Notes under the pieces: model-generated | What the model was told of the DNA's origin: nothing | The model's input: only the letters and a program-made list of their open reading frames with translations | Database searches by the model: none | Made by a program: the position numbers and the translations under genes | In this document: piece by piece, positions 1 to 64,000 of the stretch | Layout: every line of letters starts with the position of its first letter | Position numbering within the stretch: the first letter of the stretch is position 1 | Source of the DNA: Pseudomonadota bacterium | GTDB taxonomy: Bacteria > Desulfobacterota > Desulfobulbia > Desulfobulbales > Desulfocapsaceae | Assembly: GCA_018820855.1 (NCBI GenBank) | Contig: JAHJNL010000052.1 | Location: 1 to 64,000, forward strand | Direction of reading: 5' to 3' | Length of the DNA stretch: 64,000 nt

Positions 1-298
1 AGTAGGTGCAGGCAAAGTTGCAGCGCATGCCCAGGATTACGGCAGCAGAGAGGCGGCTGCTCAGGCTGTTGACCTCATCGAGATAGTTGAGGACCTCTTC
101 TTTTTCCTGCCGGTGATCGGAGACCAGGAGGCCGCAGTCCACCAGCCCTTCACTGCCTTCCACTGTTTCTCCACGCTCAAGGGCTGCATAGGTCGCATGG
201 TCGAGGATGACCAGGGCCGTGGTGCGGGTGGAAAAGAGGAGGAGGGATGCAGGATCATCAGGGTGGGCAAAGGTCTTGTGGTAGCGGGAGAGGAGCAT
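1..298 (-). CDS. Radical SAM peptide maturase, N-terminal fragment (geopeptide-maturase-like)
   Basis: The gene starts at an ATG at 298 and runs off the left edge, so only the first 99 residues are visible. The visible part has an N-terminal extension of about 80 residues rich in short helices, then the radical SAM signature C-N-F-A-C-T-Y, where the third cysteine would fall just outside the window (CX3CX2C). That layout, with an extension before the SAM barrel, is typical of SPASM-type maturases of ribosomal peptides. It lies 45 bases downstream of a tiny Cys-Cys peptide gene on the same strand, which supports a peptide-modifying role. No good Shine-Dalgarno is seen; the region just upstream is a strong stem-loop. 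Assignment to a geopeptide-type maturase is inference, because the SPASM domain cannot be seen. Confidence 0.75.
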   Translation of the reverse strand, partial: MLLSRYHKTFAHPDDPASLLLFSTRTTALVILDHATYAALERGETVEGSEGLVDCGLLVSDHRQEKEEVLNYLDEVNSLSSRLSAAVILGMRCNFACTY

Positions 299-308
299 AG
301 TTATCTCT

Positions 309-334
309 GCGCCGGGGGAGTGTGCCCCCGGCGC
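309..334 (-). promoter_or_regulatory. Perfect 10-bp stem-loop between peptide and maturase genes
   Basis: GCGCCGGGGG (309-318) and CCCCCGGCGC (325-334) form a perfect GC-rich stem around a 6-base loop. It sits between the peptide stop codon (344) and the maturase start (298). On the coding (minus) strand no T-run follows, so it is not a classic terminator. It could act as an attenuator or an RNA end-stabiliser that gives more precursor than maturase, a common arrangement in RiPP operons. Function is inferred. Confidence 0.6.
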
Positions 335-343
335 AACTTGTTG

Positions 344-439
344 TCAGCGGACTTTTGCTGGACCTGTGGTGCAGCATTCCTCGGCCTGGGCCACCTCTTT
401 GGCCGTGACCCCCTTTTTGACAATGACAATCTTCTTCAT
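344..439 (-). CDS. Small Cys-Cys peptide, candidate RiPP precursor (geopeptide-like)
   Basis: A 31-residue reading frame beginning MKKIVIVKKGVTAKEVAQAE and ending ECCTTGPAKVR. The start at 439 is preceded by a good ribosome site (GGGAGGG, 4 bases upstream). The N-terminal half is a lysine/valine-rich leader-like stretch; the last 11 residues hold adjacent cysteines followed by two threonines and Gly-Pro, a plausible modified core. It lies between a TonB-dependent receptor and a radical SAM maturase on the same strand. Its size, Cys pair and position fit the Geobacter-type geopeptide systems described by genome mining. No homology search was possible, so the family name is inference, but the gene itself is well supported by ribosome site and context. 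Confidence 0.65.
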   Translation of the reverse strand: MKKIVIVKKGVTAKEVAQAEECCTTGPAKVR

Positions 440-471
440 ATAACCCTCCCTGGGTTTGTTTGTTTGGTTGT

Positions 472-507
472 CCTGACAGCACCCACTTGTGGTGGGAGAC
501 TGTCAGG
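472..507 (-). other. Stem-loop between TonB receptor and peptide gene
   Basis: CCTGACAG (472-479) pairs with CTGTCAGG (500-507), with a further inner CCCAC/GTGGG pairing. It follows the TonB receptor stop (541) on the minus strand and precedes the peptide ribosome site. There is no T-run, so it may be a processing or partial-termination structure rather than a full terminator. Confidence 0.5.
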
Positions 508-540
508 GGTAAGTCGTTCCGCTACCCGATGATCTGGTGT

Positions 541-2442
541 TTAAAAGAAGACCTTCAGTCCGGCCTCCAGCCAGCGGCCGCTGTTGGGCGTCAGCTCATC
601 GTCGTACTGGCTCTCGTTGCTGAGGTTGTGGCCGACCAGGAAGATCTCGCTGCTCAGTTGCGCATTGGCCCAGATCTTCCTGCTGATACTGAGGTCCCAG
701 AGGACGGTGCCGTCCACCGGATTATAGGCGGGCGGGGCGTCCAGATCTCCATAGCGGGCATAGTGGCCGGAAAGCTCGACGGTGAGCAGTTCCGGGTTGT
801 CGTAGAGGGCAATAAGATTGGCAAAACGCTTGTGCCCGTTTTCCCCGTCTTTATTTTCGGTGTGGGTGTAGGTGAAGTTGAGCTCTAAAGAGAGGTGGTT
901 CCAGGGCAGGGTGGCGATTTCAACCTCTATCCCCTTGCGGCTCTCGTCACCGTTGTTCTCGTAGGTGGCGAGAGTGGAGTTCCAGGAGAAGGCCTCGCTG
1001 ACGTCGTTATAGAAGAGGGTGGTCTTGATGCGGCAGAAGCGGGCAGCGCCTGTCTCCACCCCGGCCTGGTAGGACCAGACCTGTTCCGGCTCCAGCTCAT
1101 CGTTGGCCCACCAGGCCCCGTTGTCCGTATCCGTATAATAAACCGGGGGTTTGCGAAAGCCCCTGGAGACGGAGGCCCGAAAGAGGGTATGCTCGGCCGC
1201 CAGCCAGGTGGCACCCAGGCTGGGGCTGGTCATGTCGGAGGTGTCTGACATCCTGTCATAGCGCAGGCCGGGGACCAGGGTCAGCTTGCCGAAGTTCATG
1301 GTATCGTTGGCATAGAAGGCCAGGATCTCCTCATTGAGCTGGGAGGCCGGGGCTGTGGACAGTTCATCACTTCTGTTTATCTCATTGCGCAGGTAGTCAA
1401 AGCCTGCCACCAGCTGGTGCCTGTCCAGGCTATAGTCCAGGCGACCGCTGATGCCGGTGGTTTCCTGTTCGTCCCGCTCTTTCCACCAGGGGATATCGCT
1501 GTTAAAATCGGTATCGGTGAGGACGTAGTTGTTGTCGAGGAAATAGGTGTTGAGGTGGAGATTAAGGCCGCTTGCCATCATGGTGTCGAAGGAGGCGGAT
1601 GCAAAGCTGCTGCGGTCATCGATATACTCGTCAAAGTCAAAGCCGGGCAGGGCGAAGTGGCTGATCTGGTAGTCGGGGGCGGTGCTGCCGCCGCTCACTG
1701 TGAGTGTCATATTGGCAGGCAGGTCGATATCAAACTTGCCGTAGACGCTGGTGTTGGCAAATTCCTTGTCGTCTTTGATGCCGTCCGACTCCTGTCTGGC
1801 GGCAGAGAGGTAGTAGCCCACCGGGCCCACGGCCCCGGCCAGCTCACCCGAGTAGTCCTGGCTGTTATATTCCCCGTAGGAGCCGCGCAGAGAACCGCTG
1901 GGCCTACCCGTCTCTCCCGTATCCTTGGTGATGATGTTGACCACCCCGCCCAGGGCCGAGCCCCAGGTGGAACCGGCAGCGCCCTTGATCACCTCGATGC
2001 GTTTGATGATGCGGATGGGCACCATATTGGTGAAGGCTATATCGTCGCTGGCCTTGGAGATGCGGATGCCGTCCAGGTAGACTACCACCTGCTGGGTGTG
2101 GGAGTCGTGGATGTTGAGGAAGGCGGCGTTGTTGAAGTCTTGGCTGTGGTAGTTGACAGAGATCCCGGCCACCCGGTTGAGAACCTCATCAACCCCATGG
2201 GCGTTCATCCGCTCGATCTGTGCGGCGGTGATGATGGTGACGTTTTCCGGTACCCGGGACAGGGGTTTGGGGGCACGGCTGGCCGTCTCCACCTGCTCGT
2301 TGTTGCCGTAATAGAGGCTAAGGAATTCGTCGCCGTTGTCCGGATTCGGCTTGCTTTCCTCCTCGGCCAAGGCAGCGGACGACATCCCGAGCACCAGGAC
2401 CAGGGAGAGGGTAAGAGTGTTTCTGCGGGCAGTCTTTTTCAA
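541..2442 (-). CDS. TonB-dependent outer-membrane receptor
   Basis: A 633-residue outer-membrane receptor that would import a scarce ligand (siderophore, cobalamin or similar) using TonB energy. Residues 1-26 are a signal peptide ending at ALA-EE. Residues about 58-175 are the plug domain, with the typical PENVTIITAAQI start, the YLDGIRIS segment and the GAAGSTWGSALGGVVNIIT motif. The rest is a 22-strand-type beta barrel ending in an aromatic LKVFF, as expected for BAM-inserted proteins. The start is a TTG at 2442 with a strong AGGAGG 5 bases upstream. It heads a minus-strand set with the small Cys-Cys peptide and the radical SAM maturase, so it might import or secrete-sense the peptide product; that link is inference. 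No cobalamin riboswitch was recognised upstream, so the ligand is unknown. Confidence 0.93.
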   Translation of the reverse strand: MKKTARRNTLTLSLVLVLGMSSAALAEEESKPNPDNGDEFLSLYYGNNEQVETASRAPKPLSRVPENVTIITAAQIERMNAHGVDEVLNRVAGISVNYHSQDFNNAAFLNIHDSHTQQVVVYLDGIRISKASDDIAFTNMVPIRIIKRIEVIKGAAGSTWGSALGGVVNIITKDTGETGRPSGSLRGSYGEYNSQDYSGELAGAVGPVGYYLSAARQESDGIKDDKEFANTSVYGKFDIDLPANMTLTVSGGSTAPDYQISHFALPGFDFDEYIDDRSSFASASFDTMMASGLNLHLNTYFLDNNYVLTDTDFNSDIPWWKERDEQETTGISGRLDYSLDRHQLVAGFDYLRNEINRSDELSTAPASQLNEEILAFYANDTMNFGKLTLVPGLRYDRMSDTSDMTSPSLGATWLAAEHTLFRASVSRGFRKPPVYYTDTDNGAWWANDELEPEQVWSYQAGVETGAARFCRIKTTLFYNDVSEAFSWNSTLATYENNGDESRKGIEVEIATLPWNHLSLELNFTYTHTENKDGENGHKRFANLIALYDNPELLTVELSGHYARYGDLDAPPAYNPVDGTVLWDLSISRKIWANAQLSSEIFLVGHNLSNESQYDDELTPNSGRWLEAGLKVFF

Positions 2443-2787
2443 TTGCTATCCTCCTGATATGCATGATCTGTGTACTGACTACCAGGAAAATGGTGGGTTC
2501 CTGGCAAACTAATACAGTTAAATTGAGCAGATAAGAAATGTACTACTGTGCGGGACAGCCTACCATCAAAAGAAAGCAATCAGAAGAAAAAAGTATGGCA
2601 GTTATGGTGTGATTTGGCGGGCTCTGCGGTCTGGTGTACATTTGCTCAGAATGAACAGGAGTCTTTCCTTGTTTTTCTAGCAGAAAACACTATTCTGAGA
2701 ATAAGTAATTCTGTTTTGAGAATCATTTTATTCTGCAGTAAGTGTTCGTTAACTTCTGCGTACCATCACCTCTTCGCAATTTTTTCG
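2443..2787. promoter_or_regulatory. Divergent intergenic region, promoters expected
   Basis: This 345-base gap separates the divergent TonB receptor and the substrate-binding-protein operon, so it must hold promoters for both. It is AT-rich near 2680-2760, with a near-repeat of the form ATTCTGAGAATAAG / TTTTGAGAATCATT (around 2692-2730) that could be an operator. Neither a clear riboswitch nor a firm -35/-10 pair was identified. Confidence 0.4.
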
Positions 2788-3693
2788 ATGAGACAACGGT
2801 TCCTCCTCACCTTTTTTTTCCTCTTTGTCCTGACGGGACAAGCTCATTCCTTTGAGGTCCTGGTGCTCAAGTCCGGAGAGGCAGCTCCTTATGATCTGGC
2901 TGGACAGGCCTTTTGTGACGTGCTGTTACCAGCCCTGCCCAGGCATGGAATCAAGGCCATTGCCGAGAACTCTATCCGGAATTACACCATACAAAAAAAT
3001 GAGAGCCGCCCTGCTGTGGCTCGGGTTATTGCAGGAGAGCAACCGGATCTGGTGGTGGCCGTTGGCAAAAAGGCCCTGCAGGCTGCAGTCCTTGCTGACA
3101 GACCCATCGTTTACCTCCTCGTTCCCCGGGCCGAAGCTATTCTGCCTGTCGACCACCATGCCACAGGAGTCAGCCTGGAAAACAGCAGCGGCAGCGAGTT
3201 TAGTGAGATCCTCCGCCTTCTCCCGCATATCCGGAGAGTGGGGGTTGTCTATGATCCCGGTCGGACCGGATCTCTGGTTCGTCGGACAGTAGAGGTCAGG
3301 CCGGACCTGACCTTTCTTCTCAGGCCGATCAAAAGCTCTCAGGAAGTTGCCGGGCAACTGGAGAGTCTCAAAGGCAAGATTGATCTCCTGTGGATGGTTC
3401 CGGATCTCACGGCTGTTTCACCGCAGACTGAGCAGAGCTATTACAGTTTTTCTCTGGAACAGCAGGTCCCTCTTTTTAGTTTTTCCGCAAAACACCTGCC
3501 TCACGGCGCCACCCTGGCTTCCACCTTTGACTGGGCAGAGATGGGGGGAAAGGCGGCTGATCTGGCCTTGCAGGTGCTCTCCGGAACTGCTCCGCAAGAT
3601 ATTCCACCTATCCAGCCTGAAAAGGTGACCATCAGAGTCAATGTCAAGACGGCTCAGAAAATTAATCTTCAATTTGCAATACCTGTCCAATGA
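2788..3693 (+). CDS. ABC-type substrate-binding protein (DUF534/COG2984-like), partner of the following kinase
   Basis: A 301-residue periplasmic binding protein. The chosen start (MRQRFLLTFFFLFVLTGQAHS) gives a clean signal peptide; the frame stays open about 240 bases further upstream but that extension has no signal-like character. The body follows the two-lobe plan of the uncharacterised ABC substrate-binding family, with VAVGKKALQAA, YLLVPRAEAI and RRVGVVYDP blocks. No permease or ATPase gene is present. Instead its last four bases overlap the start of a histidine kinase, so it probably works as a periplasmic ligand sensor feeding that kinase rather than as a transporter subunit. Ligand unknown. 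Confidence 0.75.
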   Translation: MRQRFLLTFFFLFVLTGQAHSFEVLVLKSGEAAPYDLAGQAFCDVLLPALPRHGIKAIAENSIRNYTIQKNESRPAVARVIAGEQPDLVVAVGKKALQAAVLADRPIVYLLVPRAEAILPVDHHATGVSLENSSGSEFSEILRLLPHIRRVGVVYDPGRTGSLVRRTVEVRPDLTFLLRPIKSSQEVAGQLESLKGKIDLLWMVPDLTAVSPQTEQSYYSFSLEQQVPLFSFSAKHLPHGATLASTFDWAEMGGKAADLALQVLSGTAPQDIPPIQPEKVTIRVNVKTAQKINLQFAIPVQ

Positions 3694-5477
3694 ACATGCG
3701 TGAACCATTAAAAAAACTGAAGAGAAGTTTTACTGCCAGGATTCTCCTGGTCTTTATTGGAGGCATGGTGCTCCTGGCCGTTGGTCTCGATATCCTTTTT
3801 ATCCATATTCAACGCAAGAATTATACCGAGCATACCCGGCACATGGGTTTGTCCACAGCCAGGCTGCTGGCACAATCGGTGCAGGTGGGCGTTTTTGCTG
3901 AAATGGTGAGTGTGATGAGTCCGGTGGTGGATTCTCTGCTGCTGCAGGAGGACATTTATCGGGTGATAGTGCTTAACAGCCAGGAGGAAGTTATTCTGGA
4001 CAGACGGACGGGAAAGAGCGTTCCGGAGGAAGGCGAAGATTATCTGCAGCAGTTGGAAACGGTTCGCCGGGATGGGAATAATTTTCTCGACATGGCTCAT
4101 TCCTTTGTTTTCTGGTGGCCGGTGCTGAGCAGTGTGGCCTACAGCGGCGAGGACGAACTTTATTTTTCTGATAAAGAGCAGAAGATACAGGAGAAGAAAC
4201 ATATCGGCTGGGTGGCTGTCTCTGCTTCCAAGGAAAAGTCCGAGGTTGCGGTGCAGCAGCTTATTGTCCGAACAGGAATCCTGGTGACAGCTGCACTTTT
4301 TTTTGTCATTTCCTGTACCGTCACTCTGTTCAATAAGATGATGCACCCCCTCAGGGACCTGGTACATAAGGTTGGAAGTGGAAGTGGCGGCGGGAGTGAA
4401 GATGAGAGGGGGGAAATCGGCCTTCTCGACTCAACCTATTCTATGTTGCTGGAACGTCTGGAGCAATCTTTTGCCACCATTGATGAACTGCGTCTGAATC
4501 TCGAACAGAAGGTGGAGGAACGGACCCACGAACTCGCTCTGGCGAATGATGACTTGAAAAACAAAGAAGAAACGTTGCTGGAGAGCAATGCCAGCTTGGA
4601 AAAAGCCCTGAAGGACATTAAAGAAGCTCAGTCTCAACTTATCCACTCCGAGAAGATGGCAGCTCTGGGGCAACTGGTAGCTGGGGTGGCTCATGAGGTC
4701 AATAATAATATCAATTTTATTGTCACGGCAGCGCCTGCCTTGGAGAAGCTTCTTGAGAAAATCAGGAAGATTATTGATGCCTATCATGAGGCAGGAATCC
4801 AGGAAACGGAGAGGGAGAGGCTTGCGGCTCTGGGACGGGCAGAAATTGTGAAAGAGGGGTTGGGCCTTGCCACCCTCTACAATAACATTGATCTGGTCCT
4901 CTCTTCAATCCGTGAGGGGTGTTCCCGCTCCATTAAAATAGTGAGTGAGCTTACTTCGTTTTCCCGTCAGGACAGCGACTATTTGAATGCCTTTGATATC
5001 AACGAGGCCCTCCTTTCCACCTGGAAGTTTGTGGATACCAGATATAAGGGCAACGTGCAGCTGGTGACCGAACTGGGTGACATCCCTCTGGTGACGTGTG
5101 CAGGGGGCAGAATCAATCAGGTTTTTCTGAATGTTATGAATAACGGTGTCCAGGCTATGGCTGCGGCACGCGGCACTCTCACTGTGACGACGTTCAGCGA
5201 CAAGGAGATGGTTCATATTCGCTTTGTGGATACCGGTTACGGAATAGCCAAGGAAGACCTGCCCAGGATTTTCGATCCTTTCTTCACCAAAAAAGAGGTG
5301 GGGCAGGGCACGGGCCTGGGACTGGGGATATGTTACAAGATTATTGCGCACCATCGTGGCAAGATTCGGGTAGAAAGTGGTGAGGGCAGTGGCACGGCCA
5401 TCACCATCAGTCTTCCCATCTATTTGGACGCGGGAACTCGGCCTGAGTGTGAGCTGAGTCTGGTTTCCCTGAGATAG
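3690..5477 (+). CDS. Membrane sensor histidine kinase
   Basis: A 595-residue kinase translationally coupled (ATGA overlap) to the upstream binding protein. Transmembrane helix 1 lies at about 19-38, a periplasmic sensor domain follows, helix 2 at about 195-217, then a short HAMP-like linker and a coiled coil (about 255-320, LNLEQKVEERTHELALANDD). The dimerisation/phosphoacceptor motif is VAHEVNNNINFI, with His near 336. The ATPase domain has the N-box (NVMNNGVQAMAAA), G1 (DTGYGIA), F-box (DPFFTKK) and G2 (GTGLGLGI). There is no receiver domain and no adjacent response regulator, so the partner must be elsewhere. It probably reads the ligand state of the coupled binding protein; that is inference. 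Confidence 0.9.
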   Translation: MNMREPLKKLKRSFTARILLVFIGGMVLLAVGLDILFIHIQRKNYTEHTRHMGLSTARLLAQSVQVGVFAEMVSVMSPVVDSLLLQEDIYRVIVLNSQEEVILDRRTGKSVPEEGEDYLQQLETVRRDGNNFLDMAHSFVFWWPVLSSVAYSGEDELYFSDKEQKIQEKKHIGWVAVSASKEKSEVAVQQLIVRTGILVTAALFFVISCTVTLFNKMMHPLRDLVHKVGSGSGGGSEDERGEIGLLDSTYSMLLERLEQSFATIDELRLNLEQKVEERTHELALANDDLKNKEETLLESNASLEKALKDIKEAQSQLIHSEKMAALGQLVAGVAHEVNNNINFIVTAAPALEKLLEKIRKIIDAYHEAGIQETERERLAALGRAEIVKEGLGLATLYNNIDLVLSSIREGCSRSIKIVSELTSFSRQDSDYLNAFDINEALLSTWKFVDTRYKGNVQLVTELGDIPLVTCAGGRINQVFLNVMNNGVQAMAAARGTLTVTTFSDKEMVHIRFVDTGYGIAKEDLPRIFDPFFTKKEVGQGTGLGLGICYKIIAHHRGKIRVESGEGSGTAITISLPIYLDAGTRPECELSLVSLR

Positions 5478-5533
5478 CACCCCGGTAGATGAGGGGCACT
5501 TTTTGCACCTGTTTTTAACCTGCGGAGACTGAG

Positions 5534-5589
5534 GCCGCGGTTTGCTCCCCAGTGCTTGCCCGGGAATGAAAACTGCGGCTTTGCTTTTT
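5534..5589 (+). terminator. Probable rho-independent terminator of the kinase operon
   Basis: GCCGCGGTTT (5534-5543) pairs with AAACTGCGGC (5570-5579), one G-T wobble, followed by TTTGCTTTTT. The 26-base loop is long, which lowers confidence. Confidence 0.5.
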
Positions 5590-5676
5590 CCCTTGCTGCA
5601 ATTGACTTCGTTGTTCCTTGTTTGATATAATTGGTTTTAGAAGGTTTTGGCAACAAACTACAACATGGAGATACTG

Positions 5677-5940
5677 ATGAGCGAGAACAAGAGTAGCTTG
5701 GATAATCTGAAGACATCCATTGAGCAGATGCGGGACGAGATCAAACTCAAGGCCCACCTGGGTCAGGCAGAGGCAAAAGACGAACTGGAAGAGCTGGAAA
5801 AGAAATGGAATGCCTTTCTCGGCCAGTATAAACCATTCACTGCTGAGGCGGGTAAGACCGCTGAAAATGCCGGAGCAGCCCTGGCCCTTGCAGCAGAAGA
5901 AATCAAGGCCGGATATAAACGGCTACGCAAGTTGTTTTAG
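5677..5940 (+). CDS. Small helical protein of unknown function
   Basis: An 87-residue, charged, cytosolic protein with no signal peptide or cysteine. I chose the ATG at 5677 because GGAG sits 6 bases upstream; an in-frame ATG 30 bases earlier overlaps poorly with any ribosome site. The sequence is almost wholly amphipathic helix: a Glu/Lys-rich coiled coil (about 5-55) followed by an Ala-rich helix (AAEEIKAGYKRLRKLF). It is a stand-alone gene flanked by two terminators. I do not recognise a named family; small coiled-coil proteins of this type occur in many Desulfobacterota. Confidence 0.75.
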   Translation: MSENKSSLDNLKTSIEQMRDEIKLKAHLGQAEAKDELEELEKKWNAFLGQYKPFTAEAGKTAENAGAALALAAEEIKAGYKRLRKLF

Positions 5941-6098
5941 TGCAGGCATTCAGACGTCATCAGACACTTTTCAGGAAGCATCTTAAATGATTGTGCACTG
6001 TTAACCCGTAGGGTCTGTCGTGGCAGTCATTTCACCAGACAAGACACGTCACGTGAAAAATAAGCAGTAATCTCAACAGGTACCAGAGATTCATCGAA

Positions 6099-6130
6099 CC
6101 CAACGTTCATGGACGTTGGGTTTTTTTTTT
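6099..6130 (+). terminator. Rho-independent terminator
   Basis: CCCAACGT (6099-6106) pairs perfectly with ACGTTGGG (6113-6120) and is followed by ten Ts. It ends the small helical protein transcript; the next gene begins 27 bases later. Confidence 0.92.
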
Positions 6131-6156
6131 GTTATTCTAAAACCTTGATTCTGACT

Positions 6157-7437
6157 ATGCCACGAAACAATACCACCTGTTTGAGTATCTTCTCACTTGT
6201 TCTCTTTCTTGCCATTTTTCTCAGCGCCTGCAGTGAATCGGAACCTCCGTTCGAGTGCTCTGACATCTTGGGCTGTATCAATGTGCCACCCGGAGAACCG
6301 GTGAAGATAGGGGTGCTGCAGGCTGTGACTGGTGAGGTGGCACCTCTTGGTCAGGCACAGATCAGAGGACTTGAGCTTGCCCTTGATAAAAGGAATAGGA
6401 AAATTCTGGCACACCCTGTTGCTCTGCAGGTTGAAGATACCGGCTGCAGGGCGGAAGGCGGTGCCAATGCCGCCCTCAAAATAATCGCTGACCCGCAGAC
6501 TGCTGCAATATTCGGCACCACCTGTTCCGGTGCGGCGGCCACTGCGTCAAAAGCCATGTCAGATGCCGGGTTGACCATGATTTCCGGCAATAATTCTGCA
6601 CCGTTTCTCACCGCGATTGCAGGGAACCCCGGTCCCAGCTGGCAAGAAGGGTTTTTCCGCACGGCCCCGAATGAGGAAAATGCCGGTAAGGCCGCCGCCG
6701 GCTATGCCTATGAGCAGCTTGGTCTGCGCAGGGCAGCCACTATTAATGACAATGATATTTATACCAAGGGGTTGACTGAGAGTTTCAAGAAGTCCTTTGT
6801 CGAGCTTGGCGGCAGAATTGTCCTTGATACAGCGATTAACAAAGGGGATAGTGAAATGGACCCTGTGTTGACCGCTGTTGTCAATTCCAGAGCAGAGTTG
6901 CTGTTTTTCCCCCTCTTTCAACCTGAGGCGAATTACATCCTGCTGCAGGCCCGCAAGATTCCCGCACTTGATAAGATACTCCTGATCAGTGGCGGGGCAT
7001 TGATTGAAAAGACCTTTCTTGAAGCAGTGGGAGAGGCGGCCAAGGGCATGTGCTTTGTCGGACCTACCCAGCCCAGCGGCCCTGCTGCGGAACAGCTGAC
7101 TCGTGCCTATACTGCCAAGTATAAAGAAGAACCGACCGTGAGTTACTTCCTCAGTGCATATGATGCTGCCGATCTTCTTTTTCATGCCATAGAGCAGGCT
7201 GCAGTCCGGGACCATGACGGAACGCTGCATATCGGCCGGAAAAAACTGCGGGATACCCTCTATGCAGTCAGGAGATTCAAAGGGAGTACCGGCACTCTGA
7301 GCTGTGATCAGTTTGGCGACTGTGCCATGTCTTCCTTTCAGGTCCTGCGTCTGGATGACCCGGCTCTGGGACTCAACGGACTGGAAGCAAATGTCGTCTT
7401 TCCGGTAGAATCGAAAAAAAGCAGCCTGCTTCGGTGA
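6157..7437 (+). CDS. Lipoprotein ABC substrate-binding protein, branched-chain amino acid (LivJ) type
   Basis: A 426-residue periplasmic ligand-binding lipoprotein. The start at 6157 gives a signal ending in the lipobox LSAC; a frame extending 16 codons upstream would begin inside a terminator and is rejected. The mature part matches the Peripla_BP_6 fold: VKIGVLQAVTGEVAPLGQAQIRG-like opening, FGTTCSGAAATASKAM, and an AYDAADLLFHAIE block near the C terminus. Extra cysteines (ECSDILGC near the N terminus, CDQFGDC near the C terminus) could form disulfides. No transporter genes accompany it; four bases after its stop begins a hybrid histidine kinase, so it likely serves as the ligand-sensing subunit of that kinase. 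Ligand unknown, possibly an amino acid or related small acid. Confidence 0.85.
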   Translation: MPRNNTTCLSIFSLVLFLAIFLSACSESEPPFECSDILGCINVPPGEPVKIGVLQAVTGEVAPLGQAQIRGLELALDKRNRKILAHPVALQVEDTGCRAEGGANAALKIIADPQTAAIFGTTCSGAAATASKAMSDAGLTMISGNNSAPFLTAIAGNPGPSWQEGFFRTAPNEENAGKAAAGYAYEQLGLRRAATINDNDIYTKGLTESFKKSFVELGGRIVLDTAINKGDSEMDPVLTAVVNSRAELLFFPLFQPEANYILLQARKIPALDKILLISGGALIEKTFLEAVGEAAKGMCFVGPTQPSGPAAEQLTRAYTAKYKEEPTVSYFLSAYDAADLLFHAIEQAAVRDHDGTLHIGRKKLRDTLYAVRRFKGSTGTLSCDQFGDCAMSSFQVLRLDDPALGLNGLEANVVFPVESKKSSLLR

Positions 7438-7441
7438 GAAG

Positions 7442-10400
7442 ATGGCTGTTATGAAAATGATCAGACTCCGATGGAGCAGACTGGGGATCAGCAGGAAATT
7501 CAGTATTGCCTTTACCCTCCTGCTTTCCCTTATGCTCTTGATCACGGTGGTCGCCTATCTTTCCAATTTGTCTATCCGCAGTGCTGAAGAGGATATCCGA
7601 AGAAGCATGAATGTCGGGCAGCAGGTTCTGGAAATGGATCGGGGGATGGAACGGGCACGCCGGTTATTGGGAGATTTTTTTTTACATTATCAAAGCATTG
7701 GTCTGCAAAAGGCCCACGAGCAATATGCCCAGCCTTCCGTACGCCAGATAGCCCATGTCATTTCACTAAGCAGTGATCTTAAAGGTGAACTTTTTTATTC
7801 ACCGGTCGGCAGCAGATCAGGCCTGAACCGCATCGATGTCAATCTCTACCTGGCATCTGCCAAACGTTTTGCAGATACCTCTATTGAGGCTGTTGAGCTG
7901 ATTTCAAAACGGGCAGTCCCAGACAGAGGGTTGGAAGCACAGCTGCAAGTTGTTGCCATGCAATTGCAGGAGGAGCTGAAGGGAGTTCGGGCCTTGCAGG
8001 ATCAGCATGCCAAGGCCTATTCTTATTATAGAGAATATTTGATCAGTCGGCAGCGTTTTCTTATGCAATCTGCCTTTAACAATATGGTCGTCTTACGGGG
8101 GCTCCTGGCTCAGGAATACGGCCTGCAGGAGGCGCAAAAGAACAGGATATCAAAACTGTATGATTCCTGGTATGCCCTGGCAGAAGAGCTGCTTGTCGTG
8201 GATCTTGAGATAGCCGGGAAAACGCGTGACTTTTCCATTCAGGAGCAGATGGTGGCACCTGTTTCCAGGGCCTTGATTGAGGCGTCAAGGCTGGAAGTGA
8301 TGCGGGCAGAGCAGCGGATTGACCGGGTTTATCATCTGGCCGGCATTCTCATCCTGAGCATAGCCTTGTTTGCTGTCCTGGCTGTACTCACTGTTGCCAG
8401 ACTGTTGCATAACACTATTACCCGAAACATTCACAGATTAACAGAATCGGCCCGTGAACTCGGCCAGGGGAATATGGATGCCCGGGCCAGGGAAGAGAGT
8501 GAGGATGAACTGGGACAGTTGGCCCGCATTTTCAACAGAATGGCTTCCCATCTGAAAGAACTGGTAGAAAACCTGGAACTGAAGGTTGTACAGCGTACTG
8601 CAGAACTTTCTGAAAGCGAGGCACGTTTTCGTCACATTGTCAGTGACCTGCCCAAGATTGCCGTGCAGGGCTACGACCGCGAGCGCAAGGTCATCTTCTG
8701 GAACCGTGCCAGTGAGATGATGTACGGGTACAGTGAGGAGGAGGCGCTGGGCAGGAAAATTGAAGATCTGATCATTCCGGAGCCCATGCGAGAGGAGATC
8801 GTTCATGCTCTCTGCAGCTGGTATGAAAATGATATTCCTATTCTTGCCTCCGAACTCACTTTGTGCCATAAAGATGGCAGCGCGATATCGGTATATTCCA
8901 CCTATGTCATGTTGAGCAGCAGTCAGGGCGAAAAAACGATGTACTGCGTTGACCTGGATCTTGCAGATCTGAAACAGGCACAGGCAATGGAACAGAAAAG
9001 TGAATCTTTTTATCGTCAGCTGTTTGCTCACTCCAGTAATGGTGTATCGGTCTTTGAAGCCATTGATAATGGCCAGGATTTTCTGTTCAAGGATTTCAAC
9101 CAGGCCGGCGAAGCGATAGAGGGCGTCAGCCGGGACGAGGTGATCGGCCGCAGGCTGACTGAAGTCTTTCCAGGCGTTGAAGCGTTCGGGCTGCTTGATG
9201 TATTCCGCCGGGTCTGGCAGACAGGAGAACCGATTCATCATCCTGTTTCATATTATGAGGACGACCGGTTGCAGGGGTGGCGAGAAAATAAAGTCTACAA
9301 ACTGCCTTCAGGCGAGGTGGTCACGGTATATGACGATATTACCAGCCAAAAACAGGTGGAAGAGGAAAAACTGGTAGTGGAACAAAGCCTGCAACGGGCC
9401 AAGAAGATGGAGGCCATCGGCCTTATGGCCGGTGGTGTTGCCCATGATCTCAATAATATACTCTCTGGTATTATCGGCTATCCCGAACTCATCCTTCTCC
9501 AACTTCCCAAGGACAGTGAACTGCGTATTCCCGTACAGGCCATCCGGGAATCAGGAGAGCGGGCCGCAGTGGTGGTCGCTGATCTGCTCACCGTGGCCCG
9601 TGGTGTGGCCAGTGCTCGGACAGTTGCCAGTCTGAACACTCTGCTTATGGAATATTTGGGTTCGCCGGAGTGTCATCAACTGCAATCTCTGCACCCGCAG
9701 GTGAGGTGGCACCAGTTTCTTTCTCCTGATCTGCCCGATATCTCCTGTTCACCTGTTCATATTAAAAAATGCATCATGAATTTGGCGATAAATGCTGCTG
9801 AAGCCATAGATAACTCTGGAAGCGTGACTCTGAGCACCTCAAGTATTGTCCCGGATCTACAGTGGGCCAGGAAGAACGGCTTGGAGCAGAGGCAATATGT
9901 TGTCCTTACCGTAGCTGACACAGGAGAAGGAATTCCGAAAAAGAGTATCGAGCATATTTTTGAGCCGTTTTTTACGAAGAAGGTGATGGGCAGAAGCGGA
10001 ACAGGACTGGGACTGGCAGTGGTCTGGAATACTGTAAAGGAACATAACGGTACTGTGACTGTTACGAGCAGTGACCAGGGGACCACTTTTGAACTTTTTT
10101 TCCCAGCCAGCGAAGAGGCTGCGACCAAGACGGAATCAGCCGGGCTGGAAAAGCAGACAGGCGATGGAGAACGCATTCTGGTTGTCGATGATGAGCCCCA
10201 GTTGCTTGATATAGCGGGCCGTATGCTCGGGGTCCTTGGCTATGATGTTGTCTGTGTGAGTTCAGGAGAAGAGGCTGTTACCTACCTGCAAAGCCATCGG
10301 GCAGATCTGGTGTTGTTTGATATGCTCATGGAGCCTGGGATTAATGGACGTCAGACTTATGAGCAGATTCTCCGGCTCCATCCCGGTCAAAAAGCGGTAG

Positions 10401-10540
10401 TGGTCAGCGGATTTGCTAAAAATGATGAGGTCACGGCAACACTCAAACTGGGTGCTTGTGAATTTTTAAAAAAGCCTTATTCCATGGAAGAACTTGGTCG
10501 GGCTGTGCGAAAAGGCTTGAACAGGCCGTCGAGTAGTTGA
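7442..10540 (+). CDS. Hybrid sensor histidine kinase/response regulator
   Basis: A 1032-residue protein, 4 bases downstream of the binding lipoprotein gene. Order of parts: transmembrane helix about 22-42, periplasmic helical sensor, helix about 290-313, HAMP about 314-375, two PAS domains (about 395-510 and 525-640), HisKA with the motif GGVAHDLNNILSGI, an HATPase domain (NAAEAIDNSG, DTGEGIP, FEPFFTKK, GTGLGLAVV), and a C-terminal receiver domain (VVDDEP, phospho-Asp in LVLFDMLMEP, Lys in FLKKPYS). Receiver domains at the C terminus often control phosphoflow to another regulator. No DNA-binding output is present here. An alternative start at 7451 is possible. Confidence 0.93.
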   Translation: MAVMKMIRLRWSRLGISRKFSIAFTLLLSLMLLITVVAYLSNLSIRSAEEDIRRSMNVGQQVLEMDRGMERARRLLGDFFLHYQSIGLQKAHEQYAQPSVRQIAHVISLSSDLKGELFYSPVGSRSGLNRIDVNLYLASAKRFADTSIEAVELISKRAVPDRGLEAQLQVVAMQLQEELKGVRALQDQHAKAYSYYREYLISRQRFLMQSAFNNMVVLRGLLAQEYGLQEAQKNRISKLYDSWYALAEELLVVDLEIAGKTRDFSIQEQMVAPVSRALIEASRLEVMRAEQRIDRVYHLAGILILSIALFAVLAVLTVARLLHNTITRNIHRLTESARELGQGNMDARAREESEDELGQLARIFNRMASHLKELVENLELKVVQRTAELSESEARFRHIVSDLPKIAVQGYDRERKVIFWNRASEMMYGYSEEEALGRKIEDLIIPEPMREEIVHALCSWYENDIPILASELTLCHKDGSAISVYSTYVMLSSSQGEKTMYCVDLDLADLKQAQAMEQKSESFYRQLFAHSSNGVSVFEAIDNGQDFLFKDFNQAGEAIEGVSRDEVIGRRLTEVFPGVEAFGLLDVFRRVWQTGEPIHHPVSYYEDDRLQGWRENKVYKLPSGEVVTVYDDITSQKQVEEEKLVVEQSLQRAKKMEAIGLMAGGVAHDLNNILSGIIGYPELILLQLPKDSELRIPVQAIRESGERAAVVVADLLTVARGVASARTVASLNTLLMEYLGSPECHQLQSLHPQVRWHQFLSPDLPDISCSPVHIKKCIMNLAINAAEAIDNSGSVTLSTSSIVPDLQWARKNGLEQRQYVVLTVADTGEGIPKKSIEHIFEPFFTKKVMGRSGTGLGLAVVWNTVKEHNGTVTVTSSDQGTTFELFFPASEEAATKTESAGLEKQTGDGERILVVDDEPQLLDIAGRMLGVLGYDVVCVSSGEEAVTYLQSHRADLVLFDMLMEPGINGRQTYEQILRLHPGQKAVVVSGFAKNDEVTATLKLGACEFLKKPYSMEELGRAVRKGLNRPSSS

Positions 10541-10869
10541 TAGTAACAGAGCACTGCAGTTGCGTTCCTGCTGCTTGTTGCCTGTTCACGAGTTTCCTGT
10601 TTGCAAAAACCCGGACTGGTCATCTCTCACAACTGCGCAATTTCCCTGAGTAGAGAAAAAACAGCTTGAACCTGGCGCTTCCACTTTTCATTCTGGGTGC
10701 GGCGCATTCCGGCAAAGGCCGAAGCGTCCAAACCGCTTGAAAAAAAAGATTTTTTTCTATAAGCTGGCTGTGGAACAGATATGTTGTCATCCGTTCCGTT
10801 TTCAGCGACTATCCGACTCAGGCGGAAAGTGACTGGGAATCATGATCTCCTTTAGCTTAACGTACGTTT
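10541..10869. other. Intergenic region, nothing assigned
   Basis: A 329-base gap between the hybrid kinase and the Na/Pi cotransporter. I see no convincing terminator, RNA gene or reading frame. No clear ribosome site precedes the next gene. Confidence 0.4.
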
Positions 10870-12597
10870 ATGAATGAGTCTTTAGATCTCTGGAAATTAC
10901 TGGCCGGCCTCGCCATCTTCCTTTATGGGATGTTTCAACTTGAGGATTCCATCAAGGCCATGTCAGGCCGGGCTTTTCGCAAGATGATCAGGTATTATAC
11001 CGATGGTCGCCTGCGATCCGTCGGCAGCGGTACCTTGATTACCGCCATTCTCCAGTCCAGTTCTGCAGTGTCCCTTATGGTCCTTGCCTTTGTCGGGGCC
11101 GGGGTGATGACCATGGAAAACGGGATCGGAGTGATGATGGGTGCCAATATAGGTACCACCTGCACTTCCTGGATTGTTGCCGTATTCGGTTTCAAGCTGA
11201 AGATCGAGAGTTTTGCTCTGCCTCTGATTGCAGGCGGTGGTCTTGTCTTCATTGTCTTTGGCCCAACCTCAAAGCTTTTTCAGGGGAGCAGGCTGCTGAT
11301 CGGTTTTGGTTTCCTCTTTCTCGGTCTCGATTTTATGAAGACCAGCGTGGAAAACTATGCCCAGTTTGTCGATCTCAGTTCCCTTGCTGATTATGGCCTC
11401 TGGCTCTACCTCCTCTTCGGTATTCTGATCACCGCCCTCATGCAGTCGAGTTCGGCCTCCATTGCCATCGTCCTTACCGCACTGAGTACCGGTCTGATCA
11501 ATTTCGAGACCTCGGTGGCCATGGTGATCGGTGCCAATATCGGCACCACGGTTACCGTCCTTCTTGGTTCCATTGGCGGCACTCAATCTAAAAAACGAGT
11601 GAGTATCAGCCATCTCATCTTTAATGGGGTTACCGGTATTATTGCCTTTGCGGCCCTGCACCCTCTTTCTAACCTGGTTACCCATTTTTTCGATACCAGC
11701 ACCAACGCGGTCATGGCTCTGGCCTTCTTTCACACCCTGTTCAACCTCATTGGTGTGATTGTCTTTTTCCCTTTTATCGGACTCCTTGCCCGTTTTTTGA
11801 TTCGAACCTTTCCCGATCGCAAGGAGGTTCTTACCGTTTATCTCAACAATACGCCCACGGAAGTCACGGATGCGGCCACAGCCTCACTGCGTAAGGAAAT
11901 CCTCCATCTCTTTGAGGAGTGTCAACTCTACGGTCTCAGGACTTTCGGCATTGATGACAAACTGGTCTTTGATCACAGTCTGCCCTTTGAAAAAAATCTG
12001 GTCAAGCCCAGAAATCTGCCGGGCTTTTATGATAATGTGAAGCTCCTGCACGGCGAGATTATCGAGTTTTATGCAAAGCTCCTCCGCGCTAAGCTAAGCG
12101 AGGCTGAGGCCAGAGAGTTGGAACGGATGATTTATGCCTCACGCAATATCATGAACTCCATCAAAAACATAAAGGGGCTCAAGCATGACCTGGACGAGTT
12201 CGATGCCTCGGACAATGAACACCTGAATCGTCAGTACAAGTTGTTCCGCCGTCGTTTGATGGAACTGTACCACGATATCAATCGCTTTCTTGAACTTGGG
12301 GACCTGCAGGAGCAGTATCGCAGCCTGCTGCGAACTGTGGTGCACATTGAACAGATGGATAAACGGCTCCTGCACACCGTGATGAAGAGTGCTGCCGCCG
12401 GAGAAATTCACGAACTGGAGATAGCCTCGCTGCTCATGGCCAATCGTCTTTTCAGCCAGTCCTGCCGTCTCCAGGTTTTTGCCCTGAAAGACCTGCTCCT
12501 CAGTGAGAAGGAGATCCATGAGTTTGATCAAGCCATGGACATGAAGGAACTCCTGGATGAGGAGCAGGGGCAAGGGCAGGAACCTGTGAAGAGTTAG
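10870..12597 (+). CDS. Na/Pi cotransporter family protein with PhoU-like C-terminal domain
   Basis: A 575-residue inner-membrane protein. The N-terminal 320 residues carry eight or more hydrophobic helices and the duplicated Na_Pi_cotrans motif: LQSSSAVSLM near 61-70 and MQSSSASIAI near 192-201, each followed by a GANIGTT segment (about 93 and 219). Residues 340-560 are a cytoplasmic helical region of PhoU type, as in NptA/YjbB-like proteins. It likely exports or imports phosphate with sodium. It stands alone, with no pho genes nearby. The start lacks a strong ribosome site, so the exact first residue is less sure. It converges on the next gene with only 6 bases between stops. Confidence 0.92.
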   Translation: MNESLDLWKLLAGLAIFLYGMFQLEDSIKAMSGRAFRKMIRYYTDGRLRSVGSGTLITAILQSSSAVSLMVLAFVGAGVMTMENGIGVMMGANIGTTCTSWIVAVFGFKLKIESFALPLIAGGGLVFIVFGPTSKLFQGSRLLIGFGFLFLGLDFMKTSVENYAQFVDLSSLADYGLWLYLLFGILITALMQSSSASIAIVLTALSTGLINFETSVAMVIGANIGTTVTVLLGSIGGTQSKKRVSISHLIFNGVTGIIAFAALHPLSNLVTHFFDTSTNAVMALAFFHTLFNLIGVIVFFPFIGLLARFLIRTFPDRKEVLTVYLNNTPTEVTDAATASLRKEILHLFEECQLYGLRTFGIDDKLVFDHSLPFEKNLVKPRNLPGFYDNVKLLHGEIIEFYAKLLRAKLSEAEARELERMIYASRNIMNSIKNIKGLKHDLDEFDASDNEHLNRQYKLFRRRLMELYHDINRFLELGDLQEQYRSLLRTVVHIEQMDKRLLHTVMKSAAAGEIHELEIASLLMANRLFSQSCRLQVFALKDLLLSEKEIHEFDQAMDMKELLDEEQGQGQEPVKS

Positions 12598-12603
12598 AAT
12601 TTT

Positions 12604-15600
12604 TCAAGGATGCGGCATCATTCTGCTCAGGTCGGAGAGTTTGATGCTGAGTTCTTTTTTCTCCGGATCTCTGCCCTCTTTTTCCCGCAGGATGGTGATG
12701 TGCAGCTCATCACCTGCTTTGGAATCCATCATCAGAATACCAATATCCTCCATGTTGCTTACCGGCTGACCGTCAATGGTGAGGAGGATGTCATTTTTTT
12801 CAATCCCTCCCTCCCCTGCCTTGCCGGTGGGGCTGATTGCTGTAATCCGCAGGCGGGGGGCGCCATTGTTGTCTTCAGTCTCAAGTGTGATGCCGATTTT
12901 TCCCTTGCTCTTCAGGTAGCGGGGCTCCGCCAGAAAAAAGAAATCTGCATAACGCTCGGGTTGCGCAGGGGGATTGTCGCCATAGAGGTTCAGCACGGAG
13001 GTCTGTTCCACAGGGAGACGCCGGGATACTCTGGGGGGGATGCCTGAATCCTTACGGGTATGCTGGGTGCCGGCGATAACCACCACAGTTTTACCGGGAT
13101 TGTCTTTGAGGATGCGAACGATATTTTCGGCCATGGTCTCATCCCATATGGCCTGGGACTGGATAAAACCGGCGAGTCCCTTGCCATTGCCATGGGGAAT
13201 GTCGGCATGAAGACCGTGCACCAGGCGTAAGCGTTCGGTGTAGCCATCCAGAGAAAGATCCCTGTCCGGGGCAACAGCCTCTCTCTGCTCTTGACTGAGG
13301 CCATCGGTGTTGCCGTCGGCAAAGACGCTTTTTACGATTTCCCGGTCTACGTTGATTCCGTATACCGGGATCTTGTGGCGGCGGCAGAAATTAAAGATGG
13401 GTCTGAAGAGTCGCCAATCGTGGCGCCACACCTCGAACCAGTGAGAGGCCCGGAGAAACGCGGCTTCCTCCATATCCTTTTTTCCTGCTATGTAATCATC
13501 AAGAGATTGCTGGCTTGATTCCGGAAACATCTCCATGGCGATGGCAAGATCAAGCCCTTTTTTCTGCAGTCCCTGAATGATTCGCAGCTGGAGGAGATGG
13601 TCCGCCAAAGAGTCGTGAGTTTCGCCAAGGTAGATAACGCGATTTTTGGCAAGTTCTGTAAGGATCTGCTCAAAGCCTGCAATGGGTTTGGCTGGGGCAC
13701 CGTTTGGCAGGTTTTCCAGAAGATAGTCAAGGCCGTTGTCACTGGCAGCGACTTTTTTGTCCTGTATTTTTCCTTGGAGAAAGAAAAGGGATGAGTATTT
13801 GCCGTAGTGACTCAGTTTGGGTAAAACTGCCTCTGTTTCTTCCGCACTGCTGCTGCCTACGAAGACAACCATCTCTTTTTCGTTCAGCGGATTGTTCTGC
13901 ACCAGCAGACGGAAGCCCTCTGACGGCGTTGGTGCATCAGCGAAGAGGGAGCGCCAGACAGGTCCACCTGCACCAAGAAAGAGGATGGAGTTTTCAGAAA
14001 GCTGCTGATTGGTGACGGACTTGGTGTCAGCGACAGACCATCCCTGTTTTTCTGCCCAGCGAATAAAGGGCGCAAGGGCCGGGGCCGCCTTTTGCGATTC
14101 CAGGAGAAGCAGTTTTTTTTGTGTGCCGAGAAAGCGGGACCATACCGGAGGAAGTTCAGCTGGGGCCAGCGTCCTGAAAAGGTCGTATTCGGGGTCCAGG
14201 ACAAAGGAGAGAGGAGGGCCGGGCAGGGACAGGCTGATTTTCGTTTCCTTTTCCGTGATCTCCTGGAGAAAAGTTTTCTCCCCCTCTGCTGTTTCTACCC
14301 GGATTGGCACGCGCAGGGAATAGGGGCTGGCACTGGCCTGTTCCAGGGTAAAATAAAGGAGAGAGCTGTCCTGCCTGTCCTCGCTGCTGATGTCCTTGAT
14401 GACAAAGGCGGGCATATCATTGCTTGTGAGCTGCTGTACAAAAAACGGTTCCAGGTCTTTTCCGGAGGCCGTTTCAAAGGCCTTTTGCATATCTTTCCAG
14501 GAGGCGGAACGTCCCTGGTAGGTGGAGGCGAAAAGGCGAAGCCCCTGGGTGAAATATTCAGGTCCCAGAAGTCCATGCAGTTGGTGAAAGAGCATGGCTC
14601 CGCGATTGTAGCCCACAGCGCGTATTGCCTTGGCCGTGGCCTGCTGATGGCTGGCAGAGTGGAAGTCCTGAAGGGCGACGGCCGAGTCCTGTTGGACATA
14701 GCTCTGGTAGTTGATGAGGCTGGCCTTACGATGGGCAGCCCCCTCTCCCCGGTCCTCAGCGTAACTGAAGTCGGCAAGATAGCTGGTAAGTCCCTCGCAC
14801 CAGTTTCCTGATCCGTCTGTCACCTCGATACTGTTGCCGAACCAGGAATGGACAATCTCATGGCCAAGGGAGGTCTCCTTGATAAAGGGCAGGCGCAGGA
14901 CCACCTGTCCCAGGAGGGTAAAAGTGGGCATGCCGAAACCACTGGGCAGGCGATTGCTGACGATTGCATAGTGGCCGTAGGGAAAGGGGCCGATCTCTTT
15001 TTCGTAGCGGATAAGATAGGCCTTGCCTGCATCAAGGTAGCCCTGACTCAAGAGTTGATCTTCCGGGAAAAACCAGGTGGAGAGGGTGAGGCCCTTGTGT
15101 ATTTCTTCCTTTTGCACCTGATAGGGGCCGGCTGCCAGGTGAATCGATCTTACCGGTTGGGAAAAGGAGGTGACCAGACTGCCGTTTTCCTCTTGTCCCG
15201 GCAGTGTGTCTGACTCTGAAATTCCCTGAAAGCCGGGGGGGAGCGTGGCAGAGAGGGAGAAGAGCATGTTCCTGTCAGGTTGGGGATGCCAGTTCGAGGT
15301 GAGGACAATACCGTCAGGGCTGATCAGGTTTTCGCCGGAGTCCGGGGGGATCTGCAGAGAATATGTGATGGTGATCTGCTGGCTGTTTCTGGCTGCATAC
15401 ATATGGAGACTGTCCCCCTGAGGGAGCGGCAGAGAAAAGGGAGGCCTCCCTTCTTCCTGAACGGTCACCTCCTGAATATCGAGGCCGCCTGTATACAGAC
15501 GCCATTCTTCCCCCGGGGGCAGGGCAATGCTGGCCTTTGCCTGCAGTTGATGCTGTTCGGGTTGAAAGCTGAGATCCAGGTGATAGCGGGGGGGGGTGGC

Positions 15601-15696
15601 CATGCTCAGACTGCAGCAGCAGAAGGTGGCAACGAGCAGAATCCCCCAGAAGACAGGGGAGAGAACGGGATGCTGGATGGTGAAAACTGTGTTCAC
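12604..15696 (-). CDS. Exported fusion of M1-type metallopeptidase, ChaN-like domain and PDZ domain
   Basis: A 1030-residue protein. I chose the GTG at 15696 because AAGGAGG lies 5 bases upstream; it gives a signal sequence (FWGILLVATFCCCSLSMA). Residues about 30-520 resemble M1 aminopeptidases: zinc motif HEIVH (His279, His283) followed by NWCEG supplying Glu301, and the SWFGN block. The usual GAMEN exopeptidase motif is replaced by GFGMPTF, so substrate choice may differ. Residues about 655-900 are a ChaN/haem-binding-uptake (PF04187-type) domain with YLGETHDSLADH, AMEMFPESSQ and VVIAGTQHTRKD. The last 90 residues form a PDZ domain (GGIEKNDILLTIDGQPV). I know of no common protein with this exact trio. 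It shares a 137-base divergent promoter region with the radical SAM gene. Confidence 0.88.
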   Translation of the reverse strand: MNTVFTIQHPVLSPVFWGILLVATFCCCSLSMATPPRYHLDLSFQPEQHQLQAKASIALPPGEEWRLYTGGLDIQEVTVQEEGRPPFSLPLPQGDSLHMYAARNSQQITITYSLQIPPDSGENLISPDGIVLTSNWHPQPDRNMLFSLSATLPPGFQGISESDTLPGQEENGSLVTSFSQPVRSIHLAAGPYQVQKEEIHKGLTLSTWFFPEDQLLSQGYLDAGKAYLIRYEKEIGPFPYGHYAIVSNRLPSGFGMPTFTLLGQVVLRLPFIKETSLGHEIVHSWFGNSIEVTDGSGNWCEGLTSYLADFSYAEDRGEGAAHRKASLINYQSYVQQDSAVALQDFHSASHQQATAKAIRAVGYNRGAMLFHQLHGLLGPEYFTQGLRLFASTYQGRSASWKDMQKAFETASGKDLEPFFVQQLTSNDMPAFVIKDISSEDRQDSSLLYFTLEQASASPYSLRVPIRVETAEGEKTFLQEITEKETKISLSLPGPPLSFVLDPEYDLFRTLAPAELPPVWSRFLGTQKKLLLLESQKAAPALAPFIRWAEKQGWSVADTKSVTNQQLSENSILFLGAGGPVWRSLFADAPTPSEGFRLLVQNNPLNEKEMVVFVGSSSAEETEAVLPKLSHYGKYSSLFFLQGKIQDKKVAASDNGLDYLLENLPNGAPAKPIAGFEQILTELAKNRVIYLGETHDSLADHLLQLRIIQGLQKKGLDLAIAMEMFPESSQQSLDDYIAGKKDMEEAAFLRASHWFEVWRHDWRLFRPIFNFCRRHKIPVYGINVDREIVKSVFADGNTDGLSQEQREAVAPDRDLSLDGYTERLRLVHGLHADIPHGNGKGLAGFIQSQAIWDETMAENIVRILKDNPGKTVVVIAGTQHTRKDSGIPPRVSRRLPVEQTSVLNLYGDNPPAQPERYADFFFLAEPRYLKSKGKIGITLETEDNNGAPRLRITAISPTGKAGEGGIEKNDILLTIDGQPVSNMEDIGILMMDSKAGDELHITILREKEGRDPEKKELSIKLSDLSRMMPHP

Positions 15697-15833
15697 ATCT
15701 TCCTCCTTGGGCGGGAATATGGTAGAGTCCGGTATGGTCTGTTCCCAGACAAGCTCTTGGGACCGTATCAGTGTGAATGCCACTATATCATATCATTTGC
15801 TTCTTCCCCATACAAAGATCGGTTGCGGATTTC

Positions 15834-17543
15834 ATGCATATCAAACTTGTTGCCATCAATGGTCGTTTTACTCATTCCTCCCTTGCCCTTTTTCATGTGC
15901 GTAACGAGTTGGAAGAACAGTGTCCGGGAGTCTCCACTGAAATTCTGCAGCTGACTATCCGGGATCCCTATTACGAGGTTCTGCTGCATCTGAGCCGGAA
16001 TGAGCCGGATGCCATCTTTTTTTCCGCAGCGGTGTGGAATTCTGAGCGTGTGCAGGAGCTTATCTGCGACCTGCACACTCTGTTGCCCTCCTGTCTGCTG
16101 GTGGTGGGCGGGCCCCAGGCCGAGGTGGTGGGCGGTCAATGCGGAGGAGAGGTTTGTACCGTGGTGCGGGGGGCCGTGGAGGCCGTGGAAAAGCAGTTTT
16201 ACGACGATCTGCTTAAGGGAACTCTGGGACCCCGCTATGGGAGATCGTTCTTTCACATGGCTGAAAAGCGCTTTTTCTCCCCTTACCGGGAAGAGGACTT
16301 CAGCAGCCATCTGCGGAATCGGAATATCTATTATGAAAGTTCCAGGGGCTGCCCCTTCTCCTGCACCTATTGCCTCTCCTCGGCAGAAAGTGGGATTGTC
16401 CATAAGGGCTTAGACCAGGTGCGCTGGGAGCTTGATCAGATCATGGCGCATGGGCCGACTGTTCTCCGCTTTGTGGACCGGACCTTCAATGATATCCCGG
16501 AACGGGCCCTGGCCTTGTGGCAGCTTGTTCTTGGCTATGAATCTGAGACGCTTTTCCATTTCGAGGTAGCCCCGGACCGTTTCAGTGAGGAGATGTTTGC
16601 TCTTCTGGCCACCATTCCTCCCGGACGTTTCCAATTTGAGATCGGCATTCAGTCCACCCATGAACCCACTCTTGCTGCGATCAAGCGTCGGATCGATCCC
16701 CGTGTCGCCCATGAAACCGTGTCCCGGCTGGCAGCCCTGGACACCATTCATCTTCATGTGGATCTGATTCTGGGACTCCCTTATGAGACGGAAAAGAGTT
16801 ATCTGCAATCCTTTGCCGACGTCTTTGCCATGGGCTCCCATTATATCCAGATGGGAATTTTAAAGCTGCTGCCCGATACTGCCATCAGCCGTGATGCTGA
16901 CTTTTTTGCTTACCGGGCCTGCCGGCGGCCTCCATATACGGTGCTGGCCAACCAGTGGCTTGCTCCGGAGTGCCTGCAGCGCCTGTACTGGTTTTCCGAG
17001 TGCGTGGAGCGGTTTTGTAACAACCGATATTTCCCGTCGTTGTGGAACTATCTGCGCAGGAAGGGGGAGAACAGCAGTGCCTTTTTCTGTAAGCTTCTTG
17101 AATCGTGCCATGAGTACCGGCTGTTTCATCTGGCTGTTACCCACGAAATCCTGTGTACAATCATCACAGCCTCTCTTGAAGGGCGAGAGGACAGGTCGCT
17201 CATTCTCCAATTGCTCTCTTATGATTGGCTGCGTTGCGGCTATCGAAACCTGCCTTCATGTCTTCTTGCTGCAGGCTGTGGAGAAGAAAGACAGGACTTG
17301 AAGGACAGACTCTATCAGCAACTCCCTGCAGATCTGTCCGGTCTCTATACCAAAAAAGAGAGAAATCGTTTTTTCAGGCAGTCTGTTTTTCATCAGTTTT
17401 CCGAAGCCTGTCTGCAGGAACTGGGCTTTGAAAACAGAGGCACAGGCTGTCTTGTCTTCCTGCAGGAAAGAGAGAATACGCTGCTGCGTTTGAATCGGGC
17501 GCTTTTGCTTCCTTCCTGTTCCCTGCCGGGTAAAGGGATGTGA
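15834..17543 (+). CDS. B12-binding radical SAM protein with DUF4080 domain
   Basis: A 569-residue cytosolic enzyme. The start at 15834 (MHIKLVAINGRFTHSSLALF) matches the usual beginning of this family, where SH/HSSLA follows the first beta strand; an in-frame upstream ATG would add 19 unlikely residues. Residues about 1-150 form the cobalamin-binding-like fold, though the classical DxHxxG motif is not seen. The radical SAM cluster motif is CPFSCTYC near 175-182. The remainder has the barrel strands (FRFVDRTFND, FHFEVAPDR, FEIGIQSTH, HVDLILGLPYET) and a C-terminal DUF4080 region. The family probably acts on tRNA or small metabolites; the reaction is unknown. Confidence 0.88.
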   Translation: MHIKLVAINGRFTHSSLALFHVRNELEEQCPGVSTEILQLTIRDPYYEVLLHLSRNEPDAIFFSAAVWNSERVQELICDLHTLLPSCLLVVGGPQAEVVGGQCGGEVCTVVRGAVEAVEKQFYDDLLKGTLGPRYGRSFFHMAEKRFFSPYREEDFSSHLRNRNIYYESSRGCPFSCTYCLSSAESGIVHKGLDQVRWELDQIMAHGPTVLRFVDRTFNDIPERALALWQLVLGYESETLFHFEVAPDRFSEEMFALLATIPPGRFQFEIGIQSTHEPTLAAIKRRIDPRVAHETVSRLAALDTIHLHVDLILGLPYETEKSYLQSFADVFAMGSHYIQMGILKLLPDTAISRDADFFAYRACRRPPYTVLANQWLAPECLQRLYWFSECVERFCNNRYFPSLWNYLRRKGENSSAFFCKLLESCHEYRLFHLAVTHEILCTIITASLEGREDRSLILQLLSYDWLRCGYRNLPSCLLAAGCGEERQDLKDRLYQQLPADLSGLYTKKERNRFFRQSVFHQFSEACLQELGFENRGTGCLVFLQERENTLLRLNRALLLPSCSLPGKGM

Positions 17544-17654
17544 ATCTTCAGGGGAGTTCCTTGATGAATTTCAGGTGATAGGTGGGGAGAAGTTTTCGTT
17601 CGCTTATCTGCGGAAGAGTAAATTGGCTCAGCCGTTTTTATGATGTACCACTTC

Positions 17655-17815
17655 ATTTTCTTTACTCGCCCAAAGAAAACGAAGCAAAAGAAAGGGCCTC
17701 CGTGTCACTGAGTCCTTCGGACTTCCTTGCGCTCCTCGAAGTTGCCGGGAGTTTGAAAACTCGCTTCGCTCAAACAGTTCAAACTCCTAAATCGGCACCT
17801 TCTGTGGTGCTCAGC
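17655..17815. repeat. Candidate dispersed non-coding repeat
   Basis: Between two converging genes lies a stretch starting near TTTACTCGCCCAAAGAAAAC and containing GAAGCAAAAGAAAGGGC, the small hairpin AGTCC-TTC-GGACT, and a second short hairpin around TTTGAAAACTCGCTTCG. The wording closely resembles an intergenic repeat that I recall from many proteobacterial genomes, which often yields spurious short protein calls. A 119-codon open frame over it (17582-17941) runs into the antisense of a cytochrome gene and is not believed to be real. Only one copy lies in this window, so the repeat status needs a genome-wide search. Confidence 0.45.
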
Positions 17816-17922
17816 CAGTGCCAATGGGATGAAGTAAAACTATCCCTTCCGGAGGTTATCAAGGCCTTTTCTGTTTATGGGGCAGGAATGAGAAGAAAGT
17901 TGTCTCTGTTTTGCTTGTTCTG

Positions 17923-19083
17923 TCAGTCCTTGGTGGTATGACAGACAAAACATCCGGTGCCTCCGACTCCACCGTCAGCGATCATGGCCGAGTAATCCCA
18001 GCGCAGCATGGAGGGGAAGTCACTGGCATGGGACACATGGCAGGAGAGGCACATAACGGCATCAGTACCTGGTGTGACGGCAGCACTGGAGGCATCCGGC
18101 ACACCTGTGGTCCTGGCGATCGGAGTGTCGATATTATAGCTGGTATAGGCGGCATATTCACCAGTTGACGGCAGGGCCAGGTCGGTTGGGTGACGGATAA
18201 AAGGTGACGATGCCACAGTTCCAACTCCATCGGATGTTGCAGTTTCAAGGGTATGGAAGTTCCCGTGACAGGTGGCACAATACTGGCTCATAGTACCATC
18301 CGGCGGCTGGACACCACTGGCACCACCATGGCAACTGAGTTCTCCGCCGCCACCGCTACATCCCAAGGCAACCGGGGCTTGGAGGGCAGAATATTCATTG
18401 TGAGTGCTGGAACCGGCATTTTCTTCCCAATCCGCATCCTCAAAGCCCTTGACCCCCATGAGAAATCGATAACTGTTGGCAGGCTCTGTGGCAAGATCCA
18501 TTTTGCCGGCCACATTTTTATGGTGGGCACCACTAATCCCATTGGGTAATGAGCTCGCTGCAAATCGATATCCATGGCAGCCATTGGTACCGGCGCAGGT
18601 GAGATTGTTGGTGTTGACTATAAAACCGTTATCGTGGAATGACTGATTAATACCACCGGGTGGGCCGTACAAGACTCCGTCGCTACCGGTCAGTTCCGCT
18701 ATATTATGACCTTTTCGGTCAGAGGCACCTCCTCCTTTCAGTCCTGTGATATAGGCAAAGTTACCACCGGCAAGATCAGTGCCACCGTCGTGATAGACTT
18801 GGGGAATCCTGCTGGTTCCCAGCACGACAATTGCGCTGCTGTCAGTCCCCTGAGCATGACAACCCAGGCAGGTGCCTCGGGTTAGATTATCATTGGCAGT
18901 TGTGTTTTGGTCAAAGGTCATGGCCAGGCCACCCTGGCTGTTATGCATGGTATGGCAGTTAGCACAGTTGCCGGTCATTTGCGCCTGAACATCAGGACTG
19001 AGTAGCAGCCCCAAAAAGGTAACAAACACGCCAAAGCTGAAAAATCTTGTGTTCTGTCTAGCGAAACAGCCCTGCATCTGCAT
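17923..19083 (-). CDS. Extracellular-type multihaem c-cytochrome, OmcS/OmcE-like, copy 1
   Basis: A 386-residue secreted cytochrome with a signal sequence ending at VQA-Q (about residue 35). Five canonical haem sites are seen: CANCH (40), CLGCH (72), CATCH (269), CLSCH (345) and CFVCH (378). Two non-canonical sites fit the same pattern: CAGTNGCH (163-170, CX5CH) and C242...C251-H252 (CX8CH), giving up to seven haems. The order of blocks, CHTMHNS, RKGHNI, CHGYR, YRFLMGV, YCATCHGNFH, IRHP, CLSCHVSHAS and the final CHTTKD, closely follows what I recall of the Geobacter nanowire cytochrome OmcS. So it is probably a cell-surface or filament-forming electron carrier. It has its own ribosome site (GGGGAGA) and lies directly downstream of a near-identical paralogue. 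Confidence 0.88.
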   Translation of the reverse strand: MQMQGCFARQNTRFFSFGVFVTFLGLLLSPDVQAQMTGNCANCHTMHNSQGGLAMTFDQNTTANDNLTRGTCLGCHAQGTDSSAIVVLGTSRIPQVYHDGGTDLAGGNFAYITGLKGGGASDRKGHNIAELTGSDGVLYGPPGGINQSFHDNGFIVNTNNLTCAGTNGCHGYRFAASSLPNGISGAHHKNVAGKMDLATEPANSYRFLMGVKGFEDADWEENAGSSTHNEYSALQAPVALGCSGGGGELSCHGGASGVQPPDGTMSQYCATCHGNFHTLETATSDGVGTVASSPFIRHPTDLALPSTGEYAAYTSYNIDTPIARTTGVPDASSAAVTPGTDAVMCLSCHVSHASDFPSMLRWDYSAMIADGGVGGTGCFVCHTTKD

Positions 19084-19615
19084 AGCCTATCTCCCCGATG
19101 TTGTGTGGCTGGTGGTGAAATATTCCAGTATGGCTAGCGGTAGAATCTCTTTCTTCTAAGAAGAAAGAATCATATTATCAATGAGTATATATCATATTGG
19201 ATCCGTTCATGGCATTATTTCTCATTCTTGTTGAAACTTTAAATACCATTTCCGTTTTTACAGTTTCAGTATTTTTTTTGATCCATTGAGATAACGCACC
19301 TTTTTTGTAACAATTCCGTACGGTTTTTTTATCTGAATTTCTTCAAAAAAACTGGATCTATTGTTCAGGTTAAAAAATAGAAACAGACAAGAACTCTGAC
19401 TTGTCACTGAGGATGAGGCTGTTTTAGCGGGTAGGTCCCAGGGCGTCTGGCTTGGCAGGCACTCACTTGCAAGGGTGATATCTGTTATCTGCTTCACCAG
19501 AGGGGACCGGCGTGAGTCTGTTGTTGCTGCACTGGAAAAAGGAGGCGTTTCTTTTTGATTTTTCTCAGTCGCTTAATGGTGGAAAAGTGCGCTGCTGCAG
19601 ATTTTATAGGTCCCC
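19084..19615. promoter_or_regulatory. Upstream region of cytochrome copy 1
   Basis: The 532 bases between the start of copy 1 and the terminator of copy 2 hold no credible gene; a 79-codon open frame on the minus strand (19258-19497) lacks a ribosome site. The region is strongly AT-rich near 19140-19400, as expected for a promoter and leader of copy 1. No specific operator was identified. Confidence 0.4.
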
Positions 19616-19665
19616 AAAAAGCAAAAGGCCCTGATCAGAGAAACGATCAGGGCCTTTTGCTTTTT
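19616..19665 (-). terminator. Strong bidirectional terminator after cytochrome copy 2
   Basis: A perfect 21-base-pair stem (19616-19636 with 19645-19665) around an 8-base loop, with A-tract and T-tract on both flanks. It ends the copy 2 transcript on the minus strand and insulates copy 1. Confidence 0.95.
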
Positions 19666-19707
19666 GATGAGATACGAATGAATGATTTGCTGTTTATTCT
19701 TATTCGG

Positions 19708-20850
19708 TCAATCCTTGGTGGTGTGACAGACAAAACATCCTGTGCCTCCAACTCCGCCGTCAGCAATCATGGCCGAGTAATCCCAGCGCAGCATGGAAGG
19801 GTAGTCGCTGGCATGGGTTACATGGCAGGAAAGGCACATAACTGCATCGGAACCTGGAGTGACGGATGAACTGGCGCTAGCTGGTACACCTGTAGTCCTG
19901 GCGATCGGACTCCCGACATCATAGGTAGTATATGCGGCATATTCGCCAGTTGATGGCAGGGCCAGGTCGGTTGGATGGCGGATAAAGGGTGAAGAGGTCA
20001 CCGTGCCTATTCCATCGGAAGCAGCATTAGCCAGGGTGTGAAAATTTCCGTGACAGGTGGCACAGTACTGGCTCATGGTTCCATCTGGCGGCTGAACACC
20101 ACCGGTAACACCATGACAACTGCTCGTGGCACATCCCAAAGCAATCGGGGCCTGCAGGGCATAATATTCATTATGGGTGGCGGAAGTGGCATTGTCTTCC
20201 CAATCTGCATCCTCAAAGCCCTTGACCCCCATAAGGAATCGATAGCTGCTGCCTGGTGAGGTGGCAGTATCCATCTGGCCGGATTCGTTTTTGTGATGTG
20301 ACCCAGTAATTCCTTCGATACTCACATCGCCAAATGGATCGCGATAGCCATGGCAGCCGTTGGTGCCGGCGCAGGTGAGATTGTCGGTGGTGACCATATT
20401 AACATGGCCAGCCACAACAATACTGCCTGGAGGACCGTACAAGACTGAATCGGTACCGGTCAGTGCTGCTATATTATGACCTTTTCGGTCAGAGGCCCCG
20501 CTTCCCTTAAGTCCTGTGATGTAGCCAAAGTTGCCACCGGCAAGGTCGGTTGCACCAGTGTGAAAGACCTGGGGGATTCTTCCGGTTCCCAAGACCTCTA
20601 TGGCACTGCTCCCTGCCTGGGCGTGACAGCCAAGGCAGGTGCCGCGAGTTAAATTTTCATTGGGAGTGGCACTGAGGTCAAAGTTCATCGGTTGACCGTC
20701 CTGGCTGTTATGCATGGTGTGACACTCGGCGCAGTTGCCAGTCATTTGTGCCTGGGCATCAGGACTGAGGACCAGACCGGCAAAGGTGACAAGCATACCC
20801 CACTTGTAAAAAGCATTCTTCCGTTTAACGCAATTATCCTGCATATTCAT
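19708..20850 (-). CDS. Extracellular-type multihaem c-cytochrome, OmcS/OmcE-like, copy 2
   Basis: A 380-residue secreted cytochrome, clearly a paralogue of the next gene downstream. I chose the ATG at 20850 because GAGGAAGGGG lies just before it; the frame is open further upstream. Canonical haem sites: CAECH (40), CLGCH (72), CATCH (263), CLSCH (339), CFVCH (372). Non-canonical sites: CAGTNGCH (160-167, CX5CH) and CATSSCH (240-246, CX4CH). The last 130 residues are almost identical between the copies, while residues 140-200 and the fourth haem loop differ. This pattern suggests duplication with divergence of one face. Function is inferred as an extracellular conductive cytochrome, by comparison with remembered OmcS features. 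Confidence 0.88.
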   Translation of the reverse strand: MNMQDNCVKRKNAFYKWGMLVTFAGLVLSPDAQAQMTGNCAECHTMHNSQDGQPMNFDLSATPNENLTRGTCLGCHAQAGSSAIEVLGTGRIPQVFHTGATDLAGGNFGYITGLKGSGASDRKGHNIAALTGTDSVLYGPPGSIVVAGHVNMVTTDNLTCAGTNGCHGYRDPFGDVSIEGITGSHHKNESGQMDTATSPGSSYRFLMGVKGFEDADWEDNATSATHNEYYALQAPIALGCATSSCHGVTGGVQPPDGTMSQYCATCHGNFHTLANAASDGIGTVTSSPFIRHPTDLALPSTGEYAAYTTYDVGSPIARTTGVPASASSSVTPGSDAVMCLSCHVTHASDYPSMLRWDYSAMIADGGVGGTGCFVCHTTKD

Positions 20851-21423
20851 ATCCCCTTCCTCTCCCCTGTTGTACAACTGCTCATTAAAAAAAATGCCCG
20901 ATTGCTGCATGCAATTGCATGACTTCGAACATAATAATTTTGTTCAAATGTACTATGTGGTGAACTATATCTTTTTTTTGGGTTTTTATCCAACAGTTAT
21001 TGAAATTTAAATGTCGTTTTCGTAGTTGCGTTTTTGGCGACCTCCTGTATCCCTTGGTATGCTTCATTCTTTGCTCTCAAACGCAGGTCTTTTTTTTTAC
21101 GGTTCTCTTAAGAAAAAGTGAATAGATTCGTGAAGTAACAGCAAGCAAAAGGAATAAAGATTCTCACTCTCCTCTGGCGCAATTTTTATGTGCGTGTGAT
21201 TACAATTTGGACATATGGTCGTGTTGGTGCTGAAAATGCTTACTCTTTTACCAGAAAACTAGCATATGCATGCAGCATGCCGGAGATAAATGGAAATCTT
21301 TTGCACAGATGAATTGCCGATTCCGCTGGATAGCCATTTTTTTGAAAGAAAGGTTGATTGCTGATTGGAACCTGTTATGTTTGGAACAGTGTATTTTCCC
21401 TCATTGGAACAAGGAGCAATACT
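20851..21423. promoter_or_regulatory. Divergent region upstream of cytochrome copy 2 and the zinc-ribbon gene
   Basis: A 573-base gap with no credible gene. It is AT-rich and contains the perfect 14-base palindrome CATGCAATTGCATG at 20908-20921, 58 bases upstream of the copy 2 start codon, which could be an operator. A similar GCATGC-rich patch (GCATATGCATGCAGCATGC) lies near 21262-21280. No -24/-12 sigma-54 site was found on either strand. Confidence 0.45.
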
Positions 21424-21666
21424 ATGTTTTTTAGAGTCATTGCATTTATTGTAGGGCTTATTGCCTTGATTGCAGGATTGTGGAATTATGACAGTACATT
21501 GACCACAGCACCTGTTCCAGTGCTGACCGGTGGTTTGGTTATGCTGATCGCACTGTTTAATCTTTTGCCCCAGGTCAAACGTTGCACCTCCTGCAACCGA
21601 AAGATGCCAAAGAAACTGGCTATCTGCCATTTATGCGGTGCCAAACAGCCGCCTCTCGATTCATAA
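21424..21666 (+). CDS. Small membrane protein with C-terminal zinc ribbon
   Basis: An 80-residue protein whose ATG at 21424 has AAGGAG 8 bases upstream. Residues 2-22 and about 32-50 are two hydrophobic helices. The C-terminal tail has C-T-S-C and C-H-L-C pairs 15 residues apart, a small zinc ribbon facing the cytosol or periplasm. I recognise no family. It sits alone between the cytochrome pair and serA. Confidence 0.8.
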   Translation: MFFRVIAFIVGLIALIAGLWNYDSTLTTAPVPVLTGGLVMLIALFNLLPQVKRCTSCNRKMPKKLAICHLCGAKQPPLDS

Positions 21667-22264
21667 GTGACAGGTTGCAGGTCAATATTTGTGGGGAATG
21701 AGTATATTACTCCTGAAAATATCAGTGGTTCTGTGGCAAGAGCTTTTTCGTTTACACTGTGTTTTGCCATGTCTTGCTGATACCATGGGATAAAAGTCTT
21801 TTTTTGCTTTTTTCCGCTGTTTTCAGGTGATGATATTTTAAGATGGTTTTTCTGGAATTGGTTAATTTGATTGGCAGAGCCTGTCTTTTTCATGCATTGA
21901 ATGATCCCGAAAACAGTGTTCCTGTGAAGGTCAAATAATACCTTTTAAAGTATTCTGAAGAGCGGCCTGGTTGAGGCTGACGCATTTATTGCCACTCCCT
22001 GAATAGTGCAAAAAAAGTTTGTTTTAGAGATGGAATGCAGTAAATAGAGGCCTTTTGCTGCGAAAGCCACTTTAGTCTGAATCGGACGTTATATTCTTCA
22101 ACGGGGTATTCAAGGAATGTCCTGTTGAGAACAGTAACTAGCTGGAATGCGACTGAAAAGTTGTTTTTCGAGGTTTTGTTGAATTTGTCTATTTTGTGAA
22201 TGGTAAGGGGAGGCGCAGGGAGAGTTGTTTGTTCCGCTAGCACTGCCTTGCCAGGGAGGAAAAA
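21667..22264. other. Intergenic region, nothing assigned
   Basis: A 598-base gap before serA. Short open frames on the minus strand (for example 21986-22243) lack ribosome sites and family features. No terminator hairpin or RNA gene was identified. The serA promoter must lie here. Confidence 0.4.
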
Positions 22265-23446
22265 ATGATGTTGTTTTGTATCAAAACCATTAATGCCATT
22301 GCTCCGGAAGGACTGGAACTCCTGGGTGAGGAGTTTTCAATAGATCCCGGTGAAAAGAACCCCCATGGTATCGTAGTCCGCAGCTCACAGGTGGATGTGG
22401 ATGAGTATCCCGCTCTGCTGGCTGTAGCCCGTGCAGGAGCCGGGGTCAATAATATTAATGTGAACAGGGCCACCGAAAAGGGTATTTGTATTTTCAATAC
22501 TCCGGGGGCCAATGCCAATGCTGTGGTTGATCTGGTCTTTCCGATGATTGGAATTTGGCTGCGCAATATCTACCAGGGCATTACTTTTTGTCGCTCGCTT
22601 GCCGATGTGCCACCAGAAAAGGTGAATGCGGAGGTGGAGAGTCATAAGGCCGCCTTCCGTGGTGAGGAAATTGCAGGGAAAACTCTGGGTGTTATCGGTC
22701 TTGGACAGATCGGAGTGAGGCTGGCCAATGGCGGTATACAGCGATACATGCAGGTTTATGGCTTTGATCCCTTTCCCAGCCTGGATAATATTCATAATCT
22801 CCTGCCTGAGGTGACCATCACCCGTACTATGCGCGACACCCTTGCCCATGCTGATATTGTCAGTCTCCATTTGCCCGCGAATGAGAAGACCACTGGAATG
22901 GTGAATGCAGAATTTATTGCCAAAATGAAACCGGGAGCCATTCTGGTGAACTATGCCAGAGGGCCTATTGTTGATGAGAGTGCCGTGCTTGCAGCTTTGG
23001 ATGCAGGATATCTGGCGGCCTTTATCTCAGACTTTCCCACTCCAGGTATTGTTAGTCATCCCAATGTGTTGGTTACCCCTCATCTGGGTGCTTCCACCCA
23101 GGAATCGGAAGAGAACTGTTCCTGTATGGCGGTTCGGGAGCTGTCGGCCTATCTGCGTTACGGGAATATCACCCACAGTGTCAATTTTCCCAATATCGAG
23201 TCTATTCCGGCAGCCAGTGTCCGTACCCGCCTGATTATTATCAATAAGGACGTACCTGGAATGATAGGTTTTGTCACAAATATCCTGGGTGATCACGGGG
23301 TGAATATCGTCAGCTTCAAAAATGAGTCCAACGGCAAGGTCGGGTATAATATTATCGATGTGGAATATCCCCTTGATGAGAAGATTGTTGCTGAGATTGA
23401 AGCCAATAAAGATGTAATAAGGACACGTCAGATTCAATTTGCCTAA
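22265..23446 (+). CDS. serA: D-3-phosphoglycerate dehydrogenase
   Basis: A 393-residue cytosolic enzyme that oxidises 3-phosphoglycerate with NAD, the first step of serine synthesis. The substrate-binding part (GAGVNNINVN, NTPGANANAV) is followed by the NAD-binding motif GLGQIG near 146, the catalytic segments NYARGPIVDE and PHLGASTQES (His as general acid), and a C-terminal ACT domain (INKDVPGMIGFVTNILGDHG) from about 320 for serine feedback. Length fits the short ACT-only type rather than the long type with an intervening domain. GGGAGG lies 5 bases upstream of the start. No serC or serB is adjacent. Confidence 0.95.
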   Translation: MMLFCIKTINAIAPEGLELLGEEFSIDPGEKNPHGIVVRSSQVDVDEYPALLAVARAGAGVNNINVNRATEKGICIFNTPGANANAVVDLVFPMIGIWLRNIYQGITFCRSLADVPPEKVNAEVESHKAAFRGEEIAGKTLGVIGLGQIGVRLANGGIQRYMQVYGFDPFPSLDNIHNLLPEVTITRTMRDTLAHADIVSLHLPANEKTTGMVNAEFIAKMKPGAILVNYARGPIVDESAVLAALDAGYLAAFISDFPTPGIVSHPNVLVTPHLGASTQESEENCSCMAVRELSAYLRYGNITHSVNFPNIESIPAASVRTRLIIINKDVPGMIGFVTNILGDHGVNIVSFKNESNGKVGYNIIDVEYPLDEKIVAEIEANKDVIRTRQIQFA

Positions 23447-23572
23447 CGGAATTGTTAAAGGTACTATGAAGAAACACGATTTTTGTTGAAGATCAGGTGG
23501 TGAAAGGTTTGCGCCGTCCTGCCGGATGAGAAGCAAATTTTTCGAGATGTCCTTCATGAATGAGGAGAGAAA

Positions 23573-24451
23573 ATGAGTATCAGAGTTCGTTTTATCGTTA
23601 TTATCGGTATTCTCAGTATGCTGGCCTGTGTAGTGCTTGCCTATGCCAGTTATCAGTTCAGTATCAAAAACGCCATGGACGATGCCAAGACTCAAGGGGC
23701 TATTGTCTTTAATATGATCGATTCTTCCCGGATGTATTTTAAGAAATCCCAGCGGCCTCTGGTTGCTGAGCTGGTAGAGGACGATCGTTTTTACCCGGAA
23801 ATTATGTCCGGATTTGTTATGACTCGTGGGGTTTGGGAAATATTTGAAAAACGTTTTCCCGGCTACGTGTTTAAACAGGCTACTATTGATCCTCTGTACC
23901 CACCCAATAAGGCTGATGATGATGAAAGAAAACTCATTGAGTCTTTTGGGAAAAACAAGGAAATGAAGAATACAGAGGGGGTTATGGCCAAAAACGGCAA
24001 GCAGTACTATTACTTTGCCCGGCCGATTGAAGTAGAAGGCCCGTGTCTGCGTTGTCATGGAACACCTGAGGAGGCTCCCAAGGATCAGGTGGAAATTTAT
24101 GGAACGGATCATGGATATGACTGGAGCAAAGGGCAGGTGGTTTCCACCGCCATTGTCTACGTTCCTCTGGAAAAAGCCATGAAAGCGGCTAAAAAAGCCG
24201 CTACCTCACTGTTTGCCATGGGTGCTGCCGGGATTGTCATTCTTATGGGAGTTATCTGGTTTTTTCTCAGCAGTGGCGTGGTTGCTCCCCTGGCTAAACT
24301 TCAGGAAAAGACTACCCAGATCAGCCTTGGTAAAGAGCTTGATGAGGAGATCGGTATTCACAGTAAAGATGAAATTGGTGATTTGGCCAAGGCTATTGAT
24401 CGATTGCGCATCAGTACCGCTAAGCTCCTCAAGCGTTGTGCCGGGAAATAG
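23573..24451 (+). CDS. Membrane c-haem sensor (Tll0287/DUF3365-like) with HAMP domain, no output
   Basis: A 292-residue protein. Helix 1 is at about 7-27; the periplasmic domain (about 30-205) is of the DUF3365/Tll0287-like type and carries one haem site, CLRCH at 158-162, followed by GTPEEAPKDQ. Helix 2 is at about 212-234, then a HAMP domain (about 235-285) and a short basic tail. There is no kinase, cyclase or methyl-accepting region. Such a protein could act as a redox-sensing adaptor that passes a signal to a partner through its HAMP domain. A close paralogue lies at 45888-46790. It ends at a shared terminator facing the roadblock operon. Confidence 0.85.
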   Translation: MSIRVRFIVIIGILSMLACVVLAYASYQFSIKNAMDDAKTQGAIVFNMIDSSRMYFKKSQRPLVAELVEDDRFYPEIMSGFVMTRGVWEIFEKRFPGYVFKQATIDPLYPPNKADDDERKLIESFGKNKEMKNTEGVMAKNGKQYYYFARPIEVEGPCLRCHGTPEEAPKDQVEIYGTDHGYDWSKGQVVSTAIVYVPLEKAMKAAKKAATSLFAMGAAGIVILMGVIWFFLSSGVVAPLAKLQEKTTQISLGKELDEEIGIHSKDEIGDLAKAIDRLRISTAKLLKRCAGK

Positions 24452-24499
24452 GTGATGTGACGCTTCAGGCTGAGAGAAAAGCTGAAAGCTGAAGGCAGA

Positions 24500-24536
24500 A
24501 GGGGTGTTGACTGGTATTACAGTCAACACCCCTTTT
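24500..24536 (+). terminator. Bidirectional rho-independent terminator
   Basis: AGGGGTGTTGACTG (24500-24513) pairs perfectly with CAGTCAACACCCCT (24520-24533), loop GTATTA, then TTTTT. It separates the converging c-haem sensor and roadblock operon. Confidence 0.93.
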
Positions 24537-24564
24537 TGTTTTGCAATGTATGGGCAGGGGCAGT

Positions 24565-25230
24565 TTAGATCATGACTTTTGCAAACTCTTCCATGAATTC
24601 TTTTTCCAGTTCATCGTCGTTGATTTCTTTACAGAGCATCTCGGCGAGGGCGGGCAGGTTCTTTCGGGATGTGGCCCACTGCTGCGCCCAAATCTCTATG
24701 GTGTCCTTCATGACCGGCCCGGCAATGGGGCCAATGGCCATGGCTAAGGCCTCTTTGATCTGTTCCAGAATTGGTGCGAGAGTGGCGTCGATTTCGGCTT
24801 CTTTCACCGGTGCCTGAGTGGCGGCAGGTGGTGTGGGTTGGGGTGGCGGGGGGGCAGACTGACGTGTCACTGCCGGTGTCATAATCCCTTTGGCCATGGA
24901 TGCTTCGATATCGGTGATTAACATCCCCATGGTCATGGTAATCAAGGATTTGTTCACTTTGGGCTCACAAACAATAACAAGCAGGGCTCCCTTGGCTATG
25001 AGGTTGATAATGAGCAGTGATTCATTAAATTTGAATTCGATACCCTTGAAGTCCAGTTGCGCCATGTGGCCCATTTGCACAGTACGGCTAAGCAGACTGC
25101 CAATGGTCTTGATACTGTTCTCTTTAAAAATAGGGGGCATTTTGCTGCCGGCGATCTGTTGATCTCCGGTATAGACAAAGCACCCAAGAACGCCGGGGAG
25201 CATGGTGATTTCTTGAAGCAATGAGTCCAT
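24565..25230 (-). CDS. Roadblock/LC7-domain protein
   Basis: A 221-residue cytosolic protein. Residues 1-115 have the MglB-like roadblock fold pattern (GVLGCFVYTGDQQIAGS, then a strand FNESLLIINLIAKGALLVIVCE). A proline/alanine linker (about 125-145) joins a C-terminal helical domain (about 148-221). Roadblock proteins regulate small Ras-like GTPases such as MglA, but none is encoded in this window. It is the last gene of a minus-strand operon after a kinase and a regulator that also carries a roadblock-like domain. Confidence 0.75.
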   Translation of the reverse strand: MDSLLQEITMLPGVLGCFVYTGDQQIAGSKMPPIFKENSIKTIGSLLSRTVQMGHMAQLDFKGIEFKFNESLLIINLIAKGALLVIVCEPKVNKSLITMTMGMLITDIEASMAKGIMTPAVTRQSAPPPPQPTPPAATQAPVKEAEIDATLAPILEQIKEALAMAIGPIAGPVMKDTIEIWAQQWATSRKNLPALAEMLCKEINDDELEKEFMEEFAKVMI

Positions 25231-25290
25231 TGTTATTGTCCTTAGAATTTGACTTGTTGCGAGTCTCTCTTATGTGGGTAATACCAGGGG

Positions 25291-26451
25291 TTAAGATGAG
25301 AGGCGAATCCGGCTTAGCACGGGACGTAAGCCATCAGCAATGGGTTCAGGGTACACGCCATTGCCGATCTGCATACCTACAATGACCTCCTGTCCACAGA
25401 GGATGAGTAATTTGGAACCGTTAGTCATAGTAAAAAGCGAATACTGTCCGCCTGCAGCACCAATGGCCATTTTGATTTGATCGGCAGCAACAGCTACATA
25501 GGTGATGAAATTGGCAATGTGGCTATTTGGTGTTCCGGTCTGATGCAGGATATTGCCGTCTTTGGCACTGATTGTTGCATTCTCTATTTCCGGAAAGGAG
25601 TTGAGCATGGCAATGAACTGTGTCAGAACAGGATTGTTGGCTACAGCCTGAGATTGCATGGCAGAGGGTGTTGTGTTCCTTGGCATCATCGCTGGTTGAG
25701 ATTCGTCTTCAGTGGAGATATCCAGGTCTATATCTTCCATATTCAGGGAGTCCAGAGAACCGGACACTTCAGCCGCCGCTGCGTCATTTTCGTCCTTGCG
25801 GCGACTTCCTTCAAGGAGGATAAAACCCAGTGATTCTTTAATATTGCTTTCTTTTACGGAGCATGAGTTTTCGATTTCAATCTCGACATTTTTCCAGCTG
25901 ACGATTTCAAAAGCTGCATCCCTTCCCCGCAGCCCGTTATGCTTTGCATCAAAGAGCTCTCCATCGTGAAGGTATATGGAGCCGCTTTTGTTGCCGGCAT
26001 GGATATTGAGAGTGCAGGTCTTTTTGTCTAATTCCAGGAGCTGGAGGAAAGAGGAGAGGGAGACGCCGGTGATAAAACCTTTGGCCGGGCCTTTCAGTCC
26101 TTTGAGTATCTTTTCCACGAGAAGAGCGAAGTCTATGGGCTTTTCGATGTATTGAAAGGTCCCCATGTCCCGCAGATTGTCTTCCATCTCCGGGGTGCCG
26201 AATGCGGTCATGACGATGACCGGGATTTCAGGAAAATTGCTGCTCAAATGGGCAACCAGTTCAAAACCGTCCATTCTCGGCATTTTCAGGTCGGTCAGGA
26301 CAAGGCTGATTTTTTGTTTTTCAAGAGCCTCCACCGCCTCCAGGCCATCGTTTGCCGTGGTAATACTGAATTTGTCCTCGTAGGCCTTGAATCCGTCAAT
26401 CAGGCTGAGCAGAAAACTTGCGTCATCATCAACGATTAAAACTTTCTTCAT
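25291..26451 (-). CDS. Response regulator with PATAN (DUF4388) and roadblock-like domains
   Basis: A 386-residue protein. The start at 26451 (MKKVLIVDDD) is preferred, since GGAG lies 8 bases before it; an ATG five codons earlier would place that site inside the gene. Residues 1-118 are a receiver domain (VDDD, phospho-Asp in LVLTDLKMPRMDG, Lys in YIEKPID). Residues about 125-215 match DUF4388/PATAN (SLSSFLQLLELDKKTCTLNI, GSIYLHDGELFDAKHN). After an acidic linker, residues about 275-380 look like a roadblock/LC7 domain. It has no DNA-binding region, so it probably signals by protein contact. It lies between the roadblock gene and the kinase gene. Confidence 0.85.
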   Translation of the reverse strand: MKKVLIVDDDASFLLSLIDGFKAYEDKFSITTANDGLEAVEALEKQKISLVLTDLKMPRMDGFELVAHLSSNFPEIPVIVMTAFGTPEMEDNLRDMGTFQYIEKPIDFALLVEKILKGLKGPAKGFITGVSLSSFLQLLELDKKTCTLNIHAGNKSGSIYLHDGELFDAKHNGLRGRDAAFEIVSWKNVEIEIENSCSVKESNIKESLGFILLEGSRRKDENDAAAAEVSGSLDSLNMEDIDLDISTEDESQPAMMPRNTTPSAMQSQAVANNPVLTQFIAMLNSFPEIENATISAKDGNILHQTGTPNSHIANFITYVAVAADQIKMAIGAAGGQYSLFTMTNGSKLLILCGQEVIVGMQIGNGVYPEPIADGLRPVLSRIRLSS

Positions 26452-26597
26452 AAAAAAACTCCGCATCCGACATGCGCCGGGTTGAGATGTTTAACAGGAG
26501 AATAAATTCTCCACAGGCTGTTAGGCAACTGTGTCCAGAAAATATATCTCAAAAAAATACCATGGACATGTCGGGAATGTCCAGCAAAAGCTGGTAG

Positions 26598-28694
26598 TCA
26601 TGCCCCCGGTATGATGATTTGTATCTGGGTTCCTTTGTTTTTCCAGGAGCGTGCATCAATGGAACAGTTCATTTTTGACAGCATTTTTTTGACAATAACC
26701 AGCCCCAGTCCGGTTCCTTCAGGTTTGGTGGTGAAAAAGGGACGGAACAGATTCCTGAGAGTATCTTCTTCCATACCGCAGCCATTATCTTCAAGGCTAA
26801 AGGTGATCTGGTCGTTCTGCTCTCCGGCCATTGAAATGGAAATCTCCTTGTTTTCTATGCCTTCCAGGGCAGCCACTGCATTGGTGATCAGGTTGAGCAG
26901 TACCTGAAGGAATGCCCGGGGGTCGACCAGACCGATAATTGATTGCGGAGGGTGGTGTATCTTCAGGCTGACATTCTGTCTGGCAAGATCTTTTTCAGTA
27001 AGTTGAAAGAGTTTGTCGAGCAAGGCCCGCATGTCAGTTGGTTCAATGTGAGGCCGTTCAAAGACACTGAAGTTTTTGAGTGTCTTGAGCAGGTATTCCA
27101 CTCGGCCTATATCAGAGAGACTGCGGCTGACAAAGCGTTTGATGTCTGTGGTATTGTAGGTCTCAAGGTTGGATTCAAGAACAGAAAGAGAAACCTTGAT
27201 GGAGTTGATGGGATTGCCCAGTTCATGACGAATGGACGAAAAAACAAAGCCGATATTGTCCATGAGGTTGGCCGCTTCAGCAATGGACTCGAGGCGTTTT
27301 TCTTCTGTTATATTCCTTTTAACGATTACTCGATTGGCAACGCGGCCTTCATGGTCAAGAACAGGAGAGATCTGCATCTCTTCTTCGTAGAGGGTGTTGT
27401 CTTTTTTGTAATTGGCAAATTGACCACTCCAGCCTTCACCTTTGATAAGTGCCTCTTTTATCTGACGCCACAGGTTCTGGCGGATAGAAGGGGCATACAG
27501 GAGTTTGATCGAGTTCCCGAGGATCTCTTCCGGAAAGTAGCCGGTGACCTTTTCACAGGCTGGGTTGGCGTAGAGGACTCTGCCGAGGGTGTTGGTGATG
27601 ATGATACAGTCAGATGATTGCTCGACAACGGTAACAAGGCGGTCCCGTTCCGAGCGATCGTGCTGGTTACTGATGGACATGGCCACGATATTAGCAATAA
27701 AGCGCAGGCTGTTTATCTGTTGCTGGGTAAAGAGGGTCGAACTATCCCGCCGGGTGAGTCCGATAAGGCCCCAGAGTTCTTTTTTGACCATAAGTGGAAT
27801 CAGAAGGAGTGTTTTGATCCCATCTTCTTCCAGGACAGCGGACTCTTTTTCCTCAAAATTTTCATATAGATTGTGAATAATTATTCCCTTGTTGAGCAGA
27901 GCCATCCAGATTGGAACAGAAAGTATCCATCTGTATTGAGGGAAATTTAATTGTTCTTTTCCCTGTGCAGCATTTTTCTCAAGGAGAAAAAAATTGTCAG
28001 CCTGCAGGGCCTTGCAGATACCGGGATGGATTTCTTCAAAACAGTTTTGCCAGTCGGAATGGAGGGCACCGGGGTTGGTGATTTTGAGGATGCTTTCCCA
28101 TATGACATCATCAGGACACAGGCAGGGGTTTGATGAGGAAGCGGGGCTTTTGCGCAGGGGGACGGGCACGGTGTGATCCTCTTGATCCGGCTGCGAGGCG
28201 GAAGAAGGACGAGCTGAGAGGGGCTTGAGGAAGATGAGAGTCAACAGAAATATAGCAAGCAGACTAATGACCAGGGCCGGTTGCAGAAGGATGCCTGCTT
28301 CGCTGTAGAAAAGATAGAGCGTGGGAGAAAGAAGAAGGAAAAGGGCCGGTATCGACGAAAATGGCTGGGAAGAGAGTTCGTGGGTGAACACGAATCCAAG
28401 AAGGATCAGCGCCGGAGTATGAACAAGGAGGATGCCAGGGTCTGTCAGGGGCATGAAAAAGGCTTGTCCTCCCCATGTGGCAGCGAGAAGGAGGATCAGG
28501 GTATTGGCAACAGTCGGACTGCTGCGCCAAGGCGAACGATTTTTCCGCATTCCGGGAGAGCGTGTCCAGATGAGACCCAGGCAGGTCATGATGACCAGAG
28601 CCAGCCAGGCAAGGAGGACGGGATAGCTCATGTGTGTCCAATAGAAAATGGACTCAACTGCAGCCAGAGCTAGATTGGTTAAAACAAATGGCAT
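26598..28694 (-). CDS. Membrane histidine kinase with GAF and PAS domains
   Basis: A kinase of 698 residues from the ATG at 28694 (702 from a GTG at 28706; the ribosome signal is weak for both). The N terminus has about six hydrophobic helices (to about 160), a GAF domain (about 205-345), and a PAS domain with PAC (about 350-470). The phosphoacceptor motif is SIRHELGNPINSIK. The ATPase domain has NLITNAVAALEG, DNGCGME, FRPFFTTK and GTGLGLVI. It heads the operon with the PATAN/roadblock regulator, which is its likely partner. Confidence 0.9.
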   Translation of the reverse strand: MPFVLTNLALAAVESIFYWTHMSYPVLLAWLALVIMTCLGLIWTRSPGMRKNRSPWRSSPTVANTLILLLAATWGGQAFFMPLTDPGILLVHTPALILLGFVFTHELSSQPFSSIPALFLLLSPTLYLFYSEAGILLQPALVISLLAIFLLTLIFLKPLSARPSSASQPDQEDHTVPVPLRKSPASSSNPCLCPDDVIWESILKITNPGALHSDWQNCFEEIHPGICKALQADNFFLLEKNAAQGKEQLNFPQYRWILSVPIWMALLNKGIIIHNLYENFEEKESAVLEEDGIKTLLLIPLMVKKELWGLIGLTRRDSSTLFTQQQINSLRFIANIVAMSISNQHDRSERDRLVTVVEQSSDCIIITNTLGRVLYANPACEKVTGYFPEEILGNSIKLLYAPSIRQNLWRQIKEALIKGEGWSGQFANYKKDNTLYEEEMQISPVLDHEGRVANRVIVKRNITEEKRLESIAEAANLMDNIGFVFSSIRHELGNPINSIKVSLSVLESNLETYNTTDIKRFVSRSLSDIGRVEYLLKTLKNFSVFERPHIEPTDMRALLDKLFQLTEKDLARQNVSLKIHHPPQSIIGLVDPRAFLQVLLNLITNAVAALEGIENKEISISMAGEQNDQITFSLEDNGCGMEEDTLRNLFRPFFTTKPEGTGLGLVIVKKMLSKMNCSIDARSWKNKGTQIQIIIPGA

Positions 28695-29309
28695 GTGTGC
28701 TCTCACAGAGTGAAAAGGGATTCCTGTTGTCTCTTACTGTTGTGGAGACAGCTGACAAACTGAAAGAAAACGAATAATTGGATTGTAACAAACTACGAAA
28801 GGAATAGCAAAAATATCAGCTCAAAATATTCCGGCAACTATGCAGATTGTTTGTAATGCAGGCTGAGTCAATGCTACAGCACAGTATAGGGGGATACGGA
28901 CTGTTGTTTTAGACACCTTCAGGTCTTGGTGGATCTCCAACCTTTATATGTGTCAGACTGATAAGATACCAGGGGTATTCTTGTCGGGCGGACGAAGATG
29001 AGATGCTGACAGATTTTCATTGGCAAAAGTCAGACAGAGGGAGTTGCGGTGCAATCGGGAATTCAATTATTTTGACAACAGCTGAGGTGATCAGGGCCAA
29101 AATGAAGGCCATAGGTGCGTGTTGCGGCCATTCTTTGTGAATCAGTCGACGGAATAAATAGGTTAGTTAAAAAATTAGTACCGTATGTTATTGAAAAATG
29201 GGCAAAAAATAGAAGAGGTTGTTTCGAAGTATAAAAATTTGATCGTCTTTTGCTTGCCTTTGTTGTGAAAATGGCATGACATATTTCGTAACTAATAGAT
29301 ATTACAATA
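28695..29309. other. Intergenic region, mostly unassigned
   Basis: The left two-thirds of a 1 kb gap between the kinase operon and the DUF362 gene. It holds no credible reading frame. The kinase promoter should be within the first 200 bases. Nothing else could be supported. Confidence 0.4.
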
Positions 29310-29422
29310 CTATGCCAGTTGTATGTTTATCTGGCATAGTGAGTGCATGTATAATTATGCTTTATCTCTTCTCTCCTTTCTCCTGGAAAAAGCCGGTTTC
29401 GTTTTTACGAATCCGGCTTTTT
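29310..29422 (+). ncRNA. Candidate small RNA with two hairpins and terminal stop signal
   Basis: In the middle of a 1 kb gene-free stretch, CTATGCCAG (29310-29318) pairs perfectly with CTGGCATAG (29331-29339), and 48 bases later a terminator-type stem follows (29387-29422). No gene ends upstream on this strand within 2 kb, so the terminator needs a transcript of its own. A small structured RNA starting a little before 29310 would explain both. No firm promoter was read, so this is inference. Confidence 0.35.
29387..29422 (+). terminator. Rho-independent terminator without an annotated gene
   Basis: AAAAAGCCGGTTTCG (29387-29401) pairs with CGAATCCGGCTTTTT (29408-29422), one mismatch, followed by TTCTGATTTT. 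The symmetric A and T tracts allow function on either strand. Confidence 0.8.
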
Positions 29423-29542
29423 CTGATTTTACCTCAGCAGACAACAGATGTGTGTGCCTAAGAACGTGTGTTTTTTCTTTACAGTAATTGCATCTTATGT
29501 GGTAACTGTTCAGGTGCTTAGGGAAAATGCTGAAAACTGAAT

Positions 29543-29559
29543 GAAAGGTTACACCTTTC
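29543..29559. promoter_or_regulatory. Inverted repeat, possible operator for the DUF362 gene
   Basis: GAAAGGT (29543-29549) and ACCTTTC (29553-29559) are perfect inverted copies separated by three bases, 140 bases upstream of the DUF362 start. The size and spacing suit a dimeric regulator. Binding partner unknown. Confidence 0.35.
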
Positions 29560-29699
29560 GAATGAACTCATTGGCACTTCTTCCCCGGGAAGGCCGAAAT
29601 GATTGCAATTGGATATGTTCCTTTCAGCCTTTGGTCTTCAGTCTACTCACCTGTAAGGTTACGTTATGTATGGCAATATAGCAGGAGAAGCCTGCTGAG

Positions 29700-30644
29700 A
29701 TGGTTCCTCTGTTGAAAATTCCTGTCTGTCTTGATCGCTGTGATTCCTATGAATCCCACGTCCTGCTGCCCCTTCTGCAGGCCCAGCTTGATTTTCTTGC
29801 TGTTCCTGCAAATCTTTCCGGTAAAAAAGTTCTACTGAAACCTAATCTGATCAGCGCCAAAGCTCCAGCACTTGCCTGCACTAATCCGTTTTTTGTTGCT
29901 GCTGCAGCATCCTGCTTTCTCTCCCGTGGTGCCAGAGTCTTACTCGGAGATTCGCCGGCCTTTGGTTCGGCGGCTCGTGTCCTTGAGCGGCACGGTTTTG
30001 TCACTGCTCTGCGTGGGATGCCGGTGGAGTATGTCTCTTTTAAAACCCTGGCCAGAAAACAACTTGCCTGTGGGCTCACGGTGGGAGTGGCTGCGGAAGC
30101 ATTGGACTGTGACTATTTTGTCAATCTTCCCCGTATCAAGGCCCATGAACAGATGGGGGTTACCATGGCGGTAAAGAATGTCTTTGGGATAGTCCTGGGT
30201 GCACGCAAGGCATGGCTGCATATGCGTCATGGCCAGTCTCACCTGGGCTTTGCAGAAATGATCCTGGATCTGCTGCAGTTTTTGCCAACGTCTCTGGCCC
30301 TGGCAGACGGTATTGAGGTGATGAATGAACGGGGGCCAATGTCTGGTTCCGCCTTGTTTCTGGGATGTGTGGCGGCCTCCGGGAATTTTGTGGCTCTGGA
30401 TCGGGCTCTCCTTGCTGTATTGGAGATTGAGAAAAAGCGCAGTCCGCTAGCGGTTGCTGCGGCAAAGTTGGCGCTGCCGGGGGCATGTCTACAGGATCTT
30501 GAATTTCCGCACCTGCATCCGTTGGCCTTTGCCGGATCGGGATTCCGGTCGCCGGTTGTCCTCAACCCTATAAAATTCCATCCGTTACGTTATTTGCGGA
30601 GTACCTGGAGAAGGATTCTCCTTGAACTCCAAAGGAAAGTATGA
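29700..30644 (+). CDS. DUF362 domain-containing protein
   Basis: A 314-residue protein with the DUF362 layout: KVLLKPNLISAKAPALACTNPFFV near 43-66, a GDSPAFGSA segment near 83, NLPRIKAHEQMGVTMAVKNVFG near 141-162 and LADGIEVMNERGPMSG near 201. The family's KPN and KxHxxxxxTxAVKN motifs are intact. Many members carry a ferredoxin domain, which is absent here. No signal peptide. The function is unknown. It precedes a fabL-like gene by 142 bases on the same strand. Confidence 0.85.
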   Translation: MVPLLKIPVCLDRCDSYESHVLLPLLQAQLDFLAVPANLSGKKVLLKPNLISAKAPALACTNPFFVAAAASCFLSRGARVLLGDSPAFGSAARVLERHGFVTALRGMPVEYVSFKTLARKQLACGLTVGVAAEALDCDYFVNLPRIKAHEQMGVTMAVKNVFGIVLGARKAWLHMRHGQSHLGFAEMILDLLQFLPTSLALADGIEVMNERGPMSGSALFLGCVAASGNFVALDRALLAVLEIEKKRSPLAVAAAKLALPGACLQDLEFPHLHPLAFAGSGFRSPVVLNPIKFHPLRYLRSTWRRILLELQRKV

Positions 30645-30786
30645 TGGAATAGGCGCTTTGCAGAGTCAGTATTGGTTTTGTGTGGATAATGTACTATTTC
30701 AGTAAGGTACCAATTATTGTCGAAGGAAAAATGGTCGGGGTGAAGAGTTTTCCCGATTCTCTCGATACTTTCTATGGGGATGAGTC

Positions 30787-31539
30787 ATGTTTGGTTTACA
30801 GGGAAAGGTTGCACTGATAACCGGAGGATCCAGGGGGATAGGCAGGGCCATTGCCATGCGCTTTGCCGAGAGCGGTATGGATCTTGTCGTGAACTATGTT
30901 CGCCATAAACGGGATGCCCAGGAAACAGCTGATGCAGCAGAAAAGCTAGGAGTACGTTGTCTTTTGCTCAAGGCCAATGTGGCCAAGAGTGAGGATGTTC
31001 AGAAGATGCTTGAGACTATCGGCAAGGAGTTCGGAACCCTGGATGTGCTGGTCAGTAATGCGGCTTCAGGGGTATTGAAGCCAGCCATGGAGCTGACCGA
31101 ACGGCATTGGAACTGGGCCATGGATATTAATGCTCGGGCGCTGCTCACCCTGGTGCAGAATTGTCTTCCCTTGATGAGTCCCGGAAGCAGGGTCATGGCT
31201 GTGTCAAGTCTCGGTGCAACCAGGGCCATTGAGAATTATACTACAGTGGGTGCTTCCAAGGCTGCACTGGAATCTCTGGTGCGTCATCTGGCAGTGGAGC
31301 TCGGTCCTAAGGGAATTCATGTCAATACCATCAGTGCAGGAGCTGTGGATACGGATGCCCTGAAAAAATTTCCCAACCGGGATGAGATCTTGAGTACTGC
31401 GCTGGCCAGGACTCCTCTGGGACGCCTGACCACTCCGGAAGATGTTGCTGATCTGGCCATCTTTCTCTGTTCTGATTTTGCCAAAATGATTCAGGGGCAG
31501 GTGATAACCGTAGACGGAGGGTACGCTATCAGGGGATGA
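30787..31539 (+). CDS. fabL: Short-chain dehydrogenase, enoyl-ACP reductase FabL-like
   Basis: A 250-residue cytosolic oxidoreductase. The NADP-binding GGSRGIGRAIA motif starts at 13; the SDR block SNAASGVLKP is near 90, the Ser of the catalytic set lies in MAVSSLG and the Tyr-Lys pair in NYTTVGASKAA. Segments such as ASGVLKPAMEL, NARALL, NYTTVG, DTDALKKFPNR and the end VITVDGG match what I recall of Bacillus FabL, so the last step of fatty-acid elongation is the likely role. A general beta-ketoacyl reductase or sugar dehydrogenase cannot be fully excluded. Confidence 0.85.
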   Translation: MFGLQGKVALITGGSRGIGRAIAMRFAESGMDLVVNYVRHKRDAQETADAAEKLGVRCLLLKANVAKSEDVQKMLETIGKEFGTLDVLVSNAASGVLKPAMELTERHWNWAMDINARALLTLVQNCLPLMSPGSRVMAVSSLGATRAIENYTTVGASKAALESLVRHLAVELGPKGIHVNTISAGAVDTDALKKFPNRDEILSTALARTPLGRLTTPEDVADLAIFLCSDFAKMIQGQVITVDGGYAIRG

Positions 31540-31640
31540 ACTCTGCAACATTTGAGGTCCATGGAGCCTGTGGCGGATTGTCAGCTTTTCATGTTGAGAC
31601 GGGCAGGTTGAAAAGATGCGGAAAGGCATGTTTTGAGCCT

Positions 31641-32753
31641 TCAACGGGAAGGCTTTACCAGTGAAATTCCGGGAATCAGGGTTTGAGTGGACTTGATTCC
31701 CCGCATGCAGCGCAGTGATGAGTGGGTGAACTGGGAGATGACTTCAGCGTCAGAGGCCAGGAGGTCCCGGCTGAGTGTCGCCTTGATAATCAGGTCAATA
31801 GCGCCGTGCACGGAATGCAGCTCGTCCACCTCGGGTAGAGCAAAAAGTTTGTCAATAACCCGTTGTTCCTGTTTGCCGTCGACATTGATGAGTATGAAAA
31901 CGATGATGTCTCGTTTCATCTCCGGGTACTCGCCATCCTTTTTCTTGCTGGCCATATTCTTCCGGAAAGTCTCCATGTCTCTGGGGATCAGCTTGTCCAC
32001 ACCGATACCGTATCGCCGTCTGGCTTCTTTTTGCCACTGGTGCGTAGAGATGTAGAGATAGAGATCGTCCACTGTCCTGTCCGGAAATGAGCGCAGCAGG
32101 TCGCTGTTTTTGATGAGCGTCTTGAGCGGCAGGTAGATGGTACGATACCAGTCTGCGCCGGCTTCCTGCAGGCTGACTTCCTGATGTCGTTCTTCCGCCA
32201 GGTATTGCTGATGGACGGTAACCTGCTGGAAAAGATATTCGCTTTGTCCCGGTTCGGTCAGTTCCAGGGCACGGGTCAGGCCCATCTTGTCCCGAAAATC
32301 TATTTTTTCCAGGTAGAGCCTGTTTTCCACCGTATCCTTTGCGGGCAGGAGCTCCAGGATGTTGGCCTGGATATGGCTCTGCTTCAGGTTTCTGGCCGCT
32401 GTGACCCGATGATGTCCGTCAACGATGTAGTATTTGTCTTTGATCTGATAGAGGGACACAGGCGGGATAGGGCGTCCTTCCTGCAGTGCCTGGGTCAGGG
32501 ACTGCAAGCGGTCTTCGTTTCCTGCCCCCTGCAGTCGAAATTGCTGGTCAAAGTCGGTGTAGCGACCAACTGAACCCGCAATCTTGTCCAGAGGGACCGT
32601 GGCCACACCACGTTTTACTGTCTCGTAAGCCTTTTCCGCTTCTCTGATCTGATCGAAGGAGTCTGCTTGCTGCGGCTTGCCTGGCTGAACGGTATCCTGG
32701 CCTTTTTCTTTCCTACCTTGGCGCCACTTCTGTTTCAAAGAAAAAAAATCCAT
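31641..32753 (-). CDS. ParB-N-type domain protein with C-terminal AsnC/RAM-like domain
   Basis: A 370-residue cytosolic protein. Residues about 55-135 match the ParB/sulfiredoxin N-terminal fold, including GRPIPPVSLYQI and the signature YYIVDGHHRVTAAR. A helical middle (about 140-280) follows. Residues about 283-365 look like an Lrp/AsnC ligand-binding (RAM) domain (KRDIIVFILINVDGKQEQRV, VDELHSVHGAIDLIIKATL). No helix-turn-helix of ParB was recognised. Its start lies inside the end of the phosphoesterase gene (41-base overlap), so the two are coupled. Function unknown; a nucleotide- or amino-acid-responsive enzyme is one possibility. Confidence 0.75.
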   Translation of the reverse strand: MDFFSLKQKWRQGRKEKGQDTVQPGKPQQADSFDQIREAEKAYETVKRGVATVPLDKIAGSVGRYTDFDQQFRLQGAGNEDRLQSLTQALQEGRPIPPVSLYQIKDKYYIVDGHHRVTAARNLKQSHIQANILELLPAKDTVENRLYLEKIDFRDKMGLTRALELTEPGQSEYLFQQVTVHQQYLAEERHQEVSLQEAGADWYRTIYLPLKTLIKNSDLLRSFPDRTVDDLYLYISTHQWQKEARRRYGIGVDKLIPRDMETFRKNMASKKKDGEYPEMKRDIIVFILINVDGKQEQRVIDKLFALPEVDELHSVHGAIDLIIKATLSRDLLASDAEVISQFTHSSLRCMRGIKSTQTLIPGISLVKPSR

Positions 32754-33318
32754 AACTGTTAATTACCTTTGTCTCATGGACCATGGTGATGCGGTCCGTT
32801 GGATTGTTAAAGAAGGCATGGATATGACCATGAATAAAATAGGCCGGGCTCTTTTTTTCGATGAGTCCGGTAAAGGTCTTGAATCCTTTGTGACAGGGGT
32901 CCTCTTTGTCATGTATGAACCTGGGCGGAGCATGGGTCATGATGATGTCCACCTTCCGCTGTTGTAACAGCTGGAACCAGAGGCTGCGGACAGTTTTTTT
33001 CATCTCATTTTCAGTATACTGGTTGATGCCTCCATTATACCAGCGAGAACCGCCAAAACCCATGATGCGAATTCCCTGTTCTTCCATTATCTTGGCATGC
33101 AGATCAATACAGCCCACAGGTGGTGAACTCTGGTAACGGATGTCGTGATTTCCCTCAACAAAATAGAGGGGGACGCCAAAGCGCTCTCGAAGCTCAGTGA
33201 GGTATTCAGGCGGGAGGTCGCCGCAGGCCAGGATCAGGTCCGGTTGTTGCGGGAGCAGGCTCGTTGGTTGTTCGAGAAGGCCGTTTACCACCTTGTCCGA
33301 GACGGTGAGGATCTTCAT
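32713..33318 (-). CDS. Metallophosphoesterase
   Basis: A 201-residue calcineurin-like phosphoesterase. Visible metal-binding motifs are LACGDLPPEY (GD), FVEGNHD, MTHAPPR and HGHIHAF. The first family motif (DxH) is altered: the N terminus reads ILTVSDKVVN, with Asp but no following His. Family members hydrolyse phosphodiesters or phosphomonoesters such as cyclic nucleotides or diadenosine phosphates. It overlaps the ParB-N/RAM gene and follows a cyclic-nucleotide-binding gene on the same strand, so a nucleotide-signalling role is possible (inference). Confidence 0.85.
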   Translation of the reverse strand: MKILTVSDKVVNGLLEQPTSLLPQQPDLILACGDLPPEYLTELRERFGVPLYFVEGNHDIRYQSSPPVGCIDLHAKIMEEQGIRIMGFGGSRWYNGGINQYTENEMKKTVRSLWFQLLQQRKVDIIMTHAPPRFIHDKEDPCHKGFKTFTGLIEKKSPAYFIHGHIHAFFNNPTDRITMVHETKVINSYGFFFFETEVAPR

Positions 33319-33471
33319 GGTTCCATAACATGTTGAAGATTCGGCCTTTTTGGCGTCTGGTGGATGGGCTTCTTTGCAGGGAAGGCGCTGCTGAGTTGAA
33401 ACCGTGTACCGGTGGGCACTATTTGTTAACTCTCCGCAGGGTACTGGCTTCAGAAGGGAAGAGAAAAAATG

Positions 33472-33921
33472 TTAATTATCTGCCGGAAGTTCATAGTGGA
33501 GGAGGCTCTCTTTCAGCGCAGCAACTTCCTGTTCCAGTTTTTTTACCTTGTTGCGGTAATAACTTGCCTGCTGGTCAGCCTCTTTGAAACGGAGTGTCAA
33601 CTGACTGGTAAGGGATTTGAGAATCGGCAGATCGTTGTTGAGCAGTGCCGTGTGCAGGGTTTGGTCTTTGACCATGATAACTCTGGTTGGTTCTGTGGCA
33701 ATGGCACTGGCACATCGCGGTTCGTCGGAGAGTAGGGCCATTTCTCCCAGAATGTCTCCACTGGACATCCTGGCTATGATATCTTTTTGTGTCTCTGTTT
33801 TTTTGCTGATTTCTACGGAACCGCTGATAATGATATAGATAAAGTCTCCACAGTCTCCCTGGAGAAAAAGCGTTTCGTTCGTGGCGAAATCTTTTGTTGT
33901 GAATTTTGCATTTTCATTCAT
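33472..33921 (-). CDS. Stand-alone cyclic nucleotide-binding domain protein
   Basis: A 149-residue protein with one CNB domain (about 8-115): LFLQGDCGDFIYIIISGSVEI, then the phosphate-binding cassette GDILGEMALLSDEPRCASAIA. A coiled-coil tail (about 118-145) follows, with no DNA-binding helix-turn-helix. The ATG at 33921 is chosen because AGGA lies 6 bases upstream; a TTG two codons earlier is less likely. In this phylum such single-domain proteins often act as regulatory subunits. Confidence 0.85.
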   Translation of the reverse strand: MNENAKFTTKDFATNETLFLQGDCGDFIYIIISGSVEISKKTETQKDIIARMSSGDILGEMALLSDEPRCASAIATEPTRVIMVKDQTLHTALLNNDLPILKSLTSQLTLRFKEADQQASYYRNKVKKLEQEVAALKESLLHYELPADN

Positions 33922-34250
33922 GATCAATCCTGAATAGGTGTGGACACGGGTTTGAACTTAACTGTGAACAATGTTATTGAGAAGGTCGGAGGAAAAAGAA
34001 TCTCTTGGATTATTGCCCTGATAGGGAAGGTGTCCAAGGGGGGCCTCTTCAATGCACACGGTAAAGTGAGTATACGAAGAAAAAGAGATTTTTCCATCAT
34101 TTTTTTGTAAAATCACAAGAGATATCTCTGATAATGTTATTGTGTATTCTTTCGATTTCAGCGAAAATCGGTTAGCAAAGTGCTAACGTGATACAGGCGT
34201 GCCCCTGACATCGCAGAAACAAAATCTCTCTTTTACTCTTTAGATTTATT
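33922..34250. promoter_or_regulatory. Divergent intergenic region with inverted repeat
   Basis: This 329-base gap separates the CNB gene (minus) and maf (plus). It contains the perfect inverted repeat GTTAGCA (34171-34177) / TGCTAAC (34181-34187) with a three-base spacer, 63 bases before the maf start, which could be a regulator site. Nothing else was recognised. Confidence 0.4.
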
Positions 34251-34847
34251 ATGGCTCAAATTTTCACCAGTTTAAAGGAAATAATTCTGGCTTCCGGGTC
34301 CCCTCGACGGCGTGCTTATTTAGAGGATCTCGGTCTTTCCTTTCGTGTGTCGTCTGCTGATATTGAAGAGAAGCTTCACCCAGGTGAGGCCTCTCTTGCC
34401 TATGTAGAGCGACTGGCACAGGAAAAGGCCAGGGTTGTTGCTGATGAAAACTCGAAGAATTGGATTGTTGCCGCCGATACCGTGGTCTGTTTTGAAGAAA
34501 TGGTGCTGGAGAAACCTGATGACGAACAGCACGCGTTGGAAATGCTCATGCGTCTCTCCGGGAAGGACCATTTGGTGAAGACTGCTGTCTGTTTACTCAA
34601 CAAGAGTCTGTCTGTCTGTGAGGTCGTCACTGTCACAACCCATGTCTTTTTCTGGGATTTCAGTGAGGACGTGGCATGGGCCTATGTGCAAAGTGGGGAG
34701 CCGCTTGATAAGGCTGGAAGTTATGGTATTCAGGGAAAAGGCGCCTTTCTTGTTCGGGAGATTCATGGCTCATATTCCAATGTTGTTGGTTTGCCTCTCT
34801 GTGAGTTCCTGGAAATGCTTATTCGACATGAACTGATCACTTCTTGA
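34251..34847 (+). CDS. maf: Maf-family nucleotide pyrophosphatase
   Basis: A 198-residue cytosolic enzyme that hydrolyses non-canonical or m5U/UTP/dTTP-type nucleoside triphosphates to the monophosphate. Signature motifs are all present: ILASGSPRRRAYL near 11-23, EEKLHPGEA, AADTVVCF near 73-80, LEKPDDEQHALEMLMRLSG, GEPLDKAGSYGIQGKGA, and GSYSNVVGLPL near the C terminus. No operon partner is evident. Confidence 0.95.
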   Translation: MAQIFTSLKEIILASGSPRRRAYLEDLGLSFRVSSADIEEKLHPGEASLAYVERLAQEKARVVADENSKNWIVAADTVVCFEEMVLEKPDDEQHALEMLMRLSGKDHLVKTAVCLLNKSLSVCEVVTVTTHVFFWDFSEDVAWAYVQSGEPLDKAGSYGIQGKGAFLVREIHGSYSNVVGLPLCEFLEMLIRHELITS

Positions 34848-35076
34848 AAAAACCCTTTCACATTGCAGGTGCCGGATGCAGCTCTGTACACCTGAATTTG
34901 AGGGGCTTTCTTGACTTTTTCGGAGATTGAGGGTAGCTAAATAAGATAGGGAAAAATTTCATGTTTTTGTCGTTTTAACCAGCTTGAAGAGAGAAACTGA
35001 AAGAGGTGTTATTTTTAAAAGTCCTCTTTTGTTTAATTTGTAACTATCATCATCATATGACAACTCGGTGTTTTTT

Positions 35077-38000
35077 ATGGTAAATGTCGACAGGCAACAG
35101 GAAGGTCTGGAAACTTTGAAGCTGATGAATGCGGCGACCAGTGCTCTTCGGCTTTATCCCGAGCAGTCTGGCAAGGTAACAAATGCCATTGAAAAGGCCT
35201 ATCAGGGGACAAAGGCCTTCTTGCGGAAGTATGAGCTCTTTCGTTTTACTCTGCAGGACGGAACTGCCCTGCTGCATGGAGAGCCTGTTGACAAACGCAC
35301 CCGGGAACATCTGAAGCTTTTGACATTTAATGAGCAGTTGCGCAAAATGGAACTCCATGAACTGGTCCTGAGAAAAGGATTTGATAGAAAGACCTTCAAA
35401 AAGATTCTCTCCGTCTTTTCTGCAACGCCGGAACAGGTGAAGAAGGCCGGAGGTGGCAGGGGGTTCATTGAGCAATTGGGTCTGACTGAGAATTTTCCGG
35501 AACAGTTTGTCTTGGCCGGGAAAGATGAAGAAGAGAAAAAACGGAAGGAAAGAGTTGAGGGGGTTTTGCAGGAGTTGTCACAGGGGGGGGTACGCCGCGA
35601 ATATATTCTCTATCTGCTGGGCAGGGAACAGAGCGGAACCGCCGGATTGGAGCTGCAACAGATTTTTCGAACTCCTGAAAAAAGTATCCGTATCATTGCC
35701 GCTGCAACTTATTCTCTGCTCCAACTCCTGCAGAAGGATAACATCGTTGTTTCTTCTCCAGTTTTCTCGCAGATGGTGGAGAAGATCGGTCTGTTTCTGG
35801 AAGAGACACAGTATGCTGAGATTGCTGCCAAGACTGCGGCCCTGCTCGGCCCTCATTTGGATGAGGCCTCTGTTCTCATGTTTGTCTGTCAGGAGTTTCC
35901 TCCTCCTTTTGGTGATTTTTTCTATAGGGCACAGGTCAATGCCATAGAGAGCACCTCAATGAAAAACCTGATCACTTGGATGCGGGAACAGCAGGAAAGG
36001 GGAGGGGACGGGAATAGCAAGTTGATCCCGCAGCTGAAGGTTTTGTACAATGCTTATGAACGGTTAATGACAACTCCCCGAGGAAAACAACTTCAGGCTA
36101 CAGTGGTAACGAAGGAGATCCTGGAAAAAACGGAGCAGGGGAGAAGAGGGAAAAGGGTACAGGCTGGTATCACTGCTCTGGCCAAAGGGGACATGCATAG
36201 TCTGAGAAATGAGGAAGTCCGTCTCAACCTTCCGGCCACCATTGAAAAACTCCTGAGCAACGACAAAGAGCCATTGGCGGCCGCCATTATTCAGAACATG
36301 GTGACTGGTTTGAAGGAAAAGGAGAATGAACTTCGTCCTTTTCTTGGCCAGACTATCGGAGGTATAGCTGTAAAGCTGGCGACTCTGGAGCGCTGGGATT
36401 GGCTGGGGAAGCTTGTTCCGATCTGTCTGGCCTGGATTCGTGAGTCAGAAACTGCTGGCCGGACCTATGAAAACTATTTAACTGCTTTACAGGCTATGAT
36501 GAGTCATGCCTGGAAAACCGATAATGATGAGTTGGCAGAGCGTATTTTAAATGTGTTTTTTCATATACGTTCAGGCGGCCTGGAAAAATCGGAATCCATA
36601 CGAACCCTTGTCGGGAAAATCCAAGATAAGGGGGTTGACCGGGCGATTCTGCAATCCTATCTCGAGAGATGTTTCGTAAAACCGGTTGATGAGATGATAT
36701 GCAGGAAAATTTCCATGCAGGGGCCAGTCGCTGCCAGGTTCATGCTGGATGCCTTGCTCGCCGCAGAGGGTCGTTCCGAGCGCATCAGACTGTTAAAGAT
36801 CCTCAGCAGTATGCAGCAACAGCTTCCTCCTATCCTTCTTGAGCGCCTTCCACTGCCCATGCCATGGTTTGGTAAACGAAATCTTATCAGATTGATGGCT
36901 GAGACTGGTTCCGAAAAAGATGCAGAGGCTGTTCTTGCATATATTGCACACGAAGATCTGCGGGTTGGCCAGGAAACCCTGGGCTGTATTGTGAAAATCG
37001 GGGGCGACTCTACCCAGAAATACCTCCTTCAGATGTTACCCTTGGCCAGTGTTCGGTTTAAGACCCATGTGGTGAAAGCCCTGAGGGGGGTGGCAGATGA
37101 TGCGGTTGTGACTCCGCTGGTTGGGCTCCTTGATGAATGTAAATTGTATAGCGGACCTCAGAAAAAAATGCTGGTTGTGGAAATCTGCAATACTCTCGGT
37201 GCCTCAGGAGCTGCGGCTGCTATTCCTGTACTTCGGGAGGTGCTTGACAGTCACGACAGACAACTGGGAAGGGAGGGTGTCAGTGCTGCTGAACAGGCCA
37301 TCGATTTGATTCAGGAGAAGAGCAGGCTGGCATCGGCGAAGGAGCAAGTACAGAAAAAACAGGAAAGTGAAGAACAGACGCGGAATACCCAGGTCTCCGA
37401 TAGGCAAACCGTTAATGAATACGAATGTATTACATCCCACCCTGATGAAGAAAAAGTGTACAACTACCTTAATCAGGATAAAAAGGAAGCTGCAAAACGC
37501 GTGCTTGTCGAGCTTATCGAGAAAACAGTTCGACTCAGGCAGTTTGACGATGCCGAGTCTTTGCGAATGCGGCTTATTGAAATCGATCCCATGGCATTGT
37601 CGGATATAATCAAGGCCGCAGAGTTCATAGAGGAGGCCAAGAGCGCCCTCATCGATCAGGATCATATTCTGATCTGGTCTGACCTGTATGATCTTCTCGG
37701 CACCGAGGACTTCAATACCTTTTACCTTGCGCTGCAGCATGAGAACTATCCATCTGAAACTTCTATTGTGAAACAGGGCGATACGCAGTGGCGTCTTTTC
37801 TTTATCAACAAGGGTAGGGTGAAGCTCTTTTATCGGGACAAAGAGAATGAGACTCTGGTCAAGACCTTGGGGGCTGGCCAGGTATTTGGGGGAAGTTCAT
37901 TCTTTGATGATTCGATCTGGACTCTCAGTGCGACAAGCATGGGGGCAGTTGAAGTGTCCAGTTTGTCCATGGAGAATCTTGATAAATGGGGCGAGGTCTA

Positions 38001-38433
38001 CCCGTCTCTTGAACCCAAACTCCAGGATTTCTGCAAGCGTTTTGATCAGGTAAGTGATTTTTTTATATCTTCCGGGGCTGATCGACGGAAGAACCTGCGC
38101 AGTACACTGTCGGGTTGTGTCACCATTGCACTGCTGGATGGTCAGGGGAAAGTCACTGAAACGACGTTACGGGGTGAGGGGAGTGATATATCTACGGGAG
38201 GGGCATCTTTTTTTGCAAAAATTTCGACAAGAAAACATGCCCGTATGCTCTTGGGCCGCTATGTCAGAGTTTTTTTTGCAGGAACAGAGAAAGATGTTCC
38301 AGAAGCCGGAATTCCCGGAATTGTAGTGGCTGTTCGTTCCCATCATTCCCTGGATCTTGGGCGTTCTATTCATATTTGTTTTGATAATCCCCTTAAAAAA
38401 GATGAGCTGCAGGCCATTGTTGATAAAAGGTGA
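35077..38433 (+). CDS. Large HEAT-repeat protein with cyclic-nucleotide-binding and PilZ domains
   Basis: A 1118-residue cytosolic protein (a GTG three codons earlier is an alternative start). Residues about 1-590 are helical and unrecognised. Residues about 590-750 contain HEAT-like repeats (RLMAETGSEKDAEAVLAYIA, GADDAVVTPLVGLLD-type units). After a charged linker, residues about 885-990 form a CNB domain (SIVKQGDTQWRLFFINKGRV). The last 110 residues are a PilZ domain with the c-di-GMP motif RRKNLR and DISTGGASF. It could therefore read both a cyclic mononucleotide and c-di-GMP and present a large scaffold. The following primase-helicase gene is 62 bases downstream. Confidence 0.82.
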   Translation: MVNVDRQQEGLETLKLMNAATSALRLYPEQSGKVTNAIEKAYQGTKAFLRKYELFRFTLQDGTALLHGEPVDKRTREHLKLLTFNEQLRKMELHELVLRKGFDRKTFKKILSVFSATPEQVKKAGGGRGFIEQLGLTENFPEQFVLAGKDEEEKKRKERVEGVLQELSQGGVRREYILYLLGREQSGTAGLELQQIFRTPEKSIRIIAAATYSLLQLLQKDNIVVSSPVFSQMVEKIGLFLEETQYAEIAAKTAALLGPHLDEASVLMFVCQEFPPPFGDFFYRAQVNAIESTSMKNLITWMREQQERGGDGNSKLIPQLKVLYNAYERLMTTPRGKQLQATVVTKEILEKTEQGRRGKRVQAGITALAKGDMHSLRNEEVRLNLPATIEKLLSNDKEPLAAAIIQNMVTGLKEKENELRPFLGQTIGGIAVKLATLERWDWLGKLVPICLAWIRESETAGRTYENYLTALQAMMSHAWKTDNDELAERILNVFFHIRSGGLEKSESIRTLVGKIQDKGVDRAILQSYLERCFVKPVDEMICRKISMQGPVAARFMLDALLAAEGRSERIRLLKILSSMQQQLPPILLERLPLPMPWFGKRNLIRLMAETGSEKDAEAVLAYIAHEDLRVGQETLGCIVKIGGDSTQKYLLQMLPLASVRFKTHVVKALRGVADDAVVTPLVGLLDECKLYSGPQKKMLVVEICNTLGASGAAAAIPVLREVLDSHDRQLGREGVSAAEQAIDLIQEKSRLASAKEQVQKKQESEEQTRNTQVSDRQTVNEYECITSHPDEEKVYNYLNQDKKEAAKRVLVELIEKTVRLRQFDDAESLRMRLIEIDPMALSDIIKAAEFIEEAKSALIDQDHILIWSDLYDLLGTEDFNTFYLALQHENYPSETSIVKQGDTQWRLFFINKGRVKLFYRDKENETLVKTLGAGQVFGGSSFFDDSIWTLSATSMGAVEVSSLSMENLDKWGEVYPSLEPKLQDFCKRFDQVSDFFISSGADRRKNLRSTLSGCVTIALLDGQGKVTETTLRGEGSDISTGGASFFAKISTRKHARMLLGRYVRVFFAGTEKDVPEAGIPGIVVAVRSHHSLDLGRSIHICFDNPLKKDELQAIVDKR

Positions 38434-38495
38434 TTGCTGCCGTGACTCACAACCCTGAGGCGTGTTGAATATAATTTTTCAAGAGATAGAGAAGT

Positions 38496-40286
38496 ATGGA
38501 TCAGAATGAAGCTATAGCAAGTCTCTATCTTCGCAATCTTTCCAATCCGCAAGTTGAAAAAAATTTTCTCACTGCCGATTGTCCTTTTTGCCGAGAAAAA
38601 GGACTCGATCCCCATGGCCGGTTTGTGGTCTTTCTCAAGAAAGATGGTTTTTTTCACGGTTATTTCCGTTGTCTGAACCGCTGTGTTCCCGGAGGATTCC
38701 CCCTCTGGTTCGCCAAAATGTCAGGGCTTGATCCGGCTCAGGTGCCAGGTTTTGATCCGGATCGGGAACCCTTACTCAAAAAATCTGATTATCCCGTTAC
38801 AAATCTGAACCAGGAGATAAAGTCCTATCAGGGCAGTCTCACCAGCGCTCTGGTGGCTCGTTTCCATGAGGCTGGAGTGAGTGAAGACCTTCTGGCTGAA
38901 CAGCTTGTCGGGTTTAATGGTCGCTATCTGGTCTATCCTTATATTCAGGATGATGGGAATTGTTATGCGGCGCGATGCGTTTTTCCGGGTCGCAAGGGTG
39001 ATTTTTTCTGGCATGGTGATGAAAAGCTTTTTGGCGAAAAGTCTCGAATTTTTAACCTCCGGGATATTGGATATTGTGAAAATGGAAGCCTGTTTCTCTG
39101 TGAGGGAGAAGACAACCTTCTTACGCTAAAGCAATTGGGATATCCCGGTGTTGCTGTACCTGATTATCAGAATCTGGAAAATATTGATCCCGAGCAGTTT
39201 GCCTTTATCAAGACCCTTTTTCTTGTCACTGAAAACAGTGGTGAGTCTGAGATAAGTATGCGCAAGGTAGCGTCTCGCATCGGGTATAAGGTCCGTCCTT
39301 TCAGGTGGCCTGTCGGGTTGCCGAAAAATTATACACTCTGGCAGCTGGCAAAGGACAAGGGAAAAAATTTTCGGGTTGCTGTCTCAGCAATGATCAAGGC
39401 CTCCAGGGCCTTTTCACCTTTTGCCACTCCGGCCAGAGAACATGACCATTTCTTTGAGCAGCTTTCCATGGAAGCAGGGACGTCCTATGCAGCCCTGAAG
39501 TCAGGATTTCCTTTGCTGGATAAGGCCTTGGACGGTATTCACGGAATCAATATTGTCGGTGGCGCTCCCAAATCAGGAAAGTCCACGTTTATGATTCAGA
39601 TGGCAACAGAGATGGCCCTGCGAAAAATCCCGGTACTTTATTATGATTTTGAAAACGGCAGACAGAAAATCTATCAACGGACCCTTAGCCGTCTGAGTAA
39701 CCTGTCGACAGAGGCTATTCGGAAACATGAGATTGGCGAAAAGGAAGAGAGTCGCTATCAGGAAGCCTGTGAACGTTTCAAAGAGATGCTCACCTATTTT
39801 CGAGTTATCAACGACAGGCAGGTGACTCCTGAGATAATGCGTCGGCACATAGATTTTATTCGGCATGAGACCAATTGTGAGTTCACCGTAGTTGTCATAG
39901 ACAGCCTTCACAAATTGCCTTTCAAGGATTTTACCGAACGCAGGACGGGTATTGATGCCTGGCTGAGACAGCTGGAATCCATCCGTGATGAATTGCATGT
40001 GTCTTTTCTGGTTATTTCAGAGCTTTCCAGAGGGGATGGCGGGAGCTATGCGGAAACTCCGCATCTGGGTGTGTTTAAAGGTTCGGGGGATATCGAATAC
40101 AGTGCTGATAATGCCATGGTTCTTTTTCCGGATTGGGATCCCTTGTCTTCTGTTTCCGAGCAGAAACGAAAGAACAAGCTCTGGCTGGTGGCCAGTCGTG
40201 AACATAGTCCTGGCCTGGTTGCTGGGTATGAGCTGGACTATCCTTACTGGGGATTTACAGAACGTGAAGACCAGTGTCAAAAATAG
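38496..40286 (+). CDS. Twinkle/T7-gp4-like primase-helicase protein
   Basis: A 596-residue protein. The N terminus has a zinc-finger pattern, Cys29-x2-Cys32 and Cys59-x3-Cys63. A TOPRIM-like segment follows (about 195-265): SLFLCEGEDNLLTLKQLG holds the Glu motif, but the usual DxD is degenerate (VTENSGES), so primase activity is doubtful. From about 335 a RecA/DnaB-type ATPase has Walker A GGAPKSGKST near 354-363 and Walker B VVVIDSLHK near 467. No phage genes are nearby. It could be a repair or plasmid-derived helicase, or a domesticated phage gene. Confidence 0.8.
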   Translation: MDQNEAIASLYLRNLSNPQVEKNFLTADCPFCREKGLDPHGRFVVFLKKDGFFHGYFRCLNRCVPGGFPLWFAKMSGLDPAQVPGFDPDREPLLKKSDYPVTNLNQEIKSYQGSLTSALVARFHEAGVSEDLLAEQLVGFNGRYLVYPYIQDDGNCYAARCVFPGRKGDFFWHGDEKLFGEKSRIFNLRDIGYCENGSLFLCEGEDNLLTLKQLGYPGVAVPDYQNLENIDPEQFAFIKTLFLVTENSGESEISMRKVASRIGYKVRPFRWPVGLPKNYTLWQLAKDKGKNFRVAVSAMIKASRAFSPFATPAREHDHFFEQLSMEAGTSYAALKSGFPLLDKALDGIHGINIVGGAPKSGKSTFMIQMATEMALRKIPVLYYDFENGRQKIYQRTLSRLSNLSTEAIRKHEIGEKEESRYQEACERFKEMLTYFRVINDRQVTPEIMRRHIDFIRHETNCEFTVVVIDSLHKLPFKDFTERRTGIDAWLRQLESIRDELHVSFLVISELSRGDGGSYAETPHLGVFKGSGDIEYSADNAMVLFPDWDPLSSVSEQKRKNKLWLVASREHSPGLVAGYELDYPYWGFTEREDQCQK

Positions 40287-40445
40287 CGGTATCTGTTGGG
40301 TAATGAGTACTTTTCTTTGGTAATTTTGTTCCTGTTCCTGTATCTTTCTTCTAAGAAGTTTATCTGGTTGGTGGAGGGTAACCCTGTTCTGCCAATTGAG
40401 CAGTCAAGTGCATCACTGATGTGTGTTTATTTTAAGGAGTGACCT

Positions 40446-41132
40446 ATGAAAAGAGTAGTGTCGGCCTTGGCCGCCGGTCTGGTATTTTTGGCTGTTCAAA
40501 ATGTCCAGGCTTTTAACCCGCAGGGAGGAAATGCTCTCTGGGGAAAATATGCCATTCAAACATGCCGATCCTGTCATAAAGAAAAGGGCTTGACTGCACT
40601 GGATCCTCAAGAACGGAGCAGGGAACAATGGGAGGCTATTTTTGCTGACGACTATAAAAAGCTGAGAGAGATGTCCCATGATTTTTCTGCTGTGGGCATA
40701 AATGACAGGCAACTGGAAAATATCTATCGGTATCTGGTGGAGACCTCAACAAAAAATGCATCTGTAACGGAAGTGGCAGCAGTACCTGTCACAAAAACAA
40801 AGAAAACAACTGCTGCTGCACAGAGCCCTGCTGCAACCACCAAGCAAGAAGCGGATAAGAAGTTTGATCCGGATGCCGGTGATGCAGGCAAGGGCCGCTA
40901 TATATTCCGTAAGTGTTTGAACTGCCACAAGAAAAATAAGCTGGTTATCATTTCCCCCGGCGACCGCACCAAGAAGGCCTGGAGTCGTTACTTTGCCAAT
41001 GATTTCAAAAAATTCAAAAGGGCGATGCCAGAATTTGATACCTATGGCTATTCAGTTGCTCAGATGGAGCATCTGCATCAGTTTGTCTTGAAATATGCCC
41101 TTGATGCCGATAAGCCGAAGACCTGCGAATAA
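40446..41132 (+). CDS. Periplasmic dihaem c-type cytochrome with internal repeat
   Basis: A 228-residue secreted protein with signal peptide ending at VQA-F. Two class I-like haem units, CRSCH at 40-44 and CLNCH at 157-161, each follow a G..L/R-W/Y..F/I element and precede a W..IF.DDY/W..YF.NDF block, so the protein is an internal duplication joined by an Ala/Thr/Lys-rich linker (about 108-140). It probably shuttles electrons in the periplasm. An AAGGAG ribosome site precedes the start. It faces the 11-haem/rhodanese gene tail to tail. Confidence 0.88.
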   Translation: MKRVVSALAAGLVFLAVQNVQAFNPQGGNALWGKYAIQTCRSCHKEKGLTALDPQERSREQWEAIFADDYKKLREMSHDFSAVGINDRQLENIYRYLVETSTKNASVTEVAAVPVTKTKKTTAAAQSPAATTKQEADKKFDPDAGDAGKGRYIFRKCLNCHKKNKLVIISPGDRTKKAWSRYFANDFKKFKRAMPEFDTYGYSVAQMEHLHQFVLKYALDADKPKTCE

Positions 41133-41157
41133 AAACATTTTTGCGTTAGTAAAAAAC

Positions 41158-41193
41158 AAAAAAGCCCTCTTCCGTAAGGAAGGGGGCTTTTTT
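41158..41193 (+). terminator. Rho-independent terminator of the dihaem cytochrome
   Basis: AAAAAAGCCCTCTTCC (41158-41173) pairs with GGAAGGGGGCTTTTTT (41178-41193), one G-T wobble, loop GTAA, ending in a T-run. Confidence 0.93.
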
Positions 41194-41388
41194 GTTGGAA
41201 AATATTGACGGGGTGTTGCTTATTGTTGCAGCCTGGTCAATAAACAGGAAGAAAAACTACCGTGTGGATCTGTTTGAGGTCGGCTTTATGCGGGAGTGAT
41301 GTGTCCTGTGTGTTGTCATAGAGCCTCACCACTCCTGCTTGATCACCTTTTGCGGATGAATCTGTTTCCCTCTCCGCACCTTGCCTTG

Positions 41389-41436
41389 AAAAATGCCTTA
41401 GGGCACCGTAACTCACCTTTTGATGTACGGTGCCCT
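41389..41436 (-). terminator. Probable terminator of the 11-haem/rhodanese gene
   Basis: AGGGCACCGTA (41400-41410) pairs perfectly with TACGGTGCCCT (41426-41436), 15-base loop. On the minus strand it is followed by AAGGCATTTTT, and it lies 20 bases past the cytochrome stop codon. Confidence 0.7.
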
Positions 41437-41456
41437 CGGTCCTTGATGGTGAGCTG

Positions 41457-43595
41457 TTATTCGAATTCCGCTGCCCATTCTGCCCAGGAACCATCATGAA
41501 CCTTAACGTTGTCGTAACCGAGATAGGTGAGCACCATATATAATTCTGCTGCAAGCATATTGGTGTTGCAGGTGGTGTAGATCTTTTTGCTTTGTGAGGG
41601 AATCATCCCTGCGGTTGAGAGCAGCCAGGATAACCGCTCTTTCGGATAGAGTTTTCCGCCGCTGTCCATGAGGGTTCGCAGGGGGAAACTGAGAGATTCG
41701 GGGATAGACCCACCTTTTCTGGCAATGTCATCTCGATTCATGTCACCATTGTGCTGGGCTGCATTGCGAACGTCGACAACAATTGTCTGCTCGCTTCCCA
41801 TGGATTCGACGATATCATGGTTGTTGACAAGAAGGTCCTGGGGCTTGACGGGATACTTTGTTATCTTTGCTACCGGCGCCTTGCCCGTGGCCAGTGGATA
41901 TCCTTGTCGTTTCCAGTCAGCAATATTCCCATCGAGAAAAGATATTTTCTCATGACCTATCATCTTTAAGGCAAGAAAAGCAATCCCCCGGCCACTGTGC
42001 TCATCATCATAAAGAACAATGCGTTTTTCCGGAGAAAGTCCAAGCCGTTTGCCTCCAAAGATCTCTGCCAGTTGTTCAGGAGGCTGCATCATATATGGTG
42101 GTGTGGTATCTGCTCCGGACCTGAAGAGGCAGAAGCAGAGGTGATAGGCCCCTGGAATATGACCCTGTTCGTATTGGGCCTTGGTCCGGGTGTCGAGTAT
42201 GATGAGGTTCTTGTCTTTTTGGTGAGTGTTCAGCCACTCCGTAGAGACTCGCATCTCCACATCCGGATCAATAGGAGAGAGAATGAAAGAGCGTCTTGGC
42301 TGGACTTTGTCAGGAACATCCTGATTTTTGAGGAGAATATGTCGATTGGCAACAAGGGTGTCAAAAGGGACACTGTCCTGAGTCAGAAAAAGTTCTTTAT
42401 TACCATGGCAATGGTTACAGTCGGCAGTCTGCCACGTCCTGCGTTGAATCGTATGGGGTGTAGCTTTTTTATATGTTGGAAGAGCGGAAAAACGTTTCAT
42501 TCCGCCAATGGTAGCATCAAAGGTGTCTCGCTGAACCCCGATTTTTCGCATGAGGACATAGCGGGGACCGTCTTTTTCCGGATTAAGACCTATGTGAAAA
42601 CCTTTTGTCGGGGGCGGTGATTGGGAGTAGGCAATTCCGTCCTCATCGGTTCCCAGGTGACAGGAATCGCAGTTCTGGTATGAAGCAGCATGGCAGACAG
42701 AGCAGGAGACATTGTTCTTGTGCAGAACATGTTCCGGAACCGGTCCTTCGAGAACCGTTGTATGACAGTCAACACACTCTGGCAGTTGCTCAAAATGATA
42801 TCTGCTGTCAGCACCCTCAGCTGAAGCATGGAGTTCCTGTCCGGAATGGCAGTCGGAACAGGTCATCTTGTATTTCTGGTAATGGATGTCGCCCTTGCCT
42901 TCTTTTCCGATAAAGTCTGTGCCGGTGGGATGGGTGTGACAGGGGAGGCATTGGTAGACAAAATCTGGTTTTTTCTGGAAAAGGTGGCCTGCTCGTAGTC
43001 CGCCACCAGCCACCGCCGGTCTGCTGACATGGCAGGAGCCGCAACTCCCCTGGTGGCAGGTGAGACAGGTGGTGTCAAGAACCGTGTCTTTGAGTCGGTC
43101 GACTTGTTCTTTGCTGCACCGCTTCTCCAGGGTCTTGTACAGAGGAGCTGGGTTCATATGCAGCGAGTTGATAGCTGCCGCGGTCAGATCCCCATGGCAT
43201 TGTCCGCAGGTGTCTTCACTGTTAAGGCTCGGGTCCGCGATCATGCCGTTGTGGGCAGTATCCGGATCTGTACTCTCTGGATCACCGAGGTGACAGAGTT
43301 GACAGGGTATTTGTCCGTGGGGGGTAGAGAGAAAGGTCTTATCGACAAGGACTTTTTCATAGAGATCAAAAGGAGCCTGTTTGATCCGGTATCCGTTTCC
43401 CCTCTGCAGTTCTGAGATTTCCGGTTCATTTTCTGCAAAACTGATGGCGTCTGCAGTGAGTTCGTCAATCGCATCCGGATTGGTGTGACAGAGAGTGCAC
43501 TGGTTCTGTGTTGAGGAATCACTCAAGGCTGGAGATGCAAGAGTAACGCCTAGTAAGGGGAGAAGGAAAAGGGCTGCTAGTTTTGCAGAGAACAT
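41457..43595 (-). CDS. Undecahaem c-cytochrome fused to a tandem rhodanese
   Basis: A 712-residue secreted protein, start with AGGAG 7 bases upstream. Residues 1-25 are a signal peptide. Eleven CXXCH sites lie between 33 and 398 (Cys33, 98, 130, 177, 185, 216, 246, 274, 298, 309, 393). Residues about 448-570 are a first rhodanese domain whose catalytic Cys position is Asp (LYDDEHSGRG). Residues about 585-712 are a second rhodanese with a Cys at 676 (YTTCNTNMLAA) and the thiosulfate-sulfurtransferase ending DGSWAEW. That inactive/active pair is the classical tandem sulfurtransferase plan. The fusion suggests a periplasmic or surface enzyme that couples sulfur transfer (thiosulfate, polysulfide or persulfide) to a haem wire. 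It follows the DUF3373 porin on the same strand. Confidence 0.92.
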   Translation of the reverse strand: MFSAKLAALFLLPLLGVTLASPALSDSSTQNQCTLCHTNPDAIDELTADAISFAENEPEISELQRGNGYRIKQAPFDLYEKVLVDKTFLSTPHGQIPCQLCHLGDPESTDPDTAHNGMIADPSLNSEDTCGQCHGDLTAAAINSLHMNPAPLYKTLEKRCSKEQVDRLKDTVLDTTCLTCHQGSCGSCHVSRPAVAGGGLRAGHLFQKKPDFVYQCLPCHTHPTGTDFIGKEGKGDIHYQKYKMTCSDCHSGQELHASAEGADSRYHFEQLPECVDCHTTVLEGPVPEHVLHKNNVSCSVCHAASYQNCDSCHLGTDEDGIAYSQSPPPTKGFHIGLNPEKDGPRYVLMRKIGVQRDTFDATIGGMKRFSALPTYKKATPHTIQRRTWQTADCNHCHGNKELFLTQDSVPFDTLVANRHILLKNQDVPDKVQPRRSFILSPIDPDVEMRVSTEWLNTHQKDKNLIILDTRTKAQYEQGHIPGAYHLCFCLFRSGADTTPPYMMQPPEQLAEIFGGKRLGLSPEKRIVLYDDEHSGRGIAFLALKMIGHEKISFLDGNIADWKRQGYPLATGKAPVAKITKYPVKPQDLLVNNHDIVESMGSEQTIVVDVRNAAQHNGDMNRDDIARKGGSIPESLSFPLRTLMDSGGKLYPKERLSWLLSTAGMIPSQSKKIYTTCNTNMLAAELYMVLTYLGYDNVKVHDGSWAEWAAEFE

Positions 43596-43765
43596 GGCTA
43601 TCTCCTGACAGGTTGTTATGAAAAGAGTTGATTACTGTCCAAGAGACTCAACTCTCACAGCTTGATGGGTAAACTAATCCGGGAAAACACTTTCTGCAGG
43701 GCAGCAGGAGTTTTTATGTCAGTAAATGCTATCACAAGGGGTACAGAAAAAACAGGAAAGAAGGG

Positions 43766-43808
43766 TGGAAAAAGAAAAAGGGACAAGCCGAGAGAGTCGA
43801 CTTGTCCC
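43766..43808 (-). terminator. Terminator of the DUF3373 porin gene
   Basis: GGGACAAG (43780-43787) pairs with CTTGTCCC (43801-43808), with an inner CGA/TCG pairing. On the minus strand the stem is followed by TTTTTCTTTTT. It separates the porin from the 11-haem gene, which therefore has its own promoter or depends on read-through. Confidence 0.85.
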
Positions 43809-43841
43809 TAATAAGTAATCACCTTTCAAGCAAGGAAGAAA

Positions 43842-45578
43842 TTACCAGCGATAGACGAGATTGATGTAGTAATTCCACATGGTATCGGTGACCGGTAGAA
43901 AGGCATCCAGGGCCGTGAGCTCGGATATCTTGACCGGTTCTCCCATTGGGTTGCCGCTTCCGGAATACGCGTAATCGTAGTACTGAGCACCCAGGGAGAG
44001 TGTGAGTTTCTTCTCAATCATGGGTTGATTGTAGAAAATTTCATAGACACTGCCGCGGGTGGCCAGCTTGCTACCCGCTACGTTGTCTTCGCCGCCGGTA
44101 AAGCCCAGCCAGTATTGGGATCCCCAGTTGTATTCAAAGCCGATGGTGCCTTCCCATGGCAATTCGGTTTTAACACCGGCCCAGACAGAATAGCCGCTGC
44201 GGTCATTCTGTTCTCCGTTGGAGTTCAACAGGGCATCTGTGCCGAGAAACTGCATCATGGGATTCATTGACAGGCCGGAAGGGCGGGCATGACTGAGGGC
44301 AAGATCAACGAAGAATCCGACATCTTTAATTTTAGATTGTCCAAGAAGTGTCACGATATCCAGAGAACCGATATTGGCGGTGGCTTCGGTACGACTGATA
44401 TAGCCGCCGCTGTTCATGTTCATCTGGTACTGGTCGTATGCGCCGTCGTTGTTAAAATCAAATCCGTTAACGGTGAAGGGCATGACAACCAGCCCTGTGA
44501 AACCATCAGTCACGTCAAAGGCATGGGCATACATATTGACGATCTTGGTATTCTCACTTTCATAGAGATTGGCTATCCAGCCGGCAAACTGCATGTCGTC
44601 AACATCTGAAGAGTATGACATGGAATAGGAGTTTCCGGAGCCTATGCCTGATTCAAAGCCTACGCCCCAGCACAGTTTGAAGTTTGCTCCGGGGATACCG
44701 GTTACATTGTTGAGACCAAAACCAAGTGATGCTCCATCAAACTGCCAGTTGATACCATGGGCCATGGGAGATCCACCAACCATGCTGGCGGTACTGAATT
44801 CGGCAGGGGCGCCTCCCAGGGCCGGTCGGCGGCCTAAAGAGAAGTGATAGGGGACTTCTCCCATATCGCCAAAGTAGGTGAAGAAGGCACGCTCTACCCG
44901 CAGGGCGGAATCACTGCCGACAGAGGAAACGTTTCCGTCCATGGTCACTGCATTCGGGGAGCCGTTAAACCATTTGACGCCTGTGGAGTCGCCAAATACC
45001 TTGGCGGCTGAAAGACGTCCTACAAAAGAGAGAGAAGGTGTGGGTTTTGCCTTGAGGTCCAGACGTAAGCGACTGGTAAAAAGGGCATTGTTTTTGACAG
45101 ACTGCTTTTCAACTCCCTGCCCTCTCATCATCTGTTTGAATTGTTCCAGTTCGGCAGGGCTGAACTGGGATCCGGCAAAGGCCATCTGACTGATCATGAT
45201 CTGGCTGGATTGGGGCATGGTCGCCACATCCATATCTATGCTGTTGAATTGGGTCTGGAGCTCCACTCCCATGGTGACTTTATCCAGCGCAGTATGTCTT
45301 TCCGTATCACTCAGGCGTTCGTCCAGTTCCTCGATGACATCTCCGACCTCCTGGGCCTGCTCATCCTGCTTTTCCGCTGATTCGAGAGTCATCTGCAGCA
45401 TTTCTTCAGCAGAGGCGAGACGATCATTAAGATCCATCACAATGTTTTTCAACATTTCGATTTCATTACGAAGTTCTTCCTGTGAGGCTGTTGCTGCCCC
45501 GGCCTGGGCAGAGCCGGAAAATGCCTGTACTGAAAGTAGTACGCTGGTGAGGCCGATCATCCCATAACGCTTTATCAT
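43842..45578 (-). CDS. Outer-membrane porin, DUF3373 family
   Basis: A 578-residue outer-membrane protein. The start at 45578 (MIKRYGMIGLTSVLL) has AAGGGAG upstream and gives a signal peptide ending at AQA-G. Residues about 28-90 form a coiled coil (ELRNEIEMLKNIVMDLNDRL), common in porins anchored to the cell wall. The rest alternates short beta strands with loops and ends in YINLVYRW, a terminal aromatic strand. DUF3373 porins are known in Geobacter and sulfate reducers, often near cytochromes. Its position just upstream of the 11-haem/rhodanese gene suggests they work together at the outer membrane. Confidence 0.85.
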   Translation of the reverse strand: MIKRYGMIGLTSVLLSVQAFSGSAQAGAATASQEELRNEIEMLKNIVMDLNDRLASAEEMLQMTLESAEKQDEQAQEVGDVIEELDERLSDTERHTALDKVTMGVELQTQFNSIDMDVATMPQSSQIMISQMAFAGSQFSPAELEQFKQMMRGQGVEKQSVKNNALFTSRLRLDLKAKPTPSLSFVGRLSAAKVFGDSTGVKWFNGSPNAVTMDGNVSSVGSDSALRVERAFFTYFGDMGEVPYHFSLGRRPALGGAPAEFSTASMVGGSPMAHGINWQFDGASLGFGLNNVTGIPGANFKLCWGVGFESGIGSGNSYSMSYSSDVDDMQFAGWIANLYESENTKIVNMYAHAFDVTDGFTGLVVMPFTVNGFDFNNDGAYDQYQMNMNSGGYISRTEATANIGSLDIVTLLGQSKIKDVGFFVDLALSHARPSGLSMNPMMQFLGTDALLNSNGEQNDRSGYSVWAGVKTELPWEGTIGFEYNWGSQYWLGFTGGEDNVAGSKLATRGSVYEIFYNQPMIEKKLTLSLGAQYYDYAYSGSGNPMGEPVKISELTALDAFLPVTDTMWNYYINLVYRW

Positions 45579-45887
45579 GATTTCTCCCTTTGCAGAAACA
45601 GTGTAACTAGGTGACAACTGTCCCTAATTTATGTCTTCTTTTCTCCTGGCATGAATTTAATAGGGATTTTCGCTCTTTGTCAAGGGGAAAGGCGCTTTTA
45701 GCAGGGAGTATTCACAGGTAAAGTTGTTCATTGTATTCTTAAATAGGTGCTTGAAAACAAATAGTTTTTTGTCTTTCCCCGTTTCATTTTCAGGGAAGTG
45801 GTGCTATACTCACCAGGACTTGGACGGTTTTGTTCAGGGAATAGGTTAGGGAGTAGTCTTGGAGAAAGAAGTTCAGGTGGAGGAAGA
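45579..45887. promoter_or_regulatory. Divergent region between porin and c-haem sensor
   Basis: A 309-base gap that must hold promoters for both genes. It contains an AT-rich stretch near 45640-45790. No palindrome or -24/-12 site was identified. Confidence 0.35.
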
Positions 45888-46790
45888 ATGGGAATTCGAT
45901 CAAAGTTTATTACAATAATAACGGTGTTGAGTCTTTTGGCAACCCTTGCTATCGGCTATACAAGTTATATGCTGAGTCGACAGAGTGCTATTGCCGAAGC
46001 CAAGAGTAAAGGGGAAATCATTTTCAATTATATTGAAGCGAGTTCCAAGTTTTTCAGTAAATATCAGTACCCTCTGATTATGGAACAGATTACCGACAAG
46101 GACAGATTCTTTCCTGAACTGATGTCCAAGTTCGTGGTCAATCGTATGGAATACGAGATCTTTCAGGAGACCCTTGAAGGCTATCAGTTTAAGCAGGCCA
46201 CTCTCGATCCTCTGTGGCCTGATAATAAGGCCGATCAGGATGAACTGAAAGTCATTTCCTACTTTAAGGCCAACCCTGCGGCTGCTGAGCAGGAAGGCGT
46301 GATGGACAAGGGAGGGAATAAGTTTTTTTACACAGCAAAGCCCATCACGGTTAATAAAGACTTCTGTCTCACCTGTCATGGCGATCCGGCTGATGCCCCT
46401 CAGGATCAACGGGATATCTATGGTACTGAAAATGGTTACAACTGGACAATGGATGATACCGTGGGAACCTCCATTGTTTACATCTCTATTTCCAAGGCAT
46501 TGGCCGATGCAAAGCAGTCTGCTTTGAAAATTTTTCTCGTAGGTATCGGCTGCCTGCTGGTAACAATCATCTGTATCTGGGTATTTCTTGATCGTTCAGT
46601 GGTTGCACCGATTATTCATCTTTCCGACGCAGCCAAGGATATCAGTATCGGTAAGAATCTCTGTGATTCTATCCATACTGATTCCAATGACGAGATTGGC
46701 GTGCTTGCCAATTCCATTGATCGGATGAGGATCAGTGTCAACAAGCTGTTGAAGCGTACCTGCCCGGATCGGAAGAGTACGAAAAAATAA
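45888..46790 (+). CDS. Second membrane c-haem sensor (Tll0287/DUF3365-like) with HAMP domain
   Basis: A 300-residue paralogue of the protein at 23573-24451. The ATG at 45888 is chosen because GGTGGAGG lies just before it; an earlier frame start adds 30 unlikely residues. Helix 1 is at about 8-29; the periplasmic haem domain has CLTCH at 160-164 followed by GDPADAPQDQ; helix 2 is at about 215-237; a HAMP domain and a short basic tail close the protein. Shared blocks include FKQATLDPLWP and the YGTENGYNW segment. It has no output domain. It diverges from the DUF3373 porin, so it may monitor the redox state of that pathway (inference). Confidence 0.85.
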   Translation: MGIRSKFITIITVLSLLATLAIGYTSYMLSRQSAIAEAKSKGEIIFNYIEASSKFFSKYQYPLIMEQITDKDRFFPELMSKFVVNRMEYEIFQETLEGYQFKQATLDPLWPDNKADQDELKVISYFKANPAAAEQEGVMDKGGNKFFYTAKPITVNKDFCLTCHGDPADAPQDQRDIYGTENGYNWTMDDTVGTSIVYISISKALADAKQSALKIFLVGIGCLLVTIICIWVFLDRSVVAPIIHLSDAAKDISIGKNLCDSIHTDSNDEIGVLANSIDRMRISVNKLLKRTCPDRKSTKK

Positions 46791-46811
46791 AAGAACCCAG
46801 TAGGCTCCTAT

Positions 46812-46854
46812 CCCAAAAGGCCGTTACAGCATCTGCTGTGACGGCCTTTTGGGG
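46812..46854 (+). terminator. Stem-loop terminator after the second c-haem sensor
   Basis: A 19-base stem (46812-46830 with 46835-46853, one G-T wobble) and a 4-base loop. The T-run is within the stem (TTTT before GGGG) rather than after it, so it is a strong hairpin with a weak tail. Confidence 0.75.
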
Positions 46855-47339
46855 TTGTGCACCAGGGTGGGTGCAGATGTCTTTTGAAGTCAGAATGTTT
46901 CTTCAAGAAAGTACGAGGGTTCATTCGTGGAGGAAAACGGGGGGCAAAGCACGAATTGCAGGGGGATTTGCCGGGATAAGGCTCTCGTCAATTCTTCGCC
47001 ATATTTGAAAACGAAGGCAGGAAAAGAGAAAAGTGATGTTGCGTTATTCTTATTAACCTGAGGGGAAGAGCAAATCGTCAGGACAAAGATGAACCATTTC
47101 CTATCTTATATCTCCTGTTAGATTATCTTGTTATGGATATTGTCTCATTCTCCAATGAGGCTGATTCAGACCAGCCCGGTAGGCCCTGATATTTTTAGAG
47201 CTTATGAAGTGATTGACAGAGGAAATAGACTCATGGTATTCTGTAATAAAGAATGAAAAAATAGATAGATAAATGGGCAAAGATTGACTTTTCCCACGTG
47301 TCGTCTCCTACCGCCAGTTATTTTGCAAGGAGACCTGCT
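46855..47339. other. Intergenic region, nothing assigned
   Basis: A 485-base gap before a small hypothetical gene. No reading frame with a ribosome site, hairpin or RNA gene was recognised. Confidence 0.4.
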
Positions 47340-47840
47340 ATGCACGTTATACATCCCCTCTCGAGCGCTACCGCTTTTATGGCCGCCCATCGGTCTGATT
47401 TCTTTGATCGCTTCGGTATCAGTTTCTGTATTGATGGTCCCCAGATGGAATATTTCGTCTATCAAAAACAAACGGGCCTTGATATCTCCTGTTCATTAAC
47501 TCTCAGCTTTGATGCCGTGGCAGGCCAAGTTGACGTAATGACTTTTTATCCAGGTCTTTATCTCCACCCGCAAACCCATTACTTTTCCGCTGTTTGTTTT
47601 TTTATGGTCATACATCATTTTGCTCAGTTTCATCATGTCGAGCGTGATTGTCAAATTCTTCTCAATACCAGAATAGAGGTTTTTGATACCTTTTATTCCT
47701 TGCTCAAAGATTTTGATTTTCACCTTCTGGTGAATGGCAAAAAGGATAGGGTTGATATCCAAGGTCGATGCCTGTCCTTGGTCATAGATACGTCGATGTT
47801 CAAGGAACGTGCACTTGAATACTCATATCTTGATAAATGA
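47340..47840 (+). CDS. Hypothetical protein
   Basis: A 166-residue soluble protein. The ATG at 47340 has AAGGAGA about 9 bases upstream; an earlier frame start 14 codons before is less likely. It is rich in His, Phe and Asp, with a run of beta-type segments (DISCSLTLSFDAVAGQVDVM, and RVDIQGRCLSLVID near the end). No signal peptide, no recognised motif. It stands alone, followed after 156 bases by a strong hairpin. Confidence 0.6.
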   Translation: MHVIHPLSSATAFMAAHRSDFFDRFGISFCIDGPQMEYFVYQKQTGLDISCSLTLSFDAVAGQVDVMTFYPGLYLHPQTHYFSAVCFFMVIHHFAQFHHVERDCQILLNTRIEVFDTFYSLLKDFDFHLLVNGKKDRVDIQGRCLSLVIDTSMFKERALEYSYLDK

Positions 47841-47996
47841 TGGTGCTTAGTTTGTTGTTACTTCGTGTCGGAATATCTCCTGGCCGAGAAAAGTAACCTC
47901 CTGGGGATTGCAGCAGAAACACATAACGATCGTGAGCTGTTCCGTAACTCATTTCCTGGTGTACAGGTTGCCACCAACTGTTCTGCGATTTTTTAA

Positions 47997-48030
47997 CAAC
48001 CCGGGCTGGCGCTTCTGCCAGCCCGGGTTG
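47997..48030. other. Perfect 14-bp GC-rich hairpin
   Basis: CAACCCGGGCTGGC (47997-48010) and GCCAGCCCGGGTTG (48017-48030) pair perfectly around GCTTCT. No T-run follows on either strand, so it may be a rho-assisted stop or RNA-stabilising element for the hypothetical gene upstream. Confidence 0.6.
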
Positions 48031-48181
48031 ACAGACATCAGGTCACCTCGAAAAATTTCCTTTTTGCCCAAGCTATTCGTCACAGCCAGAAAATAATGCG
48101 CAGATCTCAACTAGATGCAGCGTTTGTTCTTTGGTCTGCTCCTCGATCTTGAACAGAAAATCTAATTTTTCAAGGTTCCCA

Positions 48182-48310
48182 TTAACGTGTTTTGTTATGA
48201 TCAAAAATATCTTTAGACTCTTTCTTAACTTTCTTAGCAGCCTTCTTTTCTTTTGGCGTCATCGCCGGTTTCTTTTTGGCAGCCTTGATACTTTTTTGTT
48301 CTTTACTCAT
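48182..48310 (-). CDS. Very small lysine-rich basic protein
   Basis: A 42-residue protein from the ATG at 48310, with GAGGAG 8 bases upstream. It reads MSKEQKSIKAAKKKPAMTPK and continues with Lys/Ala repeats to DIFDHNKTR; about one-third of residues are Lys. A longer upstream frame exists but lacks a ribosome site. Similar tiny proteins with the TPKEKKAAKK motif occur across proteobacteria as far as I recall, with unknown function; nucleic-acid or ribosome binding is plausible from charge. Confidence 0.7.
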   Translation of the reverse strand: MSKEQKSIKAAKKKPAMTPKEKKAAKKVKKESKDIFDHNKTR

Positions 48311-48808
48311 AGAGTTACTCCTCGCAAATTGATGGTTAATCTTCAGGGTAACCATTACAGCACAGTTTGACTGAGCTTTGGCGATAATAATGATGCCCCT
48401 TTCTTTATAGGGGTACTGCCTGTCCAGAGCAAGCAATCCTCCCTACATAACTCATGGATTCGATGGTTTTTGAAAGTAGATGGACAATCTCTATTTCAAG
48501 CCAGGATAACCTGATGATTTGTTGAGACTGCCAGGACAAAGATCTTGTGCAAGGTCCTCTTTTTATTCGGCACATTTTGCCGGCGGGTACGTTGTGATTT
48601 CTATTGTCAGCGAGTTTGCAGGATCTTTGCATAGTTTCAAGTATGCCCAATCTCCTCTGTTTCGGTTTATTCCAGAACGCTTGCGATTAGCAGCACATAT
48701 GTTTTTTCGGTCTTTTTTGCAAATCTTCATCATTTCTTCATGGGAGTAGGAGTAGTTATATCAGGGAGTATTTAAAATCGGCTGACCAACTCTCTGCCAG
48801 GAGAGGAA
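48311..48808. other. Intergenic region, nothing assigned
   Basis: A 498-base divergent gap between the lysine-rich gene and the sulfatase-family gene. Short open frames seen here lack ribosome sites. Promoters for both neighbours must lie within it. Confidence 0.4.
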
Positions 48809-50836
48809 ATGGTTTTTTTTCACATACAAACTATTGATGCAATGCATGCAACTTTTGAGAGTACATTTATGAAAAACGATATACCAGCTTTTGCAGGAAC
48901 ATTTTTTAAGGTCGGCAGATTTATCCCTCTCTATTGGTTGGGTCTTTTCTACCTGCTGGTTTCTTTTTTGCTCAGGCTGGTTCTGTTTGTTGCCTTCGGC
49001 CCACCTGCGACTGTGCCACTCTGGCACTTACCTCCTGTCCTTGGACTTGGTCTGATCAATGATATGATACAATTGCTTTACCTGCTTACACCTCTTTCAT
49101 TATACCTCTTATTGACTCCACAACGAATATATAATTCATTTCCTGGCCGTTTAATTGTGCGAATGGCTATGTGGCTTGTGATTTTTGGCATGCTCTATCT
49201 CACTGCAGTTCAATTCTTTTTCTTTCAGGAGTATGATGCCCGTTTCAATCTGGTTGCTGTGGACTACCTGATTTATCCCCATGAGGTCTTTGTCAATATC
49301 TGGCAATCTTATCCTGTCGGCAGAGTCTTGATTGTTATGGCTACGCTCAGTAGTCTTATCATGTTGTTTTTATGGAAGGTCATTGAAAACAGTATGGCGG
49401 AAAAGACACTCTTTACTCAGCGTTTGAGAATAGTTGCCGTCCATGTTGCCCTGCTAGGTATTGCTGTCATTGGTTTTAGGACGCATTCCCTTGATTTTTC
49501 TGATAACAGGGTGACGAATGAACTCTCCGCCAACGGTTTGAGCAGTTTGTTTCAAGCCTTTCATACCAATAATCTCGATTATAATTATTATTATATTACC
49601 GGTGATCAGCAATCAGCGATTGAGCGTTTAACAAAGCAGCTTGGTGCAGGTGGCGGTAGTTTCAAGAAGCAGGGAGAGGATTGGTTAACACGGAGTTTTG
49701 CCGGGAGGGCAAATGGACTTGGGGAACTTAATGTAGTTGTCATTGTCGAAGAATCCCTTGGCTGTGAACATGTGGATTCATGTGGGAAAGGTCTTGATAT
49801 AGATTCTGCTCTGGCCGAAAACGGTGGCAGTAGGACTCCATTTCTCGATAACCTGGCAAGGCAGGGGCTCTTTTTTAATCGAGCCTATGCCACCGGCACG
49901 CGTACTGTTCGCGGACTGGAGGCTATAAGTGCCTCCTTTCCGCCAATTCCCAGCGAATCAATTATCAAACGGCCCGGCAATGACAACATTGCCACCTGGG
50001 GGCAGGTGATGCGCAAAAACGGCTATCATACAAGTTTTCTGTATGGCGGATATGGTCAGTTTGACAACATGAACTCCTTTTTTGCAGAGAATGCCTTCGC
50101 TATCAGTGACCGGCTGGATATTGAGGAGCCTGAGTTTACAAATATCTGGGGAGTCTCGGATCAGGATCTCTTCCGTCATGCCCTGGGCTATTTTGACAAT
50201 CTCTCCGGCAGCGGGAAACCATTTTTTTCCATCATTATGACAACATCGAATCATTCTCCCTATACTTTTCCCTCAGGTATTGAAGGAATCCCAGCCAAGG
50301 ATGGCGGGAGGACTGCAGGTGTCCGGTATGCCGATTATGCTCTGGGGGAATTTTTTGAGAAAGCAGCAGCCCATTCCTGGTATGCAAATACGTTGTTTGT
50401 CGTAGTGGCTGATCATGGAGCAAGAGTATATGGAAAAGAGCAGATTCCCATGAGCAGTTACGAGATCCCACTGCTGATCATGGCACCTGGGCATATCCAG
50501 CCACGTCAGATCAATACCCCTGTCAGTCAGATAGATATAGCTCCCACCGTTCTCGGTTTATTGGGGCTGTCCTATGAAGCACCGTTTTTTGGTCAGGATG
50601 TGCTGGCTCACAATGACGCATCGAGAATTCTGCTGTTAAATCACAATCATGATGTGGCATTATATCGTGATGAACAACTGGTTGTACTGGGCTTGCGCAA
50701 TTCTGTGAAAACATATAACTACCTCCTTGGCAGCAGCAAATTCAATGATATTGCCAATAATCGGGATTTGACTGAATTGGCAGTATCCTATTACCAAAAT
50801 GCCTTTAATCTCTTTAGAGAGCATATGTACCGTTGA
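48809..50836 (+). CDS. LTA synthase-family membrane sulfatase/phosphotransferase
   Basis: A 675-residue inner-membrane protein with AGGAG before its ATG. Five hydrophobic helices fill residues about 35-235. The periplasmic catalytic domain (about 310-650) has the alkaline-phosphatase-superfamily plan of LtaS: VVVIVEESLG near 311, a Thr in ATGTRTVRGLEA as the likely nucleophile, MTTSNHSPY, and the metal motif VVVADHGARVYG. Gram-negative members transfer phosphoglycerol or phosphoethanolamine to sugars or lipids; a true lipoteichoic acid role is not expected here. The two-component pair that follows may control it. Confidence 0.88.
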   Translation: MVFFHIQTIDAMHATFESTFMKNDIPAFAGTFFKVGRFIPLYWLGLFYLLVSFLLRLVLFVAFGPPATVPLWHLPPVLGLGLINDMIQLLYLLTPLSLYLLLTPQRIYNSFPGRLIVRMAMWLVIFGMLYLTAVQFFFFQEYDARFNLVAVDYLIYPHEVFVNIWQSYPVGRVLIVMATLSSLIMLFLWKVIENSMAEKTLFTQRLRIVAVHVALLGIAVIGFRTHSLDFSDNRVTNELSANGLSSLFQAFHTNNLDYNYYYITGDQQSAIERLTKQLGAGGGSFKKQGEDWLTRSFAGRANGLGELNVVVIVEESLGCEHVDSCGKGLDIDSALAENGGSRTPFLDNLARQGLFFNRAYATGTRTVRGLEAISASFPPIPSESIIKRPGNDNIATWGQVMRKNGYHTSFLYGGYGQFDNMNSFFAENAFAISDRLDIEEPEFTNIWGVSDQDLFRHALGYFDNLSGSGKPFFSIIMTTSNHSPYTFPSGIEGIPAKDGGRTAGVRYADYALGEFFEKAAAHSWYANTLFVVVADHGARVYGKEQIPMSSYEIPLLIMAPGHIQPRQINTPVSQIDIAPTVLGLLGLSYEAPFFGQDVLAHNDASRILLLNHNHDVALYRDEQLVVLGLRNSVKTYNYLLGSSKFNDIANNRDLTELAVSYYQNAFNLFREHMYR

Positions 50837-51062
50837 CTTTCCTTTGCTCCATGACGGAGGGGACCTTGAAAGAGGGACCTGGCAATCGGCAGGAGCTATT
50901 GCTTTTTCTTTTTCACTTGGGGTATGATTGGGATTTGCTGTTTGTGAAGGACATTGCGGTAAACCGTATCATTGCCTGTTCTGCCGCAGTTATCCGGGCG
51001 CTGACATTGTCAGGGAGGTCTTGGCGGCAGGCTTCGGTCCCATGAGCATATGAGGAATTTCT

Positions 51063-51740
51063 GTGAGAATACTCGTTGTCGATGATGAACCTGTTCTGCT
51101 TGTTCAGTTGCAGGATATTCTTGAATCGCTGCATTATACGGTTGATGTTGTTACAGATGGAGAAGCTGCTCTGGAGAGACTCTTTGACGATATGTATGAT
51201 TTGATTTTACTCGATATCATGCTGCCCACAGTAGACGGTTTTGCTGTGCTTCGACAGATACGGGGAAGAAATATCAATACACCGGTACTTATGTTGACTG
51301 CTAAAGGTGATGTCGAAGACAAAATAAAGGGACTTGACCTTGGAGCTGATGATTATCTGGCCAAACCCTTTTCTATCTCCGAACTCCTGGCACGGATTCG
51401 CGCACTCCTCAGGCGCTCAGGAAGTCATGGCTCACCAATTCTGAGTGCCGGCGACCTGAGTGTTAATACGGCATCCCGTGAAGCCTTTAAAGGGCAACTG
51501 CTCCTCGATTTGACTCCCAAGGAATTTTCTATCCTGGAATTTCTACTCTATAATAAAAATCGAACGGTATCCCGTTTTAATATGGCAGAGCATGTCTGGG
51601 GCGATGAATTTGATCCTTTTACCATGTCAAACTCTATTGATGTGCATATAAAAAACCTGCGCAGGAAGATTGGCGATCCCGCTGCTGCCTTGATCAACAC
51701 AGTGCGAGGTGTCGGATATATGATCAAGGATAACGAGTAA
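51063..51740 (+). CDS. OmpR-family response regulator
   Basis: A 225-residue regulator from a GTG with GAGG 7 bases upstream. Receiver: VVDDEP near 6-11, phospho-Asp in LILLDIMLP, Thr in LMLTAKG, Lys in YLAKPFS. The C terminus is a winged helix (DLTPKEFSILEFLL, SNSIDVHIKNLRRKI, TVRGVGYMI). Its stop overlaps the kinase start by one base (TAATG), so the pair is co-translated. Confidence 0.95.
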   Translation: MRILVVDDEPVLLVQLQDILESLHYTVDVVTDGEAALERLFDDMYDLILLDIMLPTVDGFAVLRQIRGRNINTPVLMLTAKGDVEDKIKGLDLGADDYLAKPFSISELLARIRALLRRSGSHGSPILSAGDLSVNTASREAFKGQLLLDLTPKEFSILEFLLYNKNRTVSRFNMAEHVWGDEFDPFTMSNSIDVHIKNLRRKIGDPAAALINTVRGVGYMIKDNE

Positions 51741-53137
51741 TGAACATTCGCAACCGGATAACCCTGTTGATCACAGGAGTCGGTATTCTGGCCAGCTTAT
51801 TGTTTTCCCTGATCGTGTTCTATGAAATGCTCGAACAACCTTATAAGCTGATCGATACAGAACTTGACCAGCAGGCGCATTATCTGCTCTCCGCTCTTGC
51901 GCCCCAGGCAAGTCTCGCTTCATCTTCCCCCGAATCAACTCTTCAATCGATTGGCAGTTTTTATTGGGTCAAGGTCTTTGACGAGAAGAAAGTCGTTGTG
52001 TATGAGTCTGAGATGAGTCATTTGCTTACCTTTCCACTCTATGAAAAGGAAGATGCTTATACAATTACTACCCGCATAAAAAATACAGATCTCAAGGGAG
52101 TTCACATCGATCAGGATGACACTGATGAAGTGACATTCCGGGTGCGTTTTTTCAGCATCCCGAAAGACGGACACTTGTATACAGTACAGATAGCAAAATC
52201 CATGGGGGATTTGACGGAAGAGATTTCTGAACTACTCATTTCTCTTTTTGTCGGTCTCATTGTCTCAGCCATAGTCCTTCTTTCCGTTGGATATTATGTG
52301 GCAGGCCGGATTCTTGCTCCTATCCGTACAATCAACAGACTCATTCATGAAATAAACGACAAGACCCTCGATAAACGAATACCTCCTGGTGAAACACATG
52401 ATGAATTGTATGATTTGAAATCATCCTTAAATGAAATGTTCGACCGGCTGCAATATTCCTTTACGCGGCAGAAAGAATTTATCGCCAATGCCTCGCATGA
52501 ACTGAAGACTCCCATAACCCTGTTGAGGCTTTTTTTTGATGAAAACGTTTGTCAACCAGGCCTTCCAGATGTATTCAGAGATAAACTCATATCCCAGCAG
52601 GCAACCCTTTCCCGAATGGACCGATTGGTCAGGAATCTTCTGGATTTATCTGTATTGGAATGTAAAAAGAGCTATGAACCGGAAGAATATGACCTGGTCG
52701 GGCAGATTCACTCGGTGTTGAAAGAATTCGCAGAAATATTTAAGACAGAAGGGATCAGGATCACCGTCAGTATGCCCTCAGCTCTTTCTGTTTTTGCAGA
52801 CAGGGAGAAAATACGACGGGTTCTGATCAACCTCATTGACAATGCAATCAAGTATAATCAGACAAATGGTGAGATAAGGGTAAGGGGCAATGATGAGACT
52901 GACAAAATCACCCTTGAAATTTACAACACCGGTACAGGAATTGCGCAGGAAGAATTGGGAAAGGTCTTTGATCAGTTCTACCGAGTTGAAAAGTCTCGCT
53001 CAATTGCACATGGCGGTTCAGGGCTCGGACTTTCCATCGTCAAACGAATTGTTGAGCTGCACGGCGGCACCATCACCATAGAAAGTGATGCGGGGGCATG
53101 GGCGCAGGTAAGAATTCTGCTGCCAAAACAGGTATGA
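51740..53137 (+). CDS. Sensor histidine kinase partner of the OmpR-family regulator
   Basis: A 465-residue membrane kinase. Helix 1 at about 9-30, a periplasmic domain, helix 2 at about 163-187, HAMP about 188-245, HisKA with FIANASHELKTPITLLR, and an ATPase domain with NLIDNAIKYN, NTGTGIA and GGSGLGLSIV. The layout matches CusS/PhoQ-type kinases. The signal is unknown; neighbours (a sulfatase-family enzyme and a secreted propeller protein) suggest an envelope cue. Confidence 0.94.
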   Translation: MNIRNRITLLITGVGILASLLFSLIVFYEMLEQPYKLIDTELDQQAHYLLSALAPQASLASSSPESTLQSIGSFYWVKVFDEKKVVVYESEMSHLLTFPLYEKEDAYTITTRIKNTDLKGVHIDQDDTDEVTFRVRFFSIPKDGHLYTVQIAKSMGDLTEEISELLISLFVGLIVSAIVLLSVGYYVAGRILAPIRTINRLIHEINDKTLDKRIPPGETHDELYDLKSSLNEMFDRLQYSFTRQKEFIANASHELKTPITLLRLFFDENVCQPGLPDVFRDKLISQQATLSRMDRLVRNLLDLSVLECKKSYEPEEYDLVGQIHSVLKEFAEIFKTEGIRITVSMPSALSVFADREKIRRVLINLIDNAIKYNQTNGEIRVRGNDETDKITLEIYNTGTGIAQEELGKVFDQFYRVEKSRSIAHGGSGLGLSIVKRIVELHGGTITIESDAGAWAQVRILLPKQV

Positions 53138-53196
53138 TAACAACACTGGCCCTCCATCAAGCTTCAATAAGTGGTGTTTTTGAATCTCTTTTTCGA

Positions 53197-54189
53197 TTAC
53201 TTGTCATGTCTTATCGGTGCGATACGGACGAATGTCTTGTTGCCTGCCCTAATGTACATGAACCATTTCTCTGCCCCTTTGTCTAAGAATACGGTTATGC
53301 CTTCTCCGTGGACGAAGTCGTCCCATGTCCTTGCTTTGCTCATTTTGTCCGGCTTACCCGCGGGAGCTGTATATACCTCAATCCGGTCCCTGTCACTTCT
53401 TTTTTGGAAGAACATCAGGATCTTGTCGTTTGACAACCAGTGAACATCCCCGCCAGTACCGTAAAATACATTTTCTTCCAGCAGCTGTTTGGTACTTGAA
53501 AAAGATGTTGAAGAATTCCCTGTGGCCAGACAAAGGCGCCAATCTGAAACATGCAGGCCTTTGGCAAAATAATAGAGTGACCAACTGCCATTGTTGTGCA
53601 TGATTCCGGTTGGACCGAGTTCATCCCCATAGCCGACGACAGCAGCGTTGCTGTGATCCAGGACCAAAACCGGTTCGCTGAAATGTTTTCCGTCGGTGGA
53701 GGTGATTAAATGGACATCTGCCCAGACCTGATCTGTGGTGGCATTTTTCGAGGATAGGGTGTTGAGGTAAAGATAGATCATGCCGTCGACTACGATGGCC
53801 TTGGCCCCGAATATACCTTCTTCGTCATTATTGCTGGGTGACCAGGAGAGTATCGGATTGCCGTCGTACTTGATAAAATCAATTCCATCGGAACTTGTTG
53901 CCAGACCCAGTTTTCTGTGCGCCGGTCCATTGTCGTGATCGCGCTTTCCGTCGGAGCCGATATAGTAGAGATAGTAGATTCCGGAGAGTTTAACAACAGT
54001 GCACGGAGTGATGGCTCCGGGGAGGAAGTTATCCCAGGATCCTTGTGGTCCCAAACGTAAGCCGACAATCTCTTTTGGCGGAGACCAATCACTTCTTTCA
54101 GGTATCAAAATTTCGGCACCATGCACAGAACTTAATGTAAGGGCTAATAGTGTCAGAACTGTCAGGATGAGTTTATTATTAAGTGACAT
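53197..54189 (-). CDS. Secreted five-bladed beta-propeller protein, glycosidase-like
   Basis: A 330-residue protein. The ATG at 54189 has AAGGA 8 bases upstream and gives a signal peptide (LILTVLTLLALTLSSVHG-AE); a TTG eight codons earlier is less likely. The mature part repeats propeller-blade patterns of the GH32/43/68/130 clan: GIYYLYYIGSDG, LGLATSSDGIDF, DGMIYLYLNTLS, LITSTDGKHFSEPV, GSWSLYYFAKG. An exact family and substrate cannot be fixed. It converges on the kinase gene and lies after the AraC-type regulator. Confidence 0.75.
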   Translation of the reverse strand: MSLNNKLILTVLTLLALTLSSVHGAEILIPERSDWSPPKEIVGLRLGPQGSWDNFLPGAITPCTVVKLSGIYYLYYIGSDGKRDHDNGPAHRKLGLATSSDGIDFIKYDGNPILSWSPSNNDEEGIFGAKAIVVDGMIYLYLNTLSSKNATTDQVWADVHLITSTDGKHFSEPVLVLDHSNAAVVGYGDELGPTGIMHNNGSWSLYYFAKGLHVSDWRLCLATGNSSTSFSSTKQLLEENVFYGTGGDVHWLSNDKILMFFQKRSDRDRIEVYTAPAGKPDKMSKARTWDDFVHGEGITVFLDKGAEKWFMYIRAGNKTFVRIAPIRHDK

Positions 54190-54245
54190 GGGCTTGTCCT
54201 TTTCGTGATTCAACGCTCAGGAAGAGGGGGGGAACCGTGATGAGC

Positions 54246-55121
54246 TTATCTCAGCACATTGATACACTCCACCGGACTGTTTCCGAAATACCGTTTGAAT
54301 TCCCGACTGAACTGCGCAGTACTCTCATAACCAACTTCCGCAGCGGCTTCATTGACACGGGAGCCTTGCTCCATGAGCAGCGATCGTGCTTTACCCAACC
54401 TGACTTTTTTCAGATATTGAATGGGAGAGGACAGTGTCACATCTTTAAAAGCCCTGTGAAAGGCAGAGGGACTCATATTGGCCAAAGCAGCAAGACTGTC
54501 TACGTCTATGGATTGCCGATAATTTGAGTGTATGAGCTTGAGGGCTTTGTCAATCCTGGAAAGGTTTGTATTTTTCATAGCCAGAGCGTAAAGAGATGAA
54601 GCGTTTTCTCCACACATTATCCTGAATATCAACTCGTTCACAATCCCTTGCCCTATCACATTGCTGTCCAGTGGAGATTGAAGCGCCTGCAGGAGTCGCA
54701 GGAGCGTTTCTTTGATTGGGGGAGTCGCATCTGTAAGAAAAATCCCCTTATGTCGGTCTTTTTTTTTCAGCACGGCATGATCGATATGGTTACCCATCTG
54801 ACTGATAATACGGTTGAGCATGCCAATAGTTATATCTACTGTCAACGCAAGCAGAGGCTCCTTTTCAGTTGCGTATGTCTCGCATTCGACAGGGATCGGA
54901 ACTGAAAGAACGAGATAGTTGTTCGAGTTGTACTCAAAGGTTTCGTCACCCACGAAGACACGCTTGGCTCCCTGTCCTACAAAAATGACCCCCTGTTGGT
55001 AACAGAGAGGTTCTCTCTGCCGAGAGTGTGTCGCTTTAAAAATTCCGACACCAGGGATCAGCGTTTTGTTAAAGCCCTCTTTTTTTGCCAGCCTGTCCAT
55101 CAATATCGCGGTTTCTGTCAT
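54246..55121 (-). CDS. AraC-family regulator, YqhC-like
   Basis: A 291-residue regulator with AAGGAGG before its ATG. Residues about 20-175 are the AraC_N cupin-type sensor domain (QREPLCYQQGVIFVGQGAKRV, NNYLVLSVPIPVECE). Residues about 185-285 form the double helix-turn-helix (SLAALANMSPSAFHRAFKDVT, VNEAAAEVGYESTAQFSREFKRYFG). It diverges from a YqhD-type alcohol dehydrogenase, as E. coli yqhC does from yqhD, so it likely activates that gene in response to aldehydes. Confidence 0.9.
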   Translation of the reverse strand: MTETAILMDRLAKKEGFNKTLIPGVGIFKATHSRQREPLCYQQGVIFVGQGAKRVFVGDETFEYNSNNYLVLSVPIPVECETYATEKEPLLALTVDITIGMLNRIISQMGNHIDHAVLKKKDRHKGIFLTDATPPIKETLLRLLQALQSPLDSNVIGQGIVNELIFRIMCGENASSLYALAMKNTNLSRIDKALKLIHSNYRQSIDVDSLAALANMSPSAFHRAFKDVTLSSPIQYLKKVRLGKARSLLMEQGSRVNEAAAEVGYESTAQFSREFKRYFGNSPVECINVLR

Positions 55122-55344
55122 AACAGCCTCCTTGGATTATCTGCTCTGTCGTAACATAGTTCATAATAAGCCTGAAGGCTGTAAAGTGACAAAGAAAGCA
55201 GGAATAGGCATAAAGTTGAGAGGAATGTGTCTTCTGAAATCACAATTATGCTTTAAATTAGCATGTGTTCGGAGGATGTTGCAAGAATGATTTACAAGGA
55301 AAACAATTACATCATACCTTATGGTGGTATGAAAGGAGAAAATT

Positions 55345-56517
55345 ATGCTGAATTTTAATTTCTACAACCCTACTCACATTGTATTTGGTAAGGACCAGCT
55401 CCAGGAATTGGATAATCTTGTCCCTAAGGATGCAAAAGTTCTTATCACCTATGGTGGCGGCAGTGCCAAGAGAACCGGTGTATTGGCTAAGGTAAAAAAA
55501 GAACTGGCAAAGTCACAAAGAGAAGTAGCTGAATTCGGGGGGATAGGCGCGAATCCTGAGTTGTCAGTTCTGATGGGAGCAATAGAGAAAGTGCGCAGGG
55601 AGAAGATCGATTTCCTTCTTGCTGTCGGTGGAGGTTCTGTAATGGACGGAACCAAGTTTGTAGCCATAGCATCGTTCGCGGAAGAGTTTGCAGGAAAAGA
55701 AGAAGCGCTCTTGAACTACGGTTTTGGCCCGGTTCCTGTGGAGAGTGCAGTGCCTTTCGGTACAGTGCTTACTCTCCCGGCCACCGGCTCTGAAATGAAC
55801 GGTTTTGCCGTAATCAGTAATGGAGAAGATAAGCTCCCTGTCTTCAGTCCATTTGCCTTTCCGAAATTCTCCATCTTAGACCCTGTACTTACCTATACTC
55901 TGCCTGCCACTCAAGTGGCGAATGGGGTGGTCGATACTTTTATTCATACCGTTGAACAGTATGTTACCTATGCCGTAGAGGGGAGATTCCAGGACAGAAC
56001 GGCTGAAGGAATTCTTCAGACGCTTATAGAGATAGGAAAAAAGACAGTAGATGAGCCTGAGGATTATGACGCCAGAGCGAACCTTGTCTGGTGCGCAACC
56101 ATGGCCTTAAATGGTCTTATCGGCGCAGGAGTTCCACAGGACTGGAATACTCACATGATAGGCCATGAGATTACGGCTCTTTTCGGGATTGATCACGCCA
56201 AAACTCTGGCCATGATACAGCCTGCTGTATGGAAGGTGAGAAAGCAGCAGAAAAGAGAAAAACTCCTGCAATACGCTGATCGGGTCTGGGATGTCAAGGA
56301 AGGCAGCGAAGATGAAAGAATAAATCTGGCTATCTCCAGGACTGAAGAATTTTTCCAGAGTCTTGGGATCAAAACGAGACTGTCAGATCACAATCTCAAT
56401 GAGGGAGATATCGAAAAGATTTTAAACGCACTGGAAAAACATGGAATGACAGCTCTGTCTGAAACCGGTGATGTCACCCTTGATGTTTCACGAGAGATTT
56501 TAAAGGCTGCTCTGTAA
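55345..56517 (+). CDS. yqhD: Iron-type NADPH aldehyde reductase/alcohol dehydrogenase, YqhD-like
   Basis: A 390-residue cytosolic enzyme that reduces toxic short-chain aldehydes with NADPH. The dinucleotide-binding motif GGGSVMDGTKF is near 93-103; the metal ligands lie in VVDTFIHTVEQY and HMIGHEITALFGIDHAKTLA. The opening (NFNFYNPTHIVFGKDQL) and length (E. coli YqhD is 387) match the YqhD group. AAAGGAG precedes the start. It is divergent from the AraC-type regulator and ends at its own strong terminator. Confidence 0.93.
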   Translation: MLNFNFYNPTHIVFGKDQLQELDNLVPKDAKVLITYGGGSAKRTGVLAKVKKELAKSQREVAEFGGIGANPELSVLMGAIEKVRREKIDFLLAVGGGSVMDGTKFVAIASFAEEFAGKEEALLNYGFGPVPVESAVPFGTVLTLPATGSEMNGFAVISNGEDKLPVFSPFAFPKFSILDPVLTYTLPATQVANGVVDTFIHTVEQYVTYAVEGRFQDRTAEGILQTLIEIGKKTVDEPEDYDARANLVWCATMALNGLIGAGVPQDWNTHMIGHEITALFGIDHAKTLAMIQPAVWKVRKQQKREKLLQYADRVWDVKEGSEDERINLAISRTEEFFQSLGIKTRLSDHNLNEGDIEKILNALEKHGMTALSETGDVTLDVSREILKAAL

Positions 56518-56532
56518 TTGTTTTTTAACGTC

Positions 56533-56584
56533 GACTCAGGCCACGAGAATGCTGCTTGTCATTCTCGTGGCCTGAGTCTTTTAT
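56533..56584 (+). terminator. Rho-independent terminator of yqhD
   Basis: A perfect 19-base-pair stem (56533-56551 with 56560-56578), 8-base loop, then TTTTATT. Confidence 0.94.
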
Positions 56585-56831
56585 TCCGGACGTGAAAAAA
56601 ATGACATTGCAGCTTGAAAGGAGTGAGGAAAGGAAGTTCGATTTCGAATAACCGACAGTACTCTTAATGCGTTAATGTAGAAAACGAGATTCGACCTGAC
56701 ACATTTCATATTGCAGTTTCAATCAAATTAGTCCAATATTCAGTTCTGGTTAGGCTCATCAAGTAGTGACACCAAGAGATGGTTTGCGAGACGCCACGGT
56801 TTGCAGTGTTTACAAGGGACAGAAGGAATAT

Positions 56832-58799
56832 ATGGCTCCATTTGAAAACATACCGTATTCAGAACTAAGCAATAAGTCGCAGTTCGAGACGCTGCTTGCC
56901 GAAATATCGACACTTTTTATTTCTCTCCCTGCTGATCAGATAAGCCGGAAGATTGAAGACGTTCAAGGCCGCATCTGTGAATTGCTTGATCTTGACCGCT
57001 CCACACTTTGGCAATTTCTTGAACAAGAACCCGGGATATTGCGACTGACCCATATCCATCAGCCTCCGGACAGTCTGCCGCCTGCTGACCGTATGAATGC
57101 AAATGATTTTTTTCCTTGGATTATGCAGAAGATGAAAGATGGTGAAACAGTCACTATTTCGAAAATGACCGATCTGCCGGCGGAAGCAGACCGCGATCGG
57201 GAAAGTTTCATCTTCTATGGCGCCAAGTCCGGCATTTATGTTCCGTTATCAGTTGGGCAAGGACTCTTGTTTGGCGTGTTGACTTTCGCTGCCATGCGTG
57301 AGGAAAGAGACTGGACTGAAAGAGTCGTTCAGGGGGTCACGCTTCTCGCGCAAGTGTTTTCCAACGCGCTGGCACGACAACAGGCTGAAATGGCCTTGCG
57401 CGAAAGCGAGTCTCGCCTGATTTTGGCGACAAATGCTGTGGGCGCGGGTTTGTGGAGTGTAGAGCTTAATACCGGTTCAGTATGGGTTTCGGGAAAAACC
57501 CGAGACCTGTTTCATTTTTCCCCGAATGAAAAGCTGAATACTGAAAGCTTCTTTAATGTGATTCATCCCGAGGATTGTGAGCGGGTCAATCAGGCTGTGC
57601 AGCAGGCAATCCACTCAGGAGCGAGCTTCCTGTGTGAGTACAGGATTGTACTCCCGGACGGAAATATCCGATGGATAGGTGCTCGCGGGCAACACCATCC
57701 TGGATCAGCAGAAGAATCGGATCGTTTGCTGGGCGTCTCGTTTGACATCAGCGCACGCAAACAGATGGAGGAGCAGCTCAAGGAACGACTGGATGAGATT
57801 GAGGATCTCAAACAACGGTTCGAGCAGATGAATATTTACCTGAAGGAAGAAGTTAAACTTCTGACTGAGCACTCCTCTGGGATCCTGGGACAAAGCGCTA
57901 CTATAAAAAATATCCTTACCCAAGCGGAGCAAGTGGCCGGGACAGACTCTACGGTTCTCCTCCTCGGGGAAACCGGAACAGGAAAGGGGCTGCTGGCCAA
58001 GGCCATCCATGGTATGAGTTTGCGGAAAGACCAGCAACTGGTAACGGTCAACTGCTCTTCGCTTCCGCCCTCCCTGATTGAAAACGAGTTGTTCGGCAGA
58101 GAGAAAGGCGCTTACACGGGTGCGATGACGAAGATGGTCGGTCGATTCGAACTTGCCGACGGGTCGACACTCTTTCTTGATGAAATTGCAGAGCTTCCAC
58201 TGGATCTGCAGAGCAAGCTGCTCCGGGTCCTTGAGGAGGGCATATTGGAACGGTTAGGTTCGACAAAGTCCCTGCACGTGAATGTCCGCATTATTGCCGC
58301 TACTAACCGGGATCTTCAGCAAGAGGTGGAGAACGGCAAATTCAGGCAGGATCTCTTCTACCGGCTGAGTGTGTTTCCCATTTTAATACCACCCCTTCGT
58401 GAGCGCTCTGAAGATATTCCTCTCATGGTGCGGGCGTTTGTCAGGGAATTTCAGAAAAGGTTGGGAAGGCAGATCGAAAGAATACCTAATAAGACCATGC
58501 AAGATCTGATATCGTATCCGTGGTTGGGCAATGTAAGAGAACTCAGGAATGTAATCGAACGCGGCATGATCTTGAGTAAGGATAAAACTCTGGTCGTTCA
58601 CCTGCCTACTAATGCCTCTTCAGAAACAGACGTTACTGGAAACCTTGAAGATATGATGCGCAGGCAAATTCTGACCGTGCTGAAGAACACCCATTGGCGC
58701 GTAGCTGGACGCGGTGGTGCTGCCGAGATCTTAGGCCTGAAGAGATCTACTCTGTATTCTAAGATGAAGAAATTAGGAATACATCGTTCCAACTCCTAG
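56832..58799 (+). CDS. Sigma-54-dependent activator with GAF and PAS domains
   Basis: A 655-residue regulator. The ATG at 56832 has AAGGA 4 bases upstream; a GTG 22 codons earlier is an alternative. Residues about 20-190 form a GAF domain, about 195-315 a PAS domain with PAC. The AAA+ domain (about 350-585) has Walker A GETGTGKG, the sigma-54 contact loop EKGAYTGA (a GAFTGA variant), Walker [12 protein letters not shown] and the arginine finger segment FRQDLFYRL. The C terminus is a Fis-type helix-turn-helix ([21 protein letters not shown]). A sigma-54 promoter lies directly downstream, ahead of the ABM-fold and rhodanese genes, its likely target. Confidence 0.95.
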
Positions 58800-58929
58800 T
58801 GTCGATATGAAGTCGTTTTGTCGATATGTCAACATACGATAACAGCTCCTCCAATCTCGCCAACCTATCTTTTTTTAAAAACAACCAAGCTTCAATGAGG
58901 TAACTGTATAGCGTAGCAGTCTCTATGAG

Positions 58930-58946
58930 TTGGCGCGTATTTTGCA
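58930..58946 (+). promoter_or_regulatory. Sigma-54 (-24/-12) promoter
   Basis: TTGGCGCG-TATT-TTGCA matches the -24/-12 consensus (TTGGCACG-N4-TTGCA) at all but one position, with GG and GC exactly 12 bases apart. It lies 131 bases after the sigma-54 activator gene and 188 bases before the ABM-fold gene, in the 334-base gap 58800-59133, where I see nothing else. Confidence 0.8.
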
Positions 58947-59133
58947 ATGTTCGAAATACCTGCGGGAAATCAGTTGATACCTGTGGAATTTTACTCTGTA
59001 AAAGAGAAAAGACGCTGATATTCACAGCGTACCTATTCGGTAAAGGTGACGAAACTGGGAAACTCCTTTTCGTCCGGAAACCATCTAACTTCAAGTACGA
59101 GCTTTGGGTCAGAAGGAAAAGGGGGATAAGCAT

Positions 59134-59463
59134 ATGATCCTTTCAACCATCAGGATGGCCATACCTGTCGAAAAGCATAATGACGCACTGAAAATTCTCA
59201 AATCAATCGCTGTACAATCCAGGGATACTCCAGGGTGTCTCAGTTGTTACCTATGCAGGGATATTGAGGATAGTAATGTCCTTATGCTCCAGGGAAATTG
59301 GGATGCCGAAGAGAGTCTGACGTGCCATATCCGCTCAGACGAATACCGCACTCTATTACTGGTCCTTGAGATGTCCCTCAAACAACCCGAGGTCAGGTTT
59401 GACACCATCACCGGTTCAATGGGTGTTGAGCATATCGAAAAGATAAGAAATACCCTTCGTTAG
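59134..59463 (+). CDS. ABM-fold (antibiotic biosynthesis monooxygenase-like) protein
   Basis: A 109-residue cytosolic protein with GGGGGA upstream. It follows the ferredoxin-like ABM pattern: MILSTIRMAIPVEKHNDALKI, then CLSCYLCRDIEDSNVLMLQGNWD and HIRSDEYRTLL. Three cysteines (CLSCYLC) in the second strand are unusual and could bind a metal or react with sulfur or electrophiles. It is the first gene after the sigma-54 promoter and precedes a secreted rhodanese by 182 bases. Confidence 0.8.
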   Translation: MILSTIRMAIPVEKHNDALKILKSIAVQSRDTPGCLSCYLCRDIEDSNVLMLQGNWDAEESLTCHIRSDEYRTLLLVLEMSLKQPEVRFDTITGSMGVEHIEKIRNTLR

Positions 59464-59645
59464 GGGGAGCAGCTTCATCTCGAAGAGCTGAGCCTGGCAA
59501 GATCGCTCTTATCAAATTTGATGCGGTATCCGGCAGCACCCACCCGAGCAGGCGCCGCATAGGTTTGGATCCTAAGAGGGACGCATTGCATAGGTCAGGA
59601 GTTATCCAGGAGTGGTATTGATAACAAACATATGGAGGGAATAAG

Positions 59646-60311
59646 ATGGATGAACTCAATACAAAAAAGGTTGGGAGCTGTTTCGCGGATAAACTGGCTT
59701 TGGTGGGCCTGATTCTCGCTGTTGCCATCGGTTTCGTGGCTACTGCGGGCACTGTTGGCGCGGAGACGGAGGAGCCCGCTTCCGTGACTGCGGACCGCCA
59801 GCTTCCCAAAAACAAACAAACCACCCTTGGTCTCTATGTGACCGCCGCGCAGGCCTATGAAAAGTGGAAGGCTGCCCCGGAAAAAGTGATGGTCATTGAC
59901 GTGCGGACTCCTGAGGAGTACGCCTTCGTCGGCCACCCGGAGATGGCGTGGAACATTCCCCTTGCCTTTGTGACCTATCAGAGAATAGACGGTGAAACCG
60001 AATACGGCCCGAAGGTGAATCCGGATTTTGTTGACGAGGTAAAAAAACTAGCCGGGCTGAACGACATCCTGCTGGTTACATGCCGGGCAGGTGGTCGCAG
60101 TGCCAAGGCAGTGAACAAGCTCGCGGAAGCCGGTTTTAAAAACGTTTACACTATCATTGATGGATTTGAAGGCGACAAGGTGACGGATCCAGAAAGTGTC
60201 TTTTACGGGAAGAGAATGAGGAACGGCTGGAAGAACTCTGCCCCCTGGGTCTATGATATTGACCCCGAGAAAATCATCCTTGAAGAATACGAATCTAAGC
60301 AAACGGAATAG
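59646..60311 (+). CDS. Exported single-domain rhodanese
   Basis: A 221-residue protein with a membrane/signal segment at about 15-38 ending AGTVGA-E. One rhodanese domain (about 62-185) has VIDVRTPEEYAFVGH and the active loop CRAGGRS at 146-152, followed by NVYTIIDGFEG. Such proteins transfer sulfane sulfur in the periplasm. GGAGGG lies 6 bases upstream. It probably shares the sigma-54 promoter with the ABM-fold gene. Confidence 0.9.
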   Translation: MDELNTKKVGSCFADKLALVGLILAVAIGFVATAGTVGAETEEPASVTADRQLPKNKQTTLGLYVTAAQAYEKWKAAPEKVMVIDVRTPEEYAFVGHPEMAWNIPLAFVTYQRIDGETEYGPKVNPDFVDEVKKLAGLNDILLVTCRAGGRSAKAVNKLAEAGFKNVYTIIDGFEGDKVTDPESVFYGKRMRNGWKNSAPWVYDIDPEKIILEEYESKQTE

Positions 60312-60613
60312 TGGCGCATGCAAAGATATGTCGGATGTGAAGTGTGAGTCATTGGATTCTCGACCAGGAATCGTGTCGAATCGGGAAGAGCACCAAATCA
60401 CCGGTGTGAACTATGGTTTTAATTTTTCTGTTCCCGAGAAAGATTGCTGCTCGCACTGCCTTCACAATCTCAACAGGCTTATCCGTTTGAAAAGCAGACA
60501 TTCAGCTCTTAAAATAGTTAATTGAAGATGTATCGCAATTCCAGGAAAAGGTGGTGCGGAGTAATGCCCATAATGGGTAAAATTTAACAATGAGTAAGCA
60601 GAGGAGAAAAGCA
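60312..60613. other. Intergenic region, doubtful small frame
   Basis: A 302-base gap. A possible frame from 60328 to 60525 (65 codons, containing a CCSHC stretch) has no good ribosome site and is not called. No terminator was recognised. Confidence 0.35.
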
Positions 60614-61228
60614 ATGAAGAAGATATTGAGTGTACTCACAGTGTCAGGTTTTATATTCGCTGGGGGATCCTGCCTTGCCGCAGATGGCTCTGCCGGGTCT
60701 CCACTCTATCTGAAAGTGCTTAGCAGTTATGTCATGCCGAGTGATCCCGAATTTGCAGGTTTAGAAATTGAAAGCGATAACGGTTTTGGCTTTGGTGGTG
60801 CAGTCGGATTACAGTTCAACCAAGCCAGAGTAGAAGCTGAATTCGCCTACCAGAAGACTGATATCGATGCGTTTACAAGCAGTTCAATGACTGATGGCTA
60901 CGGAGCAGGGATCGATTCCGGGGACACCAAGATACTCTCTTACATGATCAATGGTTATTACGAGTTCCCGGTCGCTGAAGGTTTCGGGATTTATGTCACT
61001 GCAGGTTTGGGAATGGCCACAACCGAGTTCAACATCCAGGATGCCGATGATCACGATACCACCTTTGCCTATAAGGGCGGCGCTGGTGTTTCCTATGCCT
61101 TTGACAGCCATATGGCGATCGATTTAGGATATGAATACCTCGGGGTGGAAGATGCTGAGATAAACCGTGTGGAAGTGTCCGAGATTAATAGCAACAAAAT
61201 TGTTGGCGCTTTCAGGTACAGATTTTAA
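60614..61228 (+). CDS. Small outer-membrane beta-barrel protein
   Basis: A 204-residue protein. The ATG at 60614 has GAGGAG 8 bases upstream and gives a signal peptide (LSVLTVSGFIFAGGSCLA). The mature part has eight alternating beta strands (SPLYLKVLSSYVMPS, GFGFGGAVGLQF, ILSYMINGYYEFP, FGIYVTAGLGMA, AYKGGAGVSYAFD, MAIDLGYEYLG) and ends in FRYRF. This is the OmpA/OMP_b-brl-type fold used for adhesion or membrane anchoring. Confidence 0.85.
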   Translation: MKKILSVLTVSGFIFAGGSCLAADGSAGSPLYLKVLSSYVMPSDPEFAGLEIESDNGFGFGGAVGLQFNQARVEAEFAYQKTDIDAFTSSSMTDGYGAGIDSGDTKILSYMINGYYEFPVAEGFGIYVTAGLGMATTEFNIQDADDHDTTFAYKGGAGVSYAFDSHMAIDLGYEYLGVEDAEINRVEVSEINSNKIVGAFRYRF

Positions 61229-61243
61229 TTTCACTCTCCTGGT

Positions 61244-61280
61244 ATGACCGGACAGTTCTGATCGAGAACTCTCCGGTCAT
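61244..61280 (+). terminator. Stem-loop after the small barrel gene
   Basis: ATGACCGGA (61244-61252) pairs with TCCGGTCAT (61272-61280), with an inner GTTCT/AGAAC helix. There is no T-run after it, so termination may be partial. Confidence 0.6.
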
Positions 61281-61519
61281 GGACAAAAAAGCAAAAGTTT
61301 ACTGGAAAGGGGCAAACAGTACCGGGACAGATTATGTGCCCCTCGTACAGGGTGGAGTTTCCTGTTTTTAACGGCATATTTTCATGTCGGCAAAGAAACT
61401 GGGACCATTTCATGATCTGTTGACTTCGGACCATTAACTACTATATGATTATGTTCATAAATGGTGCTGGCTTGTCTTTCCGGGCAATAGCAAGCACCAA
61501 TAATAATGGAGAAAGAAAA

Positions 61520-61930
61520 ATGACAAAAAGAGGATTTGCCGTCACAAGCGCACTCGTGTTTTTGTTTTTATGTTCACCCATTTTCTCCCAGGCCGGTGAC
61601 GACCTGGTACAGAATGTCGTAGATGGCTGCAAAACAGAACTGGACACCTATTGCAAGGATGTCACCCCAGGGGAGGGACGCGTATTGGCCTGCCTCTATG
61701 CCCACAACGACAAGCTGTCCGGACGGTGTGAGTACGCCCTCTACGATGCTGCTGCCCAGTTGGAACGTGCGGTGGCAGCCCTCAGTTACGTGGTCAACGA
61801 GTGTCGGGATGATCTTGTGAAGCTGTGTGGCGACGTCCCTGCCGGGGAAGGGCGCCTGGTGGAATGTCTGGCCAAAAATGAGAAAATGGTTAGCGAGCGC
61901 TGTAAGCAGGCTATCAAGGATGTCGAGTAA
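61520..61930 (+). CDS. Secreted cysteine-rich repeat protein (GLG1-like repeats)
   Basis: A 136-residue protein with GGAGAAAG upstream and a signal peptide ending at SQA-G. The mature part has two cysteine-rich repeats of the type seen in Golgi apparatus protein 1 (Cys_rich_FGFR): C..ELDTYCKDVTPGEGRVLACL...KLSGRCEYAL and C.DDLVKLCGDVPAGEGRLVECL...MVSERCKQAI. Each has four cysteines. Such bacterial proteins are periplasmic or secreted; function unknown. Confidence 0.85.
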   Translation: MTKRGFAVTSALVFLFLCSPIFSQAGDDLVQNVVDGCKTELDTYCKDVTPGEGRVLACLYAHNDKLSGRCEYALYDAAAQLERAVAALSYVVNECRDDLVKLCGDVPAGEGRLVECLAKNEKMVSERCKQAIKDVE

Positions 61931-62101
61931 AAGGAAAATTGATTTTTTGGGGTCATGCAGGAGCGATGTCTTACTGTGAAAAATGCGCCTGGAATACTCG
62001 CATTTCATGGAAAAATGCTGATCCTACAGCTGATTACAGGACGGTTTTATTCTACTCTCGAAAATCTTCAACCCATATTTAAACCAGAGAAGGAGTGATT
62101 C

Positions 62102-63112
62102 ATGAAAAAGAGGCTTTTGGGGAATAGAACGATCTTTTGCCTTATGCTTTCAGTAATTGCTGTACCTGCAATTACTCAGGCTGATGATCTTGCTGACTGT
62201 ATGACAGCAATGATGAAAGAGGCAAATGATTCAATGACGATAGGTGAGTTGCGGCTGCAATGCGAGAGACAGCTCCAGGATGGAACCTATGCATCACAGG
62301 ATAAAGAATCCTCGGTTATCTCTGAGCGGATAAAGGGCGACAAGGAGCATGTTCTCCAACCCTTTACCCTGATGGCCCATAAGCCAAATTATATTCTGAT
62401 GGGTGCTTATAACTCTGCTGGCTATAATGCAAAAGTGTACCAGGAACAGTTCGCTGATGATTCGATTACTGTTGACGACACTGAAGCCCAGTTCCAGGTG
62501 AGTGTCAAGGTTCCACTGGCGGCCAATCTTTTTGATATGATGGACATTTACGCAGCGTACACCAACCATTCTTTCTGGCAGCTCTACAATGACAGTTCAG
62601 CCCCATTCAGGGAAACCAACCATGAACCTGAAGGATGGCTGCAGTTCAATACGGCTTGGGAATTTTTTGGGTTCACAAACACTGCTAATATGTTTGGCAT
62701 TGTTCATCAGTCCAATGGGCGGGGTGGAGTACTTTCCAGGAGTTGGAACCGGCTTTACGCCAATTTTCTTGTCGAACGGGGTAATCTGGCCTTCAGTTTT
62801 AAACCCTGGTATAGAATCCCGGAAGATGACATCGACGATGATAACCCTGATCTTACGGATTACCTGGGTCATTACGAGCTACGTGCTGCGTATAAATGGA
62901 ATGATCATGTGTTCAGCGTAATGTCGCGAAACAATCTTGAGTCAGGTTTTGAAAAAGGTGCGGTGGAGTTGAGCTGGAGCTTTCCTCTCTGGGATTACCC
63001 GTACCTGAAAGGATATGTCCAGTATTTCAGTGGCTATGGCGAAAGTCTTATAGATTATGATAACTATGTAAACAAAATCGGTTTTGGCTTTGCCATAACA
63101 GACTGGCTGTAA
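62102..63112 (+). CDS. pldA: Outer-membrane phospholipase A (OMPLA)
   Basis: A 336-residue outer-membrane enzyme that hydrolyses phospholipid acyl chains in the outer leaflet. Signal peptide ends at TQA-D. The catalytic triad can be read directly: His202 and Ser204 in GIVHQSNGRGG and Asn216 in SRSWNRLY, with the same 12-residue Ser-Asn spacing as in E. coli (Ser144, Asn156). Barrel strands follow, ending FGFAITDWL. AAGGAG precedes the start. The N-terminal 60 residues (CMTAMMKEANDSMTIGELRLQC) are an extra cysteine-bearing segment. Confidence 0.93.
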   Translation: MKKRLLGNRTIFCLMLSVIAVPAITQADDLADCMTAMMKEANDSMTIGELRLQCERQLQDGTYASQDKESSVISERIKGDKEHVLQPFTLMAHKPNYILMGAYNSAGYNAKVYQEQFADDSITVDDTEAQFQVSVKVPLAANLFDMMDIYAAYTNHSFWQLYNDSSAPFRETNHEPEGWLQFNTAWEFFGFTNTANMFGIVHQSNGRGGVLSRSWNRLYANFLVERGNLAFSFKPWYRIPEDDIDDDNPDLTDYLGHYELRAAYKWNDHVFSVMSRNNLESGFEKGAVELSWSFPLWDYPYLKGYVQYFSGYGESLIDYDNYVNKIGFGFAITDWL

Positions 63113-63294
63113 GGTGAAAAAGAGTATAGCCGAATTTATTTAAGTACTGTCGATGGTGACAGTTAACAGCACTATCGCATCAGAGGCAGAGTTCACAGTG
63201 CAGTTGCGCCACTGATAATGTGCATGGAAAGCAGGCCCTCACCGCTTGGATATTTCTTCTATGTATTGTGGGGTCAGTTGTTACCAGTTTCACT

Positions 63295-63330
63295 GGCATA
63301 AGCAACAGTCCGGGCTTTGTTGCTTATGCC
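63295..63330. other. First of two adjacent strong hairpins
   Basis: GGCATAAGCAACA (63295-63307) pairs perfectly with TGTTGCTTATGCC (63318-63330) around a 10-base loop. It lies 180 bases past pldA with no T-run. The surrounding 675-base gap (63113-63787) holds no credible gene. Confidence 0.6.
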
Positions 63331-63360
63331 GTGCTCTGTCATAAGTGAGCACCAAGAACA

Positions 63361-63398
63361 CTAAACAACGCATCTGTTGAAACAGCTGCGTTGTTTAG
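63361..63398. other. Second of two adjacent strong hairpins
   Basis: CTAAACAACGCA (63361-63372) pairs perfectly with TGCGTTGTTTAG (63387-63398), with an inner CTGTT/AACAG helix. It lies 30 bases after the first hairpin and shares the AACA/TGTT theme. It may be a repeat element or a transcription stop that needs Rho. Confidence 0.6.
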
Positions 63399-63787
63399 TC
63401 CTTGTATCAAACCAGGCGTAATCCGGCATCCAAGGTTAACGTAACGGCTAAGTCGGGCTACGGTTCTCGGGATTCCGGTCTTCACAAGATGACATCGTAG
63501 ACTGGCTGAGTCTCGTACATAATCAAAGTTTTTTATGCAGGCCTTTCTCATTGAGGGCTTTATTTGTTTTTTGTTTTCGTACTGTCAGCCTGATATTGTC
63601 CTGGTGTATGAAAATCCTTTGTTTTGCTCTCGGAATCTTTTGGTTGAGTTGGTTCCCCTTATAAAGGGTTTTCTTCTTTAATCGAATGGCTAACCAATTT
63701 TAGCATCTCCCTCATACTGCTTCATTTTCAGAATCCATGCTATTCACCTGAAAGGCGAAGGTTTTAATCTTTTACAGGAACAATAAA

Positions 63788-64000
63788 ATGAAAAGCGAGT
63801 CCCTTAAGCCCCACGTTATTTTTCTTCTCTTTCCTGTTCTCTTTTACGCCATTCTTCCTGCTTCAGTATTTGCTGCAGAAAAGACATATACACTGGAGCA
63901 GTGCATGGAAATGGCACTCACCCGTAATCCAGCAGTACTGGTAAGCGTTGAGAAAAAAAACCAGGCCGAGTGGCGGAAGAAAACAGCATATGATGATTTC
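63788..64000 (+). CDS. TolC-family outer-membrane efflux protein, N-terminal fragment
   Basis: The gene starts at an ATG at 63788 with AGGAA upstream and runs off the right edge after 71 codons. A signal peptide ends at VFA-A; the mature start YTLEQCMEMALTRNPAVLVS matches the first helix of the OEP/TolC family. It would form the outer-membrane exit of an RND or ABC efflux or type I secretion system, whose other genes should lie just beyond the window. Confidence 0.85.
   Translation, partial: MKSESLKPHVIFLLFPVLFYAILPASVFAAEKTYTLEQCMEMALTRNPAVLVSVEKKNQAEWRKKTAYDDF

Follow-up and report, generated by a model that had tools for sequence, protein, structure and literature searches.

A gene on the reverse strand of the 64,000-nucleotide stretch of DNA analysed here (the window) codes for a protein of 712 amino acids (41457-43595) in which a signal peptide, an eleven-haem cytochrome (residues 33-397) and a tandem rhodanese (residues ~445-712) are joined. 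Comparison with its relatives shows this predicted protein to be a selenocysteine(Sec)-less, fused and porin-associated branch of a putative family of exported eleven-haem cytochromes tied to rhodaneses. The best explanation, and one that we hold to be rather probable, is that this branch acts as a periplasmic chalcogen redox enzyme, with haems exchanging electrons with a rhodanese-bound chalcogen.

An eleven-haem cytochrome and a tandem rhodanese on one chain

The gene appears in the list of open reading frames of the window as a single frame with an ATG start and no internal stops, and 11 CXXCH motifs were counted in its product. A signal peptide without a lipobox cysteine was recognized by eye (about residues 1-25, 43521-43595), and the protein is presumably exported to the periplasm. 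The eleven-CXXCH region (42405-43499) is homologous to the Sec cytochrome family described below. Pfam placed Rhodanese PF00581 in two stretches (2.2e-30) together with Cytochrome_C7 (3.6e-10). Thus, the initial annotation of this DNA was correct in placing on one polypeptide the eleven CXXCH sites and a rhodanese pair, inactive then active, that ends in DGSWAEW. Full-length homologues with the same layout were found in other genomes and there is one copy in the genome of origin (G000), so the fusion is not a product of chance or of the assembly. A frameshift or false fusion, considered in that annotation, is ruled out by the one open frame and the fused homologues.

The structure model of the fused protein was haem-free and had a mean pLDDT of 77 overall, with residues 69-73 and 190-209 below 50; confidence in its cytochrome part is only moderate. 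Among the matches listed by Foldseek or VIA-align there was no cytochrome fold for residues 1-327, rhodanese filling both lists, and a profile search against PDB sequences gave a weak match to NrfA (6.5e-4 over 69 positions).

The rhodanese half matched RhdA (1e0c) both by sequence and by fold (Z 30.2, rmsd 2.5, 257 residues aligned). In the first domain (residues 451-563, 41907-42245) Asp530 replaces the catalytic cysteine. At the equivalent alignment column of the second domain (about residues 590-709, 41469-41828, with the C-terminal DGSWAEW) lies Cys676 (41568-41570) in a CNTNML loop, predicted to form the persulfide. The conservation of Cys676, on which the initial annotation had made its reading depend, was confirmed in all 33 fused proteins compared (11 rows with Tyr or Cys at the Sec site and 22 of the 25 fused Sec rows; L041, L066 and L070 were left out). 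By its two domains (PF00581 twice, 1e0c with Z 30) and its conserved catalytic cysteine, this half is a predicted tandem rhodanese sulfurtransferase. The model for 3-mercaptopyruvate sulfurtransferase, NF008557, scored 114.1 bits, below its cut-off of 250. Like RhdA and SseA (1urh), this half has two rhodanese domains, the first inactive and the second with the catalytic cysteine, but unlike them it is presumably exported, is attached to an 11-haem cytochrome and has CNTNML as active loop.

Selenocysteine-type TGA codons among the relatives

Candidate loci numbered 318 in one genome collection, of which the best 80 were read. Among these, 69 of 78 readable named loci have a TGA in frame immediately behind haem 1, always at one site and in the motif GxGUGG or AGUG, and every complete TGA gene has ten haem sites past it. 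One of the carriers is the cultured Malonomonas rubra DSM 5091 (locus L080), with the motif GKGUGG. Counted from the first base of the TGA, a SECIS hairpin starts 12 nt downstream in the 54 of 68 TGA loci that were aligned for their uniform spacing; the 14 with other spacing (L068, L069, L071, L076, L077, L079, L081, L088, L093, L096, L101, L102, L106 and L108) were left out. Of the cells in this alignment 96.5% were paired (slid controls: 37.5 to 50.2%), and double changes were seen in 38 cells (shuffles: 8.4, sd 2.1). The number of pairs changed on both sides (4 versus 2.7 in shuffles) was not striking, 42 of 500 shuffles reaching 4. Altogether, these patterns point to an eleven-haem cytochrome family with a Sec-type TGA and a covarying SECIS. 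No description of such a family was found in the open-licence literature by title or abstract start, and it seems not to have been described. If this holds, a family of selenoproteins went unnoticed, the probable reason being that gene-calling programs read the TGA behind haem 1 as a stop. The initial annotation had missed the Sec family of the cytochrome, the window copy belonging to its Sec-less branch.

Could these codons be true stops, sequencing errors or another kind of recoding, and the cytochrome no selenoprotein at all? SelB exceeded its cut-off in 14 of 20 TGA-bearing relatives, as did tRNA-Sec (SelA and SelD were looked for in 7 of these genomes), and in G029 none of SelA, SelB, SelD and tRNA-Sec did so. 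However, the recurrence of the same codon in the same motif, the ten haem sites beyond it and a covarying hairpin at fixed distance, missing where the codon is for Tyr or Cys, make this extremely improbable.

A clade that gave up selenocysteine

The window protein shares the homologous 11-haem scaffold of the family by alignments and tree, but its codon 69 is TAC (Tyr69, 43389-43391) instead of TGA. No comparable hairpin follows it, nor was one found in the other Tyr/Cys genes checked, whereas it is present in the Sec genes. In the tree (to which the window and L011 were added and from which L054, L059, L062 and L065, with fewer than 11 haem sites and cut by contig ends, were omitted) the Tyr and Cys rows form one clade with support 100/100, nested within the fused clade (100/99). 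The predicted Sec is therefore replaced by Tyr, once by Cys, in one nested clade that includes the window, with loss of the hairpin. Tyr is found at site 69 in 10 of the 11 clade proteins compared, at identities down to 45%.

Three residues otherwise kept with Sec were lost together with it: the window protein has Pro223 (42927-42929) and Asp227 (42915-42917) where all 68 Sec forms have Arg and Glu, and Tyr375 (42471-42473) where 67 of 68 have Trp. Conversely, Cys160 (43116-43118) and the Cys487-x-Cys489 pair of the first rhodanese domain (42129-42137) are invariant in the clade (11 of 11) and found in none of the 22 fused Sec forms. Of the otherwise conserved positions, 70 of 82 are kept in the Sec-less branch. 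Its stem branch is long (0.63), so drift may account for part of these changes.

The genome of the window has SelA, SelB, tRNA-Sec and a TGA-containing SelD; Sec was thus given up at site 69 without loss of the machinery, and such a loss is ruled out here as the cause of the Tyr. In G008, probably Desulfocapsa sulfexigens, SelB, tRNA-Sec and a TGA-containing SelD were matched and SelA was not, and its machinery may be incomplete or the SelA missed. The Desulfocapsa branch is a natural experiment, one scaffold with and without Sec, with the Sec machinery kept in G000, and it names the residues that changed together.

Gene neighbourhoods

Upstream of the cytochrome gene lies, on the same strand, a gene for a DUF3373 (PF11853) outer-membrane porin (43842-45617). 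It adjoins in all 12 Tyr/Cys-clade loci seen (the window, L032-L039, L059, L122 and L126); no porin match was found in the 71 other loci read, many of them short contigs, nor in L124. A terminator-like hairpin of 13 pairs with a T tail (43779-43809, reverse strand) stands between the porin stop and the cytochrome start, and visual inspection showed similar hairpins in 8 related loci, so porin and cytochrome may be produced out of step. The PF11853 match covers residues 174-591 of the porin, a barrel part of ~420 residues, and the porin had no NCBIfam match at 0.01; the structure model of the porin (mean pLDDT 34.8) was too poor for a fold search or for the barrel width. A barrel beside a periplasmic multihaem cytochrome is what is found in porin-cytochrome conduits. 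By eye, no outer-surface redox lipoprotein is encoded on the same strand beside both genes in the window or L126, and a convergent di-haem cytochrome gene (40446-41132) is without lipobox.

Cytochrome and rhodanese are fused only in one clade, and outside it they are separate neighbouring genes; in 37 of 43 split loci (L061 included) a rhodanese gene, tandem or single, comes immediately after the cytochrome gene. The association is therefore wider than the fusion.

A NapC/NrfH-type cytochrome was found near 7 of 80 loci, all fused Sec forms and on the opposite strand, and formate dehydrogenase-N alpha near 5 of 80, also Sec relatives. These neighbours weakly suggest an electron flow from haems to substrate. 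Near split Sec forms there were a selenium-metabolism LysR regulator (5 of 80), a YedE selenium transporter (4 of 80) and a Se/S carrier (4 of 80). The Sec neighbourhood links come from 4 to 7 of 80 loci, some on the opposite strand, and an unrelated acyl-CoA dehydrogenase cluster recurs in 5 loci, as often as the Sec-linked neighbours.

Possible function

From the sequence comparisons we infer a periplasmic redox enzyme for sulfane sulfur, perhaps for selenium in the relatives. Cys676 would be loaded with sulfane sulfur, the donor being thiosulfate, polysulfide or a further persulfide, the bound chalcogen of the Sec relatives possibly being selenium, and the attached haem chain would exchange electrons with the bound atom. 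In the Sec relatives, most likely reductases, Sec69, Arg223, Glu227 and Trp375 may form or shape a putative reaction site near haem 1 (the model being haem-free), which in Desulfocapsa would have been rebuilt as Tyr, Pro, Asp and Tyr. For handing on the sulfur or its electrons, the three new cysteines, two of them the CxC of the otherwise inactive rhodanese domain, are the strongest candidates, and the DUF3373 porin most likely lets the substrate through the outer membrane. If right, this would link selenium, rhodaneses and electron-wire cytochromes in anaerobic sulfur/selenium chemistry. A bolder version can be put forward only tentatively: the Sec relatives would be new selenium-dependent multihaem chalcogen reductases, with a selenolate and Arg-Glu-Trp at or on haem 1 (the selenolate possibly as haem ligand), exchanging S/Se with a partner rhodanese, and in Desulfocapsa a Tyr in place of Sec and a relay through the CxC pair would have turned this catalyst into a selenium-free haem sulfurtransferase on a single chain, acting on zero-valent sulfur.

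An oxidative role, in which the rhodanese would load sulfane sulfur in the disproportionation of S0 or thiosulfate and the haems carry the electrons off, has in its favour that D. sulfexigens is described as living by sulfur disproportionation (PMC3739170) and that it is exactly the Tyr/Cys clade in which the Sec site and the pocket presumed around it were remodelled. Moreover, the homologue of G008, to judge from its contig position, would sit about where the rhodanese UWK_00046 of that work does (PMC3739170). The same source regards the S0 disproportionation pathway as unresolved (PMC3739170), and another describes its first step as unknown (PMC8780430). Nevertheless, of the 20 genomes from the genus of the window, 9 gave no match; some of these are incomplete, but 4 reach a completeness of at least 95%. 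This argues against a general requirement for disproportionation, and the genes beside the relatives include some of a reductive kind. We regard this role as unlikely. The initial annotation had also proposed such a role, and as a general one it found no support in the phylogenetic spread; for S0 disproportionation the fused protein is a testable candidate, not a universal one.

Two further readings, both improbable in our opinion, concern the porin and the lost residues. The DUF3373 barrel and the periplasmic cytochrome might trade electrons with the outside, as in Mtr, Omb or Ext-like conduits, the rhodanese being a surface or docking domain. The constant porin neighbour in the clade would fit, as would Geobacter extHIJKL, where a cytochrome selenoprotein is described together with a rhodanese and a barrel (PMC6148476). 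But the two-gene unit has, by eye, no outer-surface cytochrome gene, the barrel part is short, the porin is unlike the protein taken as ExtI and without NCBIfam match, a terminator-like hairpin separates both genes, and among the loci read, many of them short contigs, the porin was not found outside the clade loci named above. Alternatively, the cytochrome half might have lost catalysis after losing Sec and merely relay electrons, with the rhodanese doing ordinary sulfur transfer. The joint loss of Sec, R223, E227 and W375 would be expected from such a relic, but Tyr69 was retained in nearly all clade proteins in spite of their divergence, three cysteines were newly fixed and most of the otherwise conserved positions were kept.

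Comparison with known systems

The Geobacter extHIJKLMNOPQS cluster for selenite/tellurite reduction likewise has a rhodanese (ExtH), a barrel (ExtI) and a multihaem cytochrome with a possible Sec (ExtKL), along with the cytochromes ExtM and ExtN, but as separate genes, whereas the window protein is one fused chain without Sec. ExtKL carries 5 haems, followed by the Sec motif GHxIPDGUPTPNR; the window family has 11, with the Sec site after haem 1. Membership in ExtKL (NF040886) was rejected, with no match in G000 at 1e-30, an hhalign value of 19% and 11 haems. The porin was likewise rejected as ExtI, showing no similarity (0.2%) to the protein whose position suggests ExtI. ExtH (NF040901) matched the rhodanese part weakly, at 38.1 bits, below its cut-off of 200. 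The cytochrome part reached 99.1% in hhalign with ExtM and 99.4% with a 10-haem protein whose position and number of haems suggest ExtN. Actually, a 9-haem protein encoded outside the ext cluster of that genome, run as control, also reached 98.6%, so the kinship is at the superfamily level only and a specific relationship to ExtM/ExtN was discarded.

Clusters 5-T and 4 of Dethiobacter alkaliphilus combine a SirA/Otr-like octahaem cytochrome with rhodaneses and were proposed as sulfur-reduction determinant (PMC10376724). The likeness lies in the multihaem cytochrome and rhodanese-domain proteins of one gene cluster; by the description in that source, where selenocysteine and selenoprotein do not occur as terms, the proteins differ in being octahaem and separate (PMC10376724). 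The octahaem tetrathionate reductase family TIGR04315, tabulated with a Sec-annotated GenBank entry (PMC13188914), is also multihaem, with 8 haems versus 11 in the window family. The window protein had no match to it at E 0.01, and three of the four Sec relatives scanned scored 22 to 30 bits (at most 29.9), the cut-off being 375.

A fused eleven-haem cytochrome and rhodanese

The fused cytochrome-rhodanese gene (41457-43595, minus strand) is a single open frame of 712 residues, so the frameshift considered in the initial annotation does not exist in this gene. The protein contains eleven CXXCH sites by motif count and two Pfam rhodanese stretches, the first with Asp530 at its catalytic place and the second with Cys676 within a CNTNML loop, and it ends in DGSWAEW plus a few more residues. 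The layout originally described, eleven haem sites followed by an inactive/active rhodanese pair and this terminal motif, was therefore borne out. Cys676 was also conserved as expected, being invariant across the 33 fused proteins compared (11 of the clade with Tyr or Cys described below and 22 with selenocysteine, Sec; three incomplete fused Sec rows were excluded). The one-chain arrangement held throughout a fused clade of 35 rows and did not extend outside it, where cytochrome and rhodanese are in separate genes. The N-terminus reads by eye as a cleavable signal peptide without lipobox. The predicted model had a mean pLDDT of 77.2 (about 90 across the rhodanese part) and matched Azotobacter vinelandii RhdA (1e0c) with Z 30.2 and rmsd 2.5 over 257 residues. 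The fused gene is single-copy in its genome (G000), and the closest named relative among the best 80 of 318 was found in a Desulfocapsa MAG (L032, 83% identity). Another protein of G000 with 11 CXXCH sites (596 aa, G000:C52:32933-33373, L133:5803-7593) has weak similarity (2e-4) to the fused one.

An apparently unrecognised selenoprotein family

A search of 144 genomes, the own genome included, gave a match at 1e-20 in 36, and most of the cytochrome-covering matches from outside the genus had an in-frame TGA. This codon comes directly after the first CXXCH, in the motifs GSGUGG, GAGUGG or AGUG when the TGA is read as open. From a scan of a collection of named genomes that gave 318 relatives, the best 80 were kept for reading, and in 68 of these loci a TGA occurs no more than 80 codons past the first CXXCH. 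It is also present in L054, truncated ahead of the first haem site, while L062 and L065 are truncated ahead of the TGA site and the codon is unreadable. The remaining nine loci (L032-L039 and L059) have Tyr (eight) or Cys (one); the window protein has Tyr69. Another draw, of 394 genomes from the phylum, gave at least 63 with a match at 1e-40. Counted from the listing, 57 matches span the cytochrome from its start region. At least one TGA, at any position, was present in 53 of the 57; the four with none were three from the genus of the window and one from G500:C33. This last homologue (L124:5636-6877) is a stand-alone 11-haem protein with no rhodanese or porin alongside, and the gene after it encodes a 9-haem protein whose membrane helices resemble those of cytochrome b (L124:6760-8757). 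It looks like a second, separate loss of Sec; it is not among the 78 rows of the tree below. Furthermore, one organism (G105) has both a Tyr form with porin (L011/L122) and a form with in-frame TGA (G105:C67).

The coding sequence itself contains a SECIS-type hairpin, with GTT in its loop, that begins 12 nt after the TGA's first base. It was aligned in 54 of the 68 TGA loci, 14 with other spacing being excluded. Standard pairs filled 96.5% of the hairpin cells, compared with 37.5 to 50.2% when the partner was slid, and 38 cells were changed on both sides, where shuffles gave 8.4 (sd 2.1). Covariation scored 0.395 versus 0.182, a value reached in 0 of 500 shuffles; the number of pairs changed on both sides was a less striking measure (4 versus 2.7, reached in 42 of 500). 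Folds of 45 nt from single sequences had a mean z of -1.6 against mononucleotide shuffles, below -1 in 53 of 68. No comparable hairpin was found in the Tyr and Cys genes, whose folds over 33 nt gave 0 to -4.6 kcal/mol, versus -9.3 to -24.1 in Sec genes over a longer stretch of 45 nt.

The organism itself can, judging from its gene content, make Sec. G000 encodes SelB (367.7 bits, cut-off 242), tRNA-Sec (73.4, cut-off 47), SelA (609.5, cut-off 268) and a SelD that itself contains an in-frame TGA; the Tyr found in the cytochrome is therefore a choice local to this site. Among the 20 TGA-bearing relatives of the 144-genome search, SelB and tRNA-Sec were each over cut-off in 14. Of the seven also tested for SelA and SelD, only G029 had none of the four over cut-off.

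The Geobacter ext cluster brings together a rhodanese, a porin and a cytochrome selenoprotein, which the available text of PMC5877670 and PMC6148476 connects with the reduction of selenite and tellurite, and the same kind of association is thus already known there. No NCBIfam model was over cut-off for the cytochrome half in the window protein and eight relatives, and we did not find an eleven-haem Sec cytochrome family in the available table passages of the 2026 selenoproteome review (PMC13188914) or, by title and start of abstract, among the open-licence papers listed. Hence the association is of a known kind, and the selenoprotein family behind the window protein is apparently unrecognised so far.

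Gene history and residues that changed with Sec

The cytochrome tree (78 rows) groups all Tyr and Cys rows in a single clade (100/100). Its sister group holds 25 fused Sec rows (100/99), and both lie within the fused clade of 35 rows (100/99). On this tree two changes, the minimum, account for the three states at the site. Outside the fused clade, a rhodanese gene of one cluster is directly downstream in 36 of the 43 split rows. Of the others, L061 has a rhodanese in frame past its stop, L110 has it one gene off, L073 and L104 are near a contig end, and no rhodanese was seen in the neighbourhoods of L099, L105 and L109. With the root assumed, the simplest history is a split Sec cytochrome and rhodanese that became fused, followed by a loss of Sec that was accompanied by gain of a DUF3373 porin neighbour.

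Of the 82 cytochrome positions at least 93% conserved over the 68 Sec forms, the Tyr/Cys clade retains 70 (in 9 or more of its 10 rows) and a further 7 in some rows, and it has lost 5. The lost ones are Sec69, Leu149 (65/68 Sec forms), Arg223 (68/68; Pro in 10/10 Tyr/Cys rows), Glu227 (68/68; Asp in 10/10) and Trp375 (67/68; Tyr or Phe). This pattern leads us to infer a common site for Sec, Arg, Glu and Trp; drift may account for some of the changed positions, as the stem branch is long (0.63). Cys160, Cys487 and Cys489 were present in 11/11 proteins of the Tyr/Cys clade versus 0/22 fused Sec forms. Eight His outside CXXCH are invariant over the 78 rows (93, 115, 146, 204, 238, 256, 292 and 381) and 289 is nearly so. 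Full bis-His coordination of the haems would take eleven distal ligands; the shortfall is suggestive only.

Gene neighbourhoods

A DUF3373 porin gene is upstream on the same strand in all 12 Tyr/Cys-clade loci seen (window, L032-L039, L059, L122 and L126), and the 71 others among the 80 loci gave no porin match, many of them lying on short contigs. Co-expression is uncertain, since a terminator-like hairpin lies between the porin and cytochrome genes (5 hairpins in the region scan versus 4.4 in shuffles) and similar ones were seen by eye in eight related loci. Divergent from the porin gene, a protein with a Tll0287-like haem sensor and HAMP (45798-46790, plus strand) may regulate it. A di-haem class I cytochrome (40446-41132, plus strand) is convergent with the fused gene and has a relative in the corresponding position in L032, L034, L035, L036 and L038. 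G000 has two more DUF3373 porins, G000:C73:116313-117500, with no multihaem cytochrome seen beside it in 18 kb, and G000:C26:1843-3078, on a contig of 3.4 kb.

Neighbour clusters were named from one representative each (NCBIfam or Pfam). A NapC/NrfH-type 5-haem protein is encoded near seven fused Sec loci, on the other strand. Formate dehydrogenase-N alpha and a LysR regulator are each near five Sec-form loci (the former on the opposite strand in L089 and L091), and a YedE transporter and a Se/S carrier near four. The LysR and YedE representatives were over the cut-offs of selenium-linked models; genes with no visible sulfur or selenium link were equally recurrent, such as an acyl-CoA dehydrogenase cluster in five loci. 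In an Anaerolineaceae MAG, the Sec cytochrome has a 21-haem protein of about 860 aa (L110:1869-4559) in its neighbourhood.

Putative function and distribution in the genus

From general rhodanese chemistry and the gene contexts, the protein is most likely a periplasmic chalcogen redox enzyme, in which Cys676 would hold sulfane sulfur and the haems would exchange electrons with it. The Sec relatives look more like reductases; in Desulfocapsa electrons could flow either way. An octahaem cytochrome encoded with rhodaneses has been proposed for sulfur reduction in Dethiobacter (available text of PMC10376724). The initial annotation had suggested a role in sulfur disproportionation, among others. 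Among 20 genomes of the genus, 10 had Tyr forms, one (G016) a Sec form and nine no match (four of them at least 95% complete), a pattern that speaks against disproportionation generally requiring the protein. In G008, SelB, tRNA-Sec and a TGA-containing SelD are present and no match to SelA was found. This genome is probably D. sulfexigens, for which the available text of PMC3739170 lists nine rhodaneses, UWK_00046 among them, and its homologue at 55.8 kb is probably this gene.
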